A DNA stretch of 64,000 nucleotides from Pseudomonas donghuensis (lineage in GTDB: Bacteria; Pseudomonadota; Gammaproteobacteria; Pseudomonadales; Pseudomonadaceae). Location of the stretch: positions 242,472-306,471 of the forward strand of contig NZ_JH650757.1 in NCBI RefSeq assembly GCF_000259195.1. Reading direction: 5' to 3'. Shown one piece after another: positions 1 through 64,000 of the stretch (positions are counted from its first letter, which is position 1; each line of letters starts with the position of its first letter). A program made the position numbers and the translations under genes. The notes below the pieces were generated by a model, which made no database searches, was not told where the DNA came from, and saw only the letters and a list, made by a program, of their open reading frames with translations.

Positions 1-63
1 TGGATAAGCTCGCAACCAACCCCACCCCAAGGCTCATAGTCCCCGAAATGTCGTGAAGAACCC

Positions 64-96
64 AAAAAAGCCCCGCAGCACAGGCTGCGGGGCTTT
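64..96 (-). terminator. Intrinsic terminator of pyk
   Basis: A 12-bp perfect stem (67-78 with 85-96) around a 6-nt loop is followed on the minus strand by a run of T (64-69). It lies 20 nt past the pyk stop codon, so it is the likely rho-independent terminator of that gene. The first 60 bases of the window hold no recognisable gene. Confidence 0.9.
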
Positions 97-115
97 GTTC
101 AGCAGTGTCCGAGCA

Positions 116-1567
116 TCAGACCAGCGAATCACCGACGTGCAGGATCTTCATGCCGTTGGTGCCACCGATGGTGTGGTAGCTGTCGCCTTTGGTCAGGATC
201 GCCCAGTCACCTGGCTCGACCGCGCCGCGCTGCAGCAGCTCGTCGACTGCCGCCTGGCTGACTTTCTCGGCCGGCAGGGCTGCCGGGTCGAACGCTACCG
301 GGTACACACCACGGAACATCGCGGCGCGGGCCAGGGTGGCGCGGTGCGGCGAGAAGGCGTAGATCGGCACCGAAGAACGCAGGCGCGACATGATCAGCGG
401 GGTGTAGCCACTTTCGGTGAGGGCGATGATCGCCTTGACGCCAGGGAAGTGGTTGGCAGTGTACATGGCCGCCAGGGCGATGCTTTCGTCGCAGCGCTCG
501 AAGCGGGTGTGCAGACGGTGGCTGGACTTCTGGCTGGTCGGGTGCTTTTCGGCGCCCAGGCAGATGCGGGCCATGGCCTGTACGGCTTCGATCGGGTAGG
601 CGCCGGCGGCACTTTCGGCCGACAGCATCACCGCGTCGGTGTTGTCCAGCACGGCGTTGGCCACGTCGGAGACTTCGGCACGGGTTGGCATCGGGTTCTG
701 GATCATCGACTCCATCATCTGGGTCGCAACGATCACCGCCTTGTTGTTGCGGCGGGCGTGCTGGATGATCTTCTTCTGGATCGCGATCAGCTCGGCATCG
801 CCGATTTCCACGCCCAGGTCGCCACGGGCAACCATGACCGCGTCACTGGCGGTGATCAGGCCGTCGAGGGTCTCGTCATCGGCGACCGCTTCGGCGCGCT
901 CGATCTTGGCCACCAGCCAGGCGCTGCCGCCGGCTTCGTCGCGCAGGCGACGGGCGTATTCCATGTCGGAGGCATCGCGCGGGAAGGAAACGGCCAGGTA
1001 GTCCAGGTCCATTTCGGCTGCCAGCTTGATGTCGGCCTTGTCTTTTTCGGTCAGGGCCGGAGCAGTCAGGCCGCCGCCGCGACGGTTGATGCCTTTGTGG
1101 TCGGACAGCGGGCCGCCGATCAGTACTTCGCAGTGCAGGGCATCGGCAGTGGCGCTGGTTACGCGCATGACCACGCGGCCGTCGTCGAGCAGCAGTTCGT
1201 CACCGACGCCGCAGTCCTTGACCAGGTCCGGATAGTCGATGCCGACGATTTCCTGGGTGCCTTCGGTCAGCGGGTGGGCGGTGGAGAAGGTGAAGCGGTC
1301 ACCGACCTTGAGCTCGATACGCTTGTTGCTGAACTTGGCGATACGGATCTTCGGCCCTTGCAGGTCGCCGAGCAGCGCCACGTGGCGGCCCAGGCGGGCG
1401 GCGATTTCGCGGATCAGGCGCGCGCGAGCCTTGTGCTCGTCAGGCGTGCCGTGGGAGAAGTTCAGGCGAGCGACATCCAGGCCGGCAAGGATCAGTTGCT
1501 CGATCACTTCCGGCGAGTTGCTGGCGGGGCCAAGGGTGGCGACGATTTTGGTACGGCGGATGGTCAT
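116..1567 (-). CDS. pyk: Pyruvate kinase (PykA type)
   Basis: 483-residue pyruvate kinase, converting phosphoenolpyruvate and ADP to pyruvate and ATP in the cytosol. The family signature with the catalytic lysine is present (AWLVAKIERAEAV, Lys221), followed by the metal/PEP-binding MVARGDLGVEI segment (245-255) and ATQMMESM (281-288). The length is full for the type II/PykA enzyme of pseudomonads. The ATG is preceded by AGGAG at good spacing. It appears monocistronic, with its own terminator at 64-96. Pseudomonads usually carry a second isozyme (PykF) elsewhere; the 483-aa length favours PykA, though symbol assignment rests on memory of the family. Confidence 0.96.
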   Translation of the reverse strand: MTIRRTKIVATLGPASNSPEVIEQLILAGLDVARLNFSHGTPDEHKARARLIREIAARLGRHVALLGDLQGPKIRIAKFSNKRIELKVGDRFTFSTAHPLTEGTQEIVGIDYPDLVKDCGVGDELLLDDGRVVMRVTSATADALHCEVLIGGPLSDHKGINRRGGGLTAPALTEKDKADIKLAAEMDLDYLAVSFPRDASDMEYARRLRDEAGGSAWLVAKIERAEAVADDETLDGLITASDAVMVARGDLGVEIGDAELIAIQKKIIQHARRNNKAVIVATQMMESMIQNPMPTRAEVSDVANAVLDNTDAVMLSAESAAGAYPIEAVQAMARICLGAEKHPTSQKSSHRLHTRFERCDESIALAAMYTANHFPGVKAIIALTESGYTPLIMSRLRSSVPIYAFSPHRATLARAAMFRGVYPVAFDPAALPAEKVSQAAVDELLQRGAVEPGDWAILTKGDSYHTIGGTNGMKILHVGDSLV

Positions 1568-1704
1568 GCACAGACTCCTATAGTGAAGCGCAGCGAAAGG
1601 CTACTCCGGAAAATTGCTGTAGTCATTGTTCCTTTGCACTACCTGCCGGTTAGCGGGGGTGGCGTTTGAACGGGGAGTGCTAACCCCGAGAGCGGCGCCA
1701 ATCC

Positions 1705-1731
1705 TGTGGGAGCTGGCTTGCCAGCGATCGG
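1705..1731. repeat. REP-type repeat
   Basis: TGTGGGAGCTGGCTTGCCAGC followed by GATCGG is the common Pseudomonas REP palindrome. Near-identical copies occur at 23465, 32158 and 53935 in this window. It sits between the divergent pyk and lipoprotein genes. Confidence 0.75.
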
Positions 1732-1792
1732 CCAGCACGGTCTACAGATTTTCCAGCCAAAGCCGATACACTGCTCAATACAGGAGATCCCC

Positions 1793-2179
1793 ATGCGAGC
1801 CTTGATCGTTTTAGCCTTGGCGACCAGCGTCGTCGGCTGCACCCGCTGGTCGATGGACCATCATTTGAACAACGCCTACCGCGCCTATGACCGCGGCAAC
1901 TGCGAGCAGGCGATGCTGGAGCTGTCCCAGGTCGAGCGCACCAGCCGTGCCCGACCGTTCATCCAGCCGGAAGTGTCGCTGCTGCGTGGCCAGTGCCTGG
2001 AGCGGCAGAAGCTGTTCGTCGATGCGGCGCAGACCTACCAGTTCATTCTCCAGCGCTACCCGCAGAGCGAATATGCCTTCCGTGCCCGCGCGCGGCTGCA
2101 GACCCTCGAGCAACTGGGCCACTACCGCACTGGCGAAGCCGCGATTGCCCGACCGGCAACGACCACGCCTTGGCGTTAA
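1793..2179 (+). CDS. Small TPR-like lipoprotein
   Basis: 128-residue predicted lipoprotein. A short hydrophobic leader ends in VVGC (Cys16), a plausible lipobox, and the rest has a tetratricopeptide character (NAYRAYDRGNCEQAMLELSQ, then FVDAAQTYQFILQRYPQSEYAFRARARLQ). The ATG at 1793 is chosen because it follows CAGGAG and starts the leader; upstream in-frame starts have no ribosome site. TPR lipoproteins of this size commonly act as outer-membrane scaffolds, but nothing here fixes a partner. It is transcribed away from pyk and is followed by the PilZ gene after 126 nt. Confidence 0.75.
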   Translation: MRALIVLALATSVVGCTRWSMDHHLNNAYRAYDRGNCEQAMLELSQVERTSRARPFIQPEVSLLRGQCLERQKLFVDAAQTYQFILQRYPQSEYAFRARARLQTLEQLGHYRTGEAAIARPATTTPWR

Positions 2180-2305
2180 TACTAAAGTCAGCAAGTCTGA
2201 TTGTGACGTGCGGGTCAGGGTGCGCTAATCTTGTTGCTGAGATGAATGAAAAACAGCAGCTCTAGCGCGGCCCTGCTAAAAGGGTCTTCGACAGCGATCC
2301 CGACC

Positions 2306-2665
2306 ATGTTTGACGAGCGCCGCATCGAGCGTCACCAGCTCCCTTATTTTCTCAAAGTCTTCAACCGCTTCACCGACCAGCCCATCGGCTACCTGGGCAA
2401 TGTGTCGGAAGACGGCCTGATGCTGATCAGCCAGTTGCCGATGCTGGTCGGCCCGGATTTCGAGTTGCAACTCAAAGTTCCGGGCCGCGATGGCGCCGTG
2501 CACCCGATCAACCTCACCGCCAGTTGCCTGTGGAGCCATGAAGACCAGACGCCCGGGCATTACGACTCGGGCTTCATGCTGTTGCAGGCACCACGTGACT
2601 ACGAGCTGTTGGTGCGCGCCCTGCGCAACTATTTCAGCTTCCATCCATTGAACGCCTCGGCCTGA
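2306..2665 (+). CDS. PilZ-domain protein
   Basis: 119-residue single-domain PilZ protein. Both halves of the c-di-GMP binding consensus are visible: RRIER (RxxxR) at the N terminus and NVSEDG (NxSxxG) about 35 residues later. The ATG at 2306 gives a protein that begins just before the RxxxR motif; an upstream in-frame ATG at 2246 would add an unconserved Ser-rich leader and is less likely. Expected to be a cytosolic c-di-GMP effector; its target cannot be read from the context. No enzymatic domain is attached. Confidence 0.85.
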   Translation: MFDERRIERHQLPYFLKVFNRFTDQPIGYLGNVSEDGLMLISQLPMLVGPDFELQLKVPGRDGAVHPINLTASCLWSHEDQTPGHYDSGFMLLQAPRDYELLVRALRNYFSFHPLNASA

Positions 2666-2726
2666 CACTGGCCCTGGCGGGCTGCTGGCCCTAGACTCTG
2701 GTCGATCTTCTGTTCAGGACGACCCC

Positions 2727-4157
2727 GTGAGCTCCAGCATTTTCTGGCACGACTACGAAACCACCGGCATCAACCCGCGCAACGACCGGCCCTTGCAGGT
2801 TGCCGGGGTGCGCACCGACCTCGAGCTCAATGAGATCGAGGCGCCGATCAACTTCTATTGCCAGCCCAGCGACGACATCCTGCCGCACCCCAAGGCTTGC
2901 CTGGTCACCGGCATCACCCCGCAGCAACTGGCCAGCCAGGGCTTGAGCGAAGCCGAGTTCATGACCCGGGTACATGCCGAACTGGCACGTCCGGGCACCT
3001 GTGGCGCCGGCTACAACAGCCTGCGCTTCGATGATGAAGTCACTCGTTACAGCCTGTATCGCAACTTCTTTGATCCTTACGCCCGCGAGGGGCGGGGCGC
3101 CACCAGCCGCTGGGACCTGATCGACATCGTCCGCGCCGCCTATGCTCTGCGCCCGGACGGGATTGAATGGCCGCAACAGGACGGGCGCACCAGTTTGCGC
3201 CTGGAGTTGCTCACCGCCGCCAACGGCATCGACCATGGTCAGGCACACGAAGCGTTGTCGGACGTGCGCGCGACAATTGCACTTGCGCGATTGATCCGAC
3301 AGAAACAACCCAAGCTCTATGACTGGTTGTTTCAACTGCGCAGCAAGCAGAAAGTCCTCGACCAGATTCGATTGTTACAGCCGCTGGTGCATATTTCCGG
3401 TCGTTTTTCGGCGGCACGTAATTATCTGGGGGTGGTATTACCCCTGGCCTGGCATCCGCGTAATCGCAATGCCTTGATCGTCTGTGACCTGCATCTGGAT
3501 GCGCAGCCCTTGATCGATGAGGATGCTGATTCACTGCGTCAGCGTTTATACACACGTCGCGAGGAAATGCCTGACGGACAATTGCCGGTACCGCTGAAAT
3601 TAATCCACATCAATCGCTGCCCGGTAGTCGCCCCCTTAAGTGTATTGCGTGGGGAAGATCAGCAGCGGCTGGAACTGGATATGTCTGTTTATCAGGCGCG
3701 CGCTGCCAGCCTGATTGCCACGGCAGGGCAATGGCAAGACAAATTGCCAGTAATCTACAGCGCCGAGGAGTTTGCCCCCAGCGAAGATCCGGAACAGCAG
3801 TTGTATGATGGCTTTCTTGGCGACCGTGATCGTCGGTTATGCGAGCAAGTGCGCAGTGTCGATCCACAGCAGTTGGGGCAGGGCCAGTGGATGTTTGATG
3901 ATGAACGTTTACCGGAACTGTTGTTTCGCTATCGTGCGCGTAATTTCAACGAAACCTTGAATGCCGAGGAGCGCCAGCGCTGGCAGACCTTTTGCCAGCA
4001 ACGCCTGAGTGATCCGTTGATGGGGGCACCCAATACCCTCGGTGATTTCGAGCGGGCCTTGCAGGACTGTTGGGCAGAGGCCGATGCCCAGCAGCAGGCG
4101 CTGCTTGGTCAGTGGCGCAGCCATGTGCAGGCATTGAAGTTGCAATTGGGAATGTAA
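2727..4157 (+). CDS. sbcB: Exodeoxyribonuclease I
   Basis: 476-residue ExoI, a 3'-5' exonuclease on single-stranded DNA used in recombination and mismatch repair. The DEDD fold begins at once with FWHDYETTGINP (Asp9, Glu11 as first metal ligands); the third exonuclease motif is AHEALSDVRATIALARLI near residue 180. The C-terminal half corresponds to the SH3-like and helical domains of ExoI, and the length matches the E. coli enzyme. The start codon is GTG. Base composition is slightly more AT-rich in the 3' half than in the flanking genes, without any sign of a break. A strong bidirectional terminator follows. Confidence 0.96.
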   Translation: MSSSIFWHDYETTGINPRNDRPLQVAGVRTDLELNEIEAPINFYCQPSDDILPHPKACLVTGITPQQLASQGLSEAEFMTRVHAELARPGTCGAGYNSLRFDDEVTRYSLYRNFFDPYAREGRGATSRWDLIDIVRAAYALRPDGIEWPQQDGRTSLRLELLTAANGIDHGQAHEALSDVRATIALARLIRQKQPKLYDWLFQLRSKQKVLDQIRLLQPLVHISGRFSAARNYLGVVLPLAWHPRNRNALIVCDLHLDAQPLIDEDADSLRQRLYTRREEMPDGQLPVPLKLIHINRCPVVAPLSVLRGEDQQRLELDMSVYQARAASLIATAGQWQDKLPVIYSAEEFAPSEDPEQQLYDGFLGDRDRRLCEQVRSVDPQQLGQGQWMFDDERLPELLFRYRARNFNETLNAEERQRWQTFCQQRLSDPLMGAPNTLGDFERALQDCWAEADAQQQALLGQWRSHVQALKLQLGM

Positions 4158-4172
4158 GCAATCGTTGAAAAT

Positions 4173-4202
4173 AAAAAACGCCAGCTAAGCTGGCGTTTTT
4201 TT
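4173..4202. terminator. Bidirectional terminator
   Basis: A 7-bp GC stem (4179-4185 with 4189-4195) with a TAA loop is extended by A-T pairs and flanked by A and T runs on either side, so it can end both sbcB (plus) and the convergent mvaT-like gene (minus). Confidence 0.93.
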
Positions 4203-4233
4203 AGCGAGTAACACAAGGTTACCAGCGGGCCAA

Positions 4234-4611
4234 TTAACCCAGCAGGGTTGCCCAGCCTTCAACCACATCGCCACCCCATTTGGCTTTCCATTCTTTCAGG
4301 GTTTTGTGGTTGCCGCCTTTGGTTTCGATGACTTCGCCGTTGTGCGGGTTTTTGTATTGCTTGACCTTGCGCGCACGCTTGGTGCCGGTGGTTTTTACTG
4401 CGCCGCGTGGGGCTTTGCTCAGTTTGGCTTCTGGATCCAGCAGCGCAATGATGTCACGCAGGGACTTCGAATATTCGCCCATCAGTGCGCGCAGTTTGCC
4501 TTCGAACTCAAGCTCGGTTTTCAGCTTGTCGTCTTGCGACAGGTTCTGCAAACGCGCCTGCAGTTCTTTGATGGCTTCTTCGGTGGCGCGATATTCGTTG
4601 ATCAGGGACAT
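4234..4611 (-). CDS. MvaT/TurA-family H-NS-like silencer
   Basis: 125-residue member of the MvaT family, the Pseudomonas functional equivalents of H-NS. The N-terminal coiled coil (roughly 1-60) drives oligomerisation; the C-terminal DNA-binding part contains the QYKNPHNGEVIETKGGNHKT segment, including the GGN loop (99-101) that reads the AT-rich minor groove. Start at 4611 is set by AAGGAACG just upstream; an in-frame extension to 4680 lacks a ribosome site. It is the likely orthologue of P. putida TurA by neighbourhood (next to purU and sbcB), but several MvaT paralogues exist per genome, so the symbol is left blank. Confidence 0.93.
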   Translation of the reverse strand: MSLINEYRATEEAIKELQARLQNLSQDDKLKTELEFEGKLRALMGEYSKSLRDIIALLDPEAKLSKAPRGAVKTTGTKRARKVKQYKNPHNGEVIETKGGNHKTLKEWKAKWGGDVVEGWATLLG

Positions 4612-4925
4612 GAGGCGTTCCTTGGAAATGAAGGTTTTCTGAGAGACAGTGCGGCAATAATAATCAGACGTCCTCGCCAAGTAAACATTAAAACAGGCAA
4701 TTAGCTCAAGGAGTTGTTAATCACGGCGATAGATTAGGTTAAGAAAAATTTACAAACTAATACGCTGCTTCAAAAGTTAACTTAAATCTGTGCCCGGTGC
4801 TGCGCCGGCGCCGGCCGCCTGCAGCGACGGCGGGTCAGTCGGCGGGCCGCCAGCAATGAGTACTGCAGTTTTGCCGGGCACTCGCTAGAATGTGCGCCTT
4901 TGCGAAAGTTTCTGGAGTCCACTTC
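4612..4925. other. Divergent promoter region of the MvaT-like gene and purU
   Basis: 314 nt without a gene. The 4670-4790 half is markedly AT-rich for this genome and probably holds the silencer gene's promoter; AT-rich DNA is also the preferred target of MvaT proteins, so autoregulation is plausible. The 4795-4860 half is GC-rich with CGCCGGCG-type short palindromes. No RNA gene or further ORF was recognised. Confidence 0.5.
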
Positions 4926-5777
4926 ATGCGCACCTACCGGCTGGTGATTGCCTGCCCCGACCGCGTTGGCATTGTCGCCAAAGTCAGTAATTTCCTGGCG
5001 TCCAACAACGGCTGGATCAACGAAGCCAACCATCACTCCGATGAGCAGAGCGGCTGGTTCTTCATGCGTCACGAAATCCGCGCCGAGACCCTGCCGTTTG
5101 GCATCGAGGCGTTCCGCGAAGCCTTCGCACCGATCGCCGAAGAGTTCTCGATGGTCTGGCGTATCACCGATACCGACCAGAAGAAGCGTGTGGTGCTGAT
5201 GGCCAGCCGTGAGTCCCATTGCCTGGCCGACCTGCTGCACCGCTGGCACGCCAAAGAGCTCGACTGCGACATTCCCTGCGTGATCTCCAACCATGACGAC
5301 CTGCGCAGCATGGTCGAGTGGCACGGCATCCCGTTCTTCCATGTCCCGGTCGACCCGCAGGACAAACAACCGGCTTTTGCCGAGGTCTCGCGCCTGGTCA
5401 AGGCGCACGGTGCCGATGTCGTGGTGCTGGCGCGCTACATGCAGATCCTGCCGCCACAGCTGTGCCAGGAGTACGCTCAGCAGGTGATCAACATCCACCA
5501 CAGCTTCCTGCCATCGTTTGTCGGCGCCAAGCCGTACCACCAGGCTTCGCTGCGTGGGGTCAAGCTGATCGGCGCTACCTGCCACTACGTCACCGAAGAA
5601 CTCGATGCCGGCCCGATCATCGAGCAGGACGTGGTCCGTGTCAGCCATAGCGACAGCATCGAAGACATGGTCCGCTTCGGCCGTGATGTCGAGAAGATGG
5701 TCCTGGCCCGTGGCCTGCGCTACCACCTGGAAGACCGCGTGCTGGTGCACGGCAACAAGACCGTGGTGTTCAACTAA
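4926..5777 (+). CDS. purU: Formyltetrahydrofolate deformylase
   Basis: 283-residue PurU, which hydrolyses 10-formyl-THF to THF and formate, balancing one-carbon pools. An N-terminal ACT domain (about 4-80) precedes a formyltransferase-like catalytic domain (about 88-283). Catalytic residues typical of the family are visible: Asn189-His191 in NIHHSFLPSFVG and Asp228 in ELDAGPI. Start at MRTYR follows GGAG. Pseudomonads often have several purU copies, so this may be one paralogue. A 57-aa ORF follows after 23 nt. Confidence 0.94.
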   Translation: MRTYRLVIACPDRVGIVAKVSNFLASNNGWINEANHHSDEQSGWFFMRHEIRAETLPFGIEAFREAFAPIAEEFSMVWRITDTDQKKRVVLMASRESHCLADLLHRWHAKELDCDIPCVISNHDDLRSMVEWHGIPFFHVPVDPQDKQPAFAEVSRLVKAHGADVVVLARYMQILPPQLCQEYAQQVINIHHSFLPSFVGAKPYHQASLRGVKLIGATCHYVTEELDAGPIIEQDVVRVSHSDSIEDMVRFGRDVEKMVLARGLRYHLEDRVLVHGNKTVVFN

Positions 5778-5800
5778 GCGTCAGTGCAGGAGGTTGCTCC

Positions 5801-5974
5801 ATGGCCGATCCCCTCGACAAGGCAACCTCCAAGGCCCCGCCAACCCTCGGCGAGGGCTGCCTGAGCCGCTACGACCCGGATGCGCTGGACAGCGACGATG
5901 GCACCGATTTTCCGGGTGCCGCCGAGCTCTGGGAGCAGCTCAAGCCGGTTAGCGACGACCCCGCGCCTGGCTGA
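5801..5974 (+). CDS. 57-residue protein of unknown function
   Basis: An intact 58-codon frame (MADPLDK...SDDPAPG) opens 23 nt after purU behind a strong GCAGGAGG ribosome site. It is acidic, Pro- and Asp-rich (for example RYDPDALDSDDGTDFPG) and ends in WEQLKPVSDDPAPG; no domain is recognisable. Its 3' end overlaps the convergent flippase-like gene by 26 nt. The ribosome site, tight spacing and coding-like third-position GC argue that it is translated with purU; it is short enough to be skipped by length filters. No function is proposed. Confidence 0.65.
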   Translation: MADPLDKATSKAPPTLGEGCLSRYDPDALDSDDGTDFPGAAELWEQLKPVSDDPAPG

Positions 5975-6953
5975 GCCGCAAGCGCTCCAGCAGCGGCCGG
6001 CCCAACAGGCAGAGAAACACCGGGCCACCGGCGAGCAGATAGAAGTAATAGGTCACCAACCGCCAGATCAGGATTGCCGCCGCCGCCGTGGAGGTCCCCA
6101 CCAACGGTGAAAGCAACGCGGCCGAGGTCATCTCGGCGGCCCCCGCGCCCCCCGGCAGCAGGCTGAACTGCCCCGCGCTGAGCGACAGCATCTGCACCAG
6201 AAAGCTCGGTATCCACTGCAAGTCGACGCCCAGCCCGCGCAGCGCCAGGTACAGCACGCTGTAACGTAATCCCCAATGCACGCAAGTCAGGGCAAACACC
6301 AGCGCCAGGGTGCGTTTGGGCAGGCGCCAGGTGTCGCCGAAGGCACGAAAGAAGTGCAGCAGCTTGCGCGTCCAGCGCCGGCGTCTCTGGGCGGGCACCT
6401 TGAGCCTGCGCAGCAGCCGGCCATTGAGGCGCAGCAGCGTGCGGCGGTAGCACATCAGCCCGAGCAAAGCGCCGCAGGCTGTGAACATCAACAGCGCACT
6501 GGCGAGCAACATGCCTTCCAGGCTGCGGTTGAGGCTGTGGAACAGTGCGTAGCCGGCGATCCCCAGCATGGCGCAGAAAAAGAACAGCAAGTCGTTGAGC
6601 TGGTCGGCGGCGAACGCCGCGCTGCTGCGCGCAGGGCCAATGCGCTCGCGGGCCAGCAAGGCCATCAGGGCCAGCGGCCCGCCGCTGCCGCCAGGCGTGG
6701 TGCAAATGGCAAATTCAGTGGCCATGATCACCCCCAGGCTGCGCAAGCGCCCCAGCGCCGCGCCCTGGCTGCCGAGCAGCAAACGCAGGCGGATGGCATT
6801 GATGATCCAGCACAGCACGATCATCGCGAACAGGCCAAGCAGCAACGGTGGCGCGAAGCCACGCAGACGCGGCACCAGTTCGCTGCCGCCCAGCAAGGTC
6901 GGCACCAGCACTGCCATGATCAGCGCCAGGAGCAGCCAGAGCAGGCGGTTCAC
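5949..6953 (-). CDS. Flippase-like (LPG synthase TM / UPF0104) membrane protein
   Basis: 334-residue integral membrane protein with 7-9 hydrophobic segments and the hallmark CTTPGGSGG and LLPGGAGAAE loops of the lysylphosphatidylglycerol-synthase transmembrane (AglD/UPF0104) family. It lacks the soluble aminoacyl-transferase domain of MprF, so a lipid-flipping or lipid-glycan role is more likely than lysinylation. The start is GTG, inside a GTGA overlap with the stop of the upstream deacetylase gene. Last of three coupled genes (glycosyltransferase, deacetylase, this gene), which suggests a shared envelope pathway; the substrate is unknown. Confidence 0.82.
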   Translation of the reverse strand: MNRLLWLLLALIMAVLVPTLLGGSELVPRLRGFAPPLLLGLFAMIVLCWIINAIRLRLLLGSQGAALGRLRSLGVIMATEFAICTTPGGSGGPLALMALLARERIGPARSSAAFAADQLNDLLFFFCAMLGIAGYALFHSLNRSLEGMLLASALLMFTACGALLGLMCYRRTLLRLNGRLLRRLKVPAQRRRRWTRKLLHFFRAFGDTWRLPKRTLALVFALTCVHWGLRYSVLYLALRGLGVDLQWIPSFLVQMLSLSAGQFSLLPGGAGAAEMTSAALLSPLVGTSTAAAAILIWRLVTYYFYLLAGGPVFLCLLGRPLLERLRLSQARGRR

Positions 6954-7711
6954 CGGCCGTGCCTGCTGGCCAGCCAGGCGGACTTGGTCATCGGCTCGCG
7001 GCCCTGGCGCAGCAGGCGTTTCAAGGTCTGTAGCCAGTAACGGCGGGACAAGCCATGGCGCATGTCCACCGGGTGCAGGCCCAGGCGTATGACCGGGGCA
7101 TTGCCCAGGCGCGCTTCACGTACATCGCAGAGCACTTTCGACAGGCCGCGCCGCCAGCTGCTGCGGGCACTCCAGACCAGACCAGGCGCCGGGAGCGGGG
7201 TGAAGTCGGGTAGTCGGTAGAGGTGCTGTGGATCGCTGGTGTAACTCAATGGCAGGCTGCACAGTGCCTGACGGGTGCCGTCGCTCATCAGCCAGGCCGG
7301 GGCGACGAAACCTGACAGCGGCCAGGCATAACGCTGGAACAGCGCGATGCCGGCTTCCAGGCGCTCGCGGGCCTGGGCCTGGTCAAGGCAGTAGAACTCA
7401 CCTTCCCGGGTGTAGATCCGGCGCATGAAGTAGTCCCGTGGCGAACGCGGCGGCGGGCTGTCATCAAGGTGAAAATAGCCATGCAGTGCCATCTCGTCGC
7501 CACGCTGCAGGCGCCGTTCGAGCATCAGGCGAAAGCCGGGCGCCTGCTCCAGGGCGTTGCGCTTGTGAAAGTCCGGCACCACCAGCCAGGTCATGGGGAT
7601 ATCGCCCAGGGCATCCACCGCTTCGACGAAGGGTTGGTAGTCAGGCCAGGTTTGCGGCGCAACATCATGCAGCACCAGCAGCAGGCTTGGTCGATCGGTG
7701 TACTCAGGCAT
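6950..7711 (-). CDS. DUF2334 polysaccharide deacetylase-like protein
   Basis: 253-residue protein of the DUF2334/NodB-like group. LLVLHDVAPQTWPDY at the N terminus supplies the conserved Asp, MALHGYFH the metal-site His pair, and VAPAWLMSDGTRQAL and RLGLHPVDMR further conserved blocks. No signal peptide is apparent, so it probably acts in the cytosol on a sugar or lipid-linked sugar. The start at 7711 lies inside the end of the upstream glycosyltransferase gene (8-nt overlap), indicating translational coupling; longer upstream extensions lie within that gene and are not supported. Predicted N-deacetylase, substrate unknown. Confidence 0.8.
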   Translation of the reverse strand: MPEYTDRPSLLLVLHDVAPQTWPDYQPFVEAVDALGDIPMTWLVVPDFHKRNALEQAPGFRLMLERRLQRGDEMALHGYFHLDDSPPPRSPRDYFMRRIYTREGEFYCLDQAQARERLEAGIALFQRYAWPLSGFVAPAWLMSDGTRQALCSLPLSYTSDPQHLYRLPDFTPLPAPGLVWSARSSWRRGLSKVLCDVREARLGNAPVIRLGLHPVDMRHGLSRRYWLQTLKRLLRQGREPMTKSAWLASRHGR

Positions 7712-8816
7712 GGATGCGCACCGGCATCGGGTGGCCCAGCACTGCCCGGTAATGCTCCAGCAAGCCATTGACCACAGTGTCCCAAGCGTAATATTGCTCG
7801 ACATGGGCACGCGCCTGCAGGCCCATCTGCCGGGCACCGGCTTCGAACACCTCCCTGACCGTGCGGGCCATGGCCTGGCCATCGTTGGGTGTACACAGGC
7901 GGCCGCACTGGTCGTTGACGATTTCGCTGAAGGCCCCGGCGGCCACGGCTATGACCGGGATGGCGCTGGCCATGGCTTCGAGGATCACCAGGCCGAAGGT
8001 TTCCTGGTCGCCGGCGTGCAGCAAGGCATCGGCGCTGGCCAGCAGGCGGGCGACTTCGCTGGCCGGGCAGAAGTGATCGATGACACTGACATTGGCCGGC
8101 ACATGGGTCGGCATATGCGAACCGACCAGCAGCAGATGATAGTGCTTGCCCAGGCGTTTCATGCAGTCGAGCAGCACCGGCAGGTTCTTCTCCCGCGAGC
8201 CGCGGCCGGCGAATACCAGCAGCCGCGTGGAATCGGCGATACCCAGTTGCTGGCGCAACGACAGGTCGCGGTTCTGCGGGTTGAAGGTCGCCAGGTCGAC
8301 GCCCAGGCGCTGCACATGAACATTATCGATACCCAGGCCGCGCAGCTTGTTGGCCATCACCTGGCTCGGCGCCAGGACCCGGTCGAAGTTGCCGTAGAGC
8401 TTGCTGACATAGGCCTCGACATTTGGCGTGAACCAGTTGCCCATGCGGTTGCTGACCAGCAGCGGCAGGTCGGAGTGGTAGAAGCCGATCACCGGCACAT
8501 CGAGCTGGCGGCGGGCATCCAGCGCCGCCCAGGCGGTCAGGTAAGGGTCGCCGACTTCGATCAGATTGGGCTGAAGATCCTGCAGGATATTGCGCCAGGG
8601 CGCCAGGCGCAGAGGAAAGCGGTAGCCGTTGCCAAACGGCAGGGCCGGTGCCGGCACCTTGTAGATGCCGTTTTCGTGACTGGCACTGGCGCCGGGGATC
8701 AACAGGCTGTGACGGACGCCGGGGGTAAGGCCCAGACGGCGGTGTTTGGCATCAAGATAGGTTCGTACGCCGCCGCTGGCAGGGGCGTAGAACATGGTGA
8801 TGTCCGCGATGTGCAC
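7704..8816 (-). CDS. GT4-type glycosyltransferase
   Basis: About 370 residues with a GT-B fold of family GT4. The N-terminal ADITMFYAPASGGVRTYL segment carries the Gly-rich acceptor loop, and the C-terminal donor site has GRGSREKNL and the EX7E motif (ETFGLVILEAMASAIPV). Start choice: GTG at 8816 lies 9-10 nt after GGAGGG and gives MHIADITMFY; the ATG at 8825 is only 1-2 nt from the same ribosome site and is less likely. First gene of a three-gene overlapping set with a deacetylase and a flippase-like protein; resembles lipid mannosyl/glucosyltransferases, but acceptor and donor are unproven. Confidence 0.82.
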   Translation of the reverse strand: MHIADITMFYAPASGGVRTYLDAKHRRLGLTPGVRHSLLIPGASASHENGIYKVPAPALPFGNGYRFPLRLAPWRNILQDLQPNLIEVGDPYLTAWAALDARRQLDVPVIGFYHSDLPLLVSNRMGNWFTPNVEAYVSKLYGNFDRVLAPSQVMANKLRGLGIDNVHVQRLGVDLATFNPQNRDLSLRQQLGIADSTRLLVFAGRGSREKNLPVLLDCMKRLGKHYHLLLVGSHMPTHVPANVSVIDHFCPASEVARLLASADALLHAGDQETFGLVILEAMASAIPVIAVAAGAFSEIVNDQCGRLCTPNDGQAMARTVREVFEAGARQMGLQARAHVEQYYAWDTVVNGLLEHYRAVLGHPMPVRIHA

Positions 8817-8951
8817 GATCAGCATCCCTCCGAGATCGTCTCCAAAGTGTGTCGCCAGGCAGCTTTTCGCCACTGGAGACGCGCCCTAAGGTTGACCTCT
8901 ATGAAGGATAGTTTGTTCGACTGGGTTCAGCAGCGGTCAGCTACAAGCTGC

Positions 8952-9002
8952 AAGCGGCAAGAAAAAGCAGAGCGCACATGGCACCGCTTCTTCTTGCCGC
9001 TT
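8952..9002. repeat. Inverted repeat between chemoreceptor and glycosyltransferase genes
   Basis: AAGCGGCAAGAA (8952-8963) is repeated in perfect inversion at 8991-9002, with 27 nt between. Flanking AGCTGCAAGC/GCTTGC words resemble the dispersed CAAGCTGCAAGC-type repeats of pseudomonads. It lies 19 nt past the chemoreceptor stop and may serve as its transcript end, though a T run is absent. Confidence 0.55.
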
Positions 9003-9020
9003 CAAGCTTGCCGCTCAAGT

Positions 9021-10901
9021 TCAGATACGGAAGCTGCCCACCAGTTGTTTCAGGCGGCTGGCCTGCTGCTCCAGGTCGGCGCAGGCGCGCAGGGTCGACT
9101 GCAGGTTCTCGACCCCTTCCTGGTTGAGCATGTTGATTTCATTGATGTCCATGTTGATCGAATCGACCACGGCCGTCTGTTCCTCGGTAGCGGTGGCCAC
9201 CGACTGGTTCATGCCGTCGATCTCGCCGATGCGCAGGGTCACGCTGCCCAGGCGCTCGCCGGCCTGGTTGGCGATCTCGACGCTGTCCTGGCTGTGGCGC
9301 TGGCTCTGGCCCATGGTGTCGACCGACTCGCGGGCACCGACCTGCAGCTCCTCGATCATGTTCTGCACCTGTTGCGCCGATTCCTGGGTGCGGTGCGCCA
9401 GGTTGCGTACTTCATCGGCGACCACGGCAAACCCGCGCCCGGCTTCACCGGCCCGTGCCGCCTCGATAGCCGCGTTGAGCGCCAGCAGGTTGGTCTGTTG
9501 CGAGATGCTGGTGATCACTTCGAGGATCTGACCGATGTTCACGGTCTTGCTGTTGAGCGTCTCGATGTGGGCGCTGGAGGTGCAGATCAGGTCCGACAGG
9601 CGGTTCATCGCCTGGATGCTGCGATCGACCACTTGCTGGCCTTCTTCGGCCAGGTGGCGTGCCGAGCTTGCCTGTTGCGAGGCTTGCGCGGCGTTGTGGG
9701 CGATTTCCTGGGCGGCGGCACCCAACTGGTTGATCGCCGCAGCGACGCTGTTGGTGCGGTTGGACTGCTCGTCGGAGTTGACCATCGATGAGTTGGAGGC
9801 GCTGACCACCCGCAAGGCTACTTCGTTGACCTGTTCGGTGGCCGAGGACACTTCGCGGATCGAGCCATGAATACGCTCGACGAAGCGGTTGAAGGCGGTA
9901 CCGAGGATGCCGAATTCGTCGTGGTTGTGAATGGCCAGGCGTTTGGTCAGGTCGCCTTCACCTTCGGCGATGTCTTCCATGGCGCGGGTCATGGTGTGCA
10001 GCGGTTGCATCAGCACACGGATCAACAGGCCGAGCAGGGCAATGATGATGACTACCGCCACCAGGGTTGCAATCACCGCAGAGGTGCGGAACTCGCTCAG
10101 CATCGAGTAGGCCTCGTCCTTGTCTACCGACAGGCCGATGTACCAGTTGGCCGAAGGCAGGCCCTTGACCGGGGCGAAGCTGAGGATCCGGGTCTTGCCA
10201 TCGAGCTGGACTTCGCTCGGTTCCTTGCTGATGCGCGGGGTGTTCTGCGGGAACAGGTCCGACAGCGACTTCATCACCAGGTTCTTGTCCGGGTGCACGA
10301 GGATCTTGCCCTGATCGTTGATCAAGAACGCATAGCCCATGCCGCCGAAGTTCAGCGAGTTGATGATTTCGGTCAGGCCGTCCAGGGCCAGGTCGCCACC
10401 GACCACGCCGACATTGCGCGCAGCGGTCGCCACCACCGAGATGACCATCTTGCCGGTGCTGACATCAATATAAGGTTCGGTCAGGATCGGCCCGTTGGCC
10501 GCCATGCCGTCCTTGTACCAGGGGCGCACGCGAGGGTCGTAGCCGTCCGGCATCTTGGTTTGCGGGCGAATGGTGAACCCGCCGTTGACGTCACCCAGGT
10601 AAATTGTCAGGAAACTTGAGACCAATGCCTGTTGGCCGAGCAGGGTGCCGATCTTGTCAGCCTCGGGAAACGCGGCGATGTTTTGTGCAACGTTTTGTAC
10701 CAGCAGAATACGACCGTCAAACAGGTTCTTGATATTGGTCGAAGTGGTTTCGCCCATTTCCTCAAGATAGTTTTCCAGATCCTCGCGAATGGCATTACGC
10801 TGCAAGAAATCGTTGTACAAGGTAAACAGGGTAAAGGCGATCATGACGATCAGTGAGGCGGCCAATAGGATCTTGTGGCTGAATCGGAGGCTTTTGTTCA
10901 T
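9021..10901 (-). CDS. Methyl-accepting chemotaxis protein, dCache_1 (McpG/PctC-like)
   Basis: 626-residue chemoreceptor. TM1 about 10-30, periplasmic dCache_1 domain 31-273, TM2 274-296, HAMP 297-350, and a signalling domain with the conserved hairpin [20 protein letters not shown]. The ligand domain shows the amino-acid-type dCache signature: Tyr121, Arg126, Trp128, Tyr129, Tyr144, Asp146 and Asp174 region, so an amino acid or close analogue is the expected attractant. In P. putida the receptor at the same chromosomal position is McpG (GABA-specific), from memory; ligand identity needs the full pocket comparison. No C-terminal CheR-binding pentapeptide. It precedes the glycosyltransferase genes on the same strand but is separated by an inverted repeat. 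Confidence 0.92.
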
Positions 10902-11069
10902 AACGTGTCGGTCCGCTAAGGTCTTGTTGTCCGGGTCGTTCGCACAAAGAACAGCGTGAAAGCAGTGCAGGTCCCAATTCCTTGTCGGGCTATTCCTGTC
11001 TTCTGGTGGTCTGTCGCCATTTAATATCGGCCGTTTCCAGCCAAAGCTTTAAACAGAGGGTGAAAAAAC

Positions 11070-12548
11070 ATGCCTGACTCTTCGCAATTCGTGCTCGGCG
11101 CCGACCTTGCCGGACAGCCGGTGGCCCAGGCCATGCGCCTGGCCAACCGCCACGGTCTGGTGGCCGGGGCCACCGGTACCGGCAAGACCGTGACCCTGCA
11201 ACATATGGCTGAAGCCTTCAGTGACGCGGGCGTAGCGGTGTTTGCCGCCGACGTCAAAGGCGACTTGTGCGGCCTGGGCGCAGTAGGCAACCCGCAAGGC
11301 AAGGTGGCCGAGCGCATTGCCGGCATGCCCTGGCTGGGGCACCGGCCTCAGGCGTATCCGGTCAGCTTGTGGGACATTCACGGTCAGTCCGGTCATCCAT
11401 TGCGTACCACCCTCAGTGAAATGGGCCCGTTGCTCCTGGGCAACCTGCTGGAACTGACCGACAGTCAGCAGGCGGCACTGTATGCCGCGTTCAAGGTTGC
11501 CGACCGCGACGGCCTGTTGCTGCTGGACATCAAGGACCTCAAGGCGCTGCTGGCACATTTGAAGGACAACCCGCAGCTACTCGGTGAAGACATTGCGCTG
11601 ATGACCACAGGTTCCAGCCAGGCCCTGTTGCGGCGCCTGGCAACCCTGGAGCAGCAGGGCGCCGAGGCGTTGTTCGGCGAGCCCGCCTTGCAGCTGGAAG
11701 ACATCCTGCAACCGGATGCCGATGGCCGCGGGCGTATTCACCTGCTCGATGCCAGCCGCCTGGTGCATGAGGCGCCCAAGGTCTATGCGACCTTCCTGCT
11801 CTGGCTGCTGGCCGAGCTGTTCGAGCAATTGCCCGAGCGCGGCGATGCCGACAAACCGTTGCTGGCGTTGTTTTTCGATGAAGCGCACCTGCTGTTCAAT
11901 GGTACGCCCAAGGCCCTGCAGGACCGACTGGAACAGGTGGTGCGGCTGATTCGTTCCAAGGGCGTAGGGGTGTACTTCGTCACCCAGTCGCCGAGCGATC
12001 TGCCCGATGATGTCCTGGCGCAGTTGGGCCTGCGGGTCCAGCATGGCCTGCGAGCGTTCACTGCCAAGGAGCAAAAGTCCCTCAAGGCCGTGGCCGATGG
12101 CTTCCGTCCTAACCCGCAGTTCGACACCCTGAGTGTGCTGACCGAACTGGGCATCGGTGAGGCGTTGGTCGGAACCCTGCAGGAAAAGGGCACGCCGGGC
12201 ATGGTCCAGCGCGTGCTGATCGCGCCGCCGCAGTCGCGTATCGGGCCGCTGAGCGCTGCTGAGCGGGCGGCGCTGATTGCCGCGTCGCCACTGGCCGGGC
12301 GCTATGACAAACCGGTGGACCGTGAGTCGGCCTATGAAATGCTCAACGCCCGTAAAGGCGGCGCGGCCGGGCCTGAACAAGCGCCGGCAGCGGCTGAGGA
12401 GAGCTTTGCCGACAAGGCCGGTGAGTTCCTCCAGAGCGCGGCGGGGCAGGCGATCAAGTCGGCGGTACGCCAGGCGGCCAACCAGTTCGGGCGCCAACTG
12501 GTGCGTGGCCTGATGGGCTCGTTGCTTGGTAGCAGCAAGCGCCGCTGA
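11070..12548 (+). CDS. YjgR/DUF853 HerA-like ATPase
   Basis: 492-residue P-loop ATPase of the HerA-FtsK superfamily (DUF853, E. coli YjgR type). Walker A is GATGTGKT (33-40), Walker B is LLALFFDEAHLL near residue 270, and an arginine-rich segment RLIRSKGVGVYFVTQSPSDL follows. The C-terminal 90 residues are Ala/Gln-rich and end in a basic tail. The role of the family is poorly defined. ATG at 11070 follows AGAGGGTG. Single gene, ended by a strong terminator. Confidence 0.9.
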   Translation: MPDSSQFVLGADLAGQPVAQAMRLANRHGLVAGATGTGKTVTLQHMAEAFSDAGVAVFAADVKGDLCGLGAVGNPQGKVAERIAGMPWLGHRPQAYPVSLWDIHGQSGHPLRTTLSEMGPLLLGNLLELTDSQQAALYAAFKVADRDGLLLLDIKDLKALLAHLKDNPQLLGEDIALMTTGSSQALLRRLATLEQQGAEALFGEPALQLEDILQPDADGRGRIHLLDASRLVHEAPKVYATFLLWLLAELFEQLPERGDADKPLLALFFDEAHLLFNGTPKALQDRLEQVVRLIRSKGVGVYFVTQSPSDLPDDVLAQLGLRVQHGLRAFTAKEQKSLKAVADGFRPNPQFDTLSVLTELGIGEALVGTLQEKGTPGMVQRVLIAPPQSRIGPLSAAERAALIAASPLAGRYDKPVDRESAYEMLNARKGGAAGPEQAPAAAEESFADKAGEFLQSAAGQAIKSAVRQAANQFGRQLVRGLMGSLLGSSKRR

Positions 12549-12562
12549 TTCTGCCAGGTATA

Positions 12563-12592
12563 AAAAAGGCGCCCTTGGGGCGCCTTTTTTTG
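12563..12592. terminator. Bidirectional terminator
   Basis: AAAAAAGGCGCC followed after a short loop by GGGCGCC and a T run; it can end both the yjgR-like gene (plus) and the convergent phosphate transporter gene (minus). Confidence 0.92.
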
Positions 12593-12602
12593 TGCGGGTG
12601 TC

Positions 12603-14075
12603 TTAGCCGATGGCTTTGGTCGCCAGCCAGAACAATCCAGCCGCCAGGCCCATCGAGGCTGGCAGGGTCAGGACCCAGGCCAGCAGGATGGTCTTGACGG
12701 TGCCGCTTTGCAGGCCGCTCTTGTTCGCCACCATGGTCCCGGCTACACCCGACGACAACACGTGGGTGGTCGAAACCGGCAGGCTGAAGATGTTGGCCAT
12801 GCCGATGGCGCAGGCTGCGGTGATCTGTGCCGACATGCCCTGGGCGTAGGTCATGCCCTGCTTGCCGATCTTCTCGCCGATGGTCAGCACCACGCGCTTC
12901 CAGCCGACCATGGTACCCAGGCCCAGGGCCAGGGCGACCGCGAGGATGACCCAGAACGGGGCATATTCGGTGGTGGCGGTCAGGTCTTTACGCAGTTTTT
13001 CCAGGTCGGCCTTCTCGCGCGCTTGCAGGCCCGGCAACTTGCCGACCTTCTTCGCGGTGTCGTCCAGACAGAGCAGGTAGCGACGGACTTCGACGCGTTT
13101 TTCCGCCGACAGCGAGTGGTAGTCGGCTACGCCGTTGAGCGATTGCTGCAGGGCCTTGATGGTCGGCTCGGTCTGCTGCGGGTTGCAGCTGAACTGCTCC
13201 GGCAGGTCGCCATCTTTGGCTTTGCCCAGGGCCAGGAATTCACCCAGGGTCGCTTCGTTGCGCTGGTAGAACTGGCTCAGGTGCAGAGTGGCGTCGCGGG
13301 TCCGCTCGATCTGGTAGGTGGTGCTGTTCAGGTCGAGAACGAACTGGGCCGGGACGATACCGATCAGCACCAGCATGATCAGGCCGATACCCTTCTGGCC
13401 GTCGTTGGAGCCGTGCACGAAGCTGACGCCCATGGCCGAAATGACCAGCACCAGGCGGTTCCAGAACGGTGGGTGCTTCTTGTCGTCAAGCTTGCGGCGC
13501 TGTTCCGGGGTCTTGTGCATCTTCGACAGCGGGCGCCACCATTTAAGGCCGATCAGCACCAGGGCCGCCACAGCAAAGCCGGCCATGGGCGACAGTACCA
13601 GGGACATGGCGATGTCGATTGCCTTCTGCCAGTTGACCCCGTCACCCAACGGAATGTCGTTGAGCAGGGCGTTGGCCAGGCCCACGCCGAGGATCGAGCC
13701 GATCAGCGTGTGCGAGCTGGACGCCGGGATCCCGAAGTACCAGGTGCCCAGGTTCCAGGTGATGGCGGCGGCCAATAGAGAGAAGACCATCGCCAGGCCG
13801 TGGCCGGTGTTCACGTTGATCAGCAGTTCGACCGGCAGCAGGTGAACGATGGCATATGCCACGCCGACACCGCCCAATAGAACGCCGAGGAAGTTGAACA
13901 CGCCGGAGAAGAACACGGCCAGGTGCGGCGGCATGGCTTTGGTATAGATGACTGTAGCTACCGCGTTAGCGGTGTCATGAAAGCCATTGATGAACTCGAA
14001 GGCGAGTACGAAGGTCAGAGCGAGCAGCAAGCTCACCAGTACCCAGGCATCAAGTCCGCTGAATAAATCGATCAT
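12603..14075 (-). CDS. Inorganic phosphate transporter, Pit family
   Basis: 490-residue PiT-type low-affinity metal-phosphate:proton symporter of the inner membrane. Both inverted PiT repeats are visible: GFHDTANAVATVIYT near residue 31 and GSNDGQKGIGLIM near residue 223, with further signatures GIPASSSHTL and LPVSTTHVLSSG. A soluble loop of about 110 residues (roughly 255-365, charged and helical) is inserted in the middle, as in the longer bacterial Pit proteins. Start ATG at 14075. Single gene, convergent with the yjgR-like gene. Confidence 0.93.
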   Translation of the reverse strand: MIDLFSGLDAWVLVSLLLALTFVLAFEFINGFHDTANAVATVIYTKAMPPHLAVFFSGVFNFLGVLLGGVGVAYAIVHLLPVELLINVNTGHGLAMVFSLLAAAITWNLGTWYFGIPASSSHTLIGSILGVGLANALLNDIPLGDGVNWQKAIDIAMSLVLSPMAGFAVAALVLIGLKWWRPLSKMHKTPEQRRKLDDKKHPPFWNRLVLVISAMGVSFVHGSNDGQKGIGLIMLVLIGIVPAQFVLDLNSTTYQIERTRDATLHLSQFYQRNEATLGEFLALGKAKDGDLPEQFSCNPQQTEPTIKALQQSLNGVADYHSLSAEKRVEVRRYLLCLDDTAKKVGKLPGLQAREKADLEKLRKDLTATTEYAPFWVILAVALALGLGTMVGWKRVVLTIGEKIGKQGMTYAQGMSAQITAACAIGMANIFSLPVSTTHVLSSGVAGTMVANKSGLQSGTVKTILLAWVLTLPASMGLAAGLFWLATKAIG

Positions 14076-14416
14076 GAAGGAATTCTGACCCGGTCATAAG
14101 GGGGCGCGATTATGCCAGAAATCCCCGGTAATCGATGCCCCTGCTGCTGACCGCTCGACGACTTTTCTACCCCCGTGCCTGACCCGTTGAGTCGGCGATG
14201 CTTCGCTTAACGTCGGCTAAAATTCGAAAAAATCGAGAAAAATTAGATATTTGAGAACGTTCTGTTCTGTCAGAAAGAAATCAAACGACCGTATGAAATT
14301 TGTGAAATTCCGTTACGGCATGCGCATGCAAGCGCAAAAATCCGTTGCATTACGTTCAGGTAAAAGCTCCCCGGCATGCCGTTGAGCGGCATGTTCCAGT
14401 CGCCTGTAACTGCGGC
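14076..14416. other. Intergenic region upstream of pit
   Basis: 341 nt. 14215-14330 is AT-rich and likely holds the pit promoter. Near the other end a hairpin (CATGCCG 14375-14381 with CGGCATG 14387-14393) followed on the minus strand by GCTTTTA is a probable weak terminator of the downstream-facing small gene at 14417. No ORF with a ribosome site is seen. Confidence 0.45.
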
Positions 14417-14617
14417 TCAGGGCGCCTGGTCCTTGAGTTCTTTCTCGATTTTTTCCAGCTCCTGAGCAAAGGCCTGGTCAAGCACGCTTGCGCGTTTTCG
14501 CCAGGGTTTGCGTTCCGGGTCGGGTTGCGCGGCATAAGTGGTCACTTCACCGCCATAGACGTCCTTGTAACGTTGTTCCTGGCGCTCTAGTTCCGCGCGC
14601 AGTTCATCTTTGGTCAC
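14417..14617 (-). CDS. Small charged hypothetical protein
   Basis: 66-residue cytosolic protein, very rich in Glu, Lys and Arg (TKDELRAELERQEQRYKDVYG at the N terminus; EKIEKELKDQAP at the C terminus), probably mostly helical. The start is GTG at 14617, placed 4 nt after AGGTAG; longer in-frame starts upstream read through an unstructured intergenic stretch and lack ribosome sites. No domain or function recognised. It sits between the phosphate transporter and pcaR genes. Confidence 0.6.
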   Translation of the reverse strand: MTKDELRAELERQEQRYKDVYGGEVTTYAAQPDPERKPWRKRASVLDQAFAQELEKIEKELKDQAP

Positions 14618-15158
14618 AGTACTACCTGTAGTGTGGATATAAACCCTGGCGATTACGTGGGCAAATAGTGCGCGGGGCGCAACATGCACACGGCTACGCT
14701 GCCAGAGCGGCATAACTGTCGCAGCAACAGTAGGTTGTGATGATGCAAGCGAATGTGAACAACGGCTATTCACGTGAGTGGCACTTGCAACAATCCAGTT
14801 GTGTCTACCTGGGCAGACGCGGATTGGATCCGCACTATCCCTGCCCGAGGGCAGGGATACGAAGTTTTATTATAGCAAGCAGTTTGTCTGACAGTAGCAC
14901 GCGCTAGGGTTGATAAGAGCACCCGCTTTGTTACCACGTTATGAATGTAGTCAGACGTCCGAGTATTAAATTCGAGCCGAGGGTAAAGAAAAAGTTCGCC
15001 GGCTACAAAGCCCCGCATTGTACGGAGGGAAGAAAAACGGCCTCGCTTCGTGGGCAAGGCCGTGCCTGGGACTTCTACGGTGGGTACCTGACCAGTCTCT
15101 CCAAGAAGCCACATGGTGGCGGTAGAAAGGTATAAGCAATTGAGGGTAGCGGTCAATT
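14618..15158. other. Long non-coding region before pcaR, with hairpins
   Basis: 541 nt with no convincing gene. It contains a GC hairpin TCCCTGCC/GGCAGGGA at about 14837-14856 followed within 15 nt by TTTTATTATA on the plus strand, and a second hairpin ACGGCCT/AGGCCGT at about 15037-15063. A 64-codon basic frame (14941-15135) lacks a ribosome site. The region could include a small RNA or long leader; see findings. Confidence 0.4.
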
Positions 15159-15190
15159 GCGATTATCGGTCGATGGTTCGATAATCGCCC
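15159..15190 (+). promoter_or_regulatory. Bipartite PcaR operator before pcaR
   Basis: Two 9-bp cores, CGATTATCG (15160-15168) and CGATAATCG (15179-15187), lie 19 bp apart start to start and form a perfect inverted repeat GCGATTATCG/CGATAATCGC with a 10-nt spacer. The second copy sits in GTTCGATAATCGCCC, nearly the published P. putida PcaR box. It is 27-58 nt upstream of the pcaR start, fitting autoregulation through -35/-10 binding. Confidence 0.85.
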
Positions 15191-15216
15191 TAGTGACCGT
15201 GTTGCCGAGGCTAGCC

Positions 15217-16092
15217 ATGACAGAAGAAACCACGCCCAAAGGGCCAGGATTGAACGACAACGTGCGTAGCTCGTTTGCGTCCCTGGCGCCGCCCATCGTC
15301 GCCTCGCCGGCCAAGCGTATCCAGGCCTTCACCGGCGACCCCGACTTCATGACCTCACTGGCCCGGGGCCTGGCAGTGGTGCAGGCCTTCCAGGAGCGCA
15401 AGCGCCACCTGACCATCGCGCAGATCAGCCATCGCACGGAAATTCCCCGGGCAGCGGTGCGCCGTTGCCTGCATACCTTGATCAAGCTGGGCTACGCCAC
15501 TACCGACGGGCGCACTTATTCGTTGCTGCCCAAGGTGCTGACCCTTGGCCATGCCTATCTGTCGTCGACACCCCTGGCGGTGTCGGCACAGCCGTATCTG
15601 GACCGCATGAGCGATCAGTTGCATGAGGCCTGCAACATGGCCACCCTGGAAGGCGACGACATTCTCTACATCGCCCGTTCCGCCACCGTGCAGCGCTTGA
15701 TTTCGGTCGACCTGTCGGTTGGCGGACGGCTGCCGGCCTATTGCACCTCCATGGGTCGCATCCTGCTGGCGGCGCTGGACGACGCGACCTTGCACGAATA
15801 CCTGGAGCATGCCGACCTGCAGGCCAAGACCAGCCGCACCATTCACGACCCGGTGGCCCTGCTCGAATGCCTGCAACTGGTTCGCCAGCAAGGCTGGTGC
15901 GTGGTCGATCAGGAGCTCGAGCAAGGCTTGCGCTCGATCGCCGTGCCGGTCTATGACGCCTCCGGCCAGGTGCTGGCGGCGCTCAACGTCAGCACCCATG
16001 CCGGGCGGGTCAGTCGCACCGAGCTTGAGCAGCGCTTTCTGCCGATCATGCTCGCCGCCAGCCGCGACCTCAGCGCGCAACTGTTCGCCTGA
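15217..16092 (+). CDS. pcaR: Pca regulon regulator PcaR (IclR family)
   Basis: 291-residue IclR-family regulator that responds to beta-ketoadipate and controls pca genes. N-terminal winged HTH around residues 45-110 (LTIAQISHRTEIPRAAVRRC), then the IclR effector domain (YLDRMSDQLHEACNMATLEG, YCTSMGRILLAAL, GWCVVDQELEQGLRSIAVPV). Start at MTEETTPK (15217); a 20-codon upstream extension would run through the operator and has no ribosome site. A PcaR-type operator overlaps its promoter, and similar operators precede pcaK and pcaI downstream. Confidence 0.95.
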   Translation: MTEETTPKGPGLNDNVRSSFASLAPPIVASPAKRIQAFTGDPDFMTSLARGLAVVQAFQERKRHLTIAQISHRTEIPRAAVRRCLHTLIKLGYATTDGRTYSLLPKVLTLGHAYLSSTPLAVSAQPYLDRMSDQLHEACNMATLEGDDILYIARSATVQRLISVDLSVGGRLPAYCTSMGRILLAALDDATLHEYLEHADLQAKTSRTIHDPVALLECLQLVRQQGWCVVDQELEQGLRSIAVPVYDASGQVLAALNVSTHAGRVSRTELEQRFLPIMLAASRDLSAQLFA

Positions 16093-16100
16093 ACGTTCCT

Positions 16101-16133
16101 GTTCGATAAACGCACAGAGATGCGTTTATCGAA
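16101..16133 (+). promoter_or_regulatory. Bipartite PcaR-like operator before pcaK
   Basis: TTCGATAAACGCA (16102-16114) and its perfect inverse TGCGTTTATCGAA (16121-16133) flank a 6-nt spacer. The 9-bp cores CGATAAACG (16104) and CGTTTATCG (16123) are again 19 bp apart, as at pcaR and pcaI, with one base changed from CGATAATCG. It begins 9 nt after the pcaR stop and 237 nt before pcaK. Confidence 0.75.
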
Positions 16134-16369
16134 TTGCGCCGCGCCCGCCTGCTTATTAATGTCCCTCGCAGCGGTCAGCCTGCCTTGACCGCCCATAATA
16201 ATGAGTGAGAGGCAAACGCCCCATGACCGACTTCCTGTCCCCGCACGGCTTGCACCTGTCCTACGCTGGACTGCGCGGCAGCTGATCCAGTTTTCCGAAC
16301 CTGTTCCTGTTCGCCTGTGCCGTTCATGCGCGCACCCGCACACTCGCGCGCTTCTTCTGGATAAAAATA

Positions 16370-17716
16370 ATGAATAGTCCTCAAGCTGCTGTCGGAAACT
16401 GCCTTGATGTGCAGTCCTTTATCAATAGCCAACCATTGTCACGCTACCAGTGGCGGGTGGTGATCCTGTGCTTCCTGATTGTCTTCCTCGACGGCCTCGA
16501 CACCGCCGCCATGGGTTTTATCGCCCCGGCCCTGTCCCAGGATTGGGGCATCGACCGGGCCAGCCTGGGGCCGGTGATGAGTGCCGCGCTGATCGGCATG
16601 GTCTTCGGGGCGCTGGGTTCCGGGCCGCTGGCCGACCGCTTCGGGCGCAAGGTGGTACTGGTGGGGGCGGTGGTGCTGTTTGGCGCCTTCAGCCTGGCTT
16701 CGGCCTACAGCAGCAACGTTGACCAGTTGCTGGTGCTGCGCTTTCTGACCGGGTTGGGCCTGGGGGCGGGCATGCCCAATGCCACGACCCTGCTGTCCGA
16801 GTACACCCCGGAGCGGCACAAGTCACTGCTGGTAACCAGCATGTTCTGTGGCTTCAACCTGGGCATGGCCGGTGGCGGTTTCATTTCCGCCAAGCTGATT
16901 CCGGCGTTTGGCTGGCACAGCCTGCTGCTGATCGGCGGCCTGTTGCCGTTGGTGCTGGCCGTCGTGCTGGTGTTCTGGCTGCCGGAGTCGGCGCGCTACC
17001 TGGTGGTCCGCAACCGGGGCACCGACAAGGTGCGCAAGACTCTCTCCCCGATCGAGCCGGCCATCGTCGGCCAGGCGTCGAGCTTCAGTGTGCCGGAGCA
17101 GAAGACGGTAAAAGCCCGCAACGTGTTTGCGGTGATCTTCTCCGGTACCTACAGCACCGGCACCCTGCTGTTGTGGCTGACCTATTTCATGGGCCTGGTG
17201 ATTGTCTACCTGCTGACCAGCTGGCTGCCAACGCTGATGCGTGACAGTGGCGCGAGCATGGAGCAGGCCGCCTTTATCGGTGCGCTGTTCCAGTTTGGTG
17301 GTGTGCTCAGTGCCGTGGGCGTGGGCTGGGCCATGGACCGCTACAACCCGCACAAAGTTATCGGCACGTTCTATCTGCTGGCCGGGGTGTTTGCCTACGC
17401 GGTAGGGCAAAGCCTGGGCAACATCACCGTACTGGCGACCCTGGTGCTGGTTGCCGGTATGTGCGTCAACGGTGCGCAATCGGCGATGCCGTCGCTGGCA
17501 GCGCGTTTCTACCCCACTCAGGGGCGCGCCACCGGTGTGTCGTGGATGCTCGGTATCGGCCGCTTCGGGGCGATCCTTGGGGCGTGGATGGGCGCGACGC
17601 TGCTGGGCCTGGGCTGGAACTTCGAGCAGGTGCTGACTGCACTGGTGATCCCGGCCGCGCTGGCCACCACGGCGGTGATCATCAAGGGCATGGTCAGCCA
17701 TGCCGATGCCACCTGA
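16370..17716 (+). CDS. pcaK: 4-Hydroxybenzoate/protocatechuate transporter PcaK
   Basis: 448-residue MFS permease of the aromatic acid:H+ symporter family, also implicated in chemotaxis to 4-hydroxybenzoate. Twelve membrane segments; the family motif DGLDTAAMGF is at 41-50 with both conserved aspartates (41, 44), and GPLADRFGRK marks the loop between TM2 and TM3. Length equals the characterised P. putida PcaK. The ATG is preceded only by a weak GGATAA, so translation may be modest. It follows pcaR by 277 nt, a gap holding a PcaR-like operator and a 20-codon mini-ORF. Confidence 0.95.
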   Translation: MNSPQAAVGNCLDVQSFINSQPLSRYQWRVVILCFLIVFLDGLDTAAMGFIAPALSQDWGIDRASLGPVMSAALIGMVFGALGSGPLADRFGRKVVLVGAVVLFGAFSLASAYSSNVDQLLVLRFLTGLGLGAGMPNATTLLSEYTPERHKSLLVTSMFCGFNLGMAGGGFISAKLIPAFGWHSLLLIGGLLPLVLAVVLVFWLPESARYLVVRNRGTDKVRKTLSPIEPAIVGQASSFSVPEQKTVKARNVFAVIFSGTYSTGTLLLWLTYFMGLVIVYLLTSWLPTLMRDSGASMEQAAFIGALFQFGGVLSAVGVGWAMDRYNPHKVIGTFYLLAGVFAYAVGQSLGNITVLATLVLVAGMCVNGAQSAMPSLAARFYPTQGRATGVSWMLGIGRFGAILGAWMGATLLGLGWNFEQVLTALVIPAALATTAVIIKGMVSHADAT

Positions 17717-17755
17717 TATCGGCTCCCACCAGGGTTCTTAGCAAGATAACAATCG

Positions 17756-17790
17756 GTTCGATAATCGAACGATTAGTCGATTATCGGATT
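17756..17790 (+). promoter_or_regulatory. Bipartite PcaR operator before pcaI
   Basis: GTTCGATAATCGAAC (17756-17770) is followed by GTCGATTATCGGATT (17776-17790). The cores CGATAATCG (17759) and CGATTATCG (17778) are 19 bp apart, the same spacing as at pcaR and pcaK. It lies about 100 nt before pcaI and should control the pcaI-J-F operon through -35/-10 contacts. Confidence 0.88.
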
Positions 17791-17886
17791 GAACCGCCCC
17801 CAGGCCCACCTTAATCTGAACCCACACCCGGCGCCGCCCAAGGCGTCTTGAAACCGACCCCGACTCAGCATATCCAGGAGTCTGCA

Positions 17887-18747
17887 ATGGCTGAAATCCT
17901 CTCGCTCCACGACGCCGTGAAGCAGTTCGTCAACGACGGTGACAGCGTCGCCCTCGAAGGCTTCACCCACTTGATTCCGACTGCCGCTGGGCATGAAATC
18001 ATTCGTCAGGGCAAGAAAGATCTGACTCTGGTACGCATGACACCTGACCTGATCTACGATCAGCTGATCGGTGCCGGTTGCGCCCGCAAGCTGATCTTCT
18101 CCTGGGGCGGCAACCCGGGTGTCGGCTCCCTCCATCGCCTGCGCGACGCTGTTGAAAAGCAGTGGCCGCAGGCGATGGAAATCGAAGAGCACAGCCACGC
18201 GGACCTGGCCAACGCCTACGTTGCCGGCGCCTCCGGCCTGCCGTTCGCGGTGCTGCGTGCCTACGCCGGTTCCGACCTGCCGAAGGTCAACCCGCTGATC
18301 AAGAGCGTCACTTGCCCGTTCACCGGCGAAGTGCTCGCCGCCGTGCCTTCGGTGCGCCCGGACGTCACCGTGATCCACGCGCAAAAGGCCGACCGCAAGG
18401 GCAATGTGCTGCTCTGGGGCATCCTTGGCGTGCAGAAGGAAGCGGCATTGGCGGCCAAGCGCTGCATCGTCACCGTCGAAGAGATCGTCGATGACCTCCA
18501 GGCACCGATGAACGCCTGCGTGCTGCCGACCTGGGCGCTGTCTGCGGTATGCCTGGTGCCGGGGGGCGCGCATCCATCCTATGCCCATGGTTACTACGAG
18601 CGTGACAACCGCTTCTACCAGGCTTGGGACCCGATTGCCCGCAACCGCGAAAGCTTCACGGCCTGGATCGACCAGTACATTCGCGGCACCGCCGACTTCA
18701 CTGAATTCAAGGCAAAACTGGCCAGCGCTGCGGAGGTTGCACAATGA
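17887..18747 (+). CDS. pcaI: 3-Oxoadipate CoA-transferase subunit A
   Basis: 286-residue alpha subunit of succinyl-CoA:3-oxoadipate CoA-transferase, the penultimate step of the beta-ketoadipate pathway. Family blocks include VALEGFTHLIPTAAGHEIIR near the N terminus and IHAQKADRKGNVLLWGILG in the middle. Start at MAEILS follows CCAGGAG; a 13-codon extension is possible but lacks a ribosome site. Its stop overlaps the pcaJ start (ATGA). In P. putida KT2440 pcaIJ map away from pcaK-F; here they are inside the cluster. CatI is a possible alternative name, but PcaR operators and pcaF adjacency favour pcaI. Confidence 0.93.
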   Translation: MAEILSLHDAVKQFVNDGDSVALEGFTHLIPTAAGHEIIRQGKKDLTLVRMTPDLIYDQLIGAGCARKLIFSWGGNPGVGSLHRLRDAVEKQWPQAMEIEEHSHADLANAYVAGASGLPFAVLRAYAGSDLPKVNPLIKSVTCPFTGEVLAAVPSVRPDVTVIHAQKADRKGNVLLWGILGVQKEAALAAKRCIVTVEEIVDDLQAPMNACVLPTWALSAVCLVPGGAHPSYAHGYYERDNRFYQAWDPIARNRESFTAWIDQYIRGTADFTEFKAKLASAAEVAQ

Positions 18748-19523
18748 GCTACTCCACCAATGAAATGATGACCGTTGCCGCAGCCCGTCGCCTGCGCAAT
18801 GGCGCGGTATGTTTCGTCGGCATCGGCCTGCCGTCCAAGGCCGCCAACCTGGCGCGCCTGACCTCGTCGCCCGACGTGGTGCTGATCTACGAATCCGGCC
18901 CGATCGGTGCCAAGCCGAGCGTGCTGCCGCTGTCGATCGGTGACGGCGAGCTGGCCGAAACCGCCGACACCGTGGTGCCGACCGGTGAAATCTTTCGCTA
19001 CTGGCTGCAGGGCGGGCGCATCGACGTGGGCTTCCTCGGCGCTGCCCAGGTCGACCGTTTCGGCAACATCAACACCACCGTGGTCGGTGACTACCACCAG
19101 CCAAAAGTGCGCCTGCCCGGTGCCGGTGGCGCGCCGGAGATCGCCGGTTCCGCCAAGCAGGTGCTGATCATCCTCAAGCAATCGAACCGCGCATTTGTCG
19201 ACAAGCTCGACTTCATCACTTCGGTCGGCCATGGCGAAGGCGGCGATTCGCGCAAGCGCCTGGGCCTGCCGGGTGAAGGGCCGGTCGGGATCATCACCGA
19301 CCTGTGCATCATGGAGCCCGAAGCCGGCACCCATGAGTTCGTCGTCACCTCGATCCACCCGGGCGTGACCCGCGAACAGATCGTTGCCGCCACCGGCTGG
19401 GCCATCCGCTTTGCCGACGACGTGCAGATTACCGCCGAGCCGAGCGCAGTCGAGCTCAACGCCCTGCGTGACCTCGAAGCGCGCACCGCCAGCGCCCACG
19501 GCCAAGCGCCAGGAGAAGCCTGA
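18744..19523 (+). CDS. pcaJ: 3-Oxoadipate CoA-transferase subunit B
   Basis: 259-residue beta subunit carrying the catalytic glutamate: Glu50 in [12 protein letters not shown], which forms the glutamyl-CoA intermediate in this family. Other family blocks are [19 protein letters not shown] and [20 protein letters not shown]. Starts within the pcaI stop (4-nt overlap) and ends one base into pcaF, so pcaI-J-F are translated as a coupled unit producing the heteromeric transferase and the thiolase together. Confidence 0.94.
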
Positions 19524-20725
19524 TGCGTGACGTATTTATCTGCGACGCCATTCGCACCCCGATTGGCCGCTTCGGCGGCGCCCTGGCCGGCGTGCGCGCC
19601 GATGACCTGGCGGCGGTGCCGCTCAAGGCGCTGATCGAACGCAACCCGCAGGTGCAGTGGGCGCAGCTCGATGAAGTGTTCCTCGGTTGCGCCAACCAGG
19701 CCGGTGAAGACAACCGCAACGTCGCGCGCATGGCGCTGCTGCTGGCGGGTTTGCCAGAAAGCGTGCCCGGGGTGACCCTCAACCGCCTCTGCGCCTCGGG
19801 CATGGACGCGGTGGGCACGGCCTTTCGCGCCATCGCCAGCGGTGAAATGGAGCTGGCGATTGCCGGTGGCGTCGAGTCGATGTCCCGTGCGCCGTTCGTC
19901 ATGGGTAAGGCTGACAATGCCTATTCGCGCACCATGAAGCTGGAGGACACCACCATCGGCTGGCGCTTCATCAACCCGCTGATGAAGGCTCAGTACGGGG
20001 TTGATGCGATGCCGCAGACCGCCGACAACGTCGCCGATGACTACCAGGTATCACGTGCCGATCAGGACGCCTTCGCCCTGCGCAGCCAGCAGCGTACCGC
20101 CGCGGCCCAGGCTGCGGGCTTCTTCGCCGAGGAGATCGTGCCGGTGCGCATCGCCCATAAAAAGGGCGAGACCGTGGTCGAGCACGACGAGCACCCGCGC
20201 GCCGACACCACCCTTGAAGCCCTGGCCCGGCTCAAGCCGGTCAACGGCCCGGACAAGACCGTCACCGCCGGCAACGCCTCAGGGGTCAACGACGGCGCTG
20301 CAGCGCTGCTCCTGGCCTCGGCCGAGGCCGTGAAAAAGCATGGCCTGACCCCGCGGGCGCGGGTGCTGGGCATGGCCAGTGCCGGCGTTGCGCCACGGGT
20401 CATGGGCATCGGCCCGGTACCGGCGGTGCGCAAGCTGACCGAGCGCCTGGGCGTGGCGGTGGCCGATTTCGATGTCATCGAACTCAACGAAGCCTTTGCC
20501 AGCCAGGGCCTGGCCGTGTTGCGCGAACTCGGCCTGGCCGACGATGCACCGCAGGTCAACCCCAACGGTGGTGCCATTGCCCTCGGTCATCCGCTGGGCA
20601 TGAGCGGCGCGCGTTTGATCCTCACCGCCTTGCACCAACTGGAGAAATCCGGCGGGCGCAAAGGCCTGGCGACCATGTGTGTCGGCGTCGGCCAGGGCCT
20701 GGCCCTGGCCATCGAGCGGGTGTAA
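19523..20725 (+). CDS. pcaF: 3-Oxoadipyl-CoA thiolase
   Basis: 400-residue thiolase that cleaves beta-ketoadipyl-CoA with CoA to succinyl-CoA and acetyl-CoA. The catalytic triad of the family is complete: nucleophile Cys90 ([11 protein letters not shown]), His356 ([13 protein letters not shown]) and Cys386 (MCVGVGQG). Start codon overlaps the pcaJ stop by one base (TGATG). A GC-rich hairpin follows before pcaB. Confidence 0.96.
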
Positions 20726-20732
20726 AACAATG

Positions 20733-20775
20733 ACCCCGAGCCGCCGGCCTCCACGCAAGGTTGGCGGTCTGGGGT
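20733..20775 (+). terminator. Possible attenuator/terminator hairpin after pcaF
   Basis: CCCC-GAG-CCGCC (20734-20745) can pair with GGCGG-TCT-GGGG (20763-20774). There is no T run after it, so it may only stabilise or partially end the pcaIJF transcript before pcaB, which starts 70 nt later. Confidence 0.45.
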
Positions 20776-20844
20776 GATTGTTCTGTGGATCGTGGATGTT
20801 ACTGGGTGTATCTAGACTCTCTGTAGTTCCAAGAGAAAGTAGCC

Positions 20845-22224
20845 ATGACTTCAGCCTATTTGAAGCAACGACCGGGCAATCAGCTGTTCGATGCCTATTT
20901 CACCGCGCCAGCCATGCGCGAGATCTTCTGCGACCGTGGCCGGGTGCAGGGCATGCTCGATTTCGAAGCGGCCCTGGCCCGTGCCGAAGCGGCCACCGGG
21001 GTCATCCCTCAGGTGGCCGTGGCAGCGATCGAAACCGCCTGCCATGCCGAGCGCTACGACTTTGCCGCGCTGGCCGAAGCCATTGCCGTGGCCGGCAACT
21101 CGGCCATTCCGCTGGTCAAGGCGCTGGGCAAGGTGATTGCCAGTGGCGTGCCGGAGGCCGAGCGTTATGTGCACCTGGGCGCCACCAGCCAGGATGCCAT
21201 GGACACCGGCCTGGTACTGCAACTGAGGGCGGCACTGGCGTTGATCGAAACGGATCTGGCGCGCCTGGCCGATGCCCTGGCTCGCCAAGCCCTGACCTAC
21301 GCTGAGACGCCCTTGGCCGGTCGCACCTGGCTGCAACATGCCACGCCGGTCACCTTGGGCATGAAGATCGCAGGCTGGCTAGGCGCGTTGAGCCGCCACC
21401 GCGAGCGCCTGCAGGAGCTCAAGCCACGCGTGCTGACCCTGCAGTTTGGCGGCGCCTCCGGTACCCTGGCGGCGCTGGGCGACAAGGCGCTGCCGGTGGC
21501 TCAAGCCTTGGCCGCAGAGCTGAAGCTGACGCTGCCCGAGCAGCCCTGGCACACCCAGCGCGATCGCCTGGTGGAGTTCGCTTCGGTGCTGGGCATGATT
21601 GCCGGCAGCCTTGGCAAACTGGGCCGCGATGTCAGCCTGCTGATGCAGACTGAGGCAGCCGAGGTGTTCGAGCCGTCGGCGCCAGGCAAAGGCGGTTCTT
21701 CGACCATGCCGCACAAGCGCAACCCGGTCGGCGCCGCCGTGTTGATCGGTGCTGCCACCCGCGTGCCGGGCCTGCTCGCCACGCTGTTTGCCGCCATGCC
21801 CCAGGAGCACGAGCGCAGCCTCGGCCTGTGGCATGCCGAATGGGAAACCCTGCCGGAGATCTGCTGCCTGGTGTCCGGTGCATTGCGCCAGGCACAGATC
21901 ATCGCCGACGGCCTGGAAGTGGACGCCGAGCGCATGCGTCGCAACCTCGACCTGACCCAAGGGCTGGTCCTGGCCGAAGCTGTCAGTGTGGTGCTGGCCC
22001 AACGCCTGGGCCGTGACCGCGCCCACCATTTGCTGGAAACCTGCTGCCAGCGTGCCGTAGCCGAACAGCGCCAGCTGCGGGCCGTGCTTGGCGACGAGCC
22101 GCAGGTCAGCGCTGAACTTTCGCCCGACGAACTCGATCGTCTGCTCGATCCAGCCCACTACCTTGGCCAGGCCCGAGCCTGGGTCGAGCGAGCGCTGGCT
22201 GAACATCACCGCATCAATGCCTGA
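20845..22224 (+). CDS. pcaB: 3-Carboxy-cis,cis-muconate cycloisomerase
   Basis: 459-residue member of the fumarase/aspartase superfamily that lactonises beta-carboxymuconate to gamma-carboxymuconolactone. The superfamily signature GSSTMPHKRNP is at 284-294, and HLGATSQDAMDTG near 110 is the second conserved region. Length fits PcaB (about 450). First gene of pcaB-D-C; pcaD starts 11 nt after its stop. No CGATAATCG core is present in the 119-nt gap upstream, so the gene may be read from the pcaI promoter or from an unrecognised one. Confidence 0.95.
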   Translation: MTSAYLKQRPGNQLFDAYFTAPAMREIFCDRGRVQGMLDFEAALARAEAATGVIPQVAVAAIETACHAERYDFAALAEAIAVAGNSAIPLVKALGKVIASGVPEAERYVHLGATSQDAMDTGLVLQLRAALALIETDLARLADALARQALTYAETPLAGRTWLQHATPVTLGMKIAGWLGALSRHRERLQELKPRVLTLQFGGASGTLAALGDKALPVAQALAAELKLTLPEQPWHTQRDRLVEFASVLGMIAGSLGKLGRDVSLLMQTEAAEVFEPSAPGKGGSSTMPHKRNPVGAAVLIGAATRVPGLLATLFAAMPQEHERSLGLWHAEWETLPEICCLVSGALRQAQIIADGLEVDAERMRRNLDLTQGLVLAEAVSVVLAQRLGRDRAHHLLETCCQRAVAEQRQLRAVLGDEPQVSAELSPDELDRLLDPAHYLGQARAWVERALAEHHRINA

Positions 22225-22235
22225 AGGAGGCTGCA

Positions 22236-23033
22236 GTGGCACAGGTACAACTCGCCGATGGCGTACTCAACTATCAATTTGAAGGCCCGGAACACCTGCC
22301 GGTGCTGGTGCTGTCCAACTCCCTGGGCACCGACCTGCACATGTGGGACACCCAGGTACCGGCCCTGACCGCGCATTTTCGCGTGCTGCGCTATGACACC
22401 CGCGGCCATGGCGGCTCGCTGGTCACCCAGGGGCCGTACAGCATCGAGCAACTGGGGCAGGATGTGCTGGCCCTGCTCGATGCCTTGCACATTGAACAGG
22501 CGCATTTCTGCGGCCTGTCCATGGGCGGGCTGATCGGCCAGTGGCTGGGGATCAATGCCGGTCACCGGCTCAAGCGCCTGATCGTCTGCAACACTGCGGC
22601 CAAGATCGGCACGCTGGAAACCTGGAACCCGCGCATCGAGATGGTCCTGCGTGATCAACAAGCGGCGATGGTTGGCCTGCGTGATGCGTCGATCGAGCGC
22701 TGGTTCACCCCGGGTTATGCCGCGGGCAACCCCGAGCAGGCCAAGCGGATTACCGATATGCTCGCCGCCACTTCGCCTGAGGGTTATGCGGCTAACTGCG
22801 GGGCAGTGCGCGATGCTGATTTCCGTGATCAGTTGGGCGAGATCAAGGTGCCGCTGCTGGTGATTTCCGGCACTCACGATGCGGTCACGCCGCCGTCGGG
22901 CGGGCGCTTCATCCAGGAGAACGTGGCGGGCGCCGAATACGCCGAGTTCCATGCCGCACACCTGTCCAACGTTGAAGTCGGTGCGCCGTTCAGCCGCCGG
23001 GTGATCGATTTTCTGCTGGCCCGTGAGGAATGA
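22236..23033 (+). CDS. pcaD: 3-Oxoadipate enol-lactonase
   Basis: 265-residue alpha/beta-hydrolase that opens beta-ketoadipate enol-lactone. Nucleophile Ser95 in GLSMGG, Asp215 in SGTHDAVTPP and His242 in AAHLSNVE form the catalytic triad; the oxyanion region is LSNSLGTDLHMWD. The start is GTG after an ideal AAGGAGG. It overlaps pcaC by 4 nt (ATGA). Confidence 0.95.
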   Translation: MAQVQLADGVLNYQFEGPEHLPVLVLSNSLGTDLHMWDTQVPALTAHFRVLRYDTRGHGGSLVTQGPYSIEQLGQDVLALLDALHIEQAHFCGLSMGGLIGQWLGINAGHRLKRLIVCNTAAKIGTLETWNPRIEMVLRDQQAAMVGLRDASIERWFTPGYAAGNPEQAKRITDMLAATSPEGYAANCGAVRDADFRDQLGEIKVPLLVISGTHDAVTPPSGGRFIQENVAGAEYAEFHAAHLSNVEVGAPFSRRVIDFLLAREE

Positions 23034-23428
23034 CCGTGGACGAGAAACAACGTTATGAGGCCGGCATGCAGGTGCGCCGCGCGGTGCTTGGCGACGCCCA
23101 TGTCGACCGCAGCCTGAACAACCTGAGCGAGTTCAATAGCGAGTTCCAGGAAATGATCACTCGCCACGCCTGGGGTGATATCTGGACCCGTCCGGGCCTG
23201 CCCCGGCATACCCGCAGCCTGATCACCATCGCCATGCTGATCGGCATGAACCGCAACGAGGAGCTGAAACTGCACCTGCGCGCGGCGGCCAACAATGGCG
23301 TGACCCGTGAAGAGATCAAGGAAGTGCTGATGCAGAGCGCGATCTACTGCGGCATCCCGGCGGCCAATGCGACCTTCCACCTGGCCGAGTCGGTGTGGGA
23401 TGAGTTGGGGGTTGAGTCCAGGGGCTGA
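23030..23428 (+). CDS. pcaC: 4-Carboxymuconolactone decarboxylase
   Basis: 132-residue CMD-family protein that decarboxylates gamma-carboxymuconolactone to the enol-lactone used by PcaD. The core helical pattern LITIAMLIGMNRNEELKLHL with the conserved Glu and His, and SAIYCGIPAANATFHLAESV, are typical. It is a stand-alone PcaC, not a PcaCD fusion. Start ATG at 23030 inside the pcaD stop; GTG at 23036 is an alternative. Last gene of the pca cluster, followed by a REP repeat. Confidence 0.95.
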   Translation: MTVDEKQRYEAGMQVRRAVLGDAHVDRSLNNLSEFNSEFQEMITRHAWGDIWTRPGLPRHTRSLITIAMLIGMNRNEELKLHLRAAANNGVTREEIKEVLMQSAIYCGIPAANATFHLAESVWDELGVESRG

Positions 23429-23464
23429 CCTTCAGGGCTTCATCGCTGACAAGCCAGCCATACC

Positions 23465-23506
23465 TGTGGGAGCTGGCTTGCCAGCGATGGGCTGCAAAGC
23501 AGCCCC
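23465..23506. repeat. REP-type repeat with adjoining hairpin
   Basis: TGTGGGAGCTGGCTTGCCAGC then GATGGGCTGCAAAGCAGCCC. Same family as the copies at 1705, 32158 and 53935. It separates pcaC from the convergent DUF962 gene and may act as transcript end. Confidence 0.8.
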
Positions 23507-23508
23507 AA

Positions 23509-24033
23509 TCAGACCGCCGCCTTCTTCTGCCGAATTGCCACCGGTCCGACAGTGTCTTCAATGGCTTTTTTCAGCTCCAGGCGCATGCCCAGCAAGAACC
23601 CCAGTTCCGCCACCACGAACAACGGCCCGATGACCAGGCCCATCAGGTCATCGACAAACGCCGGCTTGCGCCCTTCATAGTGGTGGCCGACAAACTGGAT
23701 CACCCAGCCGATCACGAACAGCGCCAGCCCCGCACCCAGCCACAGCAGGGTGCTGTGCATCGCCAACGCCTGCCCGGCCCACAGGCACAAACCGAGCAAT
23801 ACCGCCATCAGCAGGCCCAGGCGTTGATCCAGGCGCAGGTAGAACCCGCTGCTAACCAGCGCTACCAGCAACGCCGGCGACACCCAGACGCCACCCAGGT
23901 CGACCCCCGGTCGTGACAGCAAAACGGTCACCGCCACGACAATCAGCGGAATACCGATAAAATGGGTGACGATGTTGCGCGGGTCGCGGTGGTAGGCGGC
24001 GTATTGACTCAGGTGTTCGACCAGGTTTTTCAT
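23509..24033 (-). CDS. Mpo1-like (DUF962) membrane protein
   Basis: 174-residue inner-membrane protein with four or five hydrophobic segments. Conserved DUF962/Mpo1 metal-site motifs are present: NIVTHFIGIPL near the N terminus and QFVGHHYEGRKPAF in the middle. The yeast homologue Mpo1 is an Fe(II) dioxygenase acting on 2-hydroxy fatty acids; bacterial function is not established. Start at 24033 follows AGGAGG. It stands alone, divergent from the Crp/Fnr gene. Confidence 0.83.
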   Translation of the reverse strand: MKNLVEHLSQYAAYHRDPRNIVTHFIGIPLIVVAVTVLLSRPGVDLGGVWVSPALLVALVSSGFYLRLDQRLGLLMAVLLGLCLWAGQALAMHSTLLWLGAGLALFVIGWVIQFVGHHYEGRKPAFVDDLMGLVIGPLFVVAELGFLLGMRLELKKAIEDTVGPVAIRQKKAAV

Positions 24034-24121
24034 TGTTGTTCCTCCTGTAGGTGGCTTGAGCATGTCCTACAGATTTCCGCCTGTCTGTCGCCTAGCCGAC
24101 AGAGTTCACCTGCGAGGCGCT

Positions 24122-26393
<2,272 letters not shown>

Positions 26394-27218
26394 TCAGTAG
26401 GCAAGGTAGGTCAAAGGCAGGTCGCGGATCTGTTCCAGCGCCGGCGGCAGATAGCGTTCGTCGGCGGTCAGTTCGTGCAGCAGGTCTTCGCGCAGACGGT
26501 GGAAGGCGTAACTGCCGCGTTGGCGCGGGTGCGCCAGGTCGATGTCGACGATGCGCTTGATCCGCCCGGGGCGCGGCTCCAGGACCACCACGCGGTCGGC
26601 GAGAAACAGCGCTTCTTCGACATCGTGGGTCACCAGCAGGGTGGTAATGCGTGCCCGCTCGCGAATCGCCAGCAGCTCGTCCTGCATCTGCTGGCGGGTC
26701 AGCGCGTCGAGGGCGCCGAAGGGTTCATCGAGCAACAAGATACGCGGGCTGGCCACCAGGCCACGGGCAATCGCCACACGCTGGGCCATGCCGCCGGAGA
26801 GCTGGTGCGGGTAGGCCTGGCTGAAGTCTTGCAGGCCCACCAGGGCGATGTACTGGTCGATGCGTTGCTGGCGCTGCTCGCTGTTCAGCGGCGCGTTGAC
26901 CAGGCCCAGGGCGATGTTTTGCGCCACGCTCAGCCAGGGGAACAGACGGTGCTCCTGAAAGACGATGCCGCGTTCGCTGCCGATGCCATTGAGCGGCTGG
27001 CCGTCGATCAGGATCTGCCCCTGGTAGTCGTTGTCCAGGCCGATCAGCAGGCGCAGCAGGGTGGATTTACCGCAGCCACTGGCGCCGACGATGGCGACGA
27101 ACTCACCGTCGGCGATTTGCAGGTTGAAGTCGCGGATGGCTTCCAGCTCACCGCCGGCCACGGCGAAGTGTTTGCCGACCTGATTGAAACTGACCAGGGC
27201 AGGGGCGATGGCGTTCAT
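26394..27218 (-). CDS. atsC: Sulfate-ester ABC transporter ATPase
   Basis: 274-residue ATPase of the nitrate/sulfonate/taurine (SsuB/TauB) subfamily. Walker A GASGCGKST (45-53), Q-loop FQEHRLFPW, signature LSGGMAQR, Walker B ILLLDEPFGALD and switch His in LLVTHDVEEAL are all intact. ATG at 27218 overlaps the atsB stop (ATGA); longer in-frame extensions run through atsB. Together with AtsB and AtsR it would import organosulfate esters. Confidence 0.92.
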   Translation of the reverse strand: MNAIAPALVSFNQVGKHFAVAGGELEAIRDFNLQIADGEFVAIVGASGCGKSTLLRLLIGLDNDYQGQILIDGQPLNGIGSERGIVFQEHRLFPWLSVAQNIALGLVNAPLNSEQRQQRIDQYIALVGLQDFSQAYPHQLSGGMAQRVAIARGLVASPRILLLDEPFGALDALTRQQMQDELLAIRERARITTLLVTHDVEEALFLADRVVVLEPRPGRIKRIVDIDLAHPRQRGSYAFHRLREDLLHELTADERYLPPALEQIRDLPLTYLAY

Positions 27219-28810
27219 GCTCGTCTCCAGCGCGTGGCGCGCAATTCGAGGTGTTGTCCGAGGGCACCCAGGAGTGCGCCGGTAAGGCCGACCAGGAGCA
27301 TCCCGGCCATGATGATGTCCATGCGCAGCAACTGCTGGGCGCCGATCATCAGGCTGCCGATACCGCCGCCCGAGGGCATGAAGTACTCGGCGCCGATGGT
27401 GCCCAGCCAGGCGTAGATCAGGCCGATGCGCAGGCCGGCGAAAATCCCCGGCGCCGCTCCCGGTAGTACCAGCCGGCGCAGACGCTGGGCCAGGTTGAGG
27501 TGCAGCACGCGGGCGGCTTCTTCCAGTTGTGGCGAGCGGTTGGCCACGGCCCGTTGGGTGGCGATGAACAACGGGAAGAACGCCGCCAGGCCAACGAATA
27601 CCCACTTGGCCAGCTCACCGAGACCGAACCAGGCGGTCAGCAGCGGTACCCAGGCGAAGATCGCGATCTGCCGTAAGCCGGCCAGGCTCGGCCCGAACAG
27701 GCGTTCGGCGGGCGTCGACAGCCCAAGCCACAGGCCCAGGGCAAAACCCAGGCTGCCACCGAGCAGCAGGCCGCCCAAGGCCCGACCGACACTGATCGCC
27801 AGGGCGCCGCTGAGCGAGCCGTCGAGCAGGCCGTTGCCGGTAGTCTCCAGGACCTGCAGCGGGGCGACCAGAATCTGTGTGTCGACCCAGTTCAACTGGT
27901 TGGCCAACTGCCACAGCGCCAGCAGTGCCAAGGGCAGCAGCAAGGCCTGCAGGCGCTGGCCACCGTGCAAGCGCGACACCCGCAGTTCGGCGCTGGACGG
28001 GTGCGGCCAGTGCACCAGACGCCGCTCGAGCCAGCTCAGGCCACGGTCCATGACAAAACCCAGCAGGCCAATGACCAGGATGCAGACAAACACGATGTCG
28101 AGCATGAACAACTGCCGGGCCCAGACCATCAGGTAACCGATGCCTTCACTGGAGGCCAGCAGTTCCACCGCCAGCAACGATGTCCAGCCGGTGGCCAGGG
28201 CCAGGCGCACGCCGGCGAGAAAGGCCGGCAGCGCCGCCGGCACAATCAGTTTGCTGATCAGCAGGCGCGGCGGCAGGCGCAACACCGTGGTCGCTTCGCG
28301 CAGCCGTGGCTGGGCATCGCGCACGCCCACCAGGGTATGCAGGGTTACCGGCACGATGATCGCCTTGACCAGCACCACCAGCTTGAGCACCTCGCCGATG
28401 CCGAACAGCACCATGAACAGCGGCACCCAGGCCAGGGTCGGGATCTGCGCCAGGGCATTGAAGGTTGGCAGTACCAGGCGTTCGGCGCGACGGCTGAAAC
28501 CCAGCCAGGCACCGAGCAGGGCGCCACTGGCAACTCCCAGCAACAGGCCCAGGGCCAGGCGTTGCAGGCTGATCGCCAGGTGCGTCCACAGTTCGCCCCG
28601 GGCCAGCTCCACAGCGCTCTGCCAGACCAGGCTCGGCGCTGGCAGTATCTGTTCGCTCATCCACAGGTTGCGGCTGGCCAGCCACCACCATGCGGCCAGC
28701 AACAGGGGCAGATACCAGGCCTGCAGGCGACGCAGGGGCAGGCCGTCGAACAGTCGCATGCGGCCTGGCGGGCTGGCCAGTGGCAGGCTGGAAAGTGAAG
28801 CTCGGGCCAT
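27215..28810 (-). CDS. atsB: Fused two-domain ABC permease AtsB
   Basis: 531-residue inner-membrane permease made of two tandem binding-protein-dependent transport domains. The first EAA-type loop is LREATTVLRLPPRLLISKLI and the second LEEAARVLHLNLAQRLRRLV, each followed by the same VPAALPAFLAG/LPGAAPGIFAG pattern. A single chain therefore supplies both halves of the channel, as in P. putida S-313 AtsB (from memory), whereas SsuC/TauC relatives are single-domain dimers. Start ATG 28810. A 19-bp motif shared with the atsK promoter lies 74-92 nt upstream. Confidence 0.93.
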   Translation of the reverse strand: MARASLSSLPLASPPGRMRLFDGLPLRRLQAWYLPLLLAAWWWLASRNLWMSEQILPAPSLVWQSAVELARGELWTHLAISLQRLALGLLLGVASGALLGAWLGFSRRAERLVLPTFNALAQIPTLAWVPLFMVLFGIGEVLKLVVLVKAIIVPVTLHTLVGVRDAQPRLREATTVLRLPPRLLISKLIVPAALPAFLAGVRLALATGWTSLLAVELLASSEGIGYLMVWARQLFMLDIVFVCILVIGLLGFVMDRGLSWLERRLVHWPHPSSAELRVSRLHGGQRLQALLLPLALLALWQLANQLNWVDTQILVAPLQVLETTGNGLLDGSLSGALAISVGRALGGLLLGGSLGFALGLWLGLSTPAERLFGPSLAGLRQIAIFAWVPLLTAWFGLGELAKWVFVGLAAFFPLFIATQRAVANRSPQLEEAARVLHLNLAQRLRRLVLPGAAPGIFAGLRIGLIYAWLGTIGAEYFMPSGGGIGSLMIGAQQLLRMDIIMAGMLLVGLTGALLGALGQHLELRATRWRRA

Positions 28811-28883
28811 GGAAACCTCTGCGAGTTGAAATTTGCTTATTCTTAAATTGAATTACAGCTTTGAATATCAATTCGTTTAGGTG

Positions 28884-28902
28884 ATAAGAATCTGCATTTA
28901 AA
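28884..28902 (-). promoter_or_regulatory. Shared ats promoter motif, copy 1 (atsB side)
   Basis: On the minus strand this reads TTTAAATGCAgatTCTTAT; the same TTTAAATGCAnnnTCTTAT stands before atsK at 31075-31093. It is 74-92 nt upstream of atsB, reading toward the gene. The surrounding 28811-29088 gap is AT-rich and also serves the divergent atsR. Confidence 0.55.
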
Positions 28903-29088
28903 GCTGCTGTCACAACGCGCAGCCAATGCATTCGAAGCATATTTTTCTTGTGCCTGATGCATGGCGCGCTGGAACGCCCGTAGAACGGCTTTTATGCTTA
29001 CAAGTTATTAAAATGTAATTTATTAGTATTTATTTACTGGTCTGGGTTGTCGGTAGCGTGGCCGCACCATTACAAGGAGTCGCGTGCC

Positions 29089-30132
29089 ATGAACCTGTCG
29101 ATCAACCGTGTGTTCAATCTGTTTGCCGTTCCCGCCCTGGCCGCGGTGGTCGGCTGGCTGCCGCCGGCCCAGGCTGGCGAGGTCAGGGAAATCCGCATCG
29201 CCGTGCCCGACCTGAGCGCCGGCACCCAGCATTCCGGCGGCGGTGTGACCGACGTACTGCGCGACCAGCAATTGCTGGAAAAAGCCTTCGCCGCCGATGG
29301 CATCAGCATCCAGTGGAACTACTTCAAGGGCGCGGGCCCGGTGATCAACGAGGCATTCGCCAACGGTCAGGTCGACTTTGCCTACCTCGGCGACCTGGCG
29401 GCGATCATCGGCAAGGCCAATGGCCTCGACACCCGTCTGCTGGCCGCCACCGGTCGCGGCATCAAGCACTACCTGGGGGTGGCGCCGGGCAGCAACATCA
29501 AGACCCTGCAAGACCTCAAGGGCAAACGCGTGGCGGTGTTTCGCGGCACCGCCACCCAGCTGTCGTTCGACGCCGCCCTGGCCAGCCAGGGCCTGAGCGA
29601 GAAGGACCTGAAAGTCATCAACCTGGATTTCAACGCGGCGATCGCCGCCCTGGCTGCCAGGCAGATCGACGCCACCTGGGGCTCGACCGGCATCAGCGCC
29701 CTCAAGCAACGCGGCCTGGCCGAGTTGCCCTTGAGTACCCGTGACTTGGGCGGCGCCGGCAATGTGCAGGCCGTGCTGGTGGGCTCCGGGCGCTTTGTCG
29801 ACGAGCATCCGGAACTGGTGGAAAAACTCCTCGCTACCCAGGAAAAGGCCGTGCACTGGCTGACCCGGGACGACAACAAGGAGGCGTACATCCAGCTGGT
29901 CTCGGGGCTGGCCAGTTACCCGCCAGCGATCCTTCAGCAGGACCTGCAGCACGAGCAATTGAGCAAGATCTTCCCTTCGACCCTGGATGCCGACTTCCTG
30001 GCCAAATTGCAGGCGTCGGTGGACTTGGCCGCCGAGCAGCGGTTGATTCGCAAACCGTTCAACGTCGAGCAGTGGCTGGCGCCCCAGGCTATCCGGCCAG
30101 CACCTGCACCTCTGGCTGCCGATCGAGGCTGA
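29089..30132 (+). CDS. atsR: Sulfate-ester ABC transporter binding protein
   Basis: 347-residue periplasmic substrate-binding protein of the SsuA/TauA/AtsR group. Signal peptide ends near AQA29; mature chain has the NMT1/THI5-like fold blocks (EIRIAVPDLSAG, GQVDFAYLGDLAAIIGKANG, LQDLKGKRVAVFRGTA). Start at MNLSINRVF follows CAAGGAG. It is divergent from atsB-C-A, with which it should form one transporter. Its last 44 nt overlap the convergent LysR gene. Confidence 0.92.
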   Translation: MNLSINRVFNLFAVPALAAVVGWLPPAQAGEVREIRIAVPDLSAGTQHSGGGVTDVLRDQQLLEKAFAADGISIQWNYFKGAGPVINEAFANGQVDFAYLGDLAAIIGKANGLDTRLLAATGRGIKHYLGVAPGSNIKTLQDLKGKRVAVFRGTATQLSFDAALASQGLSEKDLKVINLDFNAAIAALAARQIDATWGSTGISALKQRGLAELPLSTRDLGGAGNVQAVLVGSGRFVDEHPELVEKLLATQEKAVHWLTRDDNKEAYIQLVSGLASYPPAILQQDLQHEQLSKIFPSTLDADFLAKLQASVDLAAEQRLIRKPFNVEQWLAPQAIRPAPAPLAADRG

Positions 30133-31015
30133 TCAGGGTTTCGATCATTGCCCGGGCGGCGGGCGAAAGGCGATAACCGCTGCGGCTGACGATACCGCAG
30201 CGGGCATTGAGGCTGTCGAGGTTGGCCGGCAGGTTGCGCCAGTGCAGGCGTATCAGGCGGCCCTGTTCGATGTCCTCGGCAAAGGCTTCTTCGGTGCCGA
30301 TACCAATGGCGTCGGTGCCCAGCACGATCTTCACCAGGGTCGGCAGGTGCTCGGTCTGCACCTGCGGGGCGAAGTCGGTCTTGCCGCTGAGGTTGGCCAG
30401 CAGCTTGCGCACCCCCGGCGGGATCAGGGTGGTGGCCAGCGGGTAGTCGAACATGTCGTTGGTCGACAGGCTGTCCTTGGCCAGCAGCGGGTGCCCCGGA
30501 CGGCAGAAGAACAGGCCGCGGCGCGGGCTCAGCGGCTGGGTCTGGAAGTTCGGGTCGGCCTCGAAATGACGGATGTCGGCGACGAAGAACTCGATCTCTT
30601 CTCGACTCAGCGCGCGGCTGAGTTTTTCCCAGTTATCCACGTCGAAGCAGGTGCGCACCTTGGGGTGGGCGCCGAGAAAGCGTGCCACCGCCTGCGGCAC
30701 CAGGTGCACCGCAGGCGCCGGGCCGCAGCCGAAGCGCAGCTCGCCGGCATCGAGCTTGGTCATCTGCTGCACTTCGCTGTTCAGCTGTGCTGCGCCTTGC
30801 ACCAGGCGCAGGGCGTGCTGCAGCACCACCTGGCCTTCGGGCGTGGGGCGCAGGTCCTTGTTGGCGCGATCGATCAGCACGCAGCCGAACTCCTGTTCCA
30901 GGCCCTGGATGCTGCGGCTGAAAGCCGGCTGGGTGATGCCCATGGCATCGGCGGCGCGGACAAAACTGCGGTGTTCAGTGAGGGCGATGAAGTAACGCAG
31001 TTGGCGAAGATCCAT
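30089..31015 (-). CDS. LysR-family regulator, SftR-like candidate
   Basis: 308-residue LysR regulator: N-terminal HTH (LRQLRYFIALTEHRSFVRAADAMGITQPAFSRS) and a C-terminal effector domain. Start at MDLRQLR (31015) follows GGGAAAG. It is divergent from atsK and surrounded by sulfate-ester genes; in P. putida S-313 the LysR protein SftR governs sftP and atsRBC, so this is the obvious candidate orthologue. The identity is inferred from context only, so no symbol is given. Confidence 0.85.
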   Translation of the reverse strand: MDLRQLRYFIALTEHRSFVRAADAMGITQPAFSRSIQGLEQEFGCVLIDRANKDLRPTPEGQVVLQHALRLVQGAAQLNSEVQQMTKLDAGELRFGCGPAPAVHLVPQAVARFLGAHPKVRTCFDVDNWEKLSRALSREEIEFFVADIRHFEADPNFQTQPLSPRRGLFFCRPGHPLLAKDSLSTNDMFDYPLATTLIPPGVRKLLANLSGKTDFAPQVQTEHLPTLVKIVLGTDAIGIGTEEAFAEDIEQGRLIRLHWRNLPANLDSLNARCGIVSRSGYRLSPAARAMIETLISLDRQPEVQVLAG

Positions 31016-31074
31016 ATGCTTTCCCGGCATTCCAAAAATACGGCGAAGGTATTTGCCGCCGCGCAGGCTCAGGT

Positions 31075-31093
31075 TTTAAATGCAAGCTCTTAT
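31075..31093 (+). promoter_or_regulatory. Shared ats promoter motif, copy 2 (atsK side)
   Basis: TTTAAATGCAagcTCTTAT, matching the copy before atsB at 16 of 16 defined positions. It is 105-123 nt upstream of atsK and also close to the start of the divergent LysR gene, as expected for a LysR-type regulator site. Confidence 0.55.
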
Positions 31094-31197
31094 TCCGTCA
31101 ATGAAGCATCTGTTTATTTGTTAGAGCTTATTTGCATATCAATAGAGCAGAGGTTTCAACGCCGCTTCGCGCAACCTAGCCAGATGAGGGTCAAACC

Positions 31198-32103
31198 ATG
31201 AGCAATGCCGCACGTGCTGTAGCACCTGTCACCCACGCGCTGGATATCCACCCGGTGGCCGGGCGCATCGGTGCCGAAATTCGCGGGGTCCAGTTGAGCG
31301 CCGACCTTGAGCCCGCCGTGATCGAAGCCATCCAGGCCGCCCTGGTGCAACACAAGGTGGTGTTCTTCCGCGCCCAGACCCACCTCGATGACCAGGGCCA
31401 GGAAGCCTTCGCCCACCTGCTCGGTGAGCCGATCGCCCACCCGACCGTGCCAGTGCGCGAAGGCACGCGTTACCTGCTCGAACTCGATGGCGGCGAAGGG
31501 CGCCGGGCCAATTCCTGGCACACCGACGTGACCTTCGTCGATGCCTACCCCAAGGCGTCGATCCTGCGCTCGGTGGTGGCGCCCGCATCGGGTGGCGACA
31601 CGGTGTGGGCCAATACCGCCACGGCTTATCAGGACCTCTCTGCAGAACTGCGGGCCCTGGCTGACCAGCTCTGGGCGGTGCACAGCAACGAGTACGACTA
31701 CGCCGCAGCCAAGCCCGATGTGAGCCTGGAACAACTGGAAAACTACCGGAAGATCTTCACATCGACGGTGTACGAAACCGAGCATCCGGTAGTGCGTGTG
31801 CACCCGGTCAGCGGTGAGAAGAACCTTTTGCTCGGGCACTTCGTCAAACGCATCAAGGGCTACTCGCAGAGCGACTCGGCGCACCTGTTCAACCTGCTGC
31901 AAAGCCATGTCACGCGCCTGGAGAACACCGTGCGCTGGCGTTGGCAGGCCGGTGACGTGGCGATCTGGGACAACCGCGCGACCCAGCACTATGCGGTCGA
32001 TGACTACGGCACCCAGGGCCGCGTGGTGCGCCGGGTGACCTTGCAGGGCGATGTACCGGTGGGGGTGGCCGGGCAGCGGAGCCGCACCACACGCGGGGCT
32101 TGA
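31198..32103 (+). CDS. atsK: Alkylsulfatase, alpha-ketoglutarate-dependent
   Basis: 301-residue Fe(II)/2-oxoglutarate dioxygenase of the TauD family, oxidatively cleaving medium-chain alkyl sulfates to aldehyde and sulfate. The length equals P. putida S-313 AtsK and the sequence is strikingly similar to it as remembered. Metal ligands His108, Asp110 (SWHTDV) and His264 (TQHYAVDDY) and the oxoglutarate/sulfate-binding arginines 275 and 279 (GRVVRRV) are all in AtsK register. It is divergent from the LysR regulator and shares a promoter motif with atsB. Confidence 0.94.
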   Translation: MSNAARAVAPVTHALDIHPVAGRIGAEIRGVQLSADLEPAVIEAIQAALVQHKVVFFRAQTHLDDQGQEAFAHLLGEPIAHPTVPVREGTRYLLELDGGEGRRANSWHTDVTFVDAYPKASILRSVVAPASGGDTVWANTATAYQDLSAELRALADQLWAVHSNEYDYAAAKPDVSLEQLENYRKIFTSTVYETEHPVVRVHPVSGEKNLLLGHFVKRIKGYSQSDSAHLFNLLQSHVTRLENTVRWRWQAGDVAIWDNRATQHYAVDDYGTQGRVVRRVTLQGDVPVGVAGQRSRTTRGA

Positions 32104-32108
32104 AGTAA

Positions 32109-32200
32109 TCGCGGGGCAAGCCCGCTCCTACAGTCCAGGTGTTGTGCACAGCGGACATTGTGGGAGCCGGCGTTGCCGGCGATGGGCTGCGTAGCAGCCC
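32109..32200. repeat. Two REP-type repeats
   Basis: TCGCGGGGCAAGCCCGCTCC then TACA (32109-32132) is the P. putida-type REP. 32158-32200 is the other type (TGTGGGAGCCGGCGTTGCCGG then GATGGGCTGCGTAGCAGCCC). They fill the gap between the convergent atsK and porin genes. Confidence 0.82.
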
Positions 32201-32213
32201 CAAGGCAGAGGTT

Positions 32214-33461
32214 TCAGAGAATACTGATCGGGTAACTGATGATCAGCCGGTTCTCATCAAAGGTATTGGTGCTGTAGTCCCGGCGCATGGTCGAGTTACG
32301 CCATTTGACCGACAGGCTCTTCAACGTCCCGGACTGGATCACATAGGCCAGCTCCGATTCCCGCGCCCATTCCTTGCCATCGGTAATGGCGCCGGTGTGC
32401 ACGTTGTCGCCGCTGATGTAGCGGTTCATCAAGGTCAGCCCGGGCACGCCGAGGCCGGCGAAGTTGTAGTCGTACCGCAACTGCCAGGAGCGTTCCTGGG
32501 CGTTGTCGAAGCTTGAGTTGTAGCTGTCGTTGGCCAGGGTGCCGCCACTGGTGCCGTTGACCCGCATCCAGGCATCGTCGCCGCTGACTTTCTGCAGGCC
32601 GAGGTAGAAGGTGTTGGCGCCGTATTTGGCCGAGAGCAGCGCCGAGGCGGTGCGGTTGTCCAGCTTGCCGGCGCGTTCGGCGCCGTCTTCCTTGCCGATG
32701 AAGTAGCCGAGGTTGGCGCCCAGGGTCCAGTCGCCCACAGGCTGGCTGTGCACCAGGTTGATGTACTGTTGGTTGTAGATGTCTTTGAGCTCGGCATTCC
32801 ACAAACCGATCATCGTGCGCTTGTCGTTGAAGCTGTATTCGCCACCGGCAAAGTTGAAGCGGTCGGAGGTGAAGGCCGCCCGGCCGTTCATCGACATGTC
32901 TTCCATGCTCGCGTCATTGCGTGGGCTGTTACCGCGAAACTGCCCGGCATACAGGGTCAAGCCGGCGATCTCCTGCGAGGTGATCTGCCCGCCGCGGAAG
33001 GTCTGCGGCAGCGAGCGGCCGTCGTCCGAGCGCAGGATCGGCAGCACCGGCATCCATTCGCCAACTTTCAGTTCGGTGTTGGCGATCTTCGCTTTCAGCG
33101 CTACGCCCAGGCGCCCGAAGTCATCGGCTGGGCGCCCGTCATCGTGTACCGGCAACAAATGCGTACCCTTCGTGCCCTTGCCGCCATCGAGCTTGACCGA
33201 GTACAGGCCCAACACATCGACACCGAAGCCGACCAGGCCTTGGGTAAAGCCGGAGCGGGCGTCGAGGATGAAACTCTGGGTCCATTCCTCGGCCTTGCCC
33301 TGGGGGTTGGCCGGGTCGACGAAGTTGCGGTTGATGTAGAAGTTGCGCAGGTTGAGGCTGGCCTTGGCGTCCTCGACAAAGCCGCCTTCGGCCGCCAGGG
33401 CGGGCAGGGTGCAAGTCATGGCCAGCAAGCCGGGAAGCAGGTGTCGTGCGGGTGTGGTCAT
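32214..33461 (-). CDS. OprD-family aromatic-acid porin (BenF-like)
   Basis: 415-residue outer-membrane porin. Signal peptide ends near ALA23; the mature protein shows alternating amphipathic beta strands and OprD-family blocks (SLNLRNFYINRNFVDP, EEWTQSFILDARSGFTQGLVG, QLRYDYNFAGLGVPGL). The C terminus is ENRLIISYPISIL, ending in Leu, not the usual Phe. OprD subfamily OccK/BenF-like members take up benzoate, vanillate and related acids. The position beside pca genes and a PcaR-type core 160 nt upstream support an aromatic-acid substrate. Confidence 0.9.
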   Translation of the reverse strand: MTTPARHLLPGLLAMTCTLPALAAEGGFVEDAKASLNLRNFYINRNFVDPANPQGKAEEWTQSFILDARSGFTQGLVGFGVDVLGLYSVKLDGGKGTKGTHLLPVHDDGRPADDFGRLGVALKAKIANTELKVGEWMPVLPILRSDDGRSLPQTFRGGQITSQEIAGLTLYAGQFRGNSPRNDASMEDMSMNGRAAFTSDRFNFAGGEYSFNDKRTMIGLWNAELKDIYNQQYINLVHSQPVGDWTLGANLGYFIGKEDGAERAGKLDNRTASALLSAKYGANTFYLGLQKVSGDDAWMRVNGTSGGTLANDSYNSSFDNAQERSWQLRYDYNFAGLGVPGLTLMNRYISGDNVHTGAITDGKEWARESELAYVIQSGTLKSLSVKWRNSTMRRDYSTNTFDENRLIISYPISIL

Positions 33462-33620
33462 CGTTTGATGTCTCTTGTTTTTATGTAAGCCGAAGCCATC
33501 CGCTGCGACGGTTGGAGGTCACAGGCCGGGCTACGATCTTTTGGGGGTACGCTTTGGAAAAGCTGCGAAGCGATGGTGCGGCGGCGGGCGGGGATGAATC
33601 AATTCGTTGCAGGCGGAATT

Positions 33621-33635
33621 GGGCGATAATCGAAC
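33621..33635 (-). promoter_or_regulatory. PcaR-like box upstream of porin gene
   Basis: On the minus strand GTTCGATTATCGCCC, containing the core CGATTATCG (33624-33632 in its plus-strand form CGATAATCG). Unlike the pca operators there is no second core at 19 bp on either side. It is 160 nt upstream of the porin start codon. Confidence 0.65.
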
Positions 33636-33659
33636 GGTAACTGGTTGGTTAATTCATCA

Positions 33660-33685
33660 TCGTGGGGCAAGCCCGCTCCTACAGG
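33660..33685. repeat. REP-type repeat
   Basis: TCGTGGGGCAAGCCCGCTCC followed by TACAGG, a P. putida-type REP like that at 32109. It lies just beyond the ttgABC terminator. Confidence 0.75.
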
Positions 33686-33694
33686 CGATTGCAT

Positions 33695-33724
33695 AAAAAA
33701 GCCCACCGCAAGGGTGGGCTCTTT
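33695..33724 (-). terminator. Terminator of ttgABC
   Basis: AGCCCACC (33700-33707) pairs with GGTGGGCT (33713-33720); a T run follows on the minus strand (33695-33700). It is 15 nt past the ttgC stop. Confidence 0.9.
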
Positions 33725-33738
33725 CACAACGCAAACAC

Positions 33739-35193
33739 TCAGCCTTTCGGCGTCTGGGCCGCAGCCTGCTGCTGCGCCTGACCGGTCTGCTCGTACCAGC
33801 CGCCACCGAGGGCCTTGTACAGGTTGACCTCGCTGACCAACTGCGACAGGCGATCACTGATCAACGACTGCTGGGTGTTGAACAGCTGACGCTGGGCGTC
33901 GAGGAAGGTCAGGTTGCTGTCGATACCGATGCGGTAGCGACGCTCGGCCAGACGGTAGTAGTCCTGGTTGGCGGCAACCAGGTCACGTTGGGCCTGCAAC
34001 TGCTGATTGAAGGTCTGGCGCGCGGCGAGGCCATCGGAGACTTCCTGGAAGGCGGTCTGGATGGTTTTCTCGTACTTGGCGACGTTGATGTCCTTCTGGA
34101 TCTTCGAGTAGTCGAGGCTGGCACGCAGGGCACCGGCATTGAAGATCGGCAGGTTGATCTGCGGCTGGAACAGCCAGGTGCCCGAGCCACCCTTGAACAG
34201 GCCGCCCATGTCCGGGCTCAGGGTCCCGGCGTTGGCGGTCAGGCTGATGCTCGGGAAGAACGCCGCGCGGGCCGCGCCAATGTTGGCATTGGCAGCCTTG
34301 AGCAGGTGTTCGGCTTCCTGGATGTCCGGCCGGCGTTGCAGCAGGTCGGACGGCAGGCCCGCCGGCACTTCGGCCAACAGGTCGCTGTCAAGATTCTGCG
34401 CCGCCGGCAGGTTGGCCGGCACGCCGGTGCCGAGCAGCACGGTCAGGCTGTTGAGGTCCTGGGCAACCTGGCGCTGGAACTGCGCCAGCTTGACCCGCGC
34501 ACCTTCAACCGACGTGCGTGCCTGGCTCAGGTCCAGGGCCGAAGCGACCCCCACTTCATTGCTACGCAAGGTCAGCTGGTAGCTTTCCTCGTAGGTCTTG
34601 AGGGTCTCTTCGGTGAGCTTGAGCAGCGCCTGGTCGGCCTGCCAGGTGAAGTAGGCGTTGGCCACACTGGCCACCAGGCTGATCTGCGTCGAGCGCCGCG
34701 CTTCTTCGCTGGACAGGTAGATCTCCAGCTGTTGCTCGGTCAGGCTGCGCACCCGGCCGAACAGGTCGAGCTCGTAGGCGCTGACCCCAAGGGTCGCCGA
34801 GTACTGGCTGCTGATACTCGATTCGCCGGTTTGCGACATGTTCGCCGGCATCCGCTGACGGCTGCCGCTGCCATTGGCCGAGACCGCCGGAAACAGATCG
34901 GCCCGCTGAATGCGGTACTGCGCCCGGTAGGCATCGATGTTCAGCGCCGCGACCTTGAGGTCGCGGTTGTTGACCAGCGCGGTCTGGATCAACTGCTGCA
35001 GCGCCGGGTCATGGAAGAACTGACGCCAGCCCTGTTCGGCGGCGGCCACCTCGGCCGACTCGGTCGGCGAGTAGGCAGGGCCTTGCGGCCACTGCGCGGC
35101 CACCGGCGATTCCGGGGTCTGGTAGTCAGGGATCAGCGAGCAGCCGCCAAGAATGAAAGCGGTTACTGCCAGGGACAACAGGGACTTACTCAT
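33739..35193 (-). CDS. ttgC: Outer-membrane channel of RND efflux pump
   Basis: 484-residue TolC/OprM-type outer-membrane lipoprotein. The lipobox is ILGGC (Cys18). Two OEP repeats with long amphipathic helices are present ([41 protein letters not shown]). The Gln-rich tail [16 protein letters not shown] is typical of TtgC. Its ATG overlaps the ttgB stop (4 nt). It completes the TtgABC solvent and antibiotic efflux pump, and is closed by a terminator. Confidence 0.95.
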
Positions 35194-38100
35194 TGCCCGG
35201 CCTCATAGCGTGGAGTTTCAGGGGTGGCGTCCTCTTCGGGCTTCTTGCTACCGAACAGCGACGACACGCTTACAAAGAACAATGGCACCCAGAAGATTGC
35301 CAGTACGGTGGCGGTCAGCATGCCGCCGATAACCCCGGTACCGATGGCGTGCTGGCTGCCCGAGCCTGCGCCACTGGAGATGGCCAACGGCACCACGCCG
35401 AGGATGAACGCCAGCGAGGTCATGATGATTGGCCGCAGACGCATCCGGCAGGCTTCGATGGCCGCATCCATCAGGCTGCGGCCCTGCTCGTGCAGTTCCT
35501 TGGCGAATTCGACGATCAGGATCGCGTTTTTCGCCGCCAGGCCGATGGTGGTCAACAGCCCCACCTGGAAGTACACGTCGTTGGACAACCCGCGCAGGCT
35601 GGTGGCCAGCAGCGCACCGATGATCCCCAGCGGCACCACGAGCATGACCGCGATCGGAATCGACCAGCTTTCATACAGCGCCGCCAGACACAGGAACACC
35701 ATCAGCAGCGACAGGGCGTACAGCGCTGGCGCCTGGGAGCCGGACAGCCGCTCCTCGTACGACAGGCCCGTCCAGGAGTAACCGATACCCGCCGGCAGTT
35801 GCGCGGCCAGGCGCTCGACCTCGAGCATGGCTTCACCGGTACTGTAGCCAGGGGCTGGCGCACCGAGGATTTCCATGGCTTCTACGCCGTTGTAACGCGA
35901 CAGCTTCGGTGCCCCGTAGATCCACTCGCCCTTGGCGAAGGATGAGAACGGCACCATCTCGCCAGCGGCGTTGCGCACGTACCACTTCTGCAGGTCTTCC
36001 GGGCTCATCCGCGCACCGGCTTCACCCTGGATGTAAACCTTCTTGACCCGGCCGCGGTCGATGAAGTCGTTGACGTAGCTGGCACCCAGGGCAATCGACA
36101 GGGTGCTGTTGATGTCGGCGATGGTCACGCCCAGGGCACTGGCGCGCTCGTCGTCGACGGTCAGCTGGTACTGCGGCTCATCGTTCAGGCCGTTCGGGCG
36201 TACTGCCGAAAGGATCTTGCTCTGTGCGGCCATGCCGAGGAACTGGTTGCGCGCTTGCATCAGTTTTTCATGGCCGACACCGGCACGGTCTTGCAGGAAC
36301 ACGTCAAAACCGGTGGCGTTACCCAGCTCCAGTACCGCCGGTGGGGCGAAGGCGAACACCATCGCATCGCGGAAGCTGAAGAAGTGCTGCTGGGCACGGT
36401 TCGCCAGGTTGAACACGTTGTTCTCGGCAGAGCGCTCGCCCCATGGCTTGAGCATGATGAAGGCCATGCCCGAGCTCTGGCCACGACCGGCGAAGTTGAA
36501 GCCGTTGACGGTGAACACCGAGGCAACGGTATCGGCTTCCTTGTCGAGCAGGTAGCTGCGCATTTCGTCGATCACCACCTGGGTGCGCTCGGCACTGGAA
36601 CCGGCCGGGGTCTGCACCTGGGCGAACAGTACGCCCTGGTCTTCTTCAGGCAGGAACGCCGTCGGAATGCGGGTGAACAGCCAGATCATGCCGACCACGA
36701 TCAGCAGGTAGGCCAGCAGGTACGGGGCCTTGTGCCGCAGCATGTTGCCGACGCCGCGCTCGTAGCTACGCACGCTGCGGTCGAAGTTGCGGTTGAACCA
36801 GCCGAAGAAGCCGCGCTTGGCAACGTGGTGCTCGCCCTTGGCAATCGGCTTGAGCATGGTCGCACACAGCGCCGGGGTGAAGATCAGGGCCACCAGTACC
36901 GACAGGGCCATGGCCGAGACGATGGTGATCGAGAACTGTTTGTAGATCACGCCGGTGGAGCCGCCGAAGAAGGCCATGGGCAGCAGTACCGCCGACAGCA
37001 CCAGGGCGATACCGACCAGGGCGCCCTGGATCTGGCCCATGGACTTCTTGGTCGCTTCTTTGGGCGATAGCCCCTCTTCGGCCATCACCCGCTCGACGTT
37101 CTCCACCACGACGATGGCGTCGTCCACCAGCAAGCCGATGGCCAGCACCATGCCGAACATGGTCAGGGTGTTGATGCTGAAGCCCGCCGCGGCAAGGATG
37201 CCGAAGGTACCCAGCAATACCACCGGTACGGTCATGGTGGTGATGATGGTGGCGCGGAAGTTCTGCAGGAACAGGTACATCACCAGGAACACCAGCACGA
37301 TCGCTTCGATCAGGGTGTGGATTACCCCGCTGATCGACTCGGTCACGACCGGAGTGGTGTCATACGGGAACACCGCCTTCATGCCTTCCGGGAAGAACGG
37401 CTCCAGGTCGGTGATGGTCTGGCGCAGGGCCTTGGCGGTATCCAGGGCGTTGGCGCCAGTGGCCAGTTTTACCGCAAGGCCGGAGGCCGGCTTGCCGTTG
37501 AACTGGGCGCTGATCGCGTAGTTCTCACCACCCAGGCCGACCTTGGCGACATCGCCCAGGCGCACCTGGGAGCCGTCACGGTTGACCTTGAGCAGAATCT
37601 TTTCGAACTGCTCGGCGGTTTGCAGGCGGGTCTTGCCGATGATCGTGGCGTTGAGCTGGGTGCCTGGCAGGGCAGGCAGGCCGCCGAGCTGGCCGGAGGA
37701 CACCTGGACGTTCTGCGCGGCCACGGCGGTACGCACGTCGACCGGGGTCAGCTGATACTTGTTCAGCTTGGCCGGGTCGAGCCAGATACGCATGGCGTAC
37801 TGGGCACCGAACACCTGGAAGTCACCGACACCGGCAGTCCGCGAGATCGGGTCCTGCATGTTGGAGACGATGTAGTTGGCCAGGTCATCCTTGGACATGC
37901 TGCCGTCTTCGGATACCAGGCCGATCACCAGCAGGAAGTTCTTCACCGCCTTGGTCACGCGGATACCCTGCTGTTGCACTTCTTGCGGCAGCAGCGGGGT
38001 GGCCAGGTTCAGCTTGTTCTGCACCTGGACCTGCGCAGTGTCTGGGTTGGTGCCCTGCTCGAAGGTCGCGGTAATGGTCATGCTGCCGTCGGAGTTACTT

Positions 38101-38342
38101 TCCGACGACACATAACGCAGGTTGTCGATACCGTTGAGCTGCTGCTCGATCACCTGCACCACGGTGTCCTGCACGGTCTGCGCCGAAGCGCCCGGGTAGG
38201 TCACGGCGATGGCGATGGCCGGTGGCGCGATGCTCGGGTACTGGTTGATCGGCAATTTGAGGATCGACAAGGCGCCGACCAGCATGATCACCAAGGCGAT
38301 CACCCAGGCAAAGATCGGGCGATCGATAAAAAATCTCGACAT
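35190..38342 (-). CDS. ttgB: RND efflux transporter
   Basis: 1050-residue HAE1-family inner-membrane pump (AcrB/MexB/TtgB type) with 12 membrane segments and two large periplasmic loops. The proton-relay aspartate pair is in [18 protein letters not shown] and the conserved TM4/TM10 blocks are present. It exports solvents, antibiotics and plant flavonoids using the proton gradient, together with TtgA and TtgC. It lies 3 nt after ttgA and overlaps ttgC by 4 nt. Confidence 0.97.
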
Positions 38343-38345
38343 GGT

Positions 38346-39497
38346 TTATTCCCCTTTGGCCCCTGCAATCGCTGCATTGGCCTGGGTTGGCTGGGCAGGC
38401 TTGACGTTGGTGGCTGCGCTGGCCTTGACCTCGATGCCCGGCTTGACGAACTGCAGGCCTTCGGTGATCAGGCGGTCGCCCGGGTTCAGGCCTTCCTCGA
38501 TCAGCCAGTCGCTACCGACGGTACGGCTGGCCTTGAGCTGGCGCAGCTCGACCTTGTTGTCCTGATTGACGACCAGCGCGGTCGGCTGGCCCTTGAGGTC
38601 GCGGGTCACGCCCTGTTGCGGGGCGAGGATGGCCGCGCTGTTGACCCCGGCAGCCAGGCGCGCATGAACGAACATGCCCGGCAGCAGGTTGTGCTCAGGG
38701 TTGGGGAACACCGCACGCAGGGTCACGGAGCCGGTGGTCTGGTCGACCGAGACTTCGGAGAACTCCAGTCGGCCTTCCTTGCTGTAGGTGCTGCCGTCTT
38801 CCAGGGTCAGGGTGACCTTGGCGGCGTTGTCGCCGACCTTCTGCAGTTGGCCGCTTTCCAGCTCGCGGCGCAGCTTGAGCAGCTCGGCCGAGGACTGGGT
38901 GACGTCGACGTAGATCGGGTCGAGCTGCTGGATCACCGCCATGGCATCGGCCTGGCCGTTGTTGACCAGTGCGCCTTCAGTGACCGAAGAACGGCCAATG
39001 CGCCCGCTCAGCGGCGCCAGCACCTTGGTGTAGCGCAGGTCGATCTGGGCGCTGCGCAGCGAGGCTTCGGCCTGCAAACGTTTGGCTTGCGCGTCGTCGT
39101 ATTCCTGGCGGCTGACAGCCTGTTCGCTGACCAGTTGCTTATAGCGCTCGGACAGCGAGCGGGTCGATTGCAGGTTGGCCTGGGCGCTGGCCAGGGTCGC
39201 CTCGTACACCGACGGGTCGATCTGGTACAGCTGCTGACCTTCCTTGACCTCGGTGCCCTCTTTGAACAGGCGCTTGAGAATGATGCCGTTGACCTGTGGT
39301 CGAACCTCGGCAATGCGGTACGCGGTGGTACGGCCAGGGAGGTCGGACGTCAGGGTATAGGCCTGGGTTTGCAGGGTTACGACGCCGACCTGAGGAGCTT
39401 GCGCCGCGGGCGCCGCCTCTTCCTTTTTACAGCCGCTGAGCAGTGTTGCCAGGGCGACGGCGGAAACCAGAGCGGTAACAGCTGGCTTGAATTGCAT
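38346..39497 (-). CDS. ttgA: Membrane-fusion protein of RND efflux pump
   Basis: 383-residue periplasmic adaptor lipoprotein. Lipobox LLSGC (Cys23); beta-barrel, lipoyl half-motifs (VRPQVNGIILKRLF...; APLSGRIGRSSVTEG) and a coiled-coil hairpin around 105-165. Start MQFKPAV (39497) follows GAGGAT; a 12-codon extension is unsupported. First gene of ttgABC, divergent from ttgR with the operator between them. Homologous to MexA and ArpA; the symbol follows the TtgR operator match. Confidence 0.96.
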   Translation of the reverse strand: MQFKPAVTALVSAVALATLLSGCKKEEAAPAAQAPQVGVVTLQTQAYTLTSDLPGRTTAYRIAEVRPQVNGIILKRLFKEGTEVKEGQQLYQIDPSVYEATLASAQANLQSTRSLSERYKQLVSEQAVSRQEYDDAQAKRLQAEASLRSAQIDLRYTKVLAPLSGRIGRSSVTEGALVNNGQADAMAVIQQLDPIYVDVTQSSAELLKLRRELESGQLQKVGDNAAKVTLTLEDGSTYSKEGRLEFSEVSVDQTTGSVTLRAVFPNPEHNLLPGMFVHARLAAGVNSAAILAPQQGVTRDLKGQPTALVVNQDNKVELRQLKASRTVGSDWLIEEGLNPGDRLITEGLQFVKPGIEVKASAATNVKPAQPTQANAAIAGAKGE

Positions 39498-39591
39498 GAA
39501 GATCCTCGGGTCGCAAGAGCTGAAGACGCTCAAGAATAATGGAAAGGGTGCGCTATAAAAAATGCTGTCGGGTGGATTAATAGCTTGCTAA

Positions 39592-39626
39592 GGAATATAC
39601 TTACATTCATGGTTGTTTGTAAATAC
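39592..39626. promoter_or_regulatory. TtgR operator (ttgA-ttgR intergenic region)
   Basis: TTACATTCATGGTTGTTTGT then AA (39601-39622) with flanking GGAATATAC is, on the opposite strand, the published DOT-T1E operator word TATTTACAAACAACCATGAA continued by TGTAAGTATATTCC. It lies between the divergent ttgA and ttgR and overlaps both promoters, so TtgR represses both transcripts until it binds an effector. Confidence 0.9.
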
Positions 39627-39756
39627 CTCGCAGGCGACACATTCAGCCGATGCGAGCCCCCAAATTAATACAGCCGGTAACAGCCTGCAGAGGCTGACCC
39701 GGCCCGACTCCCAGGCACCCAGCGTGCGTGCCTGGGCCTGATGAGGTTGTACTGCC

Positions 39757-40389
39757 ATGGTCCGTCGAACCAAAGAAGAAGCCCAGGAAACCCGCGCCCA
39801 GATTCTCGAGGCGGCGGAAAAGGCCTTCTATAAGCGCGGGGTAGCGCGTACCACCCTGGCCGATATTGCCAAAGAGGCCGGGGTGACCCGCGGCGCCATC
39901 TACTGGCACTTCAACGACAAGGCCGAACTGGTGCAGGCCATGCTCGACAGCCTGCACGAGCCGCTGGACGCCCTGGCCCGGGCCAGTGAAAGCGAGGATG
40001 AAGTCGACCCGCTCGGCTGCATGCGCAAGCTGCTGGTACGGTTGATGCACCAGATGGTGCTCGATCCGAAGACCCGGCGAATCAATGAAATTCTGCATCA
40101 CAAATGCGAGTTCACCGATGATAGGTGCGAGATCCGCCAGCAACGGCAGGCCTCGACGATCGATTGTCATGCCCATATCGCGTTGTCGCTGGGCAATGCA
40201 GTCAAGCGCGGGCAACTGCCCGCCGACGTGGACCCGGAACGCGCGGCACTGGCCATCTATGCCTATATAGACGGGCTGATTCGCCGCTGGCTACTGCTGC
40301 CCGGCAGCTTTGACCTGCTGAACCAGGCCGAGCTGTGGATCGATACCGGGCTGGATATGCTGCGCTTGAGCCCTGCCTTGCGCAAATGA
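39757..40389 (+). CDS. ttgR: Efflux pump repressor TtgR (TetR family)
   Basis: 210 residues, the same length as characterised TtgR. N-terminal TetR HTH ([28 protein letters not shown]) and a helical ligand-binding C-terminal domain (from about 60) for flavonoids, chloramphenicol and other aromatics. Divergent from ttgABC with an essentially intact TtgR operator between. Start [10 protein letters not shown]. Confidence 0.97.
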
Positions 40390-40439
40390 CACTTTGTGAA
40401 GCTTTGTGATCATTTGTTTCTACGCCAGTTATAAGCGTC

Positions 40440-41897
40440 TTACTGACGGCCGCGCAATTGTCTGTCAGGCAAAGCCAGCGCCGCCGTCAGCCCCAGCAAT
40501 GAAACCGTCGCACTGCCCAGCAACAGGTTGCGAAAGGTCAGCAACAACTCGGCCTGCATCGCCGCGGTCGGTTCACCGGCCTGCAGGCTGCCGAGCAGGG
40601 CATCGCCGGCCAGGCTCAAGCCGCCCTGGGCGAGCATCGCCAGCAGCAGGGTGGACATGATGGCCACGCCCATGGCCCCGCCGAGCGAGCGGAACAGGTT
40701 GGTGGTGCTGGTGGCCACGCCGATATCCCGTGGTTCCACCGCACTCTGGGTCGCTACCAGCGAAGTGGGGAACTGCAGGCCCGAGGCAATCCCGGTCAAG
40801 ACCATGAACATGCCACTGAACCAGGCCGCTTGCGGCGGGCTGAAGGCCATACCGACGATGGCAAACGGCATCAGCAGCGCACCGCCGAGAATCTGTGGCT
40901 TATAGCGCCCGGTGAGGGAGGTCAGGCGGCCACCGCAATACGCACCGATCGGCAGGCCGATGGCCAGCGGCAGCAAATGCAAGGCAGCGCTGTCGGCACC
41001 GGCGCCGGTGATGCTCTGATAGCGCAGCGGCATCAGCATGGTCAGGGAAATGGCCTGGAAGCTGGCGAAGAAGATCGTGCACCAGCATAGGGTGGCGGTG
41101 CGATTGGCGAACAATTTCAGCGGCAGCAGCGGCTCGGCGACGCGCTGTTCATGAAGCACGAACAGCAGCAAGCCGATCAGTGCACAACCGAGCAGGCTGG
41201 CAACTTGCGCAGAGTCCCAGGGTTGCCCCTGGCCGATCAGGGTGATGCCCAGCAGCAGGCTGCCCAGGCCAAGAATCAGCAGCGCGGCGCCGAGGTAATC
41301 GACCTGCGCCTTGTGCGTTGGTACCAGCAGGCTGCGCAGGGCGCGGCGGGTCACCCACCAGGCGGTCAGGCCCAGGGGCAGGTTGAGCCAGAACACCCAG
41401 CGCCATGACAGGTATTCGGTGAGCATTCCGCCGAGCACCGGCCCGGCGACACTGGCCAGGGCATACATGCTGCTGAAGTAGCCCTGATAGCGACCGCGTT
41501 CGCGCGGCGGCACGAAGTCGCCGATGATCGCCTGGCTGACCGAGACCATGCCACCGGCGCCGATACCCTGCAGTACCCGCGCCAGCACCAGTTGCTCCAT
41601 GTTCTGTGCCAGTGCGCAGAAGATCGAAGCCAGGGTGAACAGCGCGGTACCGGTGAGGATCATCCGCCGCCGGCCATACAGGTCGCCGAGCTTGCCGTAG
41701 ATCGGCACGGCCACGGTCATGGCCACCATGTAACCGGAAATCACCCAGGCCAGCAGGCCGACATCGTTGAACTGCGCCGAAATCGCCGGCATCGACACGG
41801 CGACGATGGTCTGGTCCAGCGCGCCAAGAAAGATCGCCAGCATCAGTGCGACGAGCACGCTGCGCAGCACCGGTTGCGGAGTGTTCAGTTGAGTCAC
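40440..41897 (-). CDS. DHA2-family drug exporter (EmrB/QacA type)
   Basis: 485-residue MFS exporter with about 14 membrane segments. The DHA motifs are visible: LDQTIVAVSMPAI in TM1, GKLGDLYGRRRM in the first loop and GPVLGGMLTEYLSWRWVFW (motif C region with the following WRW) in TM5. It would expel amphipathic drugs by proton antiport. It is convergent with ttgR and just downstream of pobA on the same strand (77 nt). Confidence 0.9.
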   Translation of the reverse strand: MTQLNTPQPVLRSVLVALMLAIFLGALDQTIVAVSMPAISAQFNDVGLLAWVISGYMVAMTVAVPIYGKLGDLYGRRRMILTGTALFTLASIFCALAQNMEQLVLARVLQGIGAGGMVSVSQAIIGDFVPPRERGRYQGYFSSMYALASVAGPVLGGMLTEYLSWRWVFWLNLPLGLTAWWVTRRALRSLLVPTHKAQVDYLGAALLILGLGSLLLGITLIGQGQPWDSAQVASLLGCALIGLLLFVLHEQRVAEPLLPLKLFANRTATLCWCTIFFASFQAISLTMLMPLRYQSITGAGADSAALHLLPLAIGLPIGAYCGGRLTSLTGRYKPQILGGALLMPFAIVGMAFSPPQAAWFSGMFMVLTGIASGLQFPTSLVATQSAVEPRDIGVATSTTNLFRSLGGAMGVAIMSTLLLAMLAQGGLSLAGDALLGSLQAGEPTAAMQAELLLTFRNLLLGSATVSLLGLTAALALPDRQLRGRQ

Positions 41898-41974
41898 GGG
41901 CCAGCTCTGAGGCAGGTGAAGCCCGCAGCCGGTAGCGGCGGGCGCAAGTGCTGACCAGTCTACTCGATAGCTTG

Positions 41975-43189
<1,215 letters not shown>

Positions 43190-43298
43190 TCAGGGCAAGG
43201 CCAAAAGCAGCTTATGATTGTTGTGCTTGCATTTTTCGCTTTGAAATGCGAGCGAAGAAGGGATAAAAACGGCATGAAGCAGGACTTTTCACCAATCA

Positions 43299-43313
43299 GT
43301 GCGATTATCGGGC
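43299..43313 (-). promoter_or_regulatory. PcaR-like box between pobA and pobR
   Basis: On the minus strand GCCCGATAATCGCAC; the last 12 bases equal those of the published PcaR box GTTCGATAATCGCAC. It ends 24 nt before the pobR start and 131 nt before pobA. No partner core is seen at 19 bp. Confidence 0.6.
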
Positions 43314-43336
43314 ATTGCCCTGGAGCGAGTTGATCA

Positions 43337-44215
43337 ATGAGCAAGGCATCGATCCCGGTGTTCAAGCTGTACGGCGAGCAGTTGCAGTGGCCGACCCCGG
43401 ACCTGCTGCACTGCGAGTCGATTCCGGCGCGCAGCCGATTGCATGATTGGGAAATCGAACCGCATCGGCATGCCGATCTGTGCCAGTTGCTGTTTCTCTA
43501 TGAGGGGCAGGCCGAGATCGAAGTGGAAGGCCAGGTGCGGCGCCTGGAGCAGGCGGCGATCCAGGTGGTGCCGGCCCTGTGCGTGCATGGTTTTCGCTTT
43601 TCCAGCGACGTCGATGGTTACGTGGTCACCCTGGCGGCGCCCCTGGTGAGCCTGTTGCACACCCAACTGGCCGGAGCGCCAGCGGCCCTGGCCCAGGCCG
43701 GCACCTACCTGGCAGGCGCCGACCGCACCTACCTGTACAGCCTGTTCAGTGCCTTGCAGCAGGAGTACCAGCAGGACCAACCCGGGCGCGACTTGCAACT
43801 GCGCTCATTGATCAACCTGCTGGTGGTGTGGATCAGCCGTCAATGCTTGCAGCGCCATGGCCAGGGGCTGGCGGTGGCCCGCGGGCGTGAATATCTGCAA
43901 CGCTTCAATAAACTGGTCGAGCAGCAGTTTCGTCTGCAGCCAAGCGTCGAGGCGCTGGCCCATGAGGTGGGGATTTCGGTGGCGCACCTGAACAGTATCT
44001 GTCGTGAGCTGGCCGGGCAGTCGGCCTTGCAGATCATCCATCAACGCTTGCTACTCGAGGCCAAGCGCGAACTGATTTACACCAGCCTGAGCATCAAGCA
44101 ACTGGCCGACAGCCTGGGTTTTGTTGACCCTGCCTATTTTTCGCGGTTCTTCCGCCGCCTGACGGGCAAGGCCCCCAGTGACTTTCGTCACCAGGCCCCA
44201 GGCCAACCTACTTGA
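43337..44215 (+). CDS. pobR: AraC-family regulator of pobA (PobR/PobC)
   Basis: 292 residues: an N-terminal cupin-like sensor (SRLHDWEIEPHRHADLCQLLFLYEG) and a C-terminal AraC double HTH (VEALAHEVGISVAHLNSICRE; LSIKQLADSLGFVDPAYFSRFFRR). Divergent from pobA; in pseudomonads the 4-hydroxybenzoate-responsive activator of pobA is AraC-type (named PobR or PobC), unlike the IclR-type PobR of Acinetobacter. Its final 8 nt overlap the convergent small gene. Confidence 0.88.
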   Translation: MSKASIPVFKLYGEQLQWPTPDLLHCESIPARSRLHDWEIEPHRHADLCQLLFLYEGQAEIEVEGQVRRLEQAAIQVVPALCVHGFRFSSDVDGYVVTLAAPLVSLLHTQLAGAPAALAQAGTYLAGADRTYLYSLFSALQQEYQQDQPGRDLQLRSLINLLVVWISRQCLQRHGQGLAVARGREYLQRFNKLVEQQFRLQPSVEALAHEVGISVAHLNSICRELAGQSALQIIHQRLLLEAKRELIYTSLSIKQLADSLGFVDPAYFSRFFRRLTGKAPSDFRHQAPGQPT

Positions 44216-44381
44216 GTGCGCTCAGCGTCGCGGTGTGCGGCACGCAGTGAGCCAGGCTGCAACTGGCGGCGGAGTAGGGTTGGTTGCGGATCTGTTCGAC
44301 CCGGTAGGCTGCGGCGGCATACAGCCCGACCACAGCGGCCATGGCACAGATAACGGCGCATTTTCTGGATTTGATGCCCAT
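44208..44381 (-). CDS. Small membrane-anchored protein of unknown function
   Basis: 57 residues. One hydrophobic helix (CAVICAMAAVVGLYAAAAY) then a short Ser/Cys-containing tail with a CSLAHC pair that could form a disulfide if exported. The start at 44381 follows an excellent AGGAGGTG at 6-nt spacing. No family recognised. It lies between the convergent pobR and the downstream-reading LysR gene on its own strand. Confidence 0.6.
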   Translation of the reverse strand: MGIKSRKCAVICAMAAVVGLYAAAAYRVEQIRNQPYSAASCSLAHCVPHTATLSALK

Positions 44382-44453
44382 GCTGCTCACCTCCTGCAAA
44401 CCACCTACAGGTGCTACTCAAAGCATAGGTCAGCTGGGCCAGGTATGCCCGGC

Positions 44454-45362
44454 CTAGAGCAGGTCCCGATCCCAGATCGGTTCGGCGGTAAAGCGCTCGG
44501 CGAGAAAGTCGAGCATGCTGCGCAGGGTCGCCGGCATGTGTTTGCGTGAGGTGTACACGGCGTTGAGGTTCAGCTCCCGTGGCTTGGCCTGGGGTAACAG
44601 GCGAATCAGCTCACCACTGCGTAGGGCGTCGGCGGCCTGATAAGTCGGCAGCATCGCCACACCGGCGCCGGCCAAGGCCGCCCGTTGCAGGGTCATGGCT
44701 TCGTTGGCGCTGATGTTGCCCTGCACCGGCACCGACACCACCTCGCCCTCGACGTCGAAATGCCAGAGGCTGCGGCCGAAGTAGGAGTGGGTCAGGCAGT
44801 TGTGCTGGCTGAGCTCCTGCACGTGCTGCGGCGCCGGGTGCTGGCGCAGGTAGGCAGGGGATGCGCAGATCACCGAGCGGCATACGGTCAGGCGCCGGGC
44901 AATCAGGTTGGGGTCCAGGTCGTTGCTGGTGCGGATGGCCAGGTCGATGCGCTCATCCACCAGGTTCACCGTGCGGTCGAGCATCTGCAGGTCGATTTTT
45001 ACCCCGGGGTAGCGTTTGACGTAGTCGGCCACCGCGTCCATCAGCTGCGCCTGGCCGAACGAAGTGCTGACGCTGATGCGCAACTCGCCGCGCGGGGCAT
45101 CGTTCGGGGTGCCGACGGCCGCTTGCAGGTCGCCGGCAAGCTCGAGCATCTGCCGGCAGCGTGGCAGGGTTTCCTGGCCGGCGGCGGTCAGGCTCAGGCG
45201 GCGCGTGGTGCGCTGCATCAGGCGTGCGCCAACCCAGTCCTCAAGCTCGGCCAGATAGCGCGAAACGACCGGGCGGGAAAGTTCCAGGTGGTCGGCGGCG
45301 GCCGATTGGCTACCCAGGTCGACCACGCTGACGAAGACTCGCATTGCTGTCAGACGATCCAT
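44454..45362 (-). CDS. LysR-family regulator
   Basis: 302 residues with an N-terminal HTH (MDRLTAMRVFVSVVDLGSQSAAADHLELSRPVVSRYL) of the DNA-binding type seen in the AaeR/CrgA-like subgroup, and the periplasmic-binding-like effector domain. Start at MDRL (45362), where a GAAAGCG lies upstream; ATG three codons earlier is possible. It is divergent from the MBL-fold and NAD(P)-binding genes, its likely targets. Confidence 0.88.
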   Translation of the reverse strand: MDRLTAMRVFVSVVDLGSQSAAADHLELSRPVVSRYLAELEDWVGARLMQRTTRRLSLTAAGQETLPRCRQMLELAGDLQAAVGTPNDAPRGELRISVSTSFGQAQLMDAVADYVKRYPGVKIDLQMLDRTVNLVDERIDLAIRTSNDLDPNLIARRLTVCRSVICASPAYLRQHPAPQHVQELSQHNCLTHSYFGRSLWHFDVEGEVVSVPVQGNISANEAMTLQRAALAGAGVAMLPTYQAADALRSGELIRLLPQAKPRELNLNAVYTSRKHMPATLRSMLDFLAERFTAEPIWDRDLL

Positions 45363-45467
45363 GATTTGCACGCTTTCAGAAACAAACTAATCCTAAGCAT
45401 CGCATTTTTTGTGACGGATCGTGCAACTAAGCTGTTGTTCATCGCCCACTTCACAGGAATCGCCTTG

Positions 45468-46349
45468 ATGCCTCGTTCGTTCTCCCTGCGTCGCCTGCTG
45501 CTGGCTTTCGCCACCCTTGGGGCCATGGCCCAGGCTTCGGCCGCCGAACCGCTGAACCTGGATGTCTACAACCCGGGTACCAACGCCCTGTTCCCGGTCA
45601 GCTCAGTGATTGTCAGCGGCAAGCATGACGCCATCCTGGTCGATGCCCAGTTCGGCAAGGCGCAGGCTGAGCAGTTGCTGGCCAAACTGCAATCGAGCGG
45701 CAAGCAATTGACCACCATCTACATCAGCCACGGTGACCCGGACTACTACTTCGGCCTGCAGACCCTGACCGATGCTTATCCCAAGGCCAAGGTCGTGGCC
45801 TCGGCGGCAACCGTTGCCCATATCAAGCAGACCATGGACGGCAAGCTGGCCTATTGGGGCCCGCAGATGGGCGCCGATAAACCGGCGAAGCTGGTCGTGC
45901 CGCAGGTGTTGCAAGGCAATGAACTGAAGCTCGAAGGCCAGCGCCTGCAAGTGGTCGGCCTCGACGGCCCGCAGCCGGACCGCAGTTTTGTCTGGATTCC
46001 ATCGATCAAGGCGGTGGTCGGTGGTGTGGTGGTCGCCGAGAACCTGCACGTGTGGATGGCCGACACGCAGTCGGCGCAATCGCACCAGGACTGGCTGGCG
46101 ACCCTCACGCGGATCGAGCAGCTCAAGCCCGACACCGTGATCCCTGGCCATTACCTGGGCCAGAGCAGCCGTTCGCTCAAGGCGGTGCAGTTCACCGCAG
46201 ACTATATCCGCGCCTTCGACGAAGAAACCGCCAAGGCGGGCAATGCCGCCGATCTGATCGCGGCAATGAAAAAACGTTACCCGGACCTGGGTGAAGAGAG
46301 CTCGCTGGAGCTCAGCGCCAAGGTCGCCAAGGGCGAGATGAAGTGGTAA
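45468..46349 (+). CDS. Exported MBL-fold protein with altered metal motif
   Basis: 293 residues. Signal peptide ends near ASA25; the mature protein has the metallo-beta-lactamase fold pattern (SSVIVSGKHDAILVDAQFGK, TTIYISHGDPDYYFG, VIPGHYLGQS). The usual HxHxDH is HGDPDY (His88, Asp90, Asp92, Tyr93), so two of four histidine positions are replaced; it may bind one metal or none, or belong to the Vmh-type subgroup. Start at MPRSFSLRR follows CAGGAA. Longer in-frame extensions cross the divergent LysR gene and are not real. Followed after 30 nt by an NAD(P)-binding protein gene. Confidence 0.8.
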   Translation: MPRSFSLRRLLLAFATLGAMAQASAAEPLNLDVYNPGTNALFPVSSVIVSGKHDAILVDAQFGKAQAEQLLAKLQSSGKQLTTIYISHGDPDYYFGLQTLTDAYPKAKVVASAATVAHIKQTMDGKLAYWGPQMGADKPAKLVVPQVLQGNELKLEGQRLQVVGLDGPQPDRSFVWIPSIKAVVGGVVVAENLHVWMADTQSAQSHQDWLATLTRIEQLKPDTVIPGHYLGQSSRSLKAVQFTADYIRAFDEETAKAGNAADLIAAMKKRYPDLGEESSLELSAKVAKGEMKW

Positions 46350-46379
46350 GCGTCATTCAATCCTGACTGGAGATTTCCC

Positions 46380-46994
46380 ATGAGCAAGATCGCAATCATC
46401 GGTGCTACCGGCCGTGCTGGTAGCCAGTTGCTGGAAGAAGCCCTGCGCCGCGGCCATCGCGTTACCGCCATTGCCCGCGACATCTCGAAACTGCAGGGGC
46501 GCGAAGGGGTGAACGCCGTAGCGCTGGACGTCAGCGACGCCGCCGCCCTGGAACAGGCCGTCGCGGGGCATGACGTGGTGCTCAGCGCCGCGCACTTTTC
46601 CAGCATCAAACCGCAGGCCATCATCGAGCCGGTGAAGCGTGCCGGGGTCAAGCGCCTGTTGGTGGTGGGCGGGGCGGGCAGCCTGCTGCTGCCGTCGGGG
46701 CACAAGGTCATCGACAGCCCGGATTTTCCCGAGGCCTACAAGGCTGAAGCTACCGCCGGTGGTCACTACCTCGACATCCTGCGCCAGGAAAAGGAACTGG
46801 ACTGGACCTTCCTGTCACCTTCGGCCGAATTCGTCGAAGGTGCCCGCAGCGGCGCTTACAAATTGGGCAAGGATCACCTGTTGATCGGTGCCGATGGCAA
46901 GAGCTGGATCAGCTTTGCCGACTACGCCATTGCCATGCTCGATGAAGTGGAGACGCCGGCGCACTCGCGCCAGCGTTTCACGGTCGGTTACTGA
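46380..46994 (+). CDS. NAD(P)-binding oxidoreductase-like protein
   Basis: 204-residue atypical short-chain dehydrogenase/NmrA-like protein with the Rossmann dinucleotide motif GATGRAG near residue 8 and a VVGGAGSLL strand-turn. It lacks a YxxxK catalytic pair of classical SDRs, so it may be a flavin- or NAD(P)H-binding sensor or reductase (similar to YwnB/anthranilate-type NAD(P)H-binding proteins). Probably cotranscribed with the MBL gene and controlled by the divergent LysR. Its end overlaps the convergent LysR gene by 7 nt. Confidence 0.85.
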   Translation: MSKIAIIGATGRAGSQLLEEALRRGHRVTAIARDISKLQGREGVNAVALDVSDAAALEQAVAGHDVVLSAAHFSSIKPQAIIEPVKRAGVKRLLVVGGAGSLLLPSGHKVIDSPDFPEAYKAEATAGGHYLDILRQEKELDWTFLSPSAEFVEGARSGAYKLGKDHLLIGADGKSWISFADYAIAMLDEVETPAHSRQRFTVGY

Positions 46995-47869
46995 GGGGCC
47001 TGGGCCTGCTCGCACAACCACGCGAGCAGCTCCAGCAACGCCGCTGAAGCCGAGCCTTGTGGCCGCACAAGGTAATAGGCCTGGCCGGTGCTGACCTTGA
47101 GCGGGAACGGCGTCACCAGCCGCCCGCACTTGAGGTCATCAGCGATCAGCGACCAGTCGCCGATGGCCACACCGGTACCCTGGGAAGCCATCGACATGGC
47201 CATGTCCAGGGTTTCGAAATGCTGGCCCTTGCCTTGCCGGGGCAGGCTCGCCCCGGCGGCATCGAACCAGGCATGCCAGTCGCGTTGATCGCGAGTCGGG
47301 TGCAGGAGCATGTGCAGGTCCAGATCCGCGACCTGCTGCAAGGGCAGGGCGCCGTTCAGCAGTTGCGGCGCGCACACCGGCGTCAGTTGTTCATCGAACA
47401 GCTTCAGGGTCTGCAGGCCATGGTTGGGCCGGGCGCCATAGACCACCGCCGCGTCGAACACTTCCCGACGAAAATCCACCCCATGCTGCACCGTGGTGGT
47501 CAGCTCCACCGGCACATCCGGGCGCAGCGCCTGCCATTCCATCAGGCGCGGCAGCAGCCAGCGCATCACGCAGGTCGGTGCCTTGAGCTGCAAGGTGGTG
47601 CTACGCGCACCCACCTGCTGCACCCCTTCCTCGATCAAGGTGAACACCTGCTGCACCCGCGGCAGCCAGTCCTGGCCTTCGCGGGTCAGGCTCAGGCCAC
47701 GGGCCTGGCGCAGAAACAGCGGATAACCGAGGTGGTCCTCCAGCCCGGCAATTTGCCGGCTCACCGCGCCTTGGGTGATGTGCAGCAGTTGCGCGGCGCG
47801 GGTGAAGTTGCAGCACTGGGCGGTGACTAGAAAGGTGTGCAGGGCAGGCAGTGGAGGCAGGCGTTTCAT
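46988..47869 (-). CDS. LysR-family regulator (GcvA-like)
   Basis: 293 residues: N-terminal HTH (LPALHTFLVTAQCCNFTRAAQLLHITQGAVSRQIAGLE) of the GcvA-like type and an effector domain. Divergent from the thiamine-diphosphate decarboxylase/aldehyde dehydrogenase pair, which it probably regulates; the 113-nt gap would hold the shared promoter. Effector unknown. Confidence 0.88.
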   Translation of the reverse strand: MKRLPPLPALHTFLVTAQCCNFTRAAQLLHITQGAVSRQIAGLEDHLGYPLFLRQARGLSLTREGQDWLPRVQQVFTLIEEGVQQVGARSTTLQLKAPTCVMRWLLPRLMEWQALRPDVPVELTTTVQHGVDFRREVFDAAVVYGARPNHGLQTLKLFDEQLTPVCAPQLLNGALPLQQVADLDLHMLLHPTRDQRDWHAWFDAAGASLPRQGKGQHFETLDMAMSMASQGTGVAIGDWSLIADDLKCGRLVTPFPLKVSTGQAYYLVRPQGSASAALLELLAWLCEQAQAPQ

Positions 47870-47982
47870 CGGCTTGAGCCATGATTTGAGAACATGGCTA
47901 GTATGAGCTTTTTTGCATTGTGCAGGTAGCTGTCGGGCGGTCCAATACAGCCTGTTTCCCGAACAATGACAGGCAGACGATC

Positions 47983-49620
47983 ATGGCGACTTGCGGCGAA
48001 GTACTGGTCAAACTCCTTGAAGGCTATGGCGTAGACCATGTCTTTGGCATTCCCGGCGTGCATACAGTGGAACTCTATCGCGGGCTGGCAAGCTCGCGCA
48101 TCCGGCACATCACCCCGCGCCATGAGCAAGGCGCCGGCTTCATGGCTGACGGCTATGCGCGTACCCGTGGCAAGCCAGGCGTGTGCTTTATTATCACCGG
48201 CCCGGGCATGACCAACATCACCACCGCCATGGGCCAGGCCTATGCTGATTCGATTCCGATGCTGGTGATCTCCAGCGTGCAGTCGCGCGACCAGTTGGGC
48301 GGCGGGCGCGGCAAACTGCATGAGTTGCCGGCGCAGAGCAACCTGGTGGCCGGTGTAGCTGCGTTTTCCCACACCCTGATGAGCGCCGATGACCTGCCGT
48401 CGGTACTGGCCCGTGCCTTTGCCGTGTTCGACGGCGCGCGTCCGCGCCCGGTGCATATCGAAATTCCGCTGGACGTGCTGATCGAGGACGCCGATCACCT
48501 GCTGGCCTGCGCCCCGGTGCGTATCGCCCGCGCCGGGGCCGCCCCCGCGCCAGTGGCACAAATGGCCGCCATGCTGGCGGCTGCCCGCCGGCCGCTGATC
48601 CTCGCCGGTGGTGGCGCCATCGAGGCCAGCGCCGCGTTGACCCGCCTGGCCGAGTACCTGCAGGCGCCGGTAGCGCTGACTATCAATGCCAAGGGTGTGC
48701 TGCCGGCCTGCCACCCGCTGCAGATCGGCTCGACCCAGTCGCTGGTGGCCACCCGTGCCCTGGTCGCCGAGGCCGATGTGGTGCTGGCGATCGGTACCGA
48801 GCTTGCCGAGACCGACTACGACGTGACCTTCAAGGGCGGCTTCGAGATCCCGGGCGAGCTGCTGCGCATCGATATCGACCCCGACCAGACCGTGCGCAAC
48901 TATCCGCCGAAAGTCGCCCTGGTTGCCGATTCGACCCTCGCCACCCAGGCCTTGCTGGTGGCCCTGGCCGAGCAACCGGCACCAGTGCGCGGCGCCGAGT
49001 GGGGCGCGGCCCGTGCCGCGCGCTTGCGTGGAGTGCTGGAGGCCGATCGCGACCTGCCGATGCGCAGCCAGACGCGCATGCTCACCACCCTTGTCGAAAC
49101 CCTGACGGGTGCCGTGCTGGTCGGTGATTCGACGCAACCGGTGTACACCGGCAACCTGACCCTGGACATGGACCAGCCGCGGCGCTGGTTCAACGCTTCG
49201 ACCGGTTATGGCACCCTGGGGTACGCGCTGCCGGCGGCCATGGGCGCCTGGTTGGGCAGCGCTGAAGCGCCGGCCGATCGCGCGCCGGTGGTGTGCCTGA
49301 TCGGCGACGGCGGTTTGCAATTCACCCTGCCGGAACTGGCCAGTGCCCGCGAGGCGCAGGTGCCGCTGATCGTGCTGCTGTGGAACAACCAGGGCTACGA
49401 AGAGATCAAGCGCTACATGGTCAACCGCGCCATCGAGCCGGTCGGCGTCGACATCTACACCCCTGATTTCATCGGCGTGGCCAAGGCCCTGGGCTGCAGC
49501 GCCGAGTCGGTCGGCGATGTCGCACAACTGCGCGAAGCATTGCGCCAGGCGTGCGATCGCCAAGGCCCGAGCCTGATCGAAATCGACCAGGCCACCTGGA
49601 TGCGGGCGGTGCCCGCATGA
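47983..49620 (+). CDS. Thiamine-diphosphate 2-oxoacid decarboxylase (AruI-like)
   Basis: 545-residue ThDP enzyme of the acetolactate synthase/benzoylformate decarboxylase superfamily. Activating Glu48 is in RHEQGAGFMADGYAR; the ThDP-Mg motif is GDGGLQFTLPEL...LLWNNQGYEE (about 437-470). Coupling to an aldehyde dehydrogenase rather than to ilvH/ilvC suggests a 2-oxoacid decarboxylase forming an aldehyde; AruI (5-guanidino-2-oxopentanoate decarboxylase of the arginine transaminase route) is the nearest family I can name. Start MATCGEV at 47983. The next gene starts within its stop codon (ATGA). Confidence 0.82.
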   Translation: MATCGEVLVKLLEGYGVDHVFGIPGVHTVELYRGLASSRIRHITPRHEQGAGFMADGYARTRGKPGVCFIITGPGMTNITTAMGQAYADSIPMLVISSVQSRDQLGGGRGKLHELPAQSNLVAGVAAFSHTLMSADDLPSVLARAFAVFDGARPRPVHIEIPLDVLIEDADHLLACAPVRIARAGAAPAPVAQMAAMLAAARRPLILAGGGAIEASAALTRLAEYLQAPVALTINAKGVLPACHPLQIGSTQSLVATRALVAEADVVLAIGTELAETDYDVTFKGGFEIPGELLRIDIDPDQTVRNYPPKVALVADSTLATQALLVALAEQPAPVRGAEWGAARAARLRGVLEADRDLPMRSQTRMLTTLVETLTGAVLVGDSTQPVYTGNLTLDMDQPRRWFNASTGYGTLGYALPAAMGAWLGSAEAPADRAPVVCLIGDGGLQFTLPELASAREAQVPLIVLLWNNQGYEEIKRYMVNRAIEPVGVDIYTPDFIGVAKALGCSAESVGDVAQLREALRQACDRQGPSLIEIDQATWMRAVPA

Positions 49621-51050
49621 TCAAGCTGCCTGGTGTCTATATCGAAGGTGTCTGGCAGCATGGCCCCCAGGTGCTGACGGTGATCAACCCGAGCAATGAA
49701 CAGGTGTTGGCCGAGGTAGCCGGTGGCGACGCGGCGGCGGTCGAGCGGGCGACGCTGGTGGCCCGCGCGGCATTTGTTCAATGGTCTACGTCCAGCGGGC
49801 CGACCCGTGCGGCCATCCTGCGGGCCATTGCCGAGGGCGTCGAAGCGCGCCGCGAGCGCCTGGTGCAGTTGCAAGCGAGCAACAATGGCAAGCCGCTGGC
49901 TGAAGCCCACATCGATGTCGATGATGTCGTCGCCACCTTCCGTTATTACGCGGAGCTGGCGGACAACCTCGGGCGCGATCGCTCGGTGGCGCTGCCCAGC
50001 GAGGATTTTGTCGCCCGGGTGCGCCGCGAGCCGTGCGGGGTGGTGGGTCTGATCGTGCCGTGGAACTTCCCCATGGTCACCACCGCCTGGAAGCTCGCGC
50101 CGGCCCTGGCGGCAGGCTGCTGCGTGGTGCTCAAGCCTTCGGAAATCACGCCATTGGCCGAGCTGGAACTGGCGGCGATCATCGCCGAAGCGGGGCTGCC
50201 GGACGGGGTGTTCAACCTGGTCTGTGGTACCGGGCAGGCAGTGGGCGCGCCGTTGGCGGCCGATCCGCGAATTGCCAAGATTTCCTTCACCGGCAGCAAT
50301 GCGGTAGGGGTGCAGGTCATGCAGCGCGCGGCGCAGACGATCAAGGGCGTGAGCCTGGAACTGGGCGGCAAGTCGTCGTTGCTGGTGCTGGACGACGCCG
50401 ACCTTGAGCTTGCGGTGGAGCTGGCCTGCCTGGGCGGTTTCTTCAATGCCGGGCAGATGTGTTCGGCCACCAGCCGGGTACTGGTCGCCCAAGCCCTGTA
50501 CCCGGCATTTATCGATGCGCTGAAGGCCCGGGCCGAAGCGATCCGCGTGGGCGAGCCGTTCAGCGGCGAAAGCGAAATGGGCCCGTTGGTCAATCAGGCT
50601 CAGTACCAGCGGGTACAAGCGCATATTGCGGCGGGCCTGCAAGCGGGTGCGCAGCTGCTCTGTGGTGGCTCACGGCCGGCAGAGCTGCCTTGTGGTTATT
50701 TCGTCAGCCCCACGGTGTTTACCGAGGTGCCGTTGGACAGTGCTCTGTGGCGTGAGGAGATCTTCGGTCCGGTGCTGTGCGTACGTGCGTTTGCCACTGA
50801 AGCCGAGGCGCTGGCACTGGCCAATGACACTGAGTTCGGCCTGGTGGCCAGCGTGCTCAGCCGTGATTTGCAAGCCGCCGAGCGGATTGCCAATGCCTTG
50901 CAGGCGGGGGTGGTGTGGATCAACGCACCGCAGGTGATCTTCCCGCAGACGGCCTGGGGTGGGTACAAACAGAGCAGCCTGGGTCGGGAGCTGGGACCTT
51001 GGGGCTTGAGTGCGTTTCAGGAGATCAAGCACGTGGTCAGGGCGGTGTAG
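49617..51050 (+). CDS. NAD(P)-dependent aldehyde dehydrogenase
   Basis: 477-residue ALDH of the betaine/aminobutyraldehyde type. Asn150 (IVPWNFP), Glu248 (SLELGGKSS) and nucleophile Cys282 (NAGQMCSATSR) are intact. Overlaps the decarboxylase gene by 4 nt, so it likely oxidises the aldehyde made by that enzyme (4-guanidinobutyraldehyde if the AruI assignment is right). Start MIKLPGVY; upstream in-frame codons lie within the decarboxylase gene. Followed by a large palindromic REP pair. Confidence 0.9.
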   Translation: MIKLPGVYIEGVWQHGPQVLTVINPSNEQVLAEVAGGDAAAVERATLVARAAFVQWSTSSGPTRAAILRAIAEGVEARRERLVQLQASNNGKPLAEAHIDVDDVVATFRYYAELADNLGRDRSVALPSEDFVARVRREPCGVVGLIVPWNFPMVTTAWKLAPALAAGCCVVLKPSEITPLAELELAAIIAEAGLPDGVFNLVCGTGQAVGAPLAADPRIAKISFTGSNAVGVQVMQRAAQTIKGVSLELGGKSSLLVLDDADLELAVELACLGGFFNAGQMCSATSRVLVAQALYPAFIDALKARAEAIRVGEPFSGESEMGPLVNQAQYQRVQAHIAAGLQAGAQLLCGGSRPAELPCGYFVSPTVFTEVPLDSALWREEIFGPVLCVRAFATEAEALALANDTEFGLVASVLSRDLQAAERIANALQAGVVWINAPQVIFPQTAWGGYKQSSLGRELGPWGLSAFQEIKHVVRAV

Positions 51051-51055
51051 GCCTC

Positions 51056-51122
51056 ATCGCGGGTCAAGCCCGCTCCCACAGGTTCGATGCTATGCCCTGT
51101 GGGAGCGGGCTTGACCCGCGAT
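51056..51122. repeat. Inverted REP pair
   Basis: A 27-bp perfect inverted repeat: ATCGCGGGTCAAGCCCGCTC then CCACAGG (51056-51082) against its complement (51096-51122), with a 13-nt loop. Each arm is a P. putida-type REP. It separates convergent aldehyde dehydrogenase and AraC genes and can act as bidirectional transcript end. Confidence 0.9.
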
Positions 51123-51128
51123 AGCTAT

Positions 51129-52058
51129 CTAGAGCGCACTGCGCAACCTGGCCAAATCCCGCACCGGCGGCGCCCCATACAAGCGGCTGTACTCCCGGCT
51201 GAACTGCGACGGGCTTTCATAGCCCACCCGATAGCCCGCCACCGCTGCTTCAAGCCCGTCGTTGAGCATCAGCCGCCGCGCTTCCTGCAGGCGCAACTGC
51301 TTCTGGTACTGCAACGGGCTCATTGAGGTCACTGCCTTGAAGCGGTGATGCAGGGTCGAGGTACTGAGGTTGACCTCGCGCGCCAGGTCATCAATGCGCA
51401 GCGGCCGATGAAAGTGCTGGTTGAGCCATTCGATGGCCTGGCACACCCGGTGGGTCTGGCTGTTGGCCATGGCAATTTCGTACAGCCGGTAACCCTGCGG
51501 GCCGCGTAGCAACCGATAGAGAATCTCGCGCTGGATCAGCGGTGCGAGGATCGGGATGTCCTTCGGCGAGTCGAGCAGGCGAATCAGGCGCAGCAGGGCA
51601 TCGAGCAACAGCGGGTCGGTACGCTCCACATACAGCCCACGGCCCGACGGCAAAGCCGGCACACCGAGGGGGCCGGCATCGGCCAGCAGGTTGTTGATCT
51701 GCGCCGGGTCGATGTTCAGGCGTACGCCCAGGCTGGGGTTTTCCGGGCTGGCCTCCAGCAATACGCCACTGATCGGCAGCGCCACCGACACCACCATGTA
51801 ATGCAGCGGGTCGTAGACATAGCGCTCGTCACCCAGGCATACCTCCTTGCTGCCATGGGCCAGGATGCACAACGCAGGCTCCGCCAGGGCGGGCATCGAG
51901 CGCACGCTTTCTTCATAGCGCACCAGAAACAGGTCCTCGACCGCCGACTCGACGCCAGACTGACGGGGGGCGTGGTGCTGGATGAGGTCGGCCAGCTCCT
52001 GGCGCTGTTGCTCCAGGGCGGGGTCGAGGATCAGGCGGTCAGGGTCGATGGCGGGCAT
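51129..52058 (-). CDS. AraC-family regulator (AraC_N type)
   Basis: 309 residues. The N-terminal AraC_N (PF06719-like) sensor domain (PALCILAHGSKEVCLGDERYVYDPLHYMVVSVALPISG) is followed by a C-terminal double HTH (LRIDDLAREVNLSTSTLHHRFKAV; VGYESPSQFSREYSRLYG). It is divergent from the small monooxygenase gene at 52262, its likely target, with a 16-bp perfect inverted repeat between them. Effector unknown. Confidence 0.9.
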   Translation of the reverse strand: MPAIDPDRLILDPALEQQRQELADLIQHHAPRQSGVESAVEDLFLVRYEESVRSMPALAEPALCILAHGSKEVCLGDERYVYDPLHYMVVSVALPISGVLLEASPENPSLGVRLNIDPAQINNLLADAGPLGVPALPSGRGLYVERTDPLLLDALLRLIRLLDSPKDIPILAPLIQREILYRLLRGPQGYRLYEIAMANSQTHRVCQAIEWLNQHFHRPLRIDDLAREVNLSTSTLHHRFKAVTSMSPLQYQKQLRLQEARRLMLNDGLEAAVAGYRVGYESPSQFSREYSRLYGAPPVRDLARLRSAL

Positions 52059-52131
52059 GGGGACGATTCCAGGGAGAACGACTGCAGGATAGGTTTGTGC
52101 AAGCCACGGCGCTAGTCGAAAGCTGCCGCCC

Positions 52132-52170
52132 GCTTGCCTGATCCTGCAGGGCGCGCAGGATCAGGCAAGC
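52132..52170. repeat. 16-bp perfect inverted repeat in divergent promoter
   Basis: GCTTGCCTGATCCTGC (52132-52147) and its exact complement (52155-52170) flank a 7-nt AGGGCGC loop. It lies about midway between the AraC regulator and the monooxygenase gene. No T run follows, so an operator or 5'-UTR hairpin is more likely than a terminator. It is not of the REP type seen elsewhere in the window. Confidence 0.6.
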
Positions 52171-52261
52171 GCTCGACAGGAATCGCCTAACCGCCGCGCG
52201 GGCGTGTGGCCTAACCTGTGCAGCCTGGCAATTTCATCTGGCTGCACATGGAGAAACGCTC

Positions 52262-52570
52262 ATGACCTCGACACATTCGGTCACCCACCTCGCATTTATC
52301 CGGGCCAGCAGCGGTCGTTCAGAAGAACTCGGCGCGCGCCTGCGTGATCTGCTGGAACCGTCGCGCCAGGCTCCCGGCTGCCTGAAATTCAGCCTGCAAC
52401 GCTCCCAGGCCGACGCCGACCTGTGGCTGCTCAGCGGTTTCTGGCGCGATCAGCAATCGATGAGCGGCTACTTCGCGTCACCGACTCTTGAGCTGTTCGG
52501 CGAGCTGGTGCAGGCGCGGGTAGTCGACAGCCTCGACCTGCATACCTTCGGCTCGCCTTGCGCAGGTTAG
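52262..52570 (+). CDS. Antibiotic-biosynthesis-monooxygenase-like (ABM) protein
   Basis: 102 residues with the small ferredoxin-like ABM fold: SVTHLAFIRASSGRSEELGARLRDLLEPSRQAPGCLKF is the typical first half and DLWLLSGFWRDQQSMSGYF the second. Such proteins are cofactor-free monooxygenases or heme/quinone-binding proteins; substrate unknown. ATG at 52262 follows GGAGAAACG. Divergent from the AraC gene, likely regulated by it. The next gene follows after 38 nt. Confidence 0.8.
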   Translation: MTSTHSVTHLAFIRASSGRSEELGARLRDLLEPSRQAPGCLKFSLQRSQADADLWLLSGFWRDQQSMSGYFASPTLELFGELVQARVVDSLDLHTFGSPCAG

Positions 52571-52608
52571 AATGGCGGCTTCTGGCAATTGATGTGGACT
52601 CGAGGCAC

Positions 52609-52839
52609 ATGGCACGTAAAGAATTTTCCCGGTTCGAAGCAGTATCGGCAGCCGTACGCGGCGACGACGGCTACCACGCCGCCATCGCCGTCAAAGGCCT
52701 GGGGGCCTCCGGGGCGCCGCGTTTTCACAAGGTCCTGGTAGAGCAGACCTTCAACACCGCCCTGGCTGCTGATGAAGCGGCCTGCGCCGAACTTGAGCGC
52801 CTGCAGGGCGTCGATGACGACGCCGAGCTGGTCTGGTAA
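52609..52839 (+). CDS. Small hypothetical protein
   Basis: 76-residue basic-to-acidic cytosolic protein (MARKEFSRFEAV...QGVDDDAELVW) with no recognised domain. Start at 52609 follows CGAGG. It ends one base before the convergent flavin reductase gene. Function not assigned. Confidence 0.6.
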   Translation: MARKEFSRFEAVSAAVRGDDGYHAAIAVKGLGASGAPRFHKVLVEQTFNTALAADEAACAELERLQGVDDDAELVW

Positions 52840-52840
52840 C

Positions 52841-53452
52841 TCAGCCGTTGACCTGCGGGCGGGCCATCTTGAACAGGTTGCCCAGTTCGAAGTAATCCGC
52901 CGGGCCGCCGCCACGCAGGATCGGCTGGCCCGCAGCGGTGTCATAGATGCCGTCCTTGAGCAGATGCTCGGCGATATGCACGGCCACCACCTCACCCAGC
53001 ACCAGCCAGCTCGGCACCAGCGCTTGGTCGGCACGCTGCAGCTGGATGATCTGGGTCACCTTGCATTCGAACGACACCGGGCTCTCTTGCACCCGCGGCA
53101 CGGCAATCACTTTTGACGCCACCGGGGTCAGACCGCTCAGGGTGAACTCATCGACCTGCGGCGCAACTGCCGCGCAGCTCTGGTTCATGGCCTCGGCCAG
53201 CGGCAGGGTGGCCAGGTTCCAGGCGAACTCGCCGGTTTGCTCGATGTTGTTCAGGCTGTCTTTGCGCCCGACGCTTGCGAAACCGATGATCGGTGGAATG
53301 TAGTTGAAGGCGTTGAAGAAGCTGTAGGGCGCCAGGTTCAGGCGACCTTCGGCGTCCTGGGAGGAAATCCAGCCAATCGGGCGTGGGCCGACGATGGCAT
53401 TGAACGGATCGTGGGGCAGGCCGTGGCCTTTTGCCGGTTCGTAGTAATACAT
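52841..53452 (-). CDS. Flavin reductase-like FMN-binding protein
   Basis: 203-residue protein of the flavin reductase-like (DIM6/NTAB, FMN-binding split barrel) group. Blocks: FNAIVGPRPIGWISSQDAEG, NLAPYSFFNAFNYIPPIIGFA, GEFAWNLAT and ECKVTQIIQL. It would bind FMN and reduce it or act as a small flavoprotein. Start MYYYEPAK (53452) is preferred because the family begins with this YYEP segment; an upstream extension to 53557 has no support. A UUCG-capped terminator of the next gene lies upstream. Confidence 0.88.
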   Translation of the reverse strand: MYYYEPAKGHGLPHDPFNAIVGPRPIGWISSQDAEGRLNLAPYSFFNAFNYIPPIIGFASVGRKDSLNNIEQTGEFAWNLATLPLAEAMNQSCAAVAPQVDEFTLSGLTPVASKVIAVPRVQESPVSFECKVTQIIQLQRADQALVPSWLVLGEVVAVHIAEHLLKDGIYDTAAGQPILRGGGPADYFELGNLFKMARPQVNG

Positions 53453-53526
53453 CTGCGCTGGCCCGAAGGCCTTCCCTGTGAGTAGGCCGCTAGTGTGCCA
53501 AGGCTTTGCCTTGCTGAAAATGACTA

Positions 53527-53546
53527 AGCCCGGCCGAAGCCGGGCT
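53527..53546 (-). terminator. UUCG-capped terminator
   Basis: AGCCCGGC and GCCGGGCT form an 8-bp stem with a TTCG tetraloop on the minus strand, followed by TTAGTCATTTT. It is 20 nt past the stop of the EDGFDRT-repeat gene. Confidence 0.8.
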
Positions 53547-53565
53547 GACTGCGTCACATCAGCGC

Positions 53566-53775
53566 TTAACTGATGCGGTGGACCTGGGTGCGATCGAAGC
53601 CGTCTTCGGCGAATTTGGCGCCGCCGGTGCGATCGAAGCCGTCTTCTGCATAGGTAGCCGACTGGCTTTTCACGGCGCTGAAGTTGTGGCTGTTGGTACG
53701 GTCGAAGCCGTCTTCGGCGAATGCGTTGGCAGCCAGTACCGAGAAGGCCAGGGTCAGGATCAGTTTGTTTTTCAT
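53566..53775 (-). CDS. Small exported protein with three EDGFDRT repeats
   Basis: 69 residues. Signal peptide 1-20 (MKNKLILTLAFSVLAANAFA), cleaved directly before the first EDGFDRT. The heptapeptide recurs exactly at 21-27, 44-50 and 57-63, each preceded by an aromatic plus Ala (FA, YA, FA). At DNA level repeats 2 and 3 are identical over 21 nt, while repeat 1 differs at two synonymous sites, so the peptide is what is conserved. The spacers are Ser/Asn/Lys-rich. Mature protein is small, acidic in the repeats and periplasmic or secreted. Start follows GGAGC. Similar small Pseudomonas proteins with xDGxDRT motifs exist (uncertain memory), but no function is known to me. Confidence 0.8.
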   Translation of the reverse strand: MKNKLILTLAFSVLAANAFAEDGFDRTNSHNFSAVKSQSATYAEDGFDRTGGAKFAEDGFDRTQVHRIS

Positions 53776-53934
53776 GGTCGTTGCTCCGAGGTGCTGAGGG
53801 GTTGTTTGTTTCTATGGGTGTAATGCTACGCTGATAAAATTGATTAAAAAGCGCAAAAAATAACGTATAAGAATCTAAAAAATAGATGTATGTGGCGACA
53901 GTTCGCCCTCATCACCGGCAAGGCCATGCACGGA
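53776..53934. other. AT-rich upstream region of the EDGFDRT-repeat gene
   Basis: Together with the REP and terminator that follow this makes a 315-nt gap. 53820-53890 is strongly AT-rich with A and T runs on both strands and likely contains the promoter of the small exported gene. No ORF or RNA gene recognised. Confidence 0.45.
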
Positions 53935-53963
53935 CCTGTGGGAGCTGGCCTTGCCAGCGATGC
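53935..53963. repeat. REP-type repeat
   Basis: CCTGTGGGAGCTGGCCTTGC then CAGCGATGCA, the same family as at 1705, 23465 and 32158. Confidence 0.75.
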
Positions 53964-54034
53964 AGGCGATGCGGTCTACGCTATGAGTGAAGATTGAGGG
54001 TGTGGGATTAATTGCGGGTTAAAGCGCCATAAAC

Positions 54035-54074
54035 AAAAAAAGGGGGCAATCCGCTGGCGGATGCCCCCTTTTTT
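54035..54074 (-). terminator. Terminator of the dicarboxylate-type transporter gene
   Basis: AGGGGGC-A-ATCCG (54041-54053) pairs with CGGAT-GCCCCCT (54058-54069), one bulged A, with A and T runs on both flanks. It is 20 nt past the transporter stop. Confidence 0.9.
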
Positions 54075-54090
54075 CTGCCGATGACTGGGA

Positions 54091-55410
54091 TCAGTCAGTG
54101 GTGATCCGCGAATGCGTGCGGGTGTCCTTCATGAACACATACACCAGCAACGAGCAGGCGATACAGGCAGTCACGTACCAGTAGAAACCGCTCTCCATGC
54201 CGATGCTCTTGAACCATAGCGCCACGTACTCAGCGGTACCGCCGAAGATCGACACGGTCAGGGCGTACGGCAGGCCAACGCCCAAGGCGCGGATTTCGGT
54301 AGGGAACAACTCGGCTTTGACCACGGCGTTGATCGAGGTGTAGCCGCTGACGATGATCAGCGCCGCCATGATCAGGAAGAACGCGCCCCACCAGGTCTGG
54401 ATGGTGTGCAGGGTGGTCAGGATCGGTACGGTGCACAGGGTGCCCAATACGCCGAAGGCGATCAGGATCGGGCGCCGGCCGATCTTGTCGGAGAGGCTGC
54501 CGATGATCGGTTGCAGGCACATGAACAGGAACAGGGTGGCCGCCGAAATGGTGGTCGAGTCGGTGATGCTCATGCCCACCGTGTTCACCAGGTACTTCTG
54601 CATGTAGGTGGTGTAGGTGTAGAAGGCCAGGGTGCCGCCCATGGTCAGGCCGACCACGGTGGCCAGCTCTTTCGGATGGCGCATCAGGGTGCGCATCAGG
54701 CTTTCCTTGGACTTTTCCTTCTTGGTGAAGGAGGCGGTTTCTTCCATGCCGCGGCGCAGGTACAGGGCGACCACTGCGCACAGGGCGCCGATCACGAAAG
54801 GTACGCGCCAGCCCCAGGCATACAGTTGTTCGGTGGTCAGGGTCTGCTGCAGGATGATCAGCACCGCCAGGGCGATGAGCTGGCCGGAAATCAGCGTCAC
54901 GTACTGGAAGCTGGAGAAGAAGCCACGGCGCTCCTTGGTGGCCATCTCGCTGAGGTAGGTGGCCGAGGTGCCATATTCGCCACCCACCGACAGGCCTTGC
55001 ATCAGGCGGGCGATGACCAGCAGCACCGGTGCGGCGACGCCGATGGTTTCATACCCTGGGGTCAGGGCGATGACCAGCGAGCCTGCGCACATCAGCAATA
55101 CCGAGGCCATCAGCGCAGCCTTGCGGCCTTTGCGGTCGGCGTAGATACCCATCAGCCAGCCGCCGATCGGGCGCATCAAAAAGCCCACGGCGAAGATCGC
55201 GGCGGTGTTGAGCAGTTGTGCGGTGGTGTCGCCGGCGGGGAAGAAGGCTTTGGCGAAATACAGGGAAAACGCGGCGTAAACGTACCAGTCGTACCATTCG
55301 ACCATGTTGCCGATCGAACCGCTGAAAATCGACTTGAGTCGGCTTCGGGTGGTTTTTACCGCGGCGGGCGCAATGGCCGCCCCGGTTGGCAGGGTGGTGG
55401 AGTTATCCAT
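54091..55410 (-). CDS. MHS-family dicarboxylate/alpha-ketoglutarate-type transporter
   Basis: 439-residue MFS transporter of the metabolite:H+ symporter family (KgtP/PcaT type). GNMVEWYDWYVYAAFSLYFA is the family TM1 signature, GGWLMGIYADRKGRKAAL the loop 2-3 motif and RLMQGLSVGGEYGTSATYLSE the TM4 block. Twelve membrane helices. Start at MDNSTTL (55410) with AAGG upstream; the five-residue extension has no ribosome site. A GG-N10-GC sigma54 promoter lies about 60 nt upstream and tandem repeats beyond it, fitting control by the adjacent MifR-like regulator. Substrate: a C4/C5 dicarboxylate such as 2-oxoglutarate, by analogy. Confidence 0.88.
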   Translation of the reverse strand: MDNSTTLPTGAAIAPAAVKTTRSRLKSIFSGSIGNMVEWYDWYVYAAFSLYFAKAFFPAGDTTAQLLNTAAIFAVGFLMRPIGGWLMGIYADRKGRKAALMASVLLMCAGSLVIALTPGYETIGVAAPVLLVIARLMQGLSVGGEYGTSATYLSEMATKERRGFFSSFQYVTLISGQLIALAVLIILQQTLTTEQLYAWGWRVPFVIGALCAVVALYLRRGMEETASFTKKEKSKESLMRTLMRHPKELATVVGLTMGGTLAFYTYTTYMQKYLVNTVGMSITDSTTISAATLFLFMCLQPIIGSLSDKIGRRPILIAFGVLGTLCTVPILTTLHTIQTWWGAFFLIMAALIIVSGYTSINAVVKAELFPTEIRALGVGLPYALTVSIFGGTAEYVALWFKSIGMESGFYWYVTACIACSLLVYVFMKDTRTHSRITTD

Positions 55411-55470
55411 CGAAGGGACCTTCATAGTTGTTTTTGTGGAGCGCGCCGAAACGCAGCCTGCCAGGGCTAT

Positions 55471-55486
55471 AGCAGAAGCTGTGCCA
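55471..55486 (-). promoter_or_regulatory. Sigma54 (-24/-12) promoter
   Basis: On the minus strand TGGCACAGCTTCTGCT: TGGCAC at -24 and CTGCT at -12 with exact GG-N10-GC spacing. The predicted start is about 50 nt before the transporter ATG. Confidence 0.8.
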
Positions 55487-55533
55487 GATGCTGGAGGCCC
55501 GGTCTAGAAGGGTTGTACGGATATGATGAGCGG

Positions 55534-55577
55534 AAATCCGCCTATTCAAATGAGTGGGTCGGCAAAAATCCGCTTAT
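55534..55577. promoter_or_regulatory. Tandem upstream activating sites (MifR-like)
   Basis: AAATCCGCCTAT (55534-55545) and AAATCCGCTTAT (55566-55577) match at 11 of 12 positions and are 32 bp (three helical turns) apart. They lie 48-106 nt upstream of the sigma54 promoter, where NtrC-type activators bind. The first copy is part of a GCGGA-AA-TCCGC palindrome. Confidence 0.6.
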
Positions 55578-55595
55578 GGCGACCCGTTGGGTCGA

Positions 55596-56930
55596 TCAGG
55601 TAGGCCCGAGAAAATCTTCGCGCAGCAGGCCGTGGCGCTGCATCTTCTCGTTGAGGGTGCGCCGCGGCAGTTGCAGCTCTTCCATCACGGCCTTGATCTC
55701 GCCCTTGTGCCGGCTCAGGGCGGCGCGCAGGCACTGGGCTTCGAAGGCTTCCTGCTGGGCGGCCAGCGATTGCCCGGCTTCGATTTCTGCTGCTGCCGGC
55801 TCGCCCAGCCCCAGGGCATGACGTTCGGCGGCGTTGGCCAGTTCACGAACGTTGCCCGGCCAGTCGTGACCGAGCAGCTTGCCCAACTGCGCGCCACTGA
55901 GTACCGGCGCGCTGCGGCCGACGCGCTCGGCGGCCAGGCGGGCAAAGTGGCTGAACAGCAGCGGGATGTCTTCGCGGCGGTCGCGCAACGGCGCCAGGCG
56001 CAATTCGGCAACGTTCAAGCGATACGCCAGGTCTTCGCGAAAGCGCCCGGCCCGGGCTGCTTCGAGCAGGTCGGGTTTGGTCGCGGCGATGATCCGCAGG
56101 TCGACGCTGATGCTCTGGTTGGCGCCCAGGCGTTCGAGTTTCTGCTCCTGTAACACGCGCAGCAGCTTGGCCTGCTGGGCCAGTGGCATGCTTTCGATCT
56201 CGTCGAGGAACACCGTGCCGCCATTGGCGTATTCGAGCTTGCCGATGCGCTTGCCCTGGGCACCGGTGAAGGCGCCGCTTTCATGGCCGAACAGCTCGGC
56301 CTCGAACAACTGCTCGGGGATCGCCGCGCAGTTGAGGGCAACGAAGGGCTTGCCGGCGCGCGGGCCGAAGTCATGCAGGCAGCGTGCGACCTGCTCCTTG
56401 CCGCTGCCGGTTTCGCCACGAATCAGCACGTTGACCGGCAGGTTGGCCAGGTCCAGTACCTGCTTGCGCAAGTGCTGCATGCCCTGGGACACGCCCAGCA
56501 GGTTCGCCTCCAGGCGCGCCTTGAGGTCGGCCTGTTCATGCAGGCGGCGGTTCTCCAGCACCAGCTGGCGTTTTTCCAGGGCCCGGCGCAGGCTGCCGAG
56601 CAGCGCTTCGGGGCTGAAGGGTTTTTCCAGAAAGTCGTAGGCACCATTGCGCATGGCCTCGACTGCCATCGGCACATCGCCGTGACCGGTGAGCAGGATC
56701 ACCGGCAGGTCGGCATCACTGGCCTGCAGTCGCTCGAGCAACTGCAGGCCGTCCATGCCGGGCATGCGCACGTCACTGAGGATCACCCCGGGGAAGTGCA
56801 TCGGCAGTTGCTGCAGGCAGTCTTCGGCACGGCTGAACAGTTGCACGTTGAAGCCGGACAGGCTCAGCCATTGCTCCACGGCTGTGCGGATGCTGGCTTC
56901 ATCGTCGACGACCATCACTGAGTTCAACAT
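55596..56930 (-). CDS. Sigma54-dependent response regulator (DctD/MifR-like)
   Basis: 444 residues: receiver domain with phospho-acceptor Asp53 (ILSDVRMPGMDG), AAA+ domain with Walker A GETGSGKE (172-179) and the sigma54-contact loop GAFTGA (219-224), and a Fis-type HTH at the C terminus (LQLPRRTLNEKMQRHGLL). It needs sigma54 and a cognate kinase; the kinase gene overlaps it by 7 nt and the sigma54 promoter of the transporter lies next to it. In P. aeruginosa and P. putida the similar MifSR pair controls 2-oxoglutarate uptake. Confidence 0.92.
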   Translation of the reverse strand: MLNSVMVVDDEASIRTAVEQWLSLSGFNVQLFSRAEDCLQQLPMHFPGVILSDVRMPGMDGLQLLERLQASDADLPVILLTGHGDVPMAVEAMRNGAYDFLEKPFSPEALLGSLRRALEKRQLVLENRRLHEQADLKARLEANLLGVSQGMQHLRKQVLDLANLPVNVLIRGETGSGKEQVARCLHDFGPRAGKPFVALNCAAIPEQLFEAELFGHESGAFTGAQGKRIGKLEYANGGTVFLDEIESMPLAQQAKLLRVLQEQKLERLGANQSISVDLRIIAATKPDLLEAARAGRFREDLAYRLNVAELRLAPLRDRREDIPLLFSHFARLAAERVGRSAPVLSGAQLGKLLGHDWPGNVRELANAAERHALGLGEPAAAEIEAGQSLAAQQEAFEAQCLRAALSRHKGEIKAVMEELQLPRRTLNEKMQRHGLLREDFLGPT

Positions 56931-58681
56931 GCGGGTTCCGGGTCCATAGGCAAGGTCAGGCTGAAACGGGCGCCGCCGGGCTGGTTTTCGACCTGCAGGC
57001 GGCCGCCGGCTTCGTGAATGATGCCATAGGAAATCGCCAGGCCCAGGCCCAAGCCTTCGCCCACCGGCTTGGTGGTGAAGAACGGGTCGAAGACACTGGC
57101 CAGGTGTTCGGCAGGGATACCGCCGCCGCTGTCGAGCACGCTCAGGCGCCAGTGCTCCTGTTCGGCATCGATGCGCACCTCAAGGCGTTTGTAGCTCTTT
57201 TCGGCCATGGCATCCAGGGCGTTGCGCAGCAGGTTGATCAGCACTTGCTCAAGGCGTATTGCATCGCCGCGTACCCAGGCCGGGCGGGCCAGGTACAGGG
57301 CGACGCTGACGTCCTCGGCGCGAATGCGCGCCTCGAGCAGTTGCAGCGCCTGGTCGACCACGGTGGCCAGGTCCAGGCGTTCGCGCAGGCCGCTGGGGCT
57401 GTTGCGGGCGAAGGTTTTCAGGTGCCCGGTGAGGGCCGCCATGCGCGTGAGCATCTGCTCCAGCGGCTCCAGGGCCTGGCGTGCTTCATCCAGGCGTTGG
57501 TTATCGAGCAGCAGGCGCAGGGTTGCCAGCTGCATGCGCTGGGTGGTCAGCGGCTGGTTGATCTCGTGGGCCAGCGCCGCGGACATCTGCCCAAGCGCCG
57601 CCAGCTTGGCCGATTGCACCAGGCCCTCCTGGGCGGTGCGCAGGTCGCGGGTGCGGGCTTCGACCAGGCGTTCGAGTTCTTCACGGCTGCGCTGGCGCAA
57701 GCGTGCCAGGCGCAAGCGCTGGCTGATGAACAACAAGGCGAAGACCAGGCTCAACCACACTGCGGCGGCAGCCAGCGCGGCGTTGCGACCGTCTTCGCTG
57801 ACCTGCGGCTTGCGCAGCAGGTGCAGGGTCCAGCCCTCGGCCTCCAGTGGCAGGCTTTCCCACAAGTAGTCGGTGTTGCCCTCCGGGCCCTGCACACGCA
57901 TCAGGTGGCTGTTGGTGTCGAAGCTGCTGAGGATATGGTGCTGTAGCGGCACCAGCGGTTGCTTGTCGTACTGGCGGGTGGCGGCAAGCTCGGCGCGGTC
58001 GGCGCTGGTCAGCGGTTGCAGCTCGCGGTAGCGCCAGCCGTCCTGGTTGGCGATGAAGATGATCCCGCGGGCGTCGCTGACCAACAGGATATCGCTGCCC
58101 TGGCGCCACTCGCGCTCAAGCTCGGGGAACTCCAGCTTGACCACCATGGCACCGAGGAAGCGGCTGTTTTCATCCTGCACCGCGCTGGACAAGAAATACC
58201 CCGGCACGCCGCTGGTCACGCCGACCGCATAGAAGCGGCCGCTGCCCTGGCTGCGGGTTTGTTTGAAATACGGCCGGAAACCATAGTTGGAGCCAACATA
58301 GGTGCTGGGCAGGCGCCAGTTGCTGGCGGCCACGGCCAGGCCGGTGCGGTCGAGCAGCTCGAGGGTCGAGGAATTGGCCGCACCGTTGATGCGCTCCAGC
58401 TTGCGGTTCAGGGCATCCTGCACCGGGCCTGCAACCGGGCCGCGCAAGGCGCTGATCAGTTCCGGGTCGAGGGCCAGCACCGCCGGCAGGGCGCGGTAAC
58501 GTTCGATCAGGGTGTGCAGCGAGTTGGCATACAGCCCCAACTGCTCACTGGCCCGACGGGCATCCTCGACCATCGACTGACGCTTGGCGTGGTGCATGGC
58601 CCAGCCTGCGGTCAACAGCGTGCCGGCGAGGATGAAGAACAGAATCAGGCCCAGACGCAGGGCGCGAAAGGAAGAAGGCAT
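56924..58681 (-). CDS. Sensor histidine kinase (DctB/MifS-like)
   Basis: 585-residue membrane kinase: TM1 about 8-29, a periplasmic double-PAS (dCache-like) sensor 30-300, TM2 301-320, coiled coil, HisKA with His372 ([12 protein letters not shown]) and an HATPase with N-box [12 protein letters not shown] and G-boxes [10 protein letters not shown] and GLGLGLAIS. DctB-type sensors bind C4-dicarboxylates or 2-oxoglutarate. Cognate partner is the overlapping regulator. Confidence 0.92.
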
Positions 58682-58700
58682 GGTGCAAGTCCCGGCAGTG

Positions 58701-58722
58701 GGGAAGGCCTCCTGGCCTTCCC
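58701..58722. terminator. Possible attenuating hairpin between bglX and kinase gene
   Basis: GGGAAGGCC (58701-58709) and GGCCTTCCC (58714-58722) form a 9-bp stem with a TCCT loop, 20 nt past the bglX stop; no T run follows, so read-through into the kinase gene is possible. Confidence 0.5.
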
Positions 58723-58741
58723 TTGGAGCATGGCAACGTTG

Positions 58742-61033
58742 TTACAGCAGCTCGAAGCTCTGTTGTTGCACGGCCTGCGAGTCGAGGCCGACCTGGACCC
58801 GGAACTCACCCGGCTCGGCTGCCCATTGCAGTTGGCCGTTGTAGAACTTCAGGTCGTCGGCCTTGATGGTGAAGTGCAGGGTGCGTTCCTCGCCGGCCTT
58901 GAGCATGACTTTGTGGAAGTTCTTCAGCTCCTTGATCGGGCGGCTCATGGACGCTGTCACATCCTGCAGGTACAGCTGCACCACGGTCTCGCCGTCACGC
59001 TTGCCGGTGTTCTTGACCACGATGCTGGCGTCCAGGTCCTGGCCCTGTTTCACGGTTTTGCTCGACAGGCTCAGGTTCGAGAGGCTGAAGTCGCTGTAGC
59101 TCAGGCCGTAGCCGAAGGGGTACAGCGGGCCGTTCGGCTCTTCAAAGTACTGCGAGGTGTAGTTGCCTGGCTTGCCCGGGGTGAAGGGGCGGCCGATGCT
59201 CAGGTGGTTGTAGTACATCGGGATCTGCCCGACCGAACGCGGGAAGGTGATGGCCAGCTTGCCCGACGGGTTGTAGTCGCCGAACAGCACATCGGCGATG
59301 GCGTTGCCGCCTTCGGTGCCGCTGAACCAGGTCTCCAGGATGGCATCGGCCTGTTCGCGCTCCCAGGCCAGCGACAGCGGCCGGCCGTTCATCAGCACCA
59401 GCACCAGCGGTTTGCCGGTGGCTTTCAGGGCCTTGATCAGCTCGCGCTGGGCTGCGGGGATTTCCAGGGTGGTGCGGCTGGACGATTCGTGGGACATGCC
59501 ACGCGACTCGCCGATCACCGCGACCACCACGTCGGACTGCTTGGCGGCCTTGACCGCTTCGTCGATCAGCACCGCGGCAGGGCGTGGGTCGTCGACGATT
59601 TCCGGGGCATCGAAGTTGAGGAAGTTCAGGTAATCGAGGATGGCCTTGTCGTGGGTGACGTTGGAGCCCTTGGCGTAGATGACCTTGGCCTTGTCACCGA
59701 GGACCTGGCGCATGCCTTCGCGCACGGTGATCGACTGATGCGGGCGGCCGGCGGCGGCCCAACTGCCCATCATGTCGATCGGGGCATCGGCCAGCGGGCC
59801 GACCAGGGCGATGGTGCCGGCTTTTTTCAGTGGCAGGGTCTGCTTGCGGTTTTCCAGCAGGACCAGGCTGCGGCGTGCCACGTCACGGGCTTCGGCACGG
59901 TGCAGGCGGCTGTCGGCATAGGTATCGGCCGGGTCGTCGCTGGCCTTGCCGATACGCCGGTACGGGTCTTCGAACAGGCCCATGTCGTATTTGGCACCGA
60001 GCACTTCGCGCACGGCGTTGTCGATATCGGCCTGGTCGACTTCACCGGCCTTGAGCAGGCTGGCCAGTTCTTCGCCGTACAGCGAGTCGTTCATGCTCAG
60101 GTCGATGCCGGCCTTGATTGCAAGCTTGGCGGCTTCGCGGCCATCGCGGGCAACGCCGTGGCGCACCAGTTCGGTGATTGCCCCGTGGTCGCTGACGGTC
60201 ACGCCCTTGAAGCCCCAGTCCTTGCGCAGCAGGTCGTTCATCAACCAGGTGTTGGAGGTGGCCGGCACGCCGTTGATCGAGTTCAGCGCAACCATCACTC
60301 CGCCGGCACCGGCATCGATGGCGGCGCGGTAGGGCGGCAGGTAGTCGTTGAACATCTTGGTCGGGCTCATGTCGACCGTGTTGTAGTCGCGGCCGCCTTC
60401 CACCGCGCCGTACAGGGCGAAGTGCTTGACCGCGGCCATCAGGCTGGTCGGTGCGGCCGGGCTCTGGCCCTGGAAGGACTCGACCATCACTTTGGAAATG
60501 CGCGAGACCAGGTAGGTGTCTTCGCCAAAGCCTTCGCTGGTGCGGCCCCAGCGTGGGTCACGGGCGATGTCGACCATCGGCGCGAAGGTCATGTCGATGC
60601 CGTCTGAGGCCGCTTCAAGGGCGGACACCCGGCCGACCTTGGCAATCGCGTCCATGTCCCAGCTGGCGGCCAGGCCCAGGCTGATCGGGAAGATCGTGCG
60701 GTGGCCGTGGATCACGTCGTAGGCGAAGAACATCGGGATCTTCAGCCGGCTCTTGGCGGCGGCGTCCTGCATCGGCCGGTTTTCCGCACGGGTGATCGAG
60801 TTGAAGGTACCGCCGATACGTCCGGCGGCAATTTCCTTGCGGATCATTTCGCGGGGCATTTCCGGGCCGATGCTGATCAGGCGCAACTGACCGATCTTTT
60901 CATCCAGGGTCATCTGCTTGATCAGGTTGGCGATGAACGCCTGCTTGTCCTGCAGCGGGGCGGCAGAGGTATCGGCATAGGCCGACTGACTGGCCAGGCT
61001 GACAACCAGACCCAGCAAACACAGCTTGTTCAT
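58742..61033 (-). CDS. bglX: Periplasmic beta-glucosidase
   Basis: 763-residue GH3 glycosidase. Signal peptide cut near AYA20; N-terminal (beta/alpha)8 domain with nucleophile Asp282 (GVTVSDHGA), family block KHFALYGAVEGGRDYNTVDM, a second domain containing ETWFSGTEGGNAIADVLFG, and a C-terminal fibronectin-like domain. It would cleave beta-linked glucosides and oligosaccharides in the periplasm. Start at MNKLCLLG follows GAGAACAG. Single gene upstream of the two-component operon, with a hairpin between. Confidence 0.95.
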   Translation of the reverse strand: MNKLCLLGLVVSLASQSAYADTSAAPLQDKQAFIANLIKQMTLDEKIGQLRLISIGPEMPREMIRKEIAAGRIGGTFNSITRAENRPMQDAAAKSRLKIPMFFAYDVIHGHRTIFPISLGLAASWDMDAIAKVGRVSALEAASDGIDMTFAPMVDIARDPRWGRTSEGFGEDTYLVSRISKVMVESFQGQSPAAPTSLMAAVKHFALYGAVEGGRDYNTVDMSPTKMFNDYLPPYRAAIDAGAGGVMVALNSINGVPATSNTWLMNDLLRKDWGFKGVTVSDHGAITELVRHGVARDGREAAKLAIKAGIDLSMNDSLYGEELASLLKAGEVDQADIDNAVREVLGAKYDMGLFEDPYRRIGKASDDPADTYADSRLHRAEARDVARRSLVLLENRKQTLPLKKAGTIALVGPLADAPIDMMGSWAAAGRPHQSITVREGMRQVLGDKAKVIYAKGSNVTHDKAILDYLNFLNFDAPEIVDDPRPAAVLIDEAVKAAKQSDVVVAVIGESRGMSHESSSRTTLEIPAAQRELIKALKATGKPLVLVLMNGRPLSLAWEREQADAILETWFSGTEGGNAIADVLFGDYNPSGKLAITFPRSVGQIPMYYNHLSIGRPFTPGKPGNYTSQYFEEPNGPLYPFGYGLSYSDFSLSNLSLSSKTVKQGQDLDASIVVKNTGKRDGETVVQLYLQDVTASMSRPIKELKNFHKVMLKAGEERTLHFTIKADDLKFYNGQLQWAAEPGEFRVQVGLDSQAVQQQSFELL

Positions 61034-61215
61034 GAATTCTGTTCTCAAGGCTTACGGCAGTGTTCACGGTGATACTGCCCAGCCGAAGTTGGGGAAGCGG
61101 CTATTGTTGTAGTTTGCTGGGGCATCTTTTAGCCGATTGGGCGATTCCGATCCAGCGGCGACGACGGATTATGCCTCAAGTCCGGTGCATCACGGCGATC
61201 GAGGAGCGTAGCAAC

Positions 61216-61818
61216 ATGCAGGTAATTCATTACAAGGGCGTACGCCTGTGGTTGCTGCTGATGCTTGGCAGCCTGCTGGCCGGTTGCGGGATCAACAACA
61301 TCCCCAACTATGACGAGCAGGTAAAAGCCGCCTGGGCCCAGGTGCAGAACCAGTATCAGCGCCGCGCCGACCTGATTCCCAATCTGGTCGAAACGGTCAA
61401 AGGCTACGCCAAGCAGGAGCAGGAAACCCTGACCGCGGTCATAGAAGCCCGGGCCAAGGCGACCTCGATCCAGGTCGATGCCAGCACCCTGGACGATCCC
61501 GAGAAGTTGCGCCAGTTCCAGCAGGCCCAGTCGCAGCTGACCGGGGCGCTGAGCCGCTTGATGGTGGTGTCCGAGCGCTACCCGGACCTCAAGTCCAACC
61601 AGAACTTCCTCGCCCTGCAGTCGCAGCTTGAAGGTACCGAGAACCGTATCGCCGTGGCGCGCAAGGACTTCATCGCCGCCGTGCAGCGCTACAACACCGA
61701 GATCCGTACCTTCCCTGGGCGCATCTGGCACAGCGTGATGTACAGCGACATGCCGATCCGGGAGAACTTCGAGGCCACTAGCGCCGATGCCGACAAAGCG
61801 CCTGAAGTGAAATTCTGA
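61216..61818 (+). CDS. LemA-family lipoprotein
   Basis: 200 residues. Lipobox LLAGC (Cys24); the mature part is the LemA helical domain (YDEQVKAAWAQVQNQYQRRADLIPNLVETVKGYAKQEQETL, then NFLALQSQLEGTENRIAVARKDFIAAVQ). LemA proteins are membrane-anchored scaffolds of unclear role that are commonly cotranscribed with TPM-domain proteins, as here: the next gene starts at the stop codon (TGATG). Start at MQVIHYKG follows GAGGAG; upstream starts have no ribosome site. Confidence 0.92.
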   Translation: MQVIHYKGVRLWLLLMLGSLLAGCGINNIPNYDEQVKAAWAQVQNQYQRRADLIPNLVETVKGYAKQEQETLTAVIEARAKATSIQVDASTLDDPEKLRQFQQAQSQLTGALSRLMVVSERYPDLKSNQNFLALQSQLEGTENRIAVARKDFIAAVQRYNTEIRTFPGRIWHSVMYSDMPIRENFEATSADADKAPEVKF

Positions 61819-62558
61819 TGCGGCTGTTCACGCTCGGGCTGTTGTTGGCGCTGTTGTTGACTACGCCGCTGCGCGCCGAGTTGAGCTTTCCGGCGCTGAG
61901 CGGGCGGGTGGTGGACAACGCCGGCCTGCTCGACGGTGCCAGCCGCAGCCAGCTCGACAGCATGCTCAAGGCCCATGAACAGGGCACTGGCGAGCAGGTC
62001 GTGGTGGTGACCCTGGCGGATTTGCAGGGGCAGAGCATCGAAGACTACGGCTATCAGCTCGGCCGCCACTGGGGCATCGGCCAGAAGGGCAAGGACAACG
62101 GCGCACTGTTGATCGTCGCCCCTCAGGAACGCAAGCTGCGCATCGAAGTCGGCTACGGCCTGGAAGAGCGCCTGACGGATGCGCAGTCCTCGGTGATCAT
62201 CAATCGCATCATCACCCCGGCGTTTCGCCGTGGCGAATACAGCCAGGGCATTGTCCAGGGTACGGCGGCGATCCTTCAGGTACTCGGCGGCAACCCGTTG
62301 GCCGAACCGTCACGGGCGTTGGGCAATGATGCCGAAGACGGGGCGCCGGCCTGGGCCATCGGCTTGTTCATCCTGTTGATCGTTGTCGTGTTCGCCCTGC
62401 AGTCGCTTGGTCTCGGTAGTAGCGGGCGCGGCGGCATGGGCGGCGGTTTCGGCGGTGGCTACGGCGGCGGTGGCTTTGGCGGCGGCGGGGGAGGCGGTGG
62501 GGGCTTCAGCGGTGGCGGGGGCGGCTTTGGCGGTGGTGGGTCGTCGGGTGGCTGGTAA
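61818..62558 (+). CDS. TPM-domain protein with Gly-rich tail
   Basis: 246 residues. Signal peptide, TPM domain (GRVVDNAGLLDGASRSQLDSML... to NPLAEPSRALG), one membrane helix (AIGLFILLIVVVFALQSLGL) and a C-terminal tail consisting almost only of Gly, Phe and Ser (from about residue 193). TPM (Psb32/MOLO-1-like) domains are soluble modules of unknown catalytic ability. One-base overlap with the LemA gene and 26 nt before a second TPM gene. Confidence 0.92.
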   Translation: MRLFTLGLLLALLLTTPLRAELSFPALSGRVVDNAGLLDGASRSQLDSMLKAHEQGTGEQVVVVTLADLQGQSIEDYGYQLGRHWGIGQKGKDNGALLIVAPQERKLRIEVGYGLEERLTDAQSSVIINRIITPAFRRGEYSQGIVQGTAAILQVLGGNPLAEPSRALGNDAEDGAPAWAIGLFILLIVVVFALQSLGLGSSGRGGMGGGFGGGYGGGGFGGGGGGGGGFSGGGGGFGGGGSSGGW

Positions 62559-62584
62559 ATGATCAACAACGAGAACCGCAGCAC

Positions 62585-63202
62585 ATGACTTTGCTTACTG
62601 AACATCAACAGCACCAGGTCGCTGAAGCCATTGCCCGGGTCGAGCGTCACACCGACGCCGAACTGGTCACGGTGTTGGCCAGCCGTGCCGACGACTACGC
62701 CTATATCCCGTTGCTGTGGGCAAGCCTGCTGGCCCTGGTGGTGCCAGGCATCATTCATTACCTGAGCGGCTGGATGAGCGTGCACAGTTTGCTGATCGTG
62801 CAGTGGCTGACGTTTATTGCCCTGTGCCTGCTGTTCCGCATCCCGGCCCTGACCACCCGCCTGATCCCCCGTTCGGTGCGCCACTGGCGTGCGGCGAACC
62901 TGGCCCGGCGGCAGTTTCTCGAGCAGAACCTGCACCATACCGTGGGCGGTACCGGCATGCTGATCTTTGTCAGCGAGGCCGAGCGCTATGTCGAAATCCT
63001 CGTCGATGAGGGCATATCCCGGCACCTGGACAACCAGGTCTGGGAGGCCATCGTCAGGCGCTTTACCCAGCAGGTGCGCCAGGGCCAGACGTTGCAGGGC
63101 TTTGTCAGCTGTATCGAGGCCTGCGGCGAGCTGCTCAGTACCCACGTGCCGCTGACCCACGAGCGCAACGAGCTGCCCAATCGCCTGGTGGTGCTCGGTT
63201 AG
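62585..63202 (+). CDS. Second TPM-domain membrane protein
   Basis: 205 residues. N-terminal amphipathic part (TEHQQHQVAEAIARVERHTDAELVTVLASRADDY), two membrane helices (about 40-85) and a C-terminal TPM-like part (YVEILVDEGISRHLDNQVWEAIVRRFTQ). No signal peptide. Third gene of the LemA/TPM/TPM cluster. Confidence 0.85.
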   Translation: MTLLTEHQQHQVAEAIARVERHTDAELVTVLASRADDYAYIPLLWASLLALVVPGIIHYLSGWMSVHSLLIVQWLTFIALCLLFRIPALTTRLIPRSVRHWRAANLARRQFLEQNLHHTVGGTGMLIFVSEAERYVEILVDEGISRHLDNQVWEAIVRRFTQQVRQGQTLQGFVSCIEACGELLSTHVPLTHERNELPNRLVVLG

Positions 63203-63308
63203 CCGCGGCGGCGGTCGACAAAAGCTGTGCAGGGAAAGCGCATCCACGTAAAATTCCCGGCACTGCGCCTACCTGCGCCCCCTCCGCAACCCGAGGCACC
63301 CTTTCCCG

Positions 63309-64000
63309 ATGTCCGATTCCTCCACCGCCCAGGCCGCGCCGGATGCGCGTGCGCAGTTTCTGAGCCTGCTCGCCACCAGCCTGGAACAGAACGCCCTGAT
63401 CAAGCTGGTGCTGGCGCGCCCTGTCGGCAACGAAGAAACCCTGCAGCGCATCATCGCCAAGCCGCTGACGGTCAAGGGCCAGGCTTGCGTGTCGTTCGTC
63501 TACCGCTACAAGACCCGCGACATCACCCGCAACCTGGGCAACGACGAAGCGCTGGCGCTGGTCGACGAGTTGCTCCCGGCCTCGTTTCGCAACGCCCACC
63601 TGCTTAGCCTCAGCGACGAAGCGCAGCTGGAATTCAGCAAGAAGGGCAAGCCGATGCTCCACCGCAGCGCCGTGCAGCAGGCGCGCCAGGTGCCGGCCGG
63701 TGAGCATGACCGGGAGAAGAAGCGCTACCTGGAACTGAGCCGGCCGTTCTTGCAGGACCTGGGCGTGACCGACAAGCAACAAGCGTTGATCCCGGCGATG
63801 TCGCGCAAGTGGAAGCAGATCAACAAGTTCATCGAAGTGTTCTCCCACGCCCTGAATTCGGCGCCGCTGGCCGCCGACCAAGCGCTGCGGGTGGCCGACT
63901 TCGGCTCGGGCAAGGGCTACCTGACCTTCGCCATCCACGACTACCTGCGCCATACCCTGCAGCGTGAAGCGCAGGTGACCGGCGTCGAGCTGCGCGCGGA
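63309..64000 (+). CDS. SAM-dependent methyltransferase (partial, cut by window end)
   Basis: The first 230 codons of a gene that runs off the window. It begins MSDSSTAQAAPDARAQFL; the Rossmann SAM-binding motif VADFGSGKGYLTF is near residue 212 and the predicted acidic strand-2 residue in TGVELRA follows. The first 200 residues are an uncharacterised N-terminal extension with the RYKTRDITRN and KGKPMLHRSA blocks. Related to uncharacterised bacterial methyltransferase-like proteins; substrate unknown. The end is not visible here. Confidence 0.88.
   Translation, partial: MSDSSTAQAAPDARAQFLSLLATSLEQNALIKLVLARPVGNEETLQRIIAKPLTVKGQACVSFVYRYKTRDITRNLGNDEALALVDELLPASFRNAHLLSLSDEAQLEFSKKGKPMLHRSAVQQARQVPAGEHDREKKRYLELSRPFLQDLGVTDKQQALIPAMSRKWKQINKFIEVFSHALNSAPLAADQALRVADFGSGKGYLTFAIHDYLRHTLQREAQVTGVELRA

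Follow-up and report, generated by a model that had tools for sequence, protein, structure and literature searches.

A genus-wide family of exported Pseudomonas proteins carrying several copies of a short DGxDRT-type motif

A small exported protein with three EDGFDRT copies

We analyzed a stretch of 64,000 nucleotides of Pseudomonas donghuensis DNA (hereafter, the window), whose minus strand carries at positions 53566..53775 a coding sequence, P0002, for an exported repeat protein of 69 amino acids (69 codons; ATG at 53775, stop codon ending at 53566). The signal peptide MKNKLILTLAFSVLAANAFA (53716..53775, minus strand) was aligned with those of relatives, and its cleavage site was placed by eye at AFA|EDG. 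In the translation, the motif EDGFDRT occurs at residues 21-27, 44-50 and 57-63, encoded on the minus strand by 53695..53715, 53626..53646 and 53587..53607, respectively, and the whole protein reads MKNKLILTLAFSVLAANAFA - EDGFDRT - NSHNFSAVKSQSATYA - EDGFDRT - GGAKFA - EDGFDRT - QVHRIS, with QVHRIS as the C-terminus. An aromatic residue and Ala precede every copy (F-A, Y-A and F-A for copies 1, 2 and 3). The repeat is real, as the first-pass annotation had described it with correct coordinates and residue numbers: shuffling the mature chain 100,000 times never produced a 7-mer that occurred twice. This chain holds two His and neither Cys nor Met. A comparison of codons showed that copies 2 and 3 are identical, and that copy 1 has two synonymous differences (GAC/GAT and CGT/CGC).

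Other readings of the same DNA were tried and rejected. An open reading frame on the plus strand (53578-53823) is read as an antisense shadow, because substitutions follow the pattern expected of the minus-strand frame. An RNA or DNA element was rejected since no Rfam match came near its gathering score and synonymous sites change while the peptide stays. With respect to phage or plasmid cargo, we found no phage match and a match in 1 of 72,556 plasmid records, an array annotated as hypothetical. The best sequence match in the PDB (E 0.27) gave no known fold. No expression or protein evidence for the gene was found in the literature searched.

The gene is preceded by a conserved block of approximately 90 bp, the presumed promoter (53801..53890, minus strand), which was delimited in an alignment of 64 sequences that leaves out L120, a sequence that failed to align there. 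Within this block, TTTTTTGCGCTTTTTAATCAA (53840-53860) contains 12 successive columns conserved at 95% or more. A sigma-70 scan of the upstream region returned no consensus promoter, and control by an activator or another sigma factor therefore appears likely. The 19-base core of the block has one exact site in its own genome and one further site at 3 mismatches; a regulon defined by the block was rejected, because the search with up to 3 mismatches gave that one further site and its reversed control also gave one.

A terminator scan identified an intrinsic terminator, AGCCCGGC-UUCG-GCCGGGCU (53527..53546, minus strand). The hairpin GCCCGGC-N4-GCCGGGC lies 3΄ of the gene, between the repeat and flavin reductase genes, in 59 of the 63 sequences (window included) that extend beyond the gene, and its loop is UUCG in 30. 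An AT-rich promoter and a UUCG terminator had been proposed for this gene; the terminator and a conserved AT-rich upstream region were found, and a sigma-70 consensus was not.

Downstream, behind the terminator, lies a flavin reductase-like gene (Pfam Flavin_Reduct; 52841..53557, minus strand, with a mechanically assigned start), and upstream a kgtP-like MFS transporter gene (54091..55425, minus strand; model NF007710 over its cut-off). Both names rest on family models. We also observed, upstream of the flavin reductase gene, that TTGGCACACTAGCGGC (53486-53501, minus strand) fits GG-N10-GC, which is the spacing of a sigma-54 promoter. Among the 63 sequences that extend beyond the repeat gene, 57 contain TTGGCACACT.

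The motif is under purifying selection and whole units change in number

A scan of named genomes yielded 66 loci, of which 65 were titled Pseudomonas and one was titled Paucimonas MAG. As in the window, the orthologues sit between the kgtP-like transporter and flavin reductase genes. Each of these neighbors was present in 63 of the 66 loci, the exceptions being L126, which lies elsewhere, and two contig-end loci for each neighbor. No protease was recognized among the conserved neighbors probed at the 66 loci. In strain KT2440, kgtP is designated PP_1400 in the excerpt that names it; for the inferred tag PP_1399, we found no literature that also mentions 'putida', and the sole match to the string looks unrelated.

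In P. putida-like orthologues, a first unit is followed by a spacer, by n units of 13 residues (AEDGFDRTxxxxF) and by a last unit with an HRIS-like end, and the second motif begins 23 residues after the first in 58 of 65 sequences. When the contig-cut L085, L088 and L127 were left aside, the remaining 63 loci contained three units in 4 cases, four in 3, five in 17, six in 17, seven in 13, eight in 4, nine in 2, ten in 2 and eleven in 1. Dropping L126, a six-unit gene at another locus, leaves 62 uncut orthologues at the kgtP locus with 3-11 units, 16 of them in the six-unit class; L039 has 13 units by reading. The window protein has the lowest copy number (3) among the orthologues at this locus, and the usual layout together with these counts marks it as a short version of the protein normally found here.

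We examined 261 internal 13-residue units, which come from all 66 loci. D3, G4 and T8 are invariant, 257 units retain D6 and 255 retain R7. The pN/pS values of EDGFDRT were 0.083 for the first copy, 0.054 for the second and 0.080 for the last, compared with 0.543 in the unit-2 linker, 0.315 in the spacer behind unit 1 and 0.292 across the signal peptide. This test used 65 rows (the loci without L126 and L127, plus the window), with 63, 65, 58, 65, 65 and 65 rows for the individual segments; where the contig end cuts the array (L085 and L088), the final visible copy served as the last copy. The motif core is thus under strong purifying selection while the linkers drift. The claim that copy 1 is kept through synonymous changes and that the peptide is constrained agrees with the two synonymous codons and these motif values. 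Free variation of both repeat number and sequence among close relatives had been named as evidence against the first-pass annotation; the number does vary, from 3 to 11 units, and the motif sequence is kept.

Among 737 pairs of EDGFDRT copies taken within genes, only 125 share the same DNA sequence, which shows that amino-acid identity outlasts synonymous change. Linkers were identical in 361 of 475 pairs within a gene versus 329 of 2080 pairs between genes, and this likeness within and unlikeness between genes gives a picture of concerted unit turnover. We considered a special selection for linker uniformity within genes, as linker pN/pS was 0.137 within and 0.543 between genes. However, the value between the closest genes was 0.145; divergence and saturation can therefore explain the contrast, and the claim was dropped.

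Relatives across the genus and the link to PtrA

A profile search (E 0.001) detected relatives in 115 of the 119 genus genomes sampled, and a plain protein search gave matches in 263 of 298 genus genomes at E 0.01, a permissive threshold for such a short query. At the level of the order, 8 of 244 genomes matched, six from the genus and two from another genus of the same family; a third genome of that other genus gave no match in this search. At the level of the class, one of 274 genomes matched besides the window's own (G652, E 4.7e-5); the pattern shows no array there, and this match was treated as chance. In that other genus, the proteins consist of arrays whose units resemble VAENGSERTIDRLHQQM. 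One stretch from that genus (L180:7897-9379) carries two adjacent genes with units of the type AENGS(E/S)(R/Q)(T/S)(I/V)DRLH, for which a mostly helical structure is predicted at low confidence.

Paralogues with xDGxDRT repeats, a survey of which the first pass had proposed, are abundant in the genus. Their arrays are also of the AEDGADRVGGNRV, AADGYDRTGSATV and AEGGSDRLIERN types, with different linkers and with periods of 12, 13, 18 or 21-22 residues around a constant core, and in several of them a spacer of approximately 15-30 residues separates the signal peptide from the first motif. For example, five tandem genes at L178:7385-11903 encode 12-residue AQDGSDRTMNRV arrays (AQDGSDRT type) of 7 to 15 counted units, which is a lineage-specific expansion. 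The largest arrays have 23 counted units, and the window protein is among the shortest members of a large Pseudomonas family with 3 to more than 20 motif copies.

From 123 distinct arrays, we collected 796 units fitting hydrophobic-Ala-[EAQ]-[DGN]-Gly-x-[DE]-[RH]-[TVL]. The Ala is present in 777, D or E in 771 and Arg in 724, frequencies that are biased upward because the pattern itself fixes Gly and limits the other positions, and close relatives are counted separately. Among 122 closed arrays, 110 finish precisely on a unit boundary, their final residue aligning with the junction Ala; over all 122, the last residue is S in 99, G in 9, V in 7, A in 5, R in 1 and N in 1.

A second array gene in the window's genome has six AEGGxDR units and lies between TetR and AsmA genes (L130:4848-5348; contig 3, 174371-174748). 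Its surroundings, TetR - array - AsmA - ferritin-like (Pfam names), define a second conserved locus; visual inspection showed this layout in L181 and L183 and part of it in L180. This array scores 47.6 bits against NF041599, the NCBIfam model 'co-regulatory protein PtrA N-terminal domain', above the cut-off of 31 bits; the window protein (19.6 bits) and its eight-unit orthologue L077 (14.5 bits) fall below it. In the window protein, the motif follows the signal peptide at once (AFA|EDGFDRT, predicted cleavage), as in the NF041599 type, in which PtrA itself (PA2808) has A-E-G-G-x-D-R after its signal peptide. Moreover, DGxDRT and AEGGxDR units are mixed in ten arrays from six genomes (the five tandem L178 genes, L040, L137, L147, L182 and L183), and a flavin reductase-like frame adjoins the L040 array by eye, as at the kgtP locus. 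Such mixed arrays bridge the two types, and the simplest view is that EDGFDRT and AEGGxDR are variants of a single motif. The window protein differs from PtrA in scoring under the NF041599 cut-off, in being an array and in lacking a His/Cys tail.

To compare genomic contexts, we took the best NF041599 match per genome (E 1e-7), which 35 of the 59 genomes searched possess. These PtrA-type proteins carry the motif once, straight after the signal peptide (such a frame was seen in 31 of 35 stretches), and in many members the tail, outside the motif, ends in His/Cys. We then probed approximately 7 kb on each side, contig permitting, for relatives of copper oxidase, CopB, Cu-ATPase, CopR and CzcA; names for the probe genes came from NCBIfam, except for CopB, which had no match at that limit and was named by its MDHSKM repeats. 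At least one copper or heavy-metal gene adjoined the single-motif locus in 29 of the 35 genomes, and none in 6. In contrast, none of the repeat loci from 20 of these genomes lay near the same probed genes (0/20); these 20 control stretches are all profile matches (E 0.001), and the pattern shows an array in 8 of them. The window's own genome also encodes a single-motif PtrA-like protein, AEGGAERSKQF... (L131:4815-5030), near OprD-family porin and CzcA-family RND genes; it reaches 25.7 bits with NF041599, under the cut-off.

Excerpts of the literature describe PtrA as a periplasmic, CopRS-/CzcRS-controlled protein with a role in copper tolerance (PMC8872213, PMC7763554, PMC11195947, PMC7744410, PMC8531726, PMC13209446, PMC6444534) that is induced by copper and zinc (PMC8872213, PMC7763554, PMC11195947, PMC7744410, PMC8531726). 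One review presents it as a protein for copper storage (PMC8872213), another paper describes its role as unclear (PMC7763554), and an older report, discussed among these sources (PMC8872213, PMC7763554, PMC11195947, PMC7744410, PMC8531726, PMC13209446, PMC6444534), has PtrA binding ExsA.

Candidate functions of the repeated motif

We predicted the structure of an eight-unit orthologue with AlphaFold from 18 alignment rows and obtained no confident fold (mean pLDDT 44.0, pTM 0.12); a member from the other genus gave a pLDDT of 47.5 and was mostly helix. Such low confidence with a shallow alignment of repeats is compatible with disorder and is no proof of it. Selection keeps the motif, linkers and copy number are freer, and no fold is predicted with confidence; the simplest reading is a flexible exported carrier. 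We propose, with a probability of roughly 0.45, that the protein is a Sec-exported, intrinsically unfolded carrier of several copies of one short recognition motif. After the predicted cleavage at AFA|EDG, the protein would stay in the envelope, where each motif copy may bind the same partner, a protein or a surface component, and copy number may set avidity or dose. PtrA-type relatives carry the motif once, before their tail, and the arrays keep and multiply it. The different periods among paralogues around a constant core are expected of flexible display. On the other hand, single-motif relatives shed the junction's near-invariant Ala and preceding hydrophobic residue along with the signal peptide, so that these are not obviously part of a binding motif; no binding partner is known, and the window genome's two family loci appear, by eye, to have no neighbor in common.

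We also considered the possibility that the protein is a peptide precursor, in which an envelope protease would cut after each hydrophobic-Ala and free many copies of EDGFDRTxxxxFA. The features of a multi-copy precursor (regular unit boundaries, a conserved unit and an export signal) are all present in the family, which in its concatemer of short peptides behind a signal peptide, its variable copy number and its mostly uniform units within each gene resembles the yeast alpha-factor precursors; unlike these, the arrays have no known processing site or receptor. Hydrophobic-Ala marks the unit borders (Ala in 777 of 796, in a pattern-selected set); arrays keep this junction internally, although single-motif relatives lose it together with the signal peptide. 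The closed arrays mostly stop at the junction position, usually with Ser, and the terminal unit therefore has a comparable end with no cleavage needed; however, arrays are related by descent, and a common C-terminus represents far fewer events than 110. Likewise, the motif stands straight after the signal peptide in kgtP-locus orthologues and PtrA-type relatives, whereas the spacer ahead of the first motif in several paralogues speaks against a precursor, as does the lack of a protease among the conserved neighbors probed. The uniformity of linkers within genes and their divergence between genes would also suit a precursor.

The junctions had been called signal-peptidase-like in the first-pass annotation. 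Signal peptidase I follows an A-x-A rule; the Ala at -1 agrees with it, and the residue at -3 does not, being T and K at the two internal junctions of the window protein. Among the 261 internal junctions, this residue is R in 178, K in 48 and T in 35, and a signal peptidase I site is thus mostly absent from the internal boundaries. With R or K at -3 in 226 of the 261, cleavage by this enzyme is unlikely for most junctions. Taken together, we regard a peptide precursor as conceivable although rather doubtful. Its extended form is unlikely: here the whole genus would produce Sec-exported concatemeric precursors that are cut in the envelope into many copies of a short peptide with a near-invariant DGxDRT core and a lineage-specific tail, this would act as a signal or an envelope ligand, and PtrA-type proteins would be single-copy relatives with the peptide as their mature N-terminus.

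It is improbable that the acidic motif serves as a periplasmic metal buffer that binds copper, zinc or some other cation. The motif is common to PtrA, with its reported periplasmic location, copper and zinc induction and role in copper tolerance in the excerpts above, and single-motif relatives adjoin copper or heavy-metal genes. However, the repeat loci do not (0/20), the His/Cys residues of PtrA-type members lie in the tail rather than in the motif, and the mature window chain, with its two His, has neither Cys nor Met. The first two acidic positions are moreover replaceable, often by A/Q and N/G. The Asp-rich metal site suggested in the first pass is accordingly not supported, and what is retained of that interpretation is an exported, constrained repeat whose gene has a terminator and conserved sequence upstream.

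We assign a similarly low likelihood to a structural role, in which the units would stack into a fiber or a functional amyloid of the matrix. The protein shares with the functional amyloids of the curli and Fap systems (CsgA and FapC) that it is exported and built of short repeats, which here are uniform, with a regular period within most members and a variable copy number. Unlike in CsgA and FapC, the period is not conserved (12 to 22 between members) and the core is charged; furthermore, AlphaFold gave no confident fold, and no secretion or assembly genes were recognized beside the window gene. Finally, neutral repeat expansion without a protein function, to which the freely varying copy number might point, is already contradicted by the selection result (motif pN/pS 0.05-0.08) and by the conserved upstream block, terminator and place, and is extremely improbable.

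We searched the open-access PMC literature for the strings EDGFDRT, DGFDRT, DGYDRT, AEGGSDR, AEGGADR, AEGGYDR, AEGGFDR and AEGGSER, all of which were absent; of six further motif strings one was found, in a human-genetics paper. The same literature gave no paper that by its title would describe a precursor of this kind, and the phrase 'PtrA N-terminal domain' was absent from it. The arrays are apparently an undescribed branch of a family with one known member, PtrA.

A strongly selected exported motif thus has relatives throughout almost the whole sampled genus (115 of 119 genomes), in arrays of up to 23 counted units. The puzzle of PtrA, reported both to bind ExsA and to be a periplasmic copper protein in the excerpts cited above, is thereby tied to a much larger family, and a direct question is raised: what recognizes E-[DG]-G-x-D-R-T?
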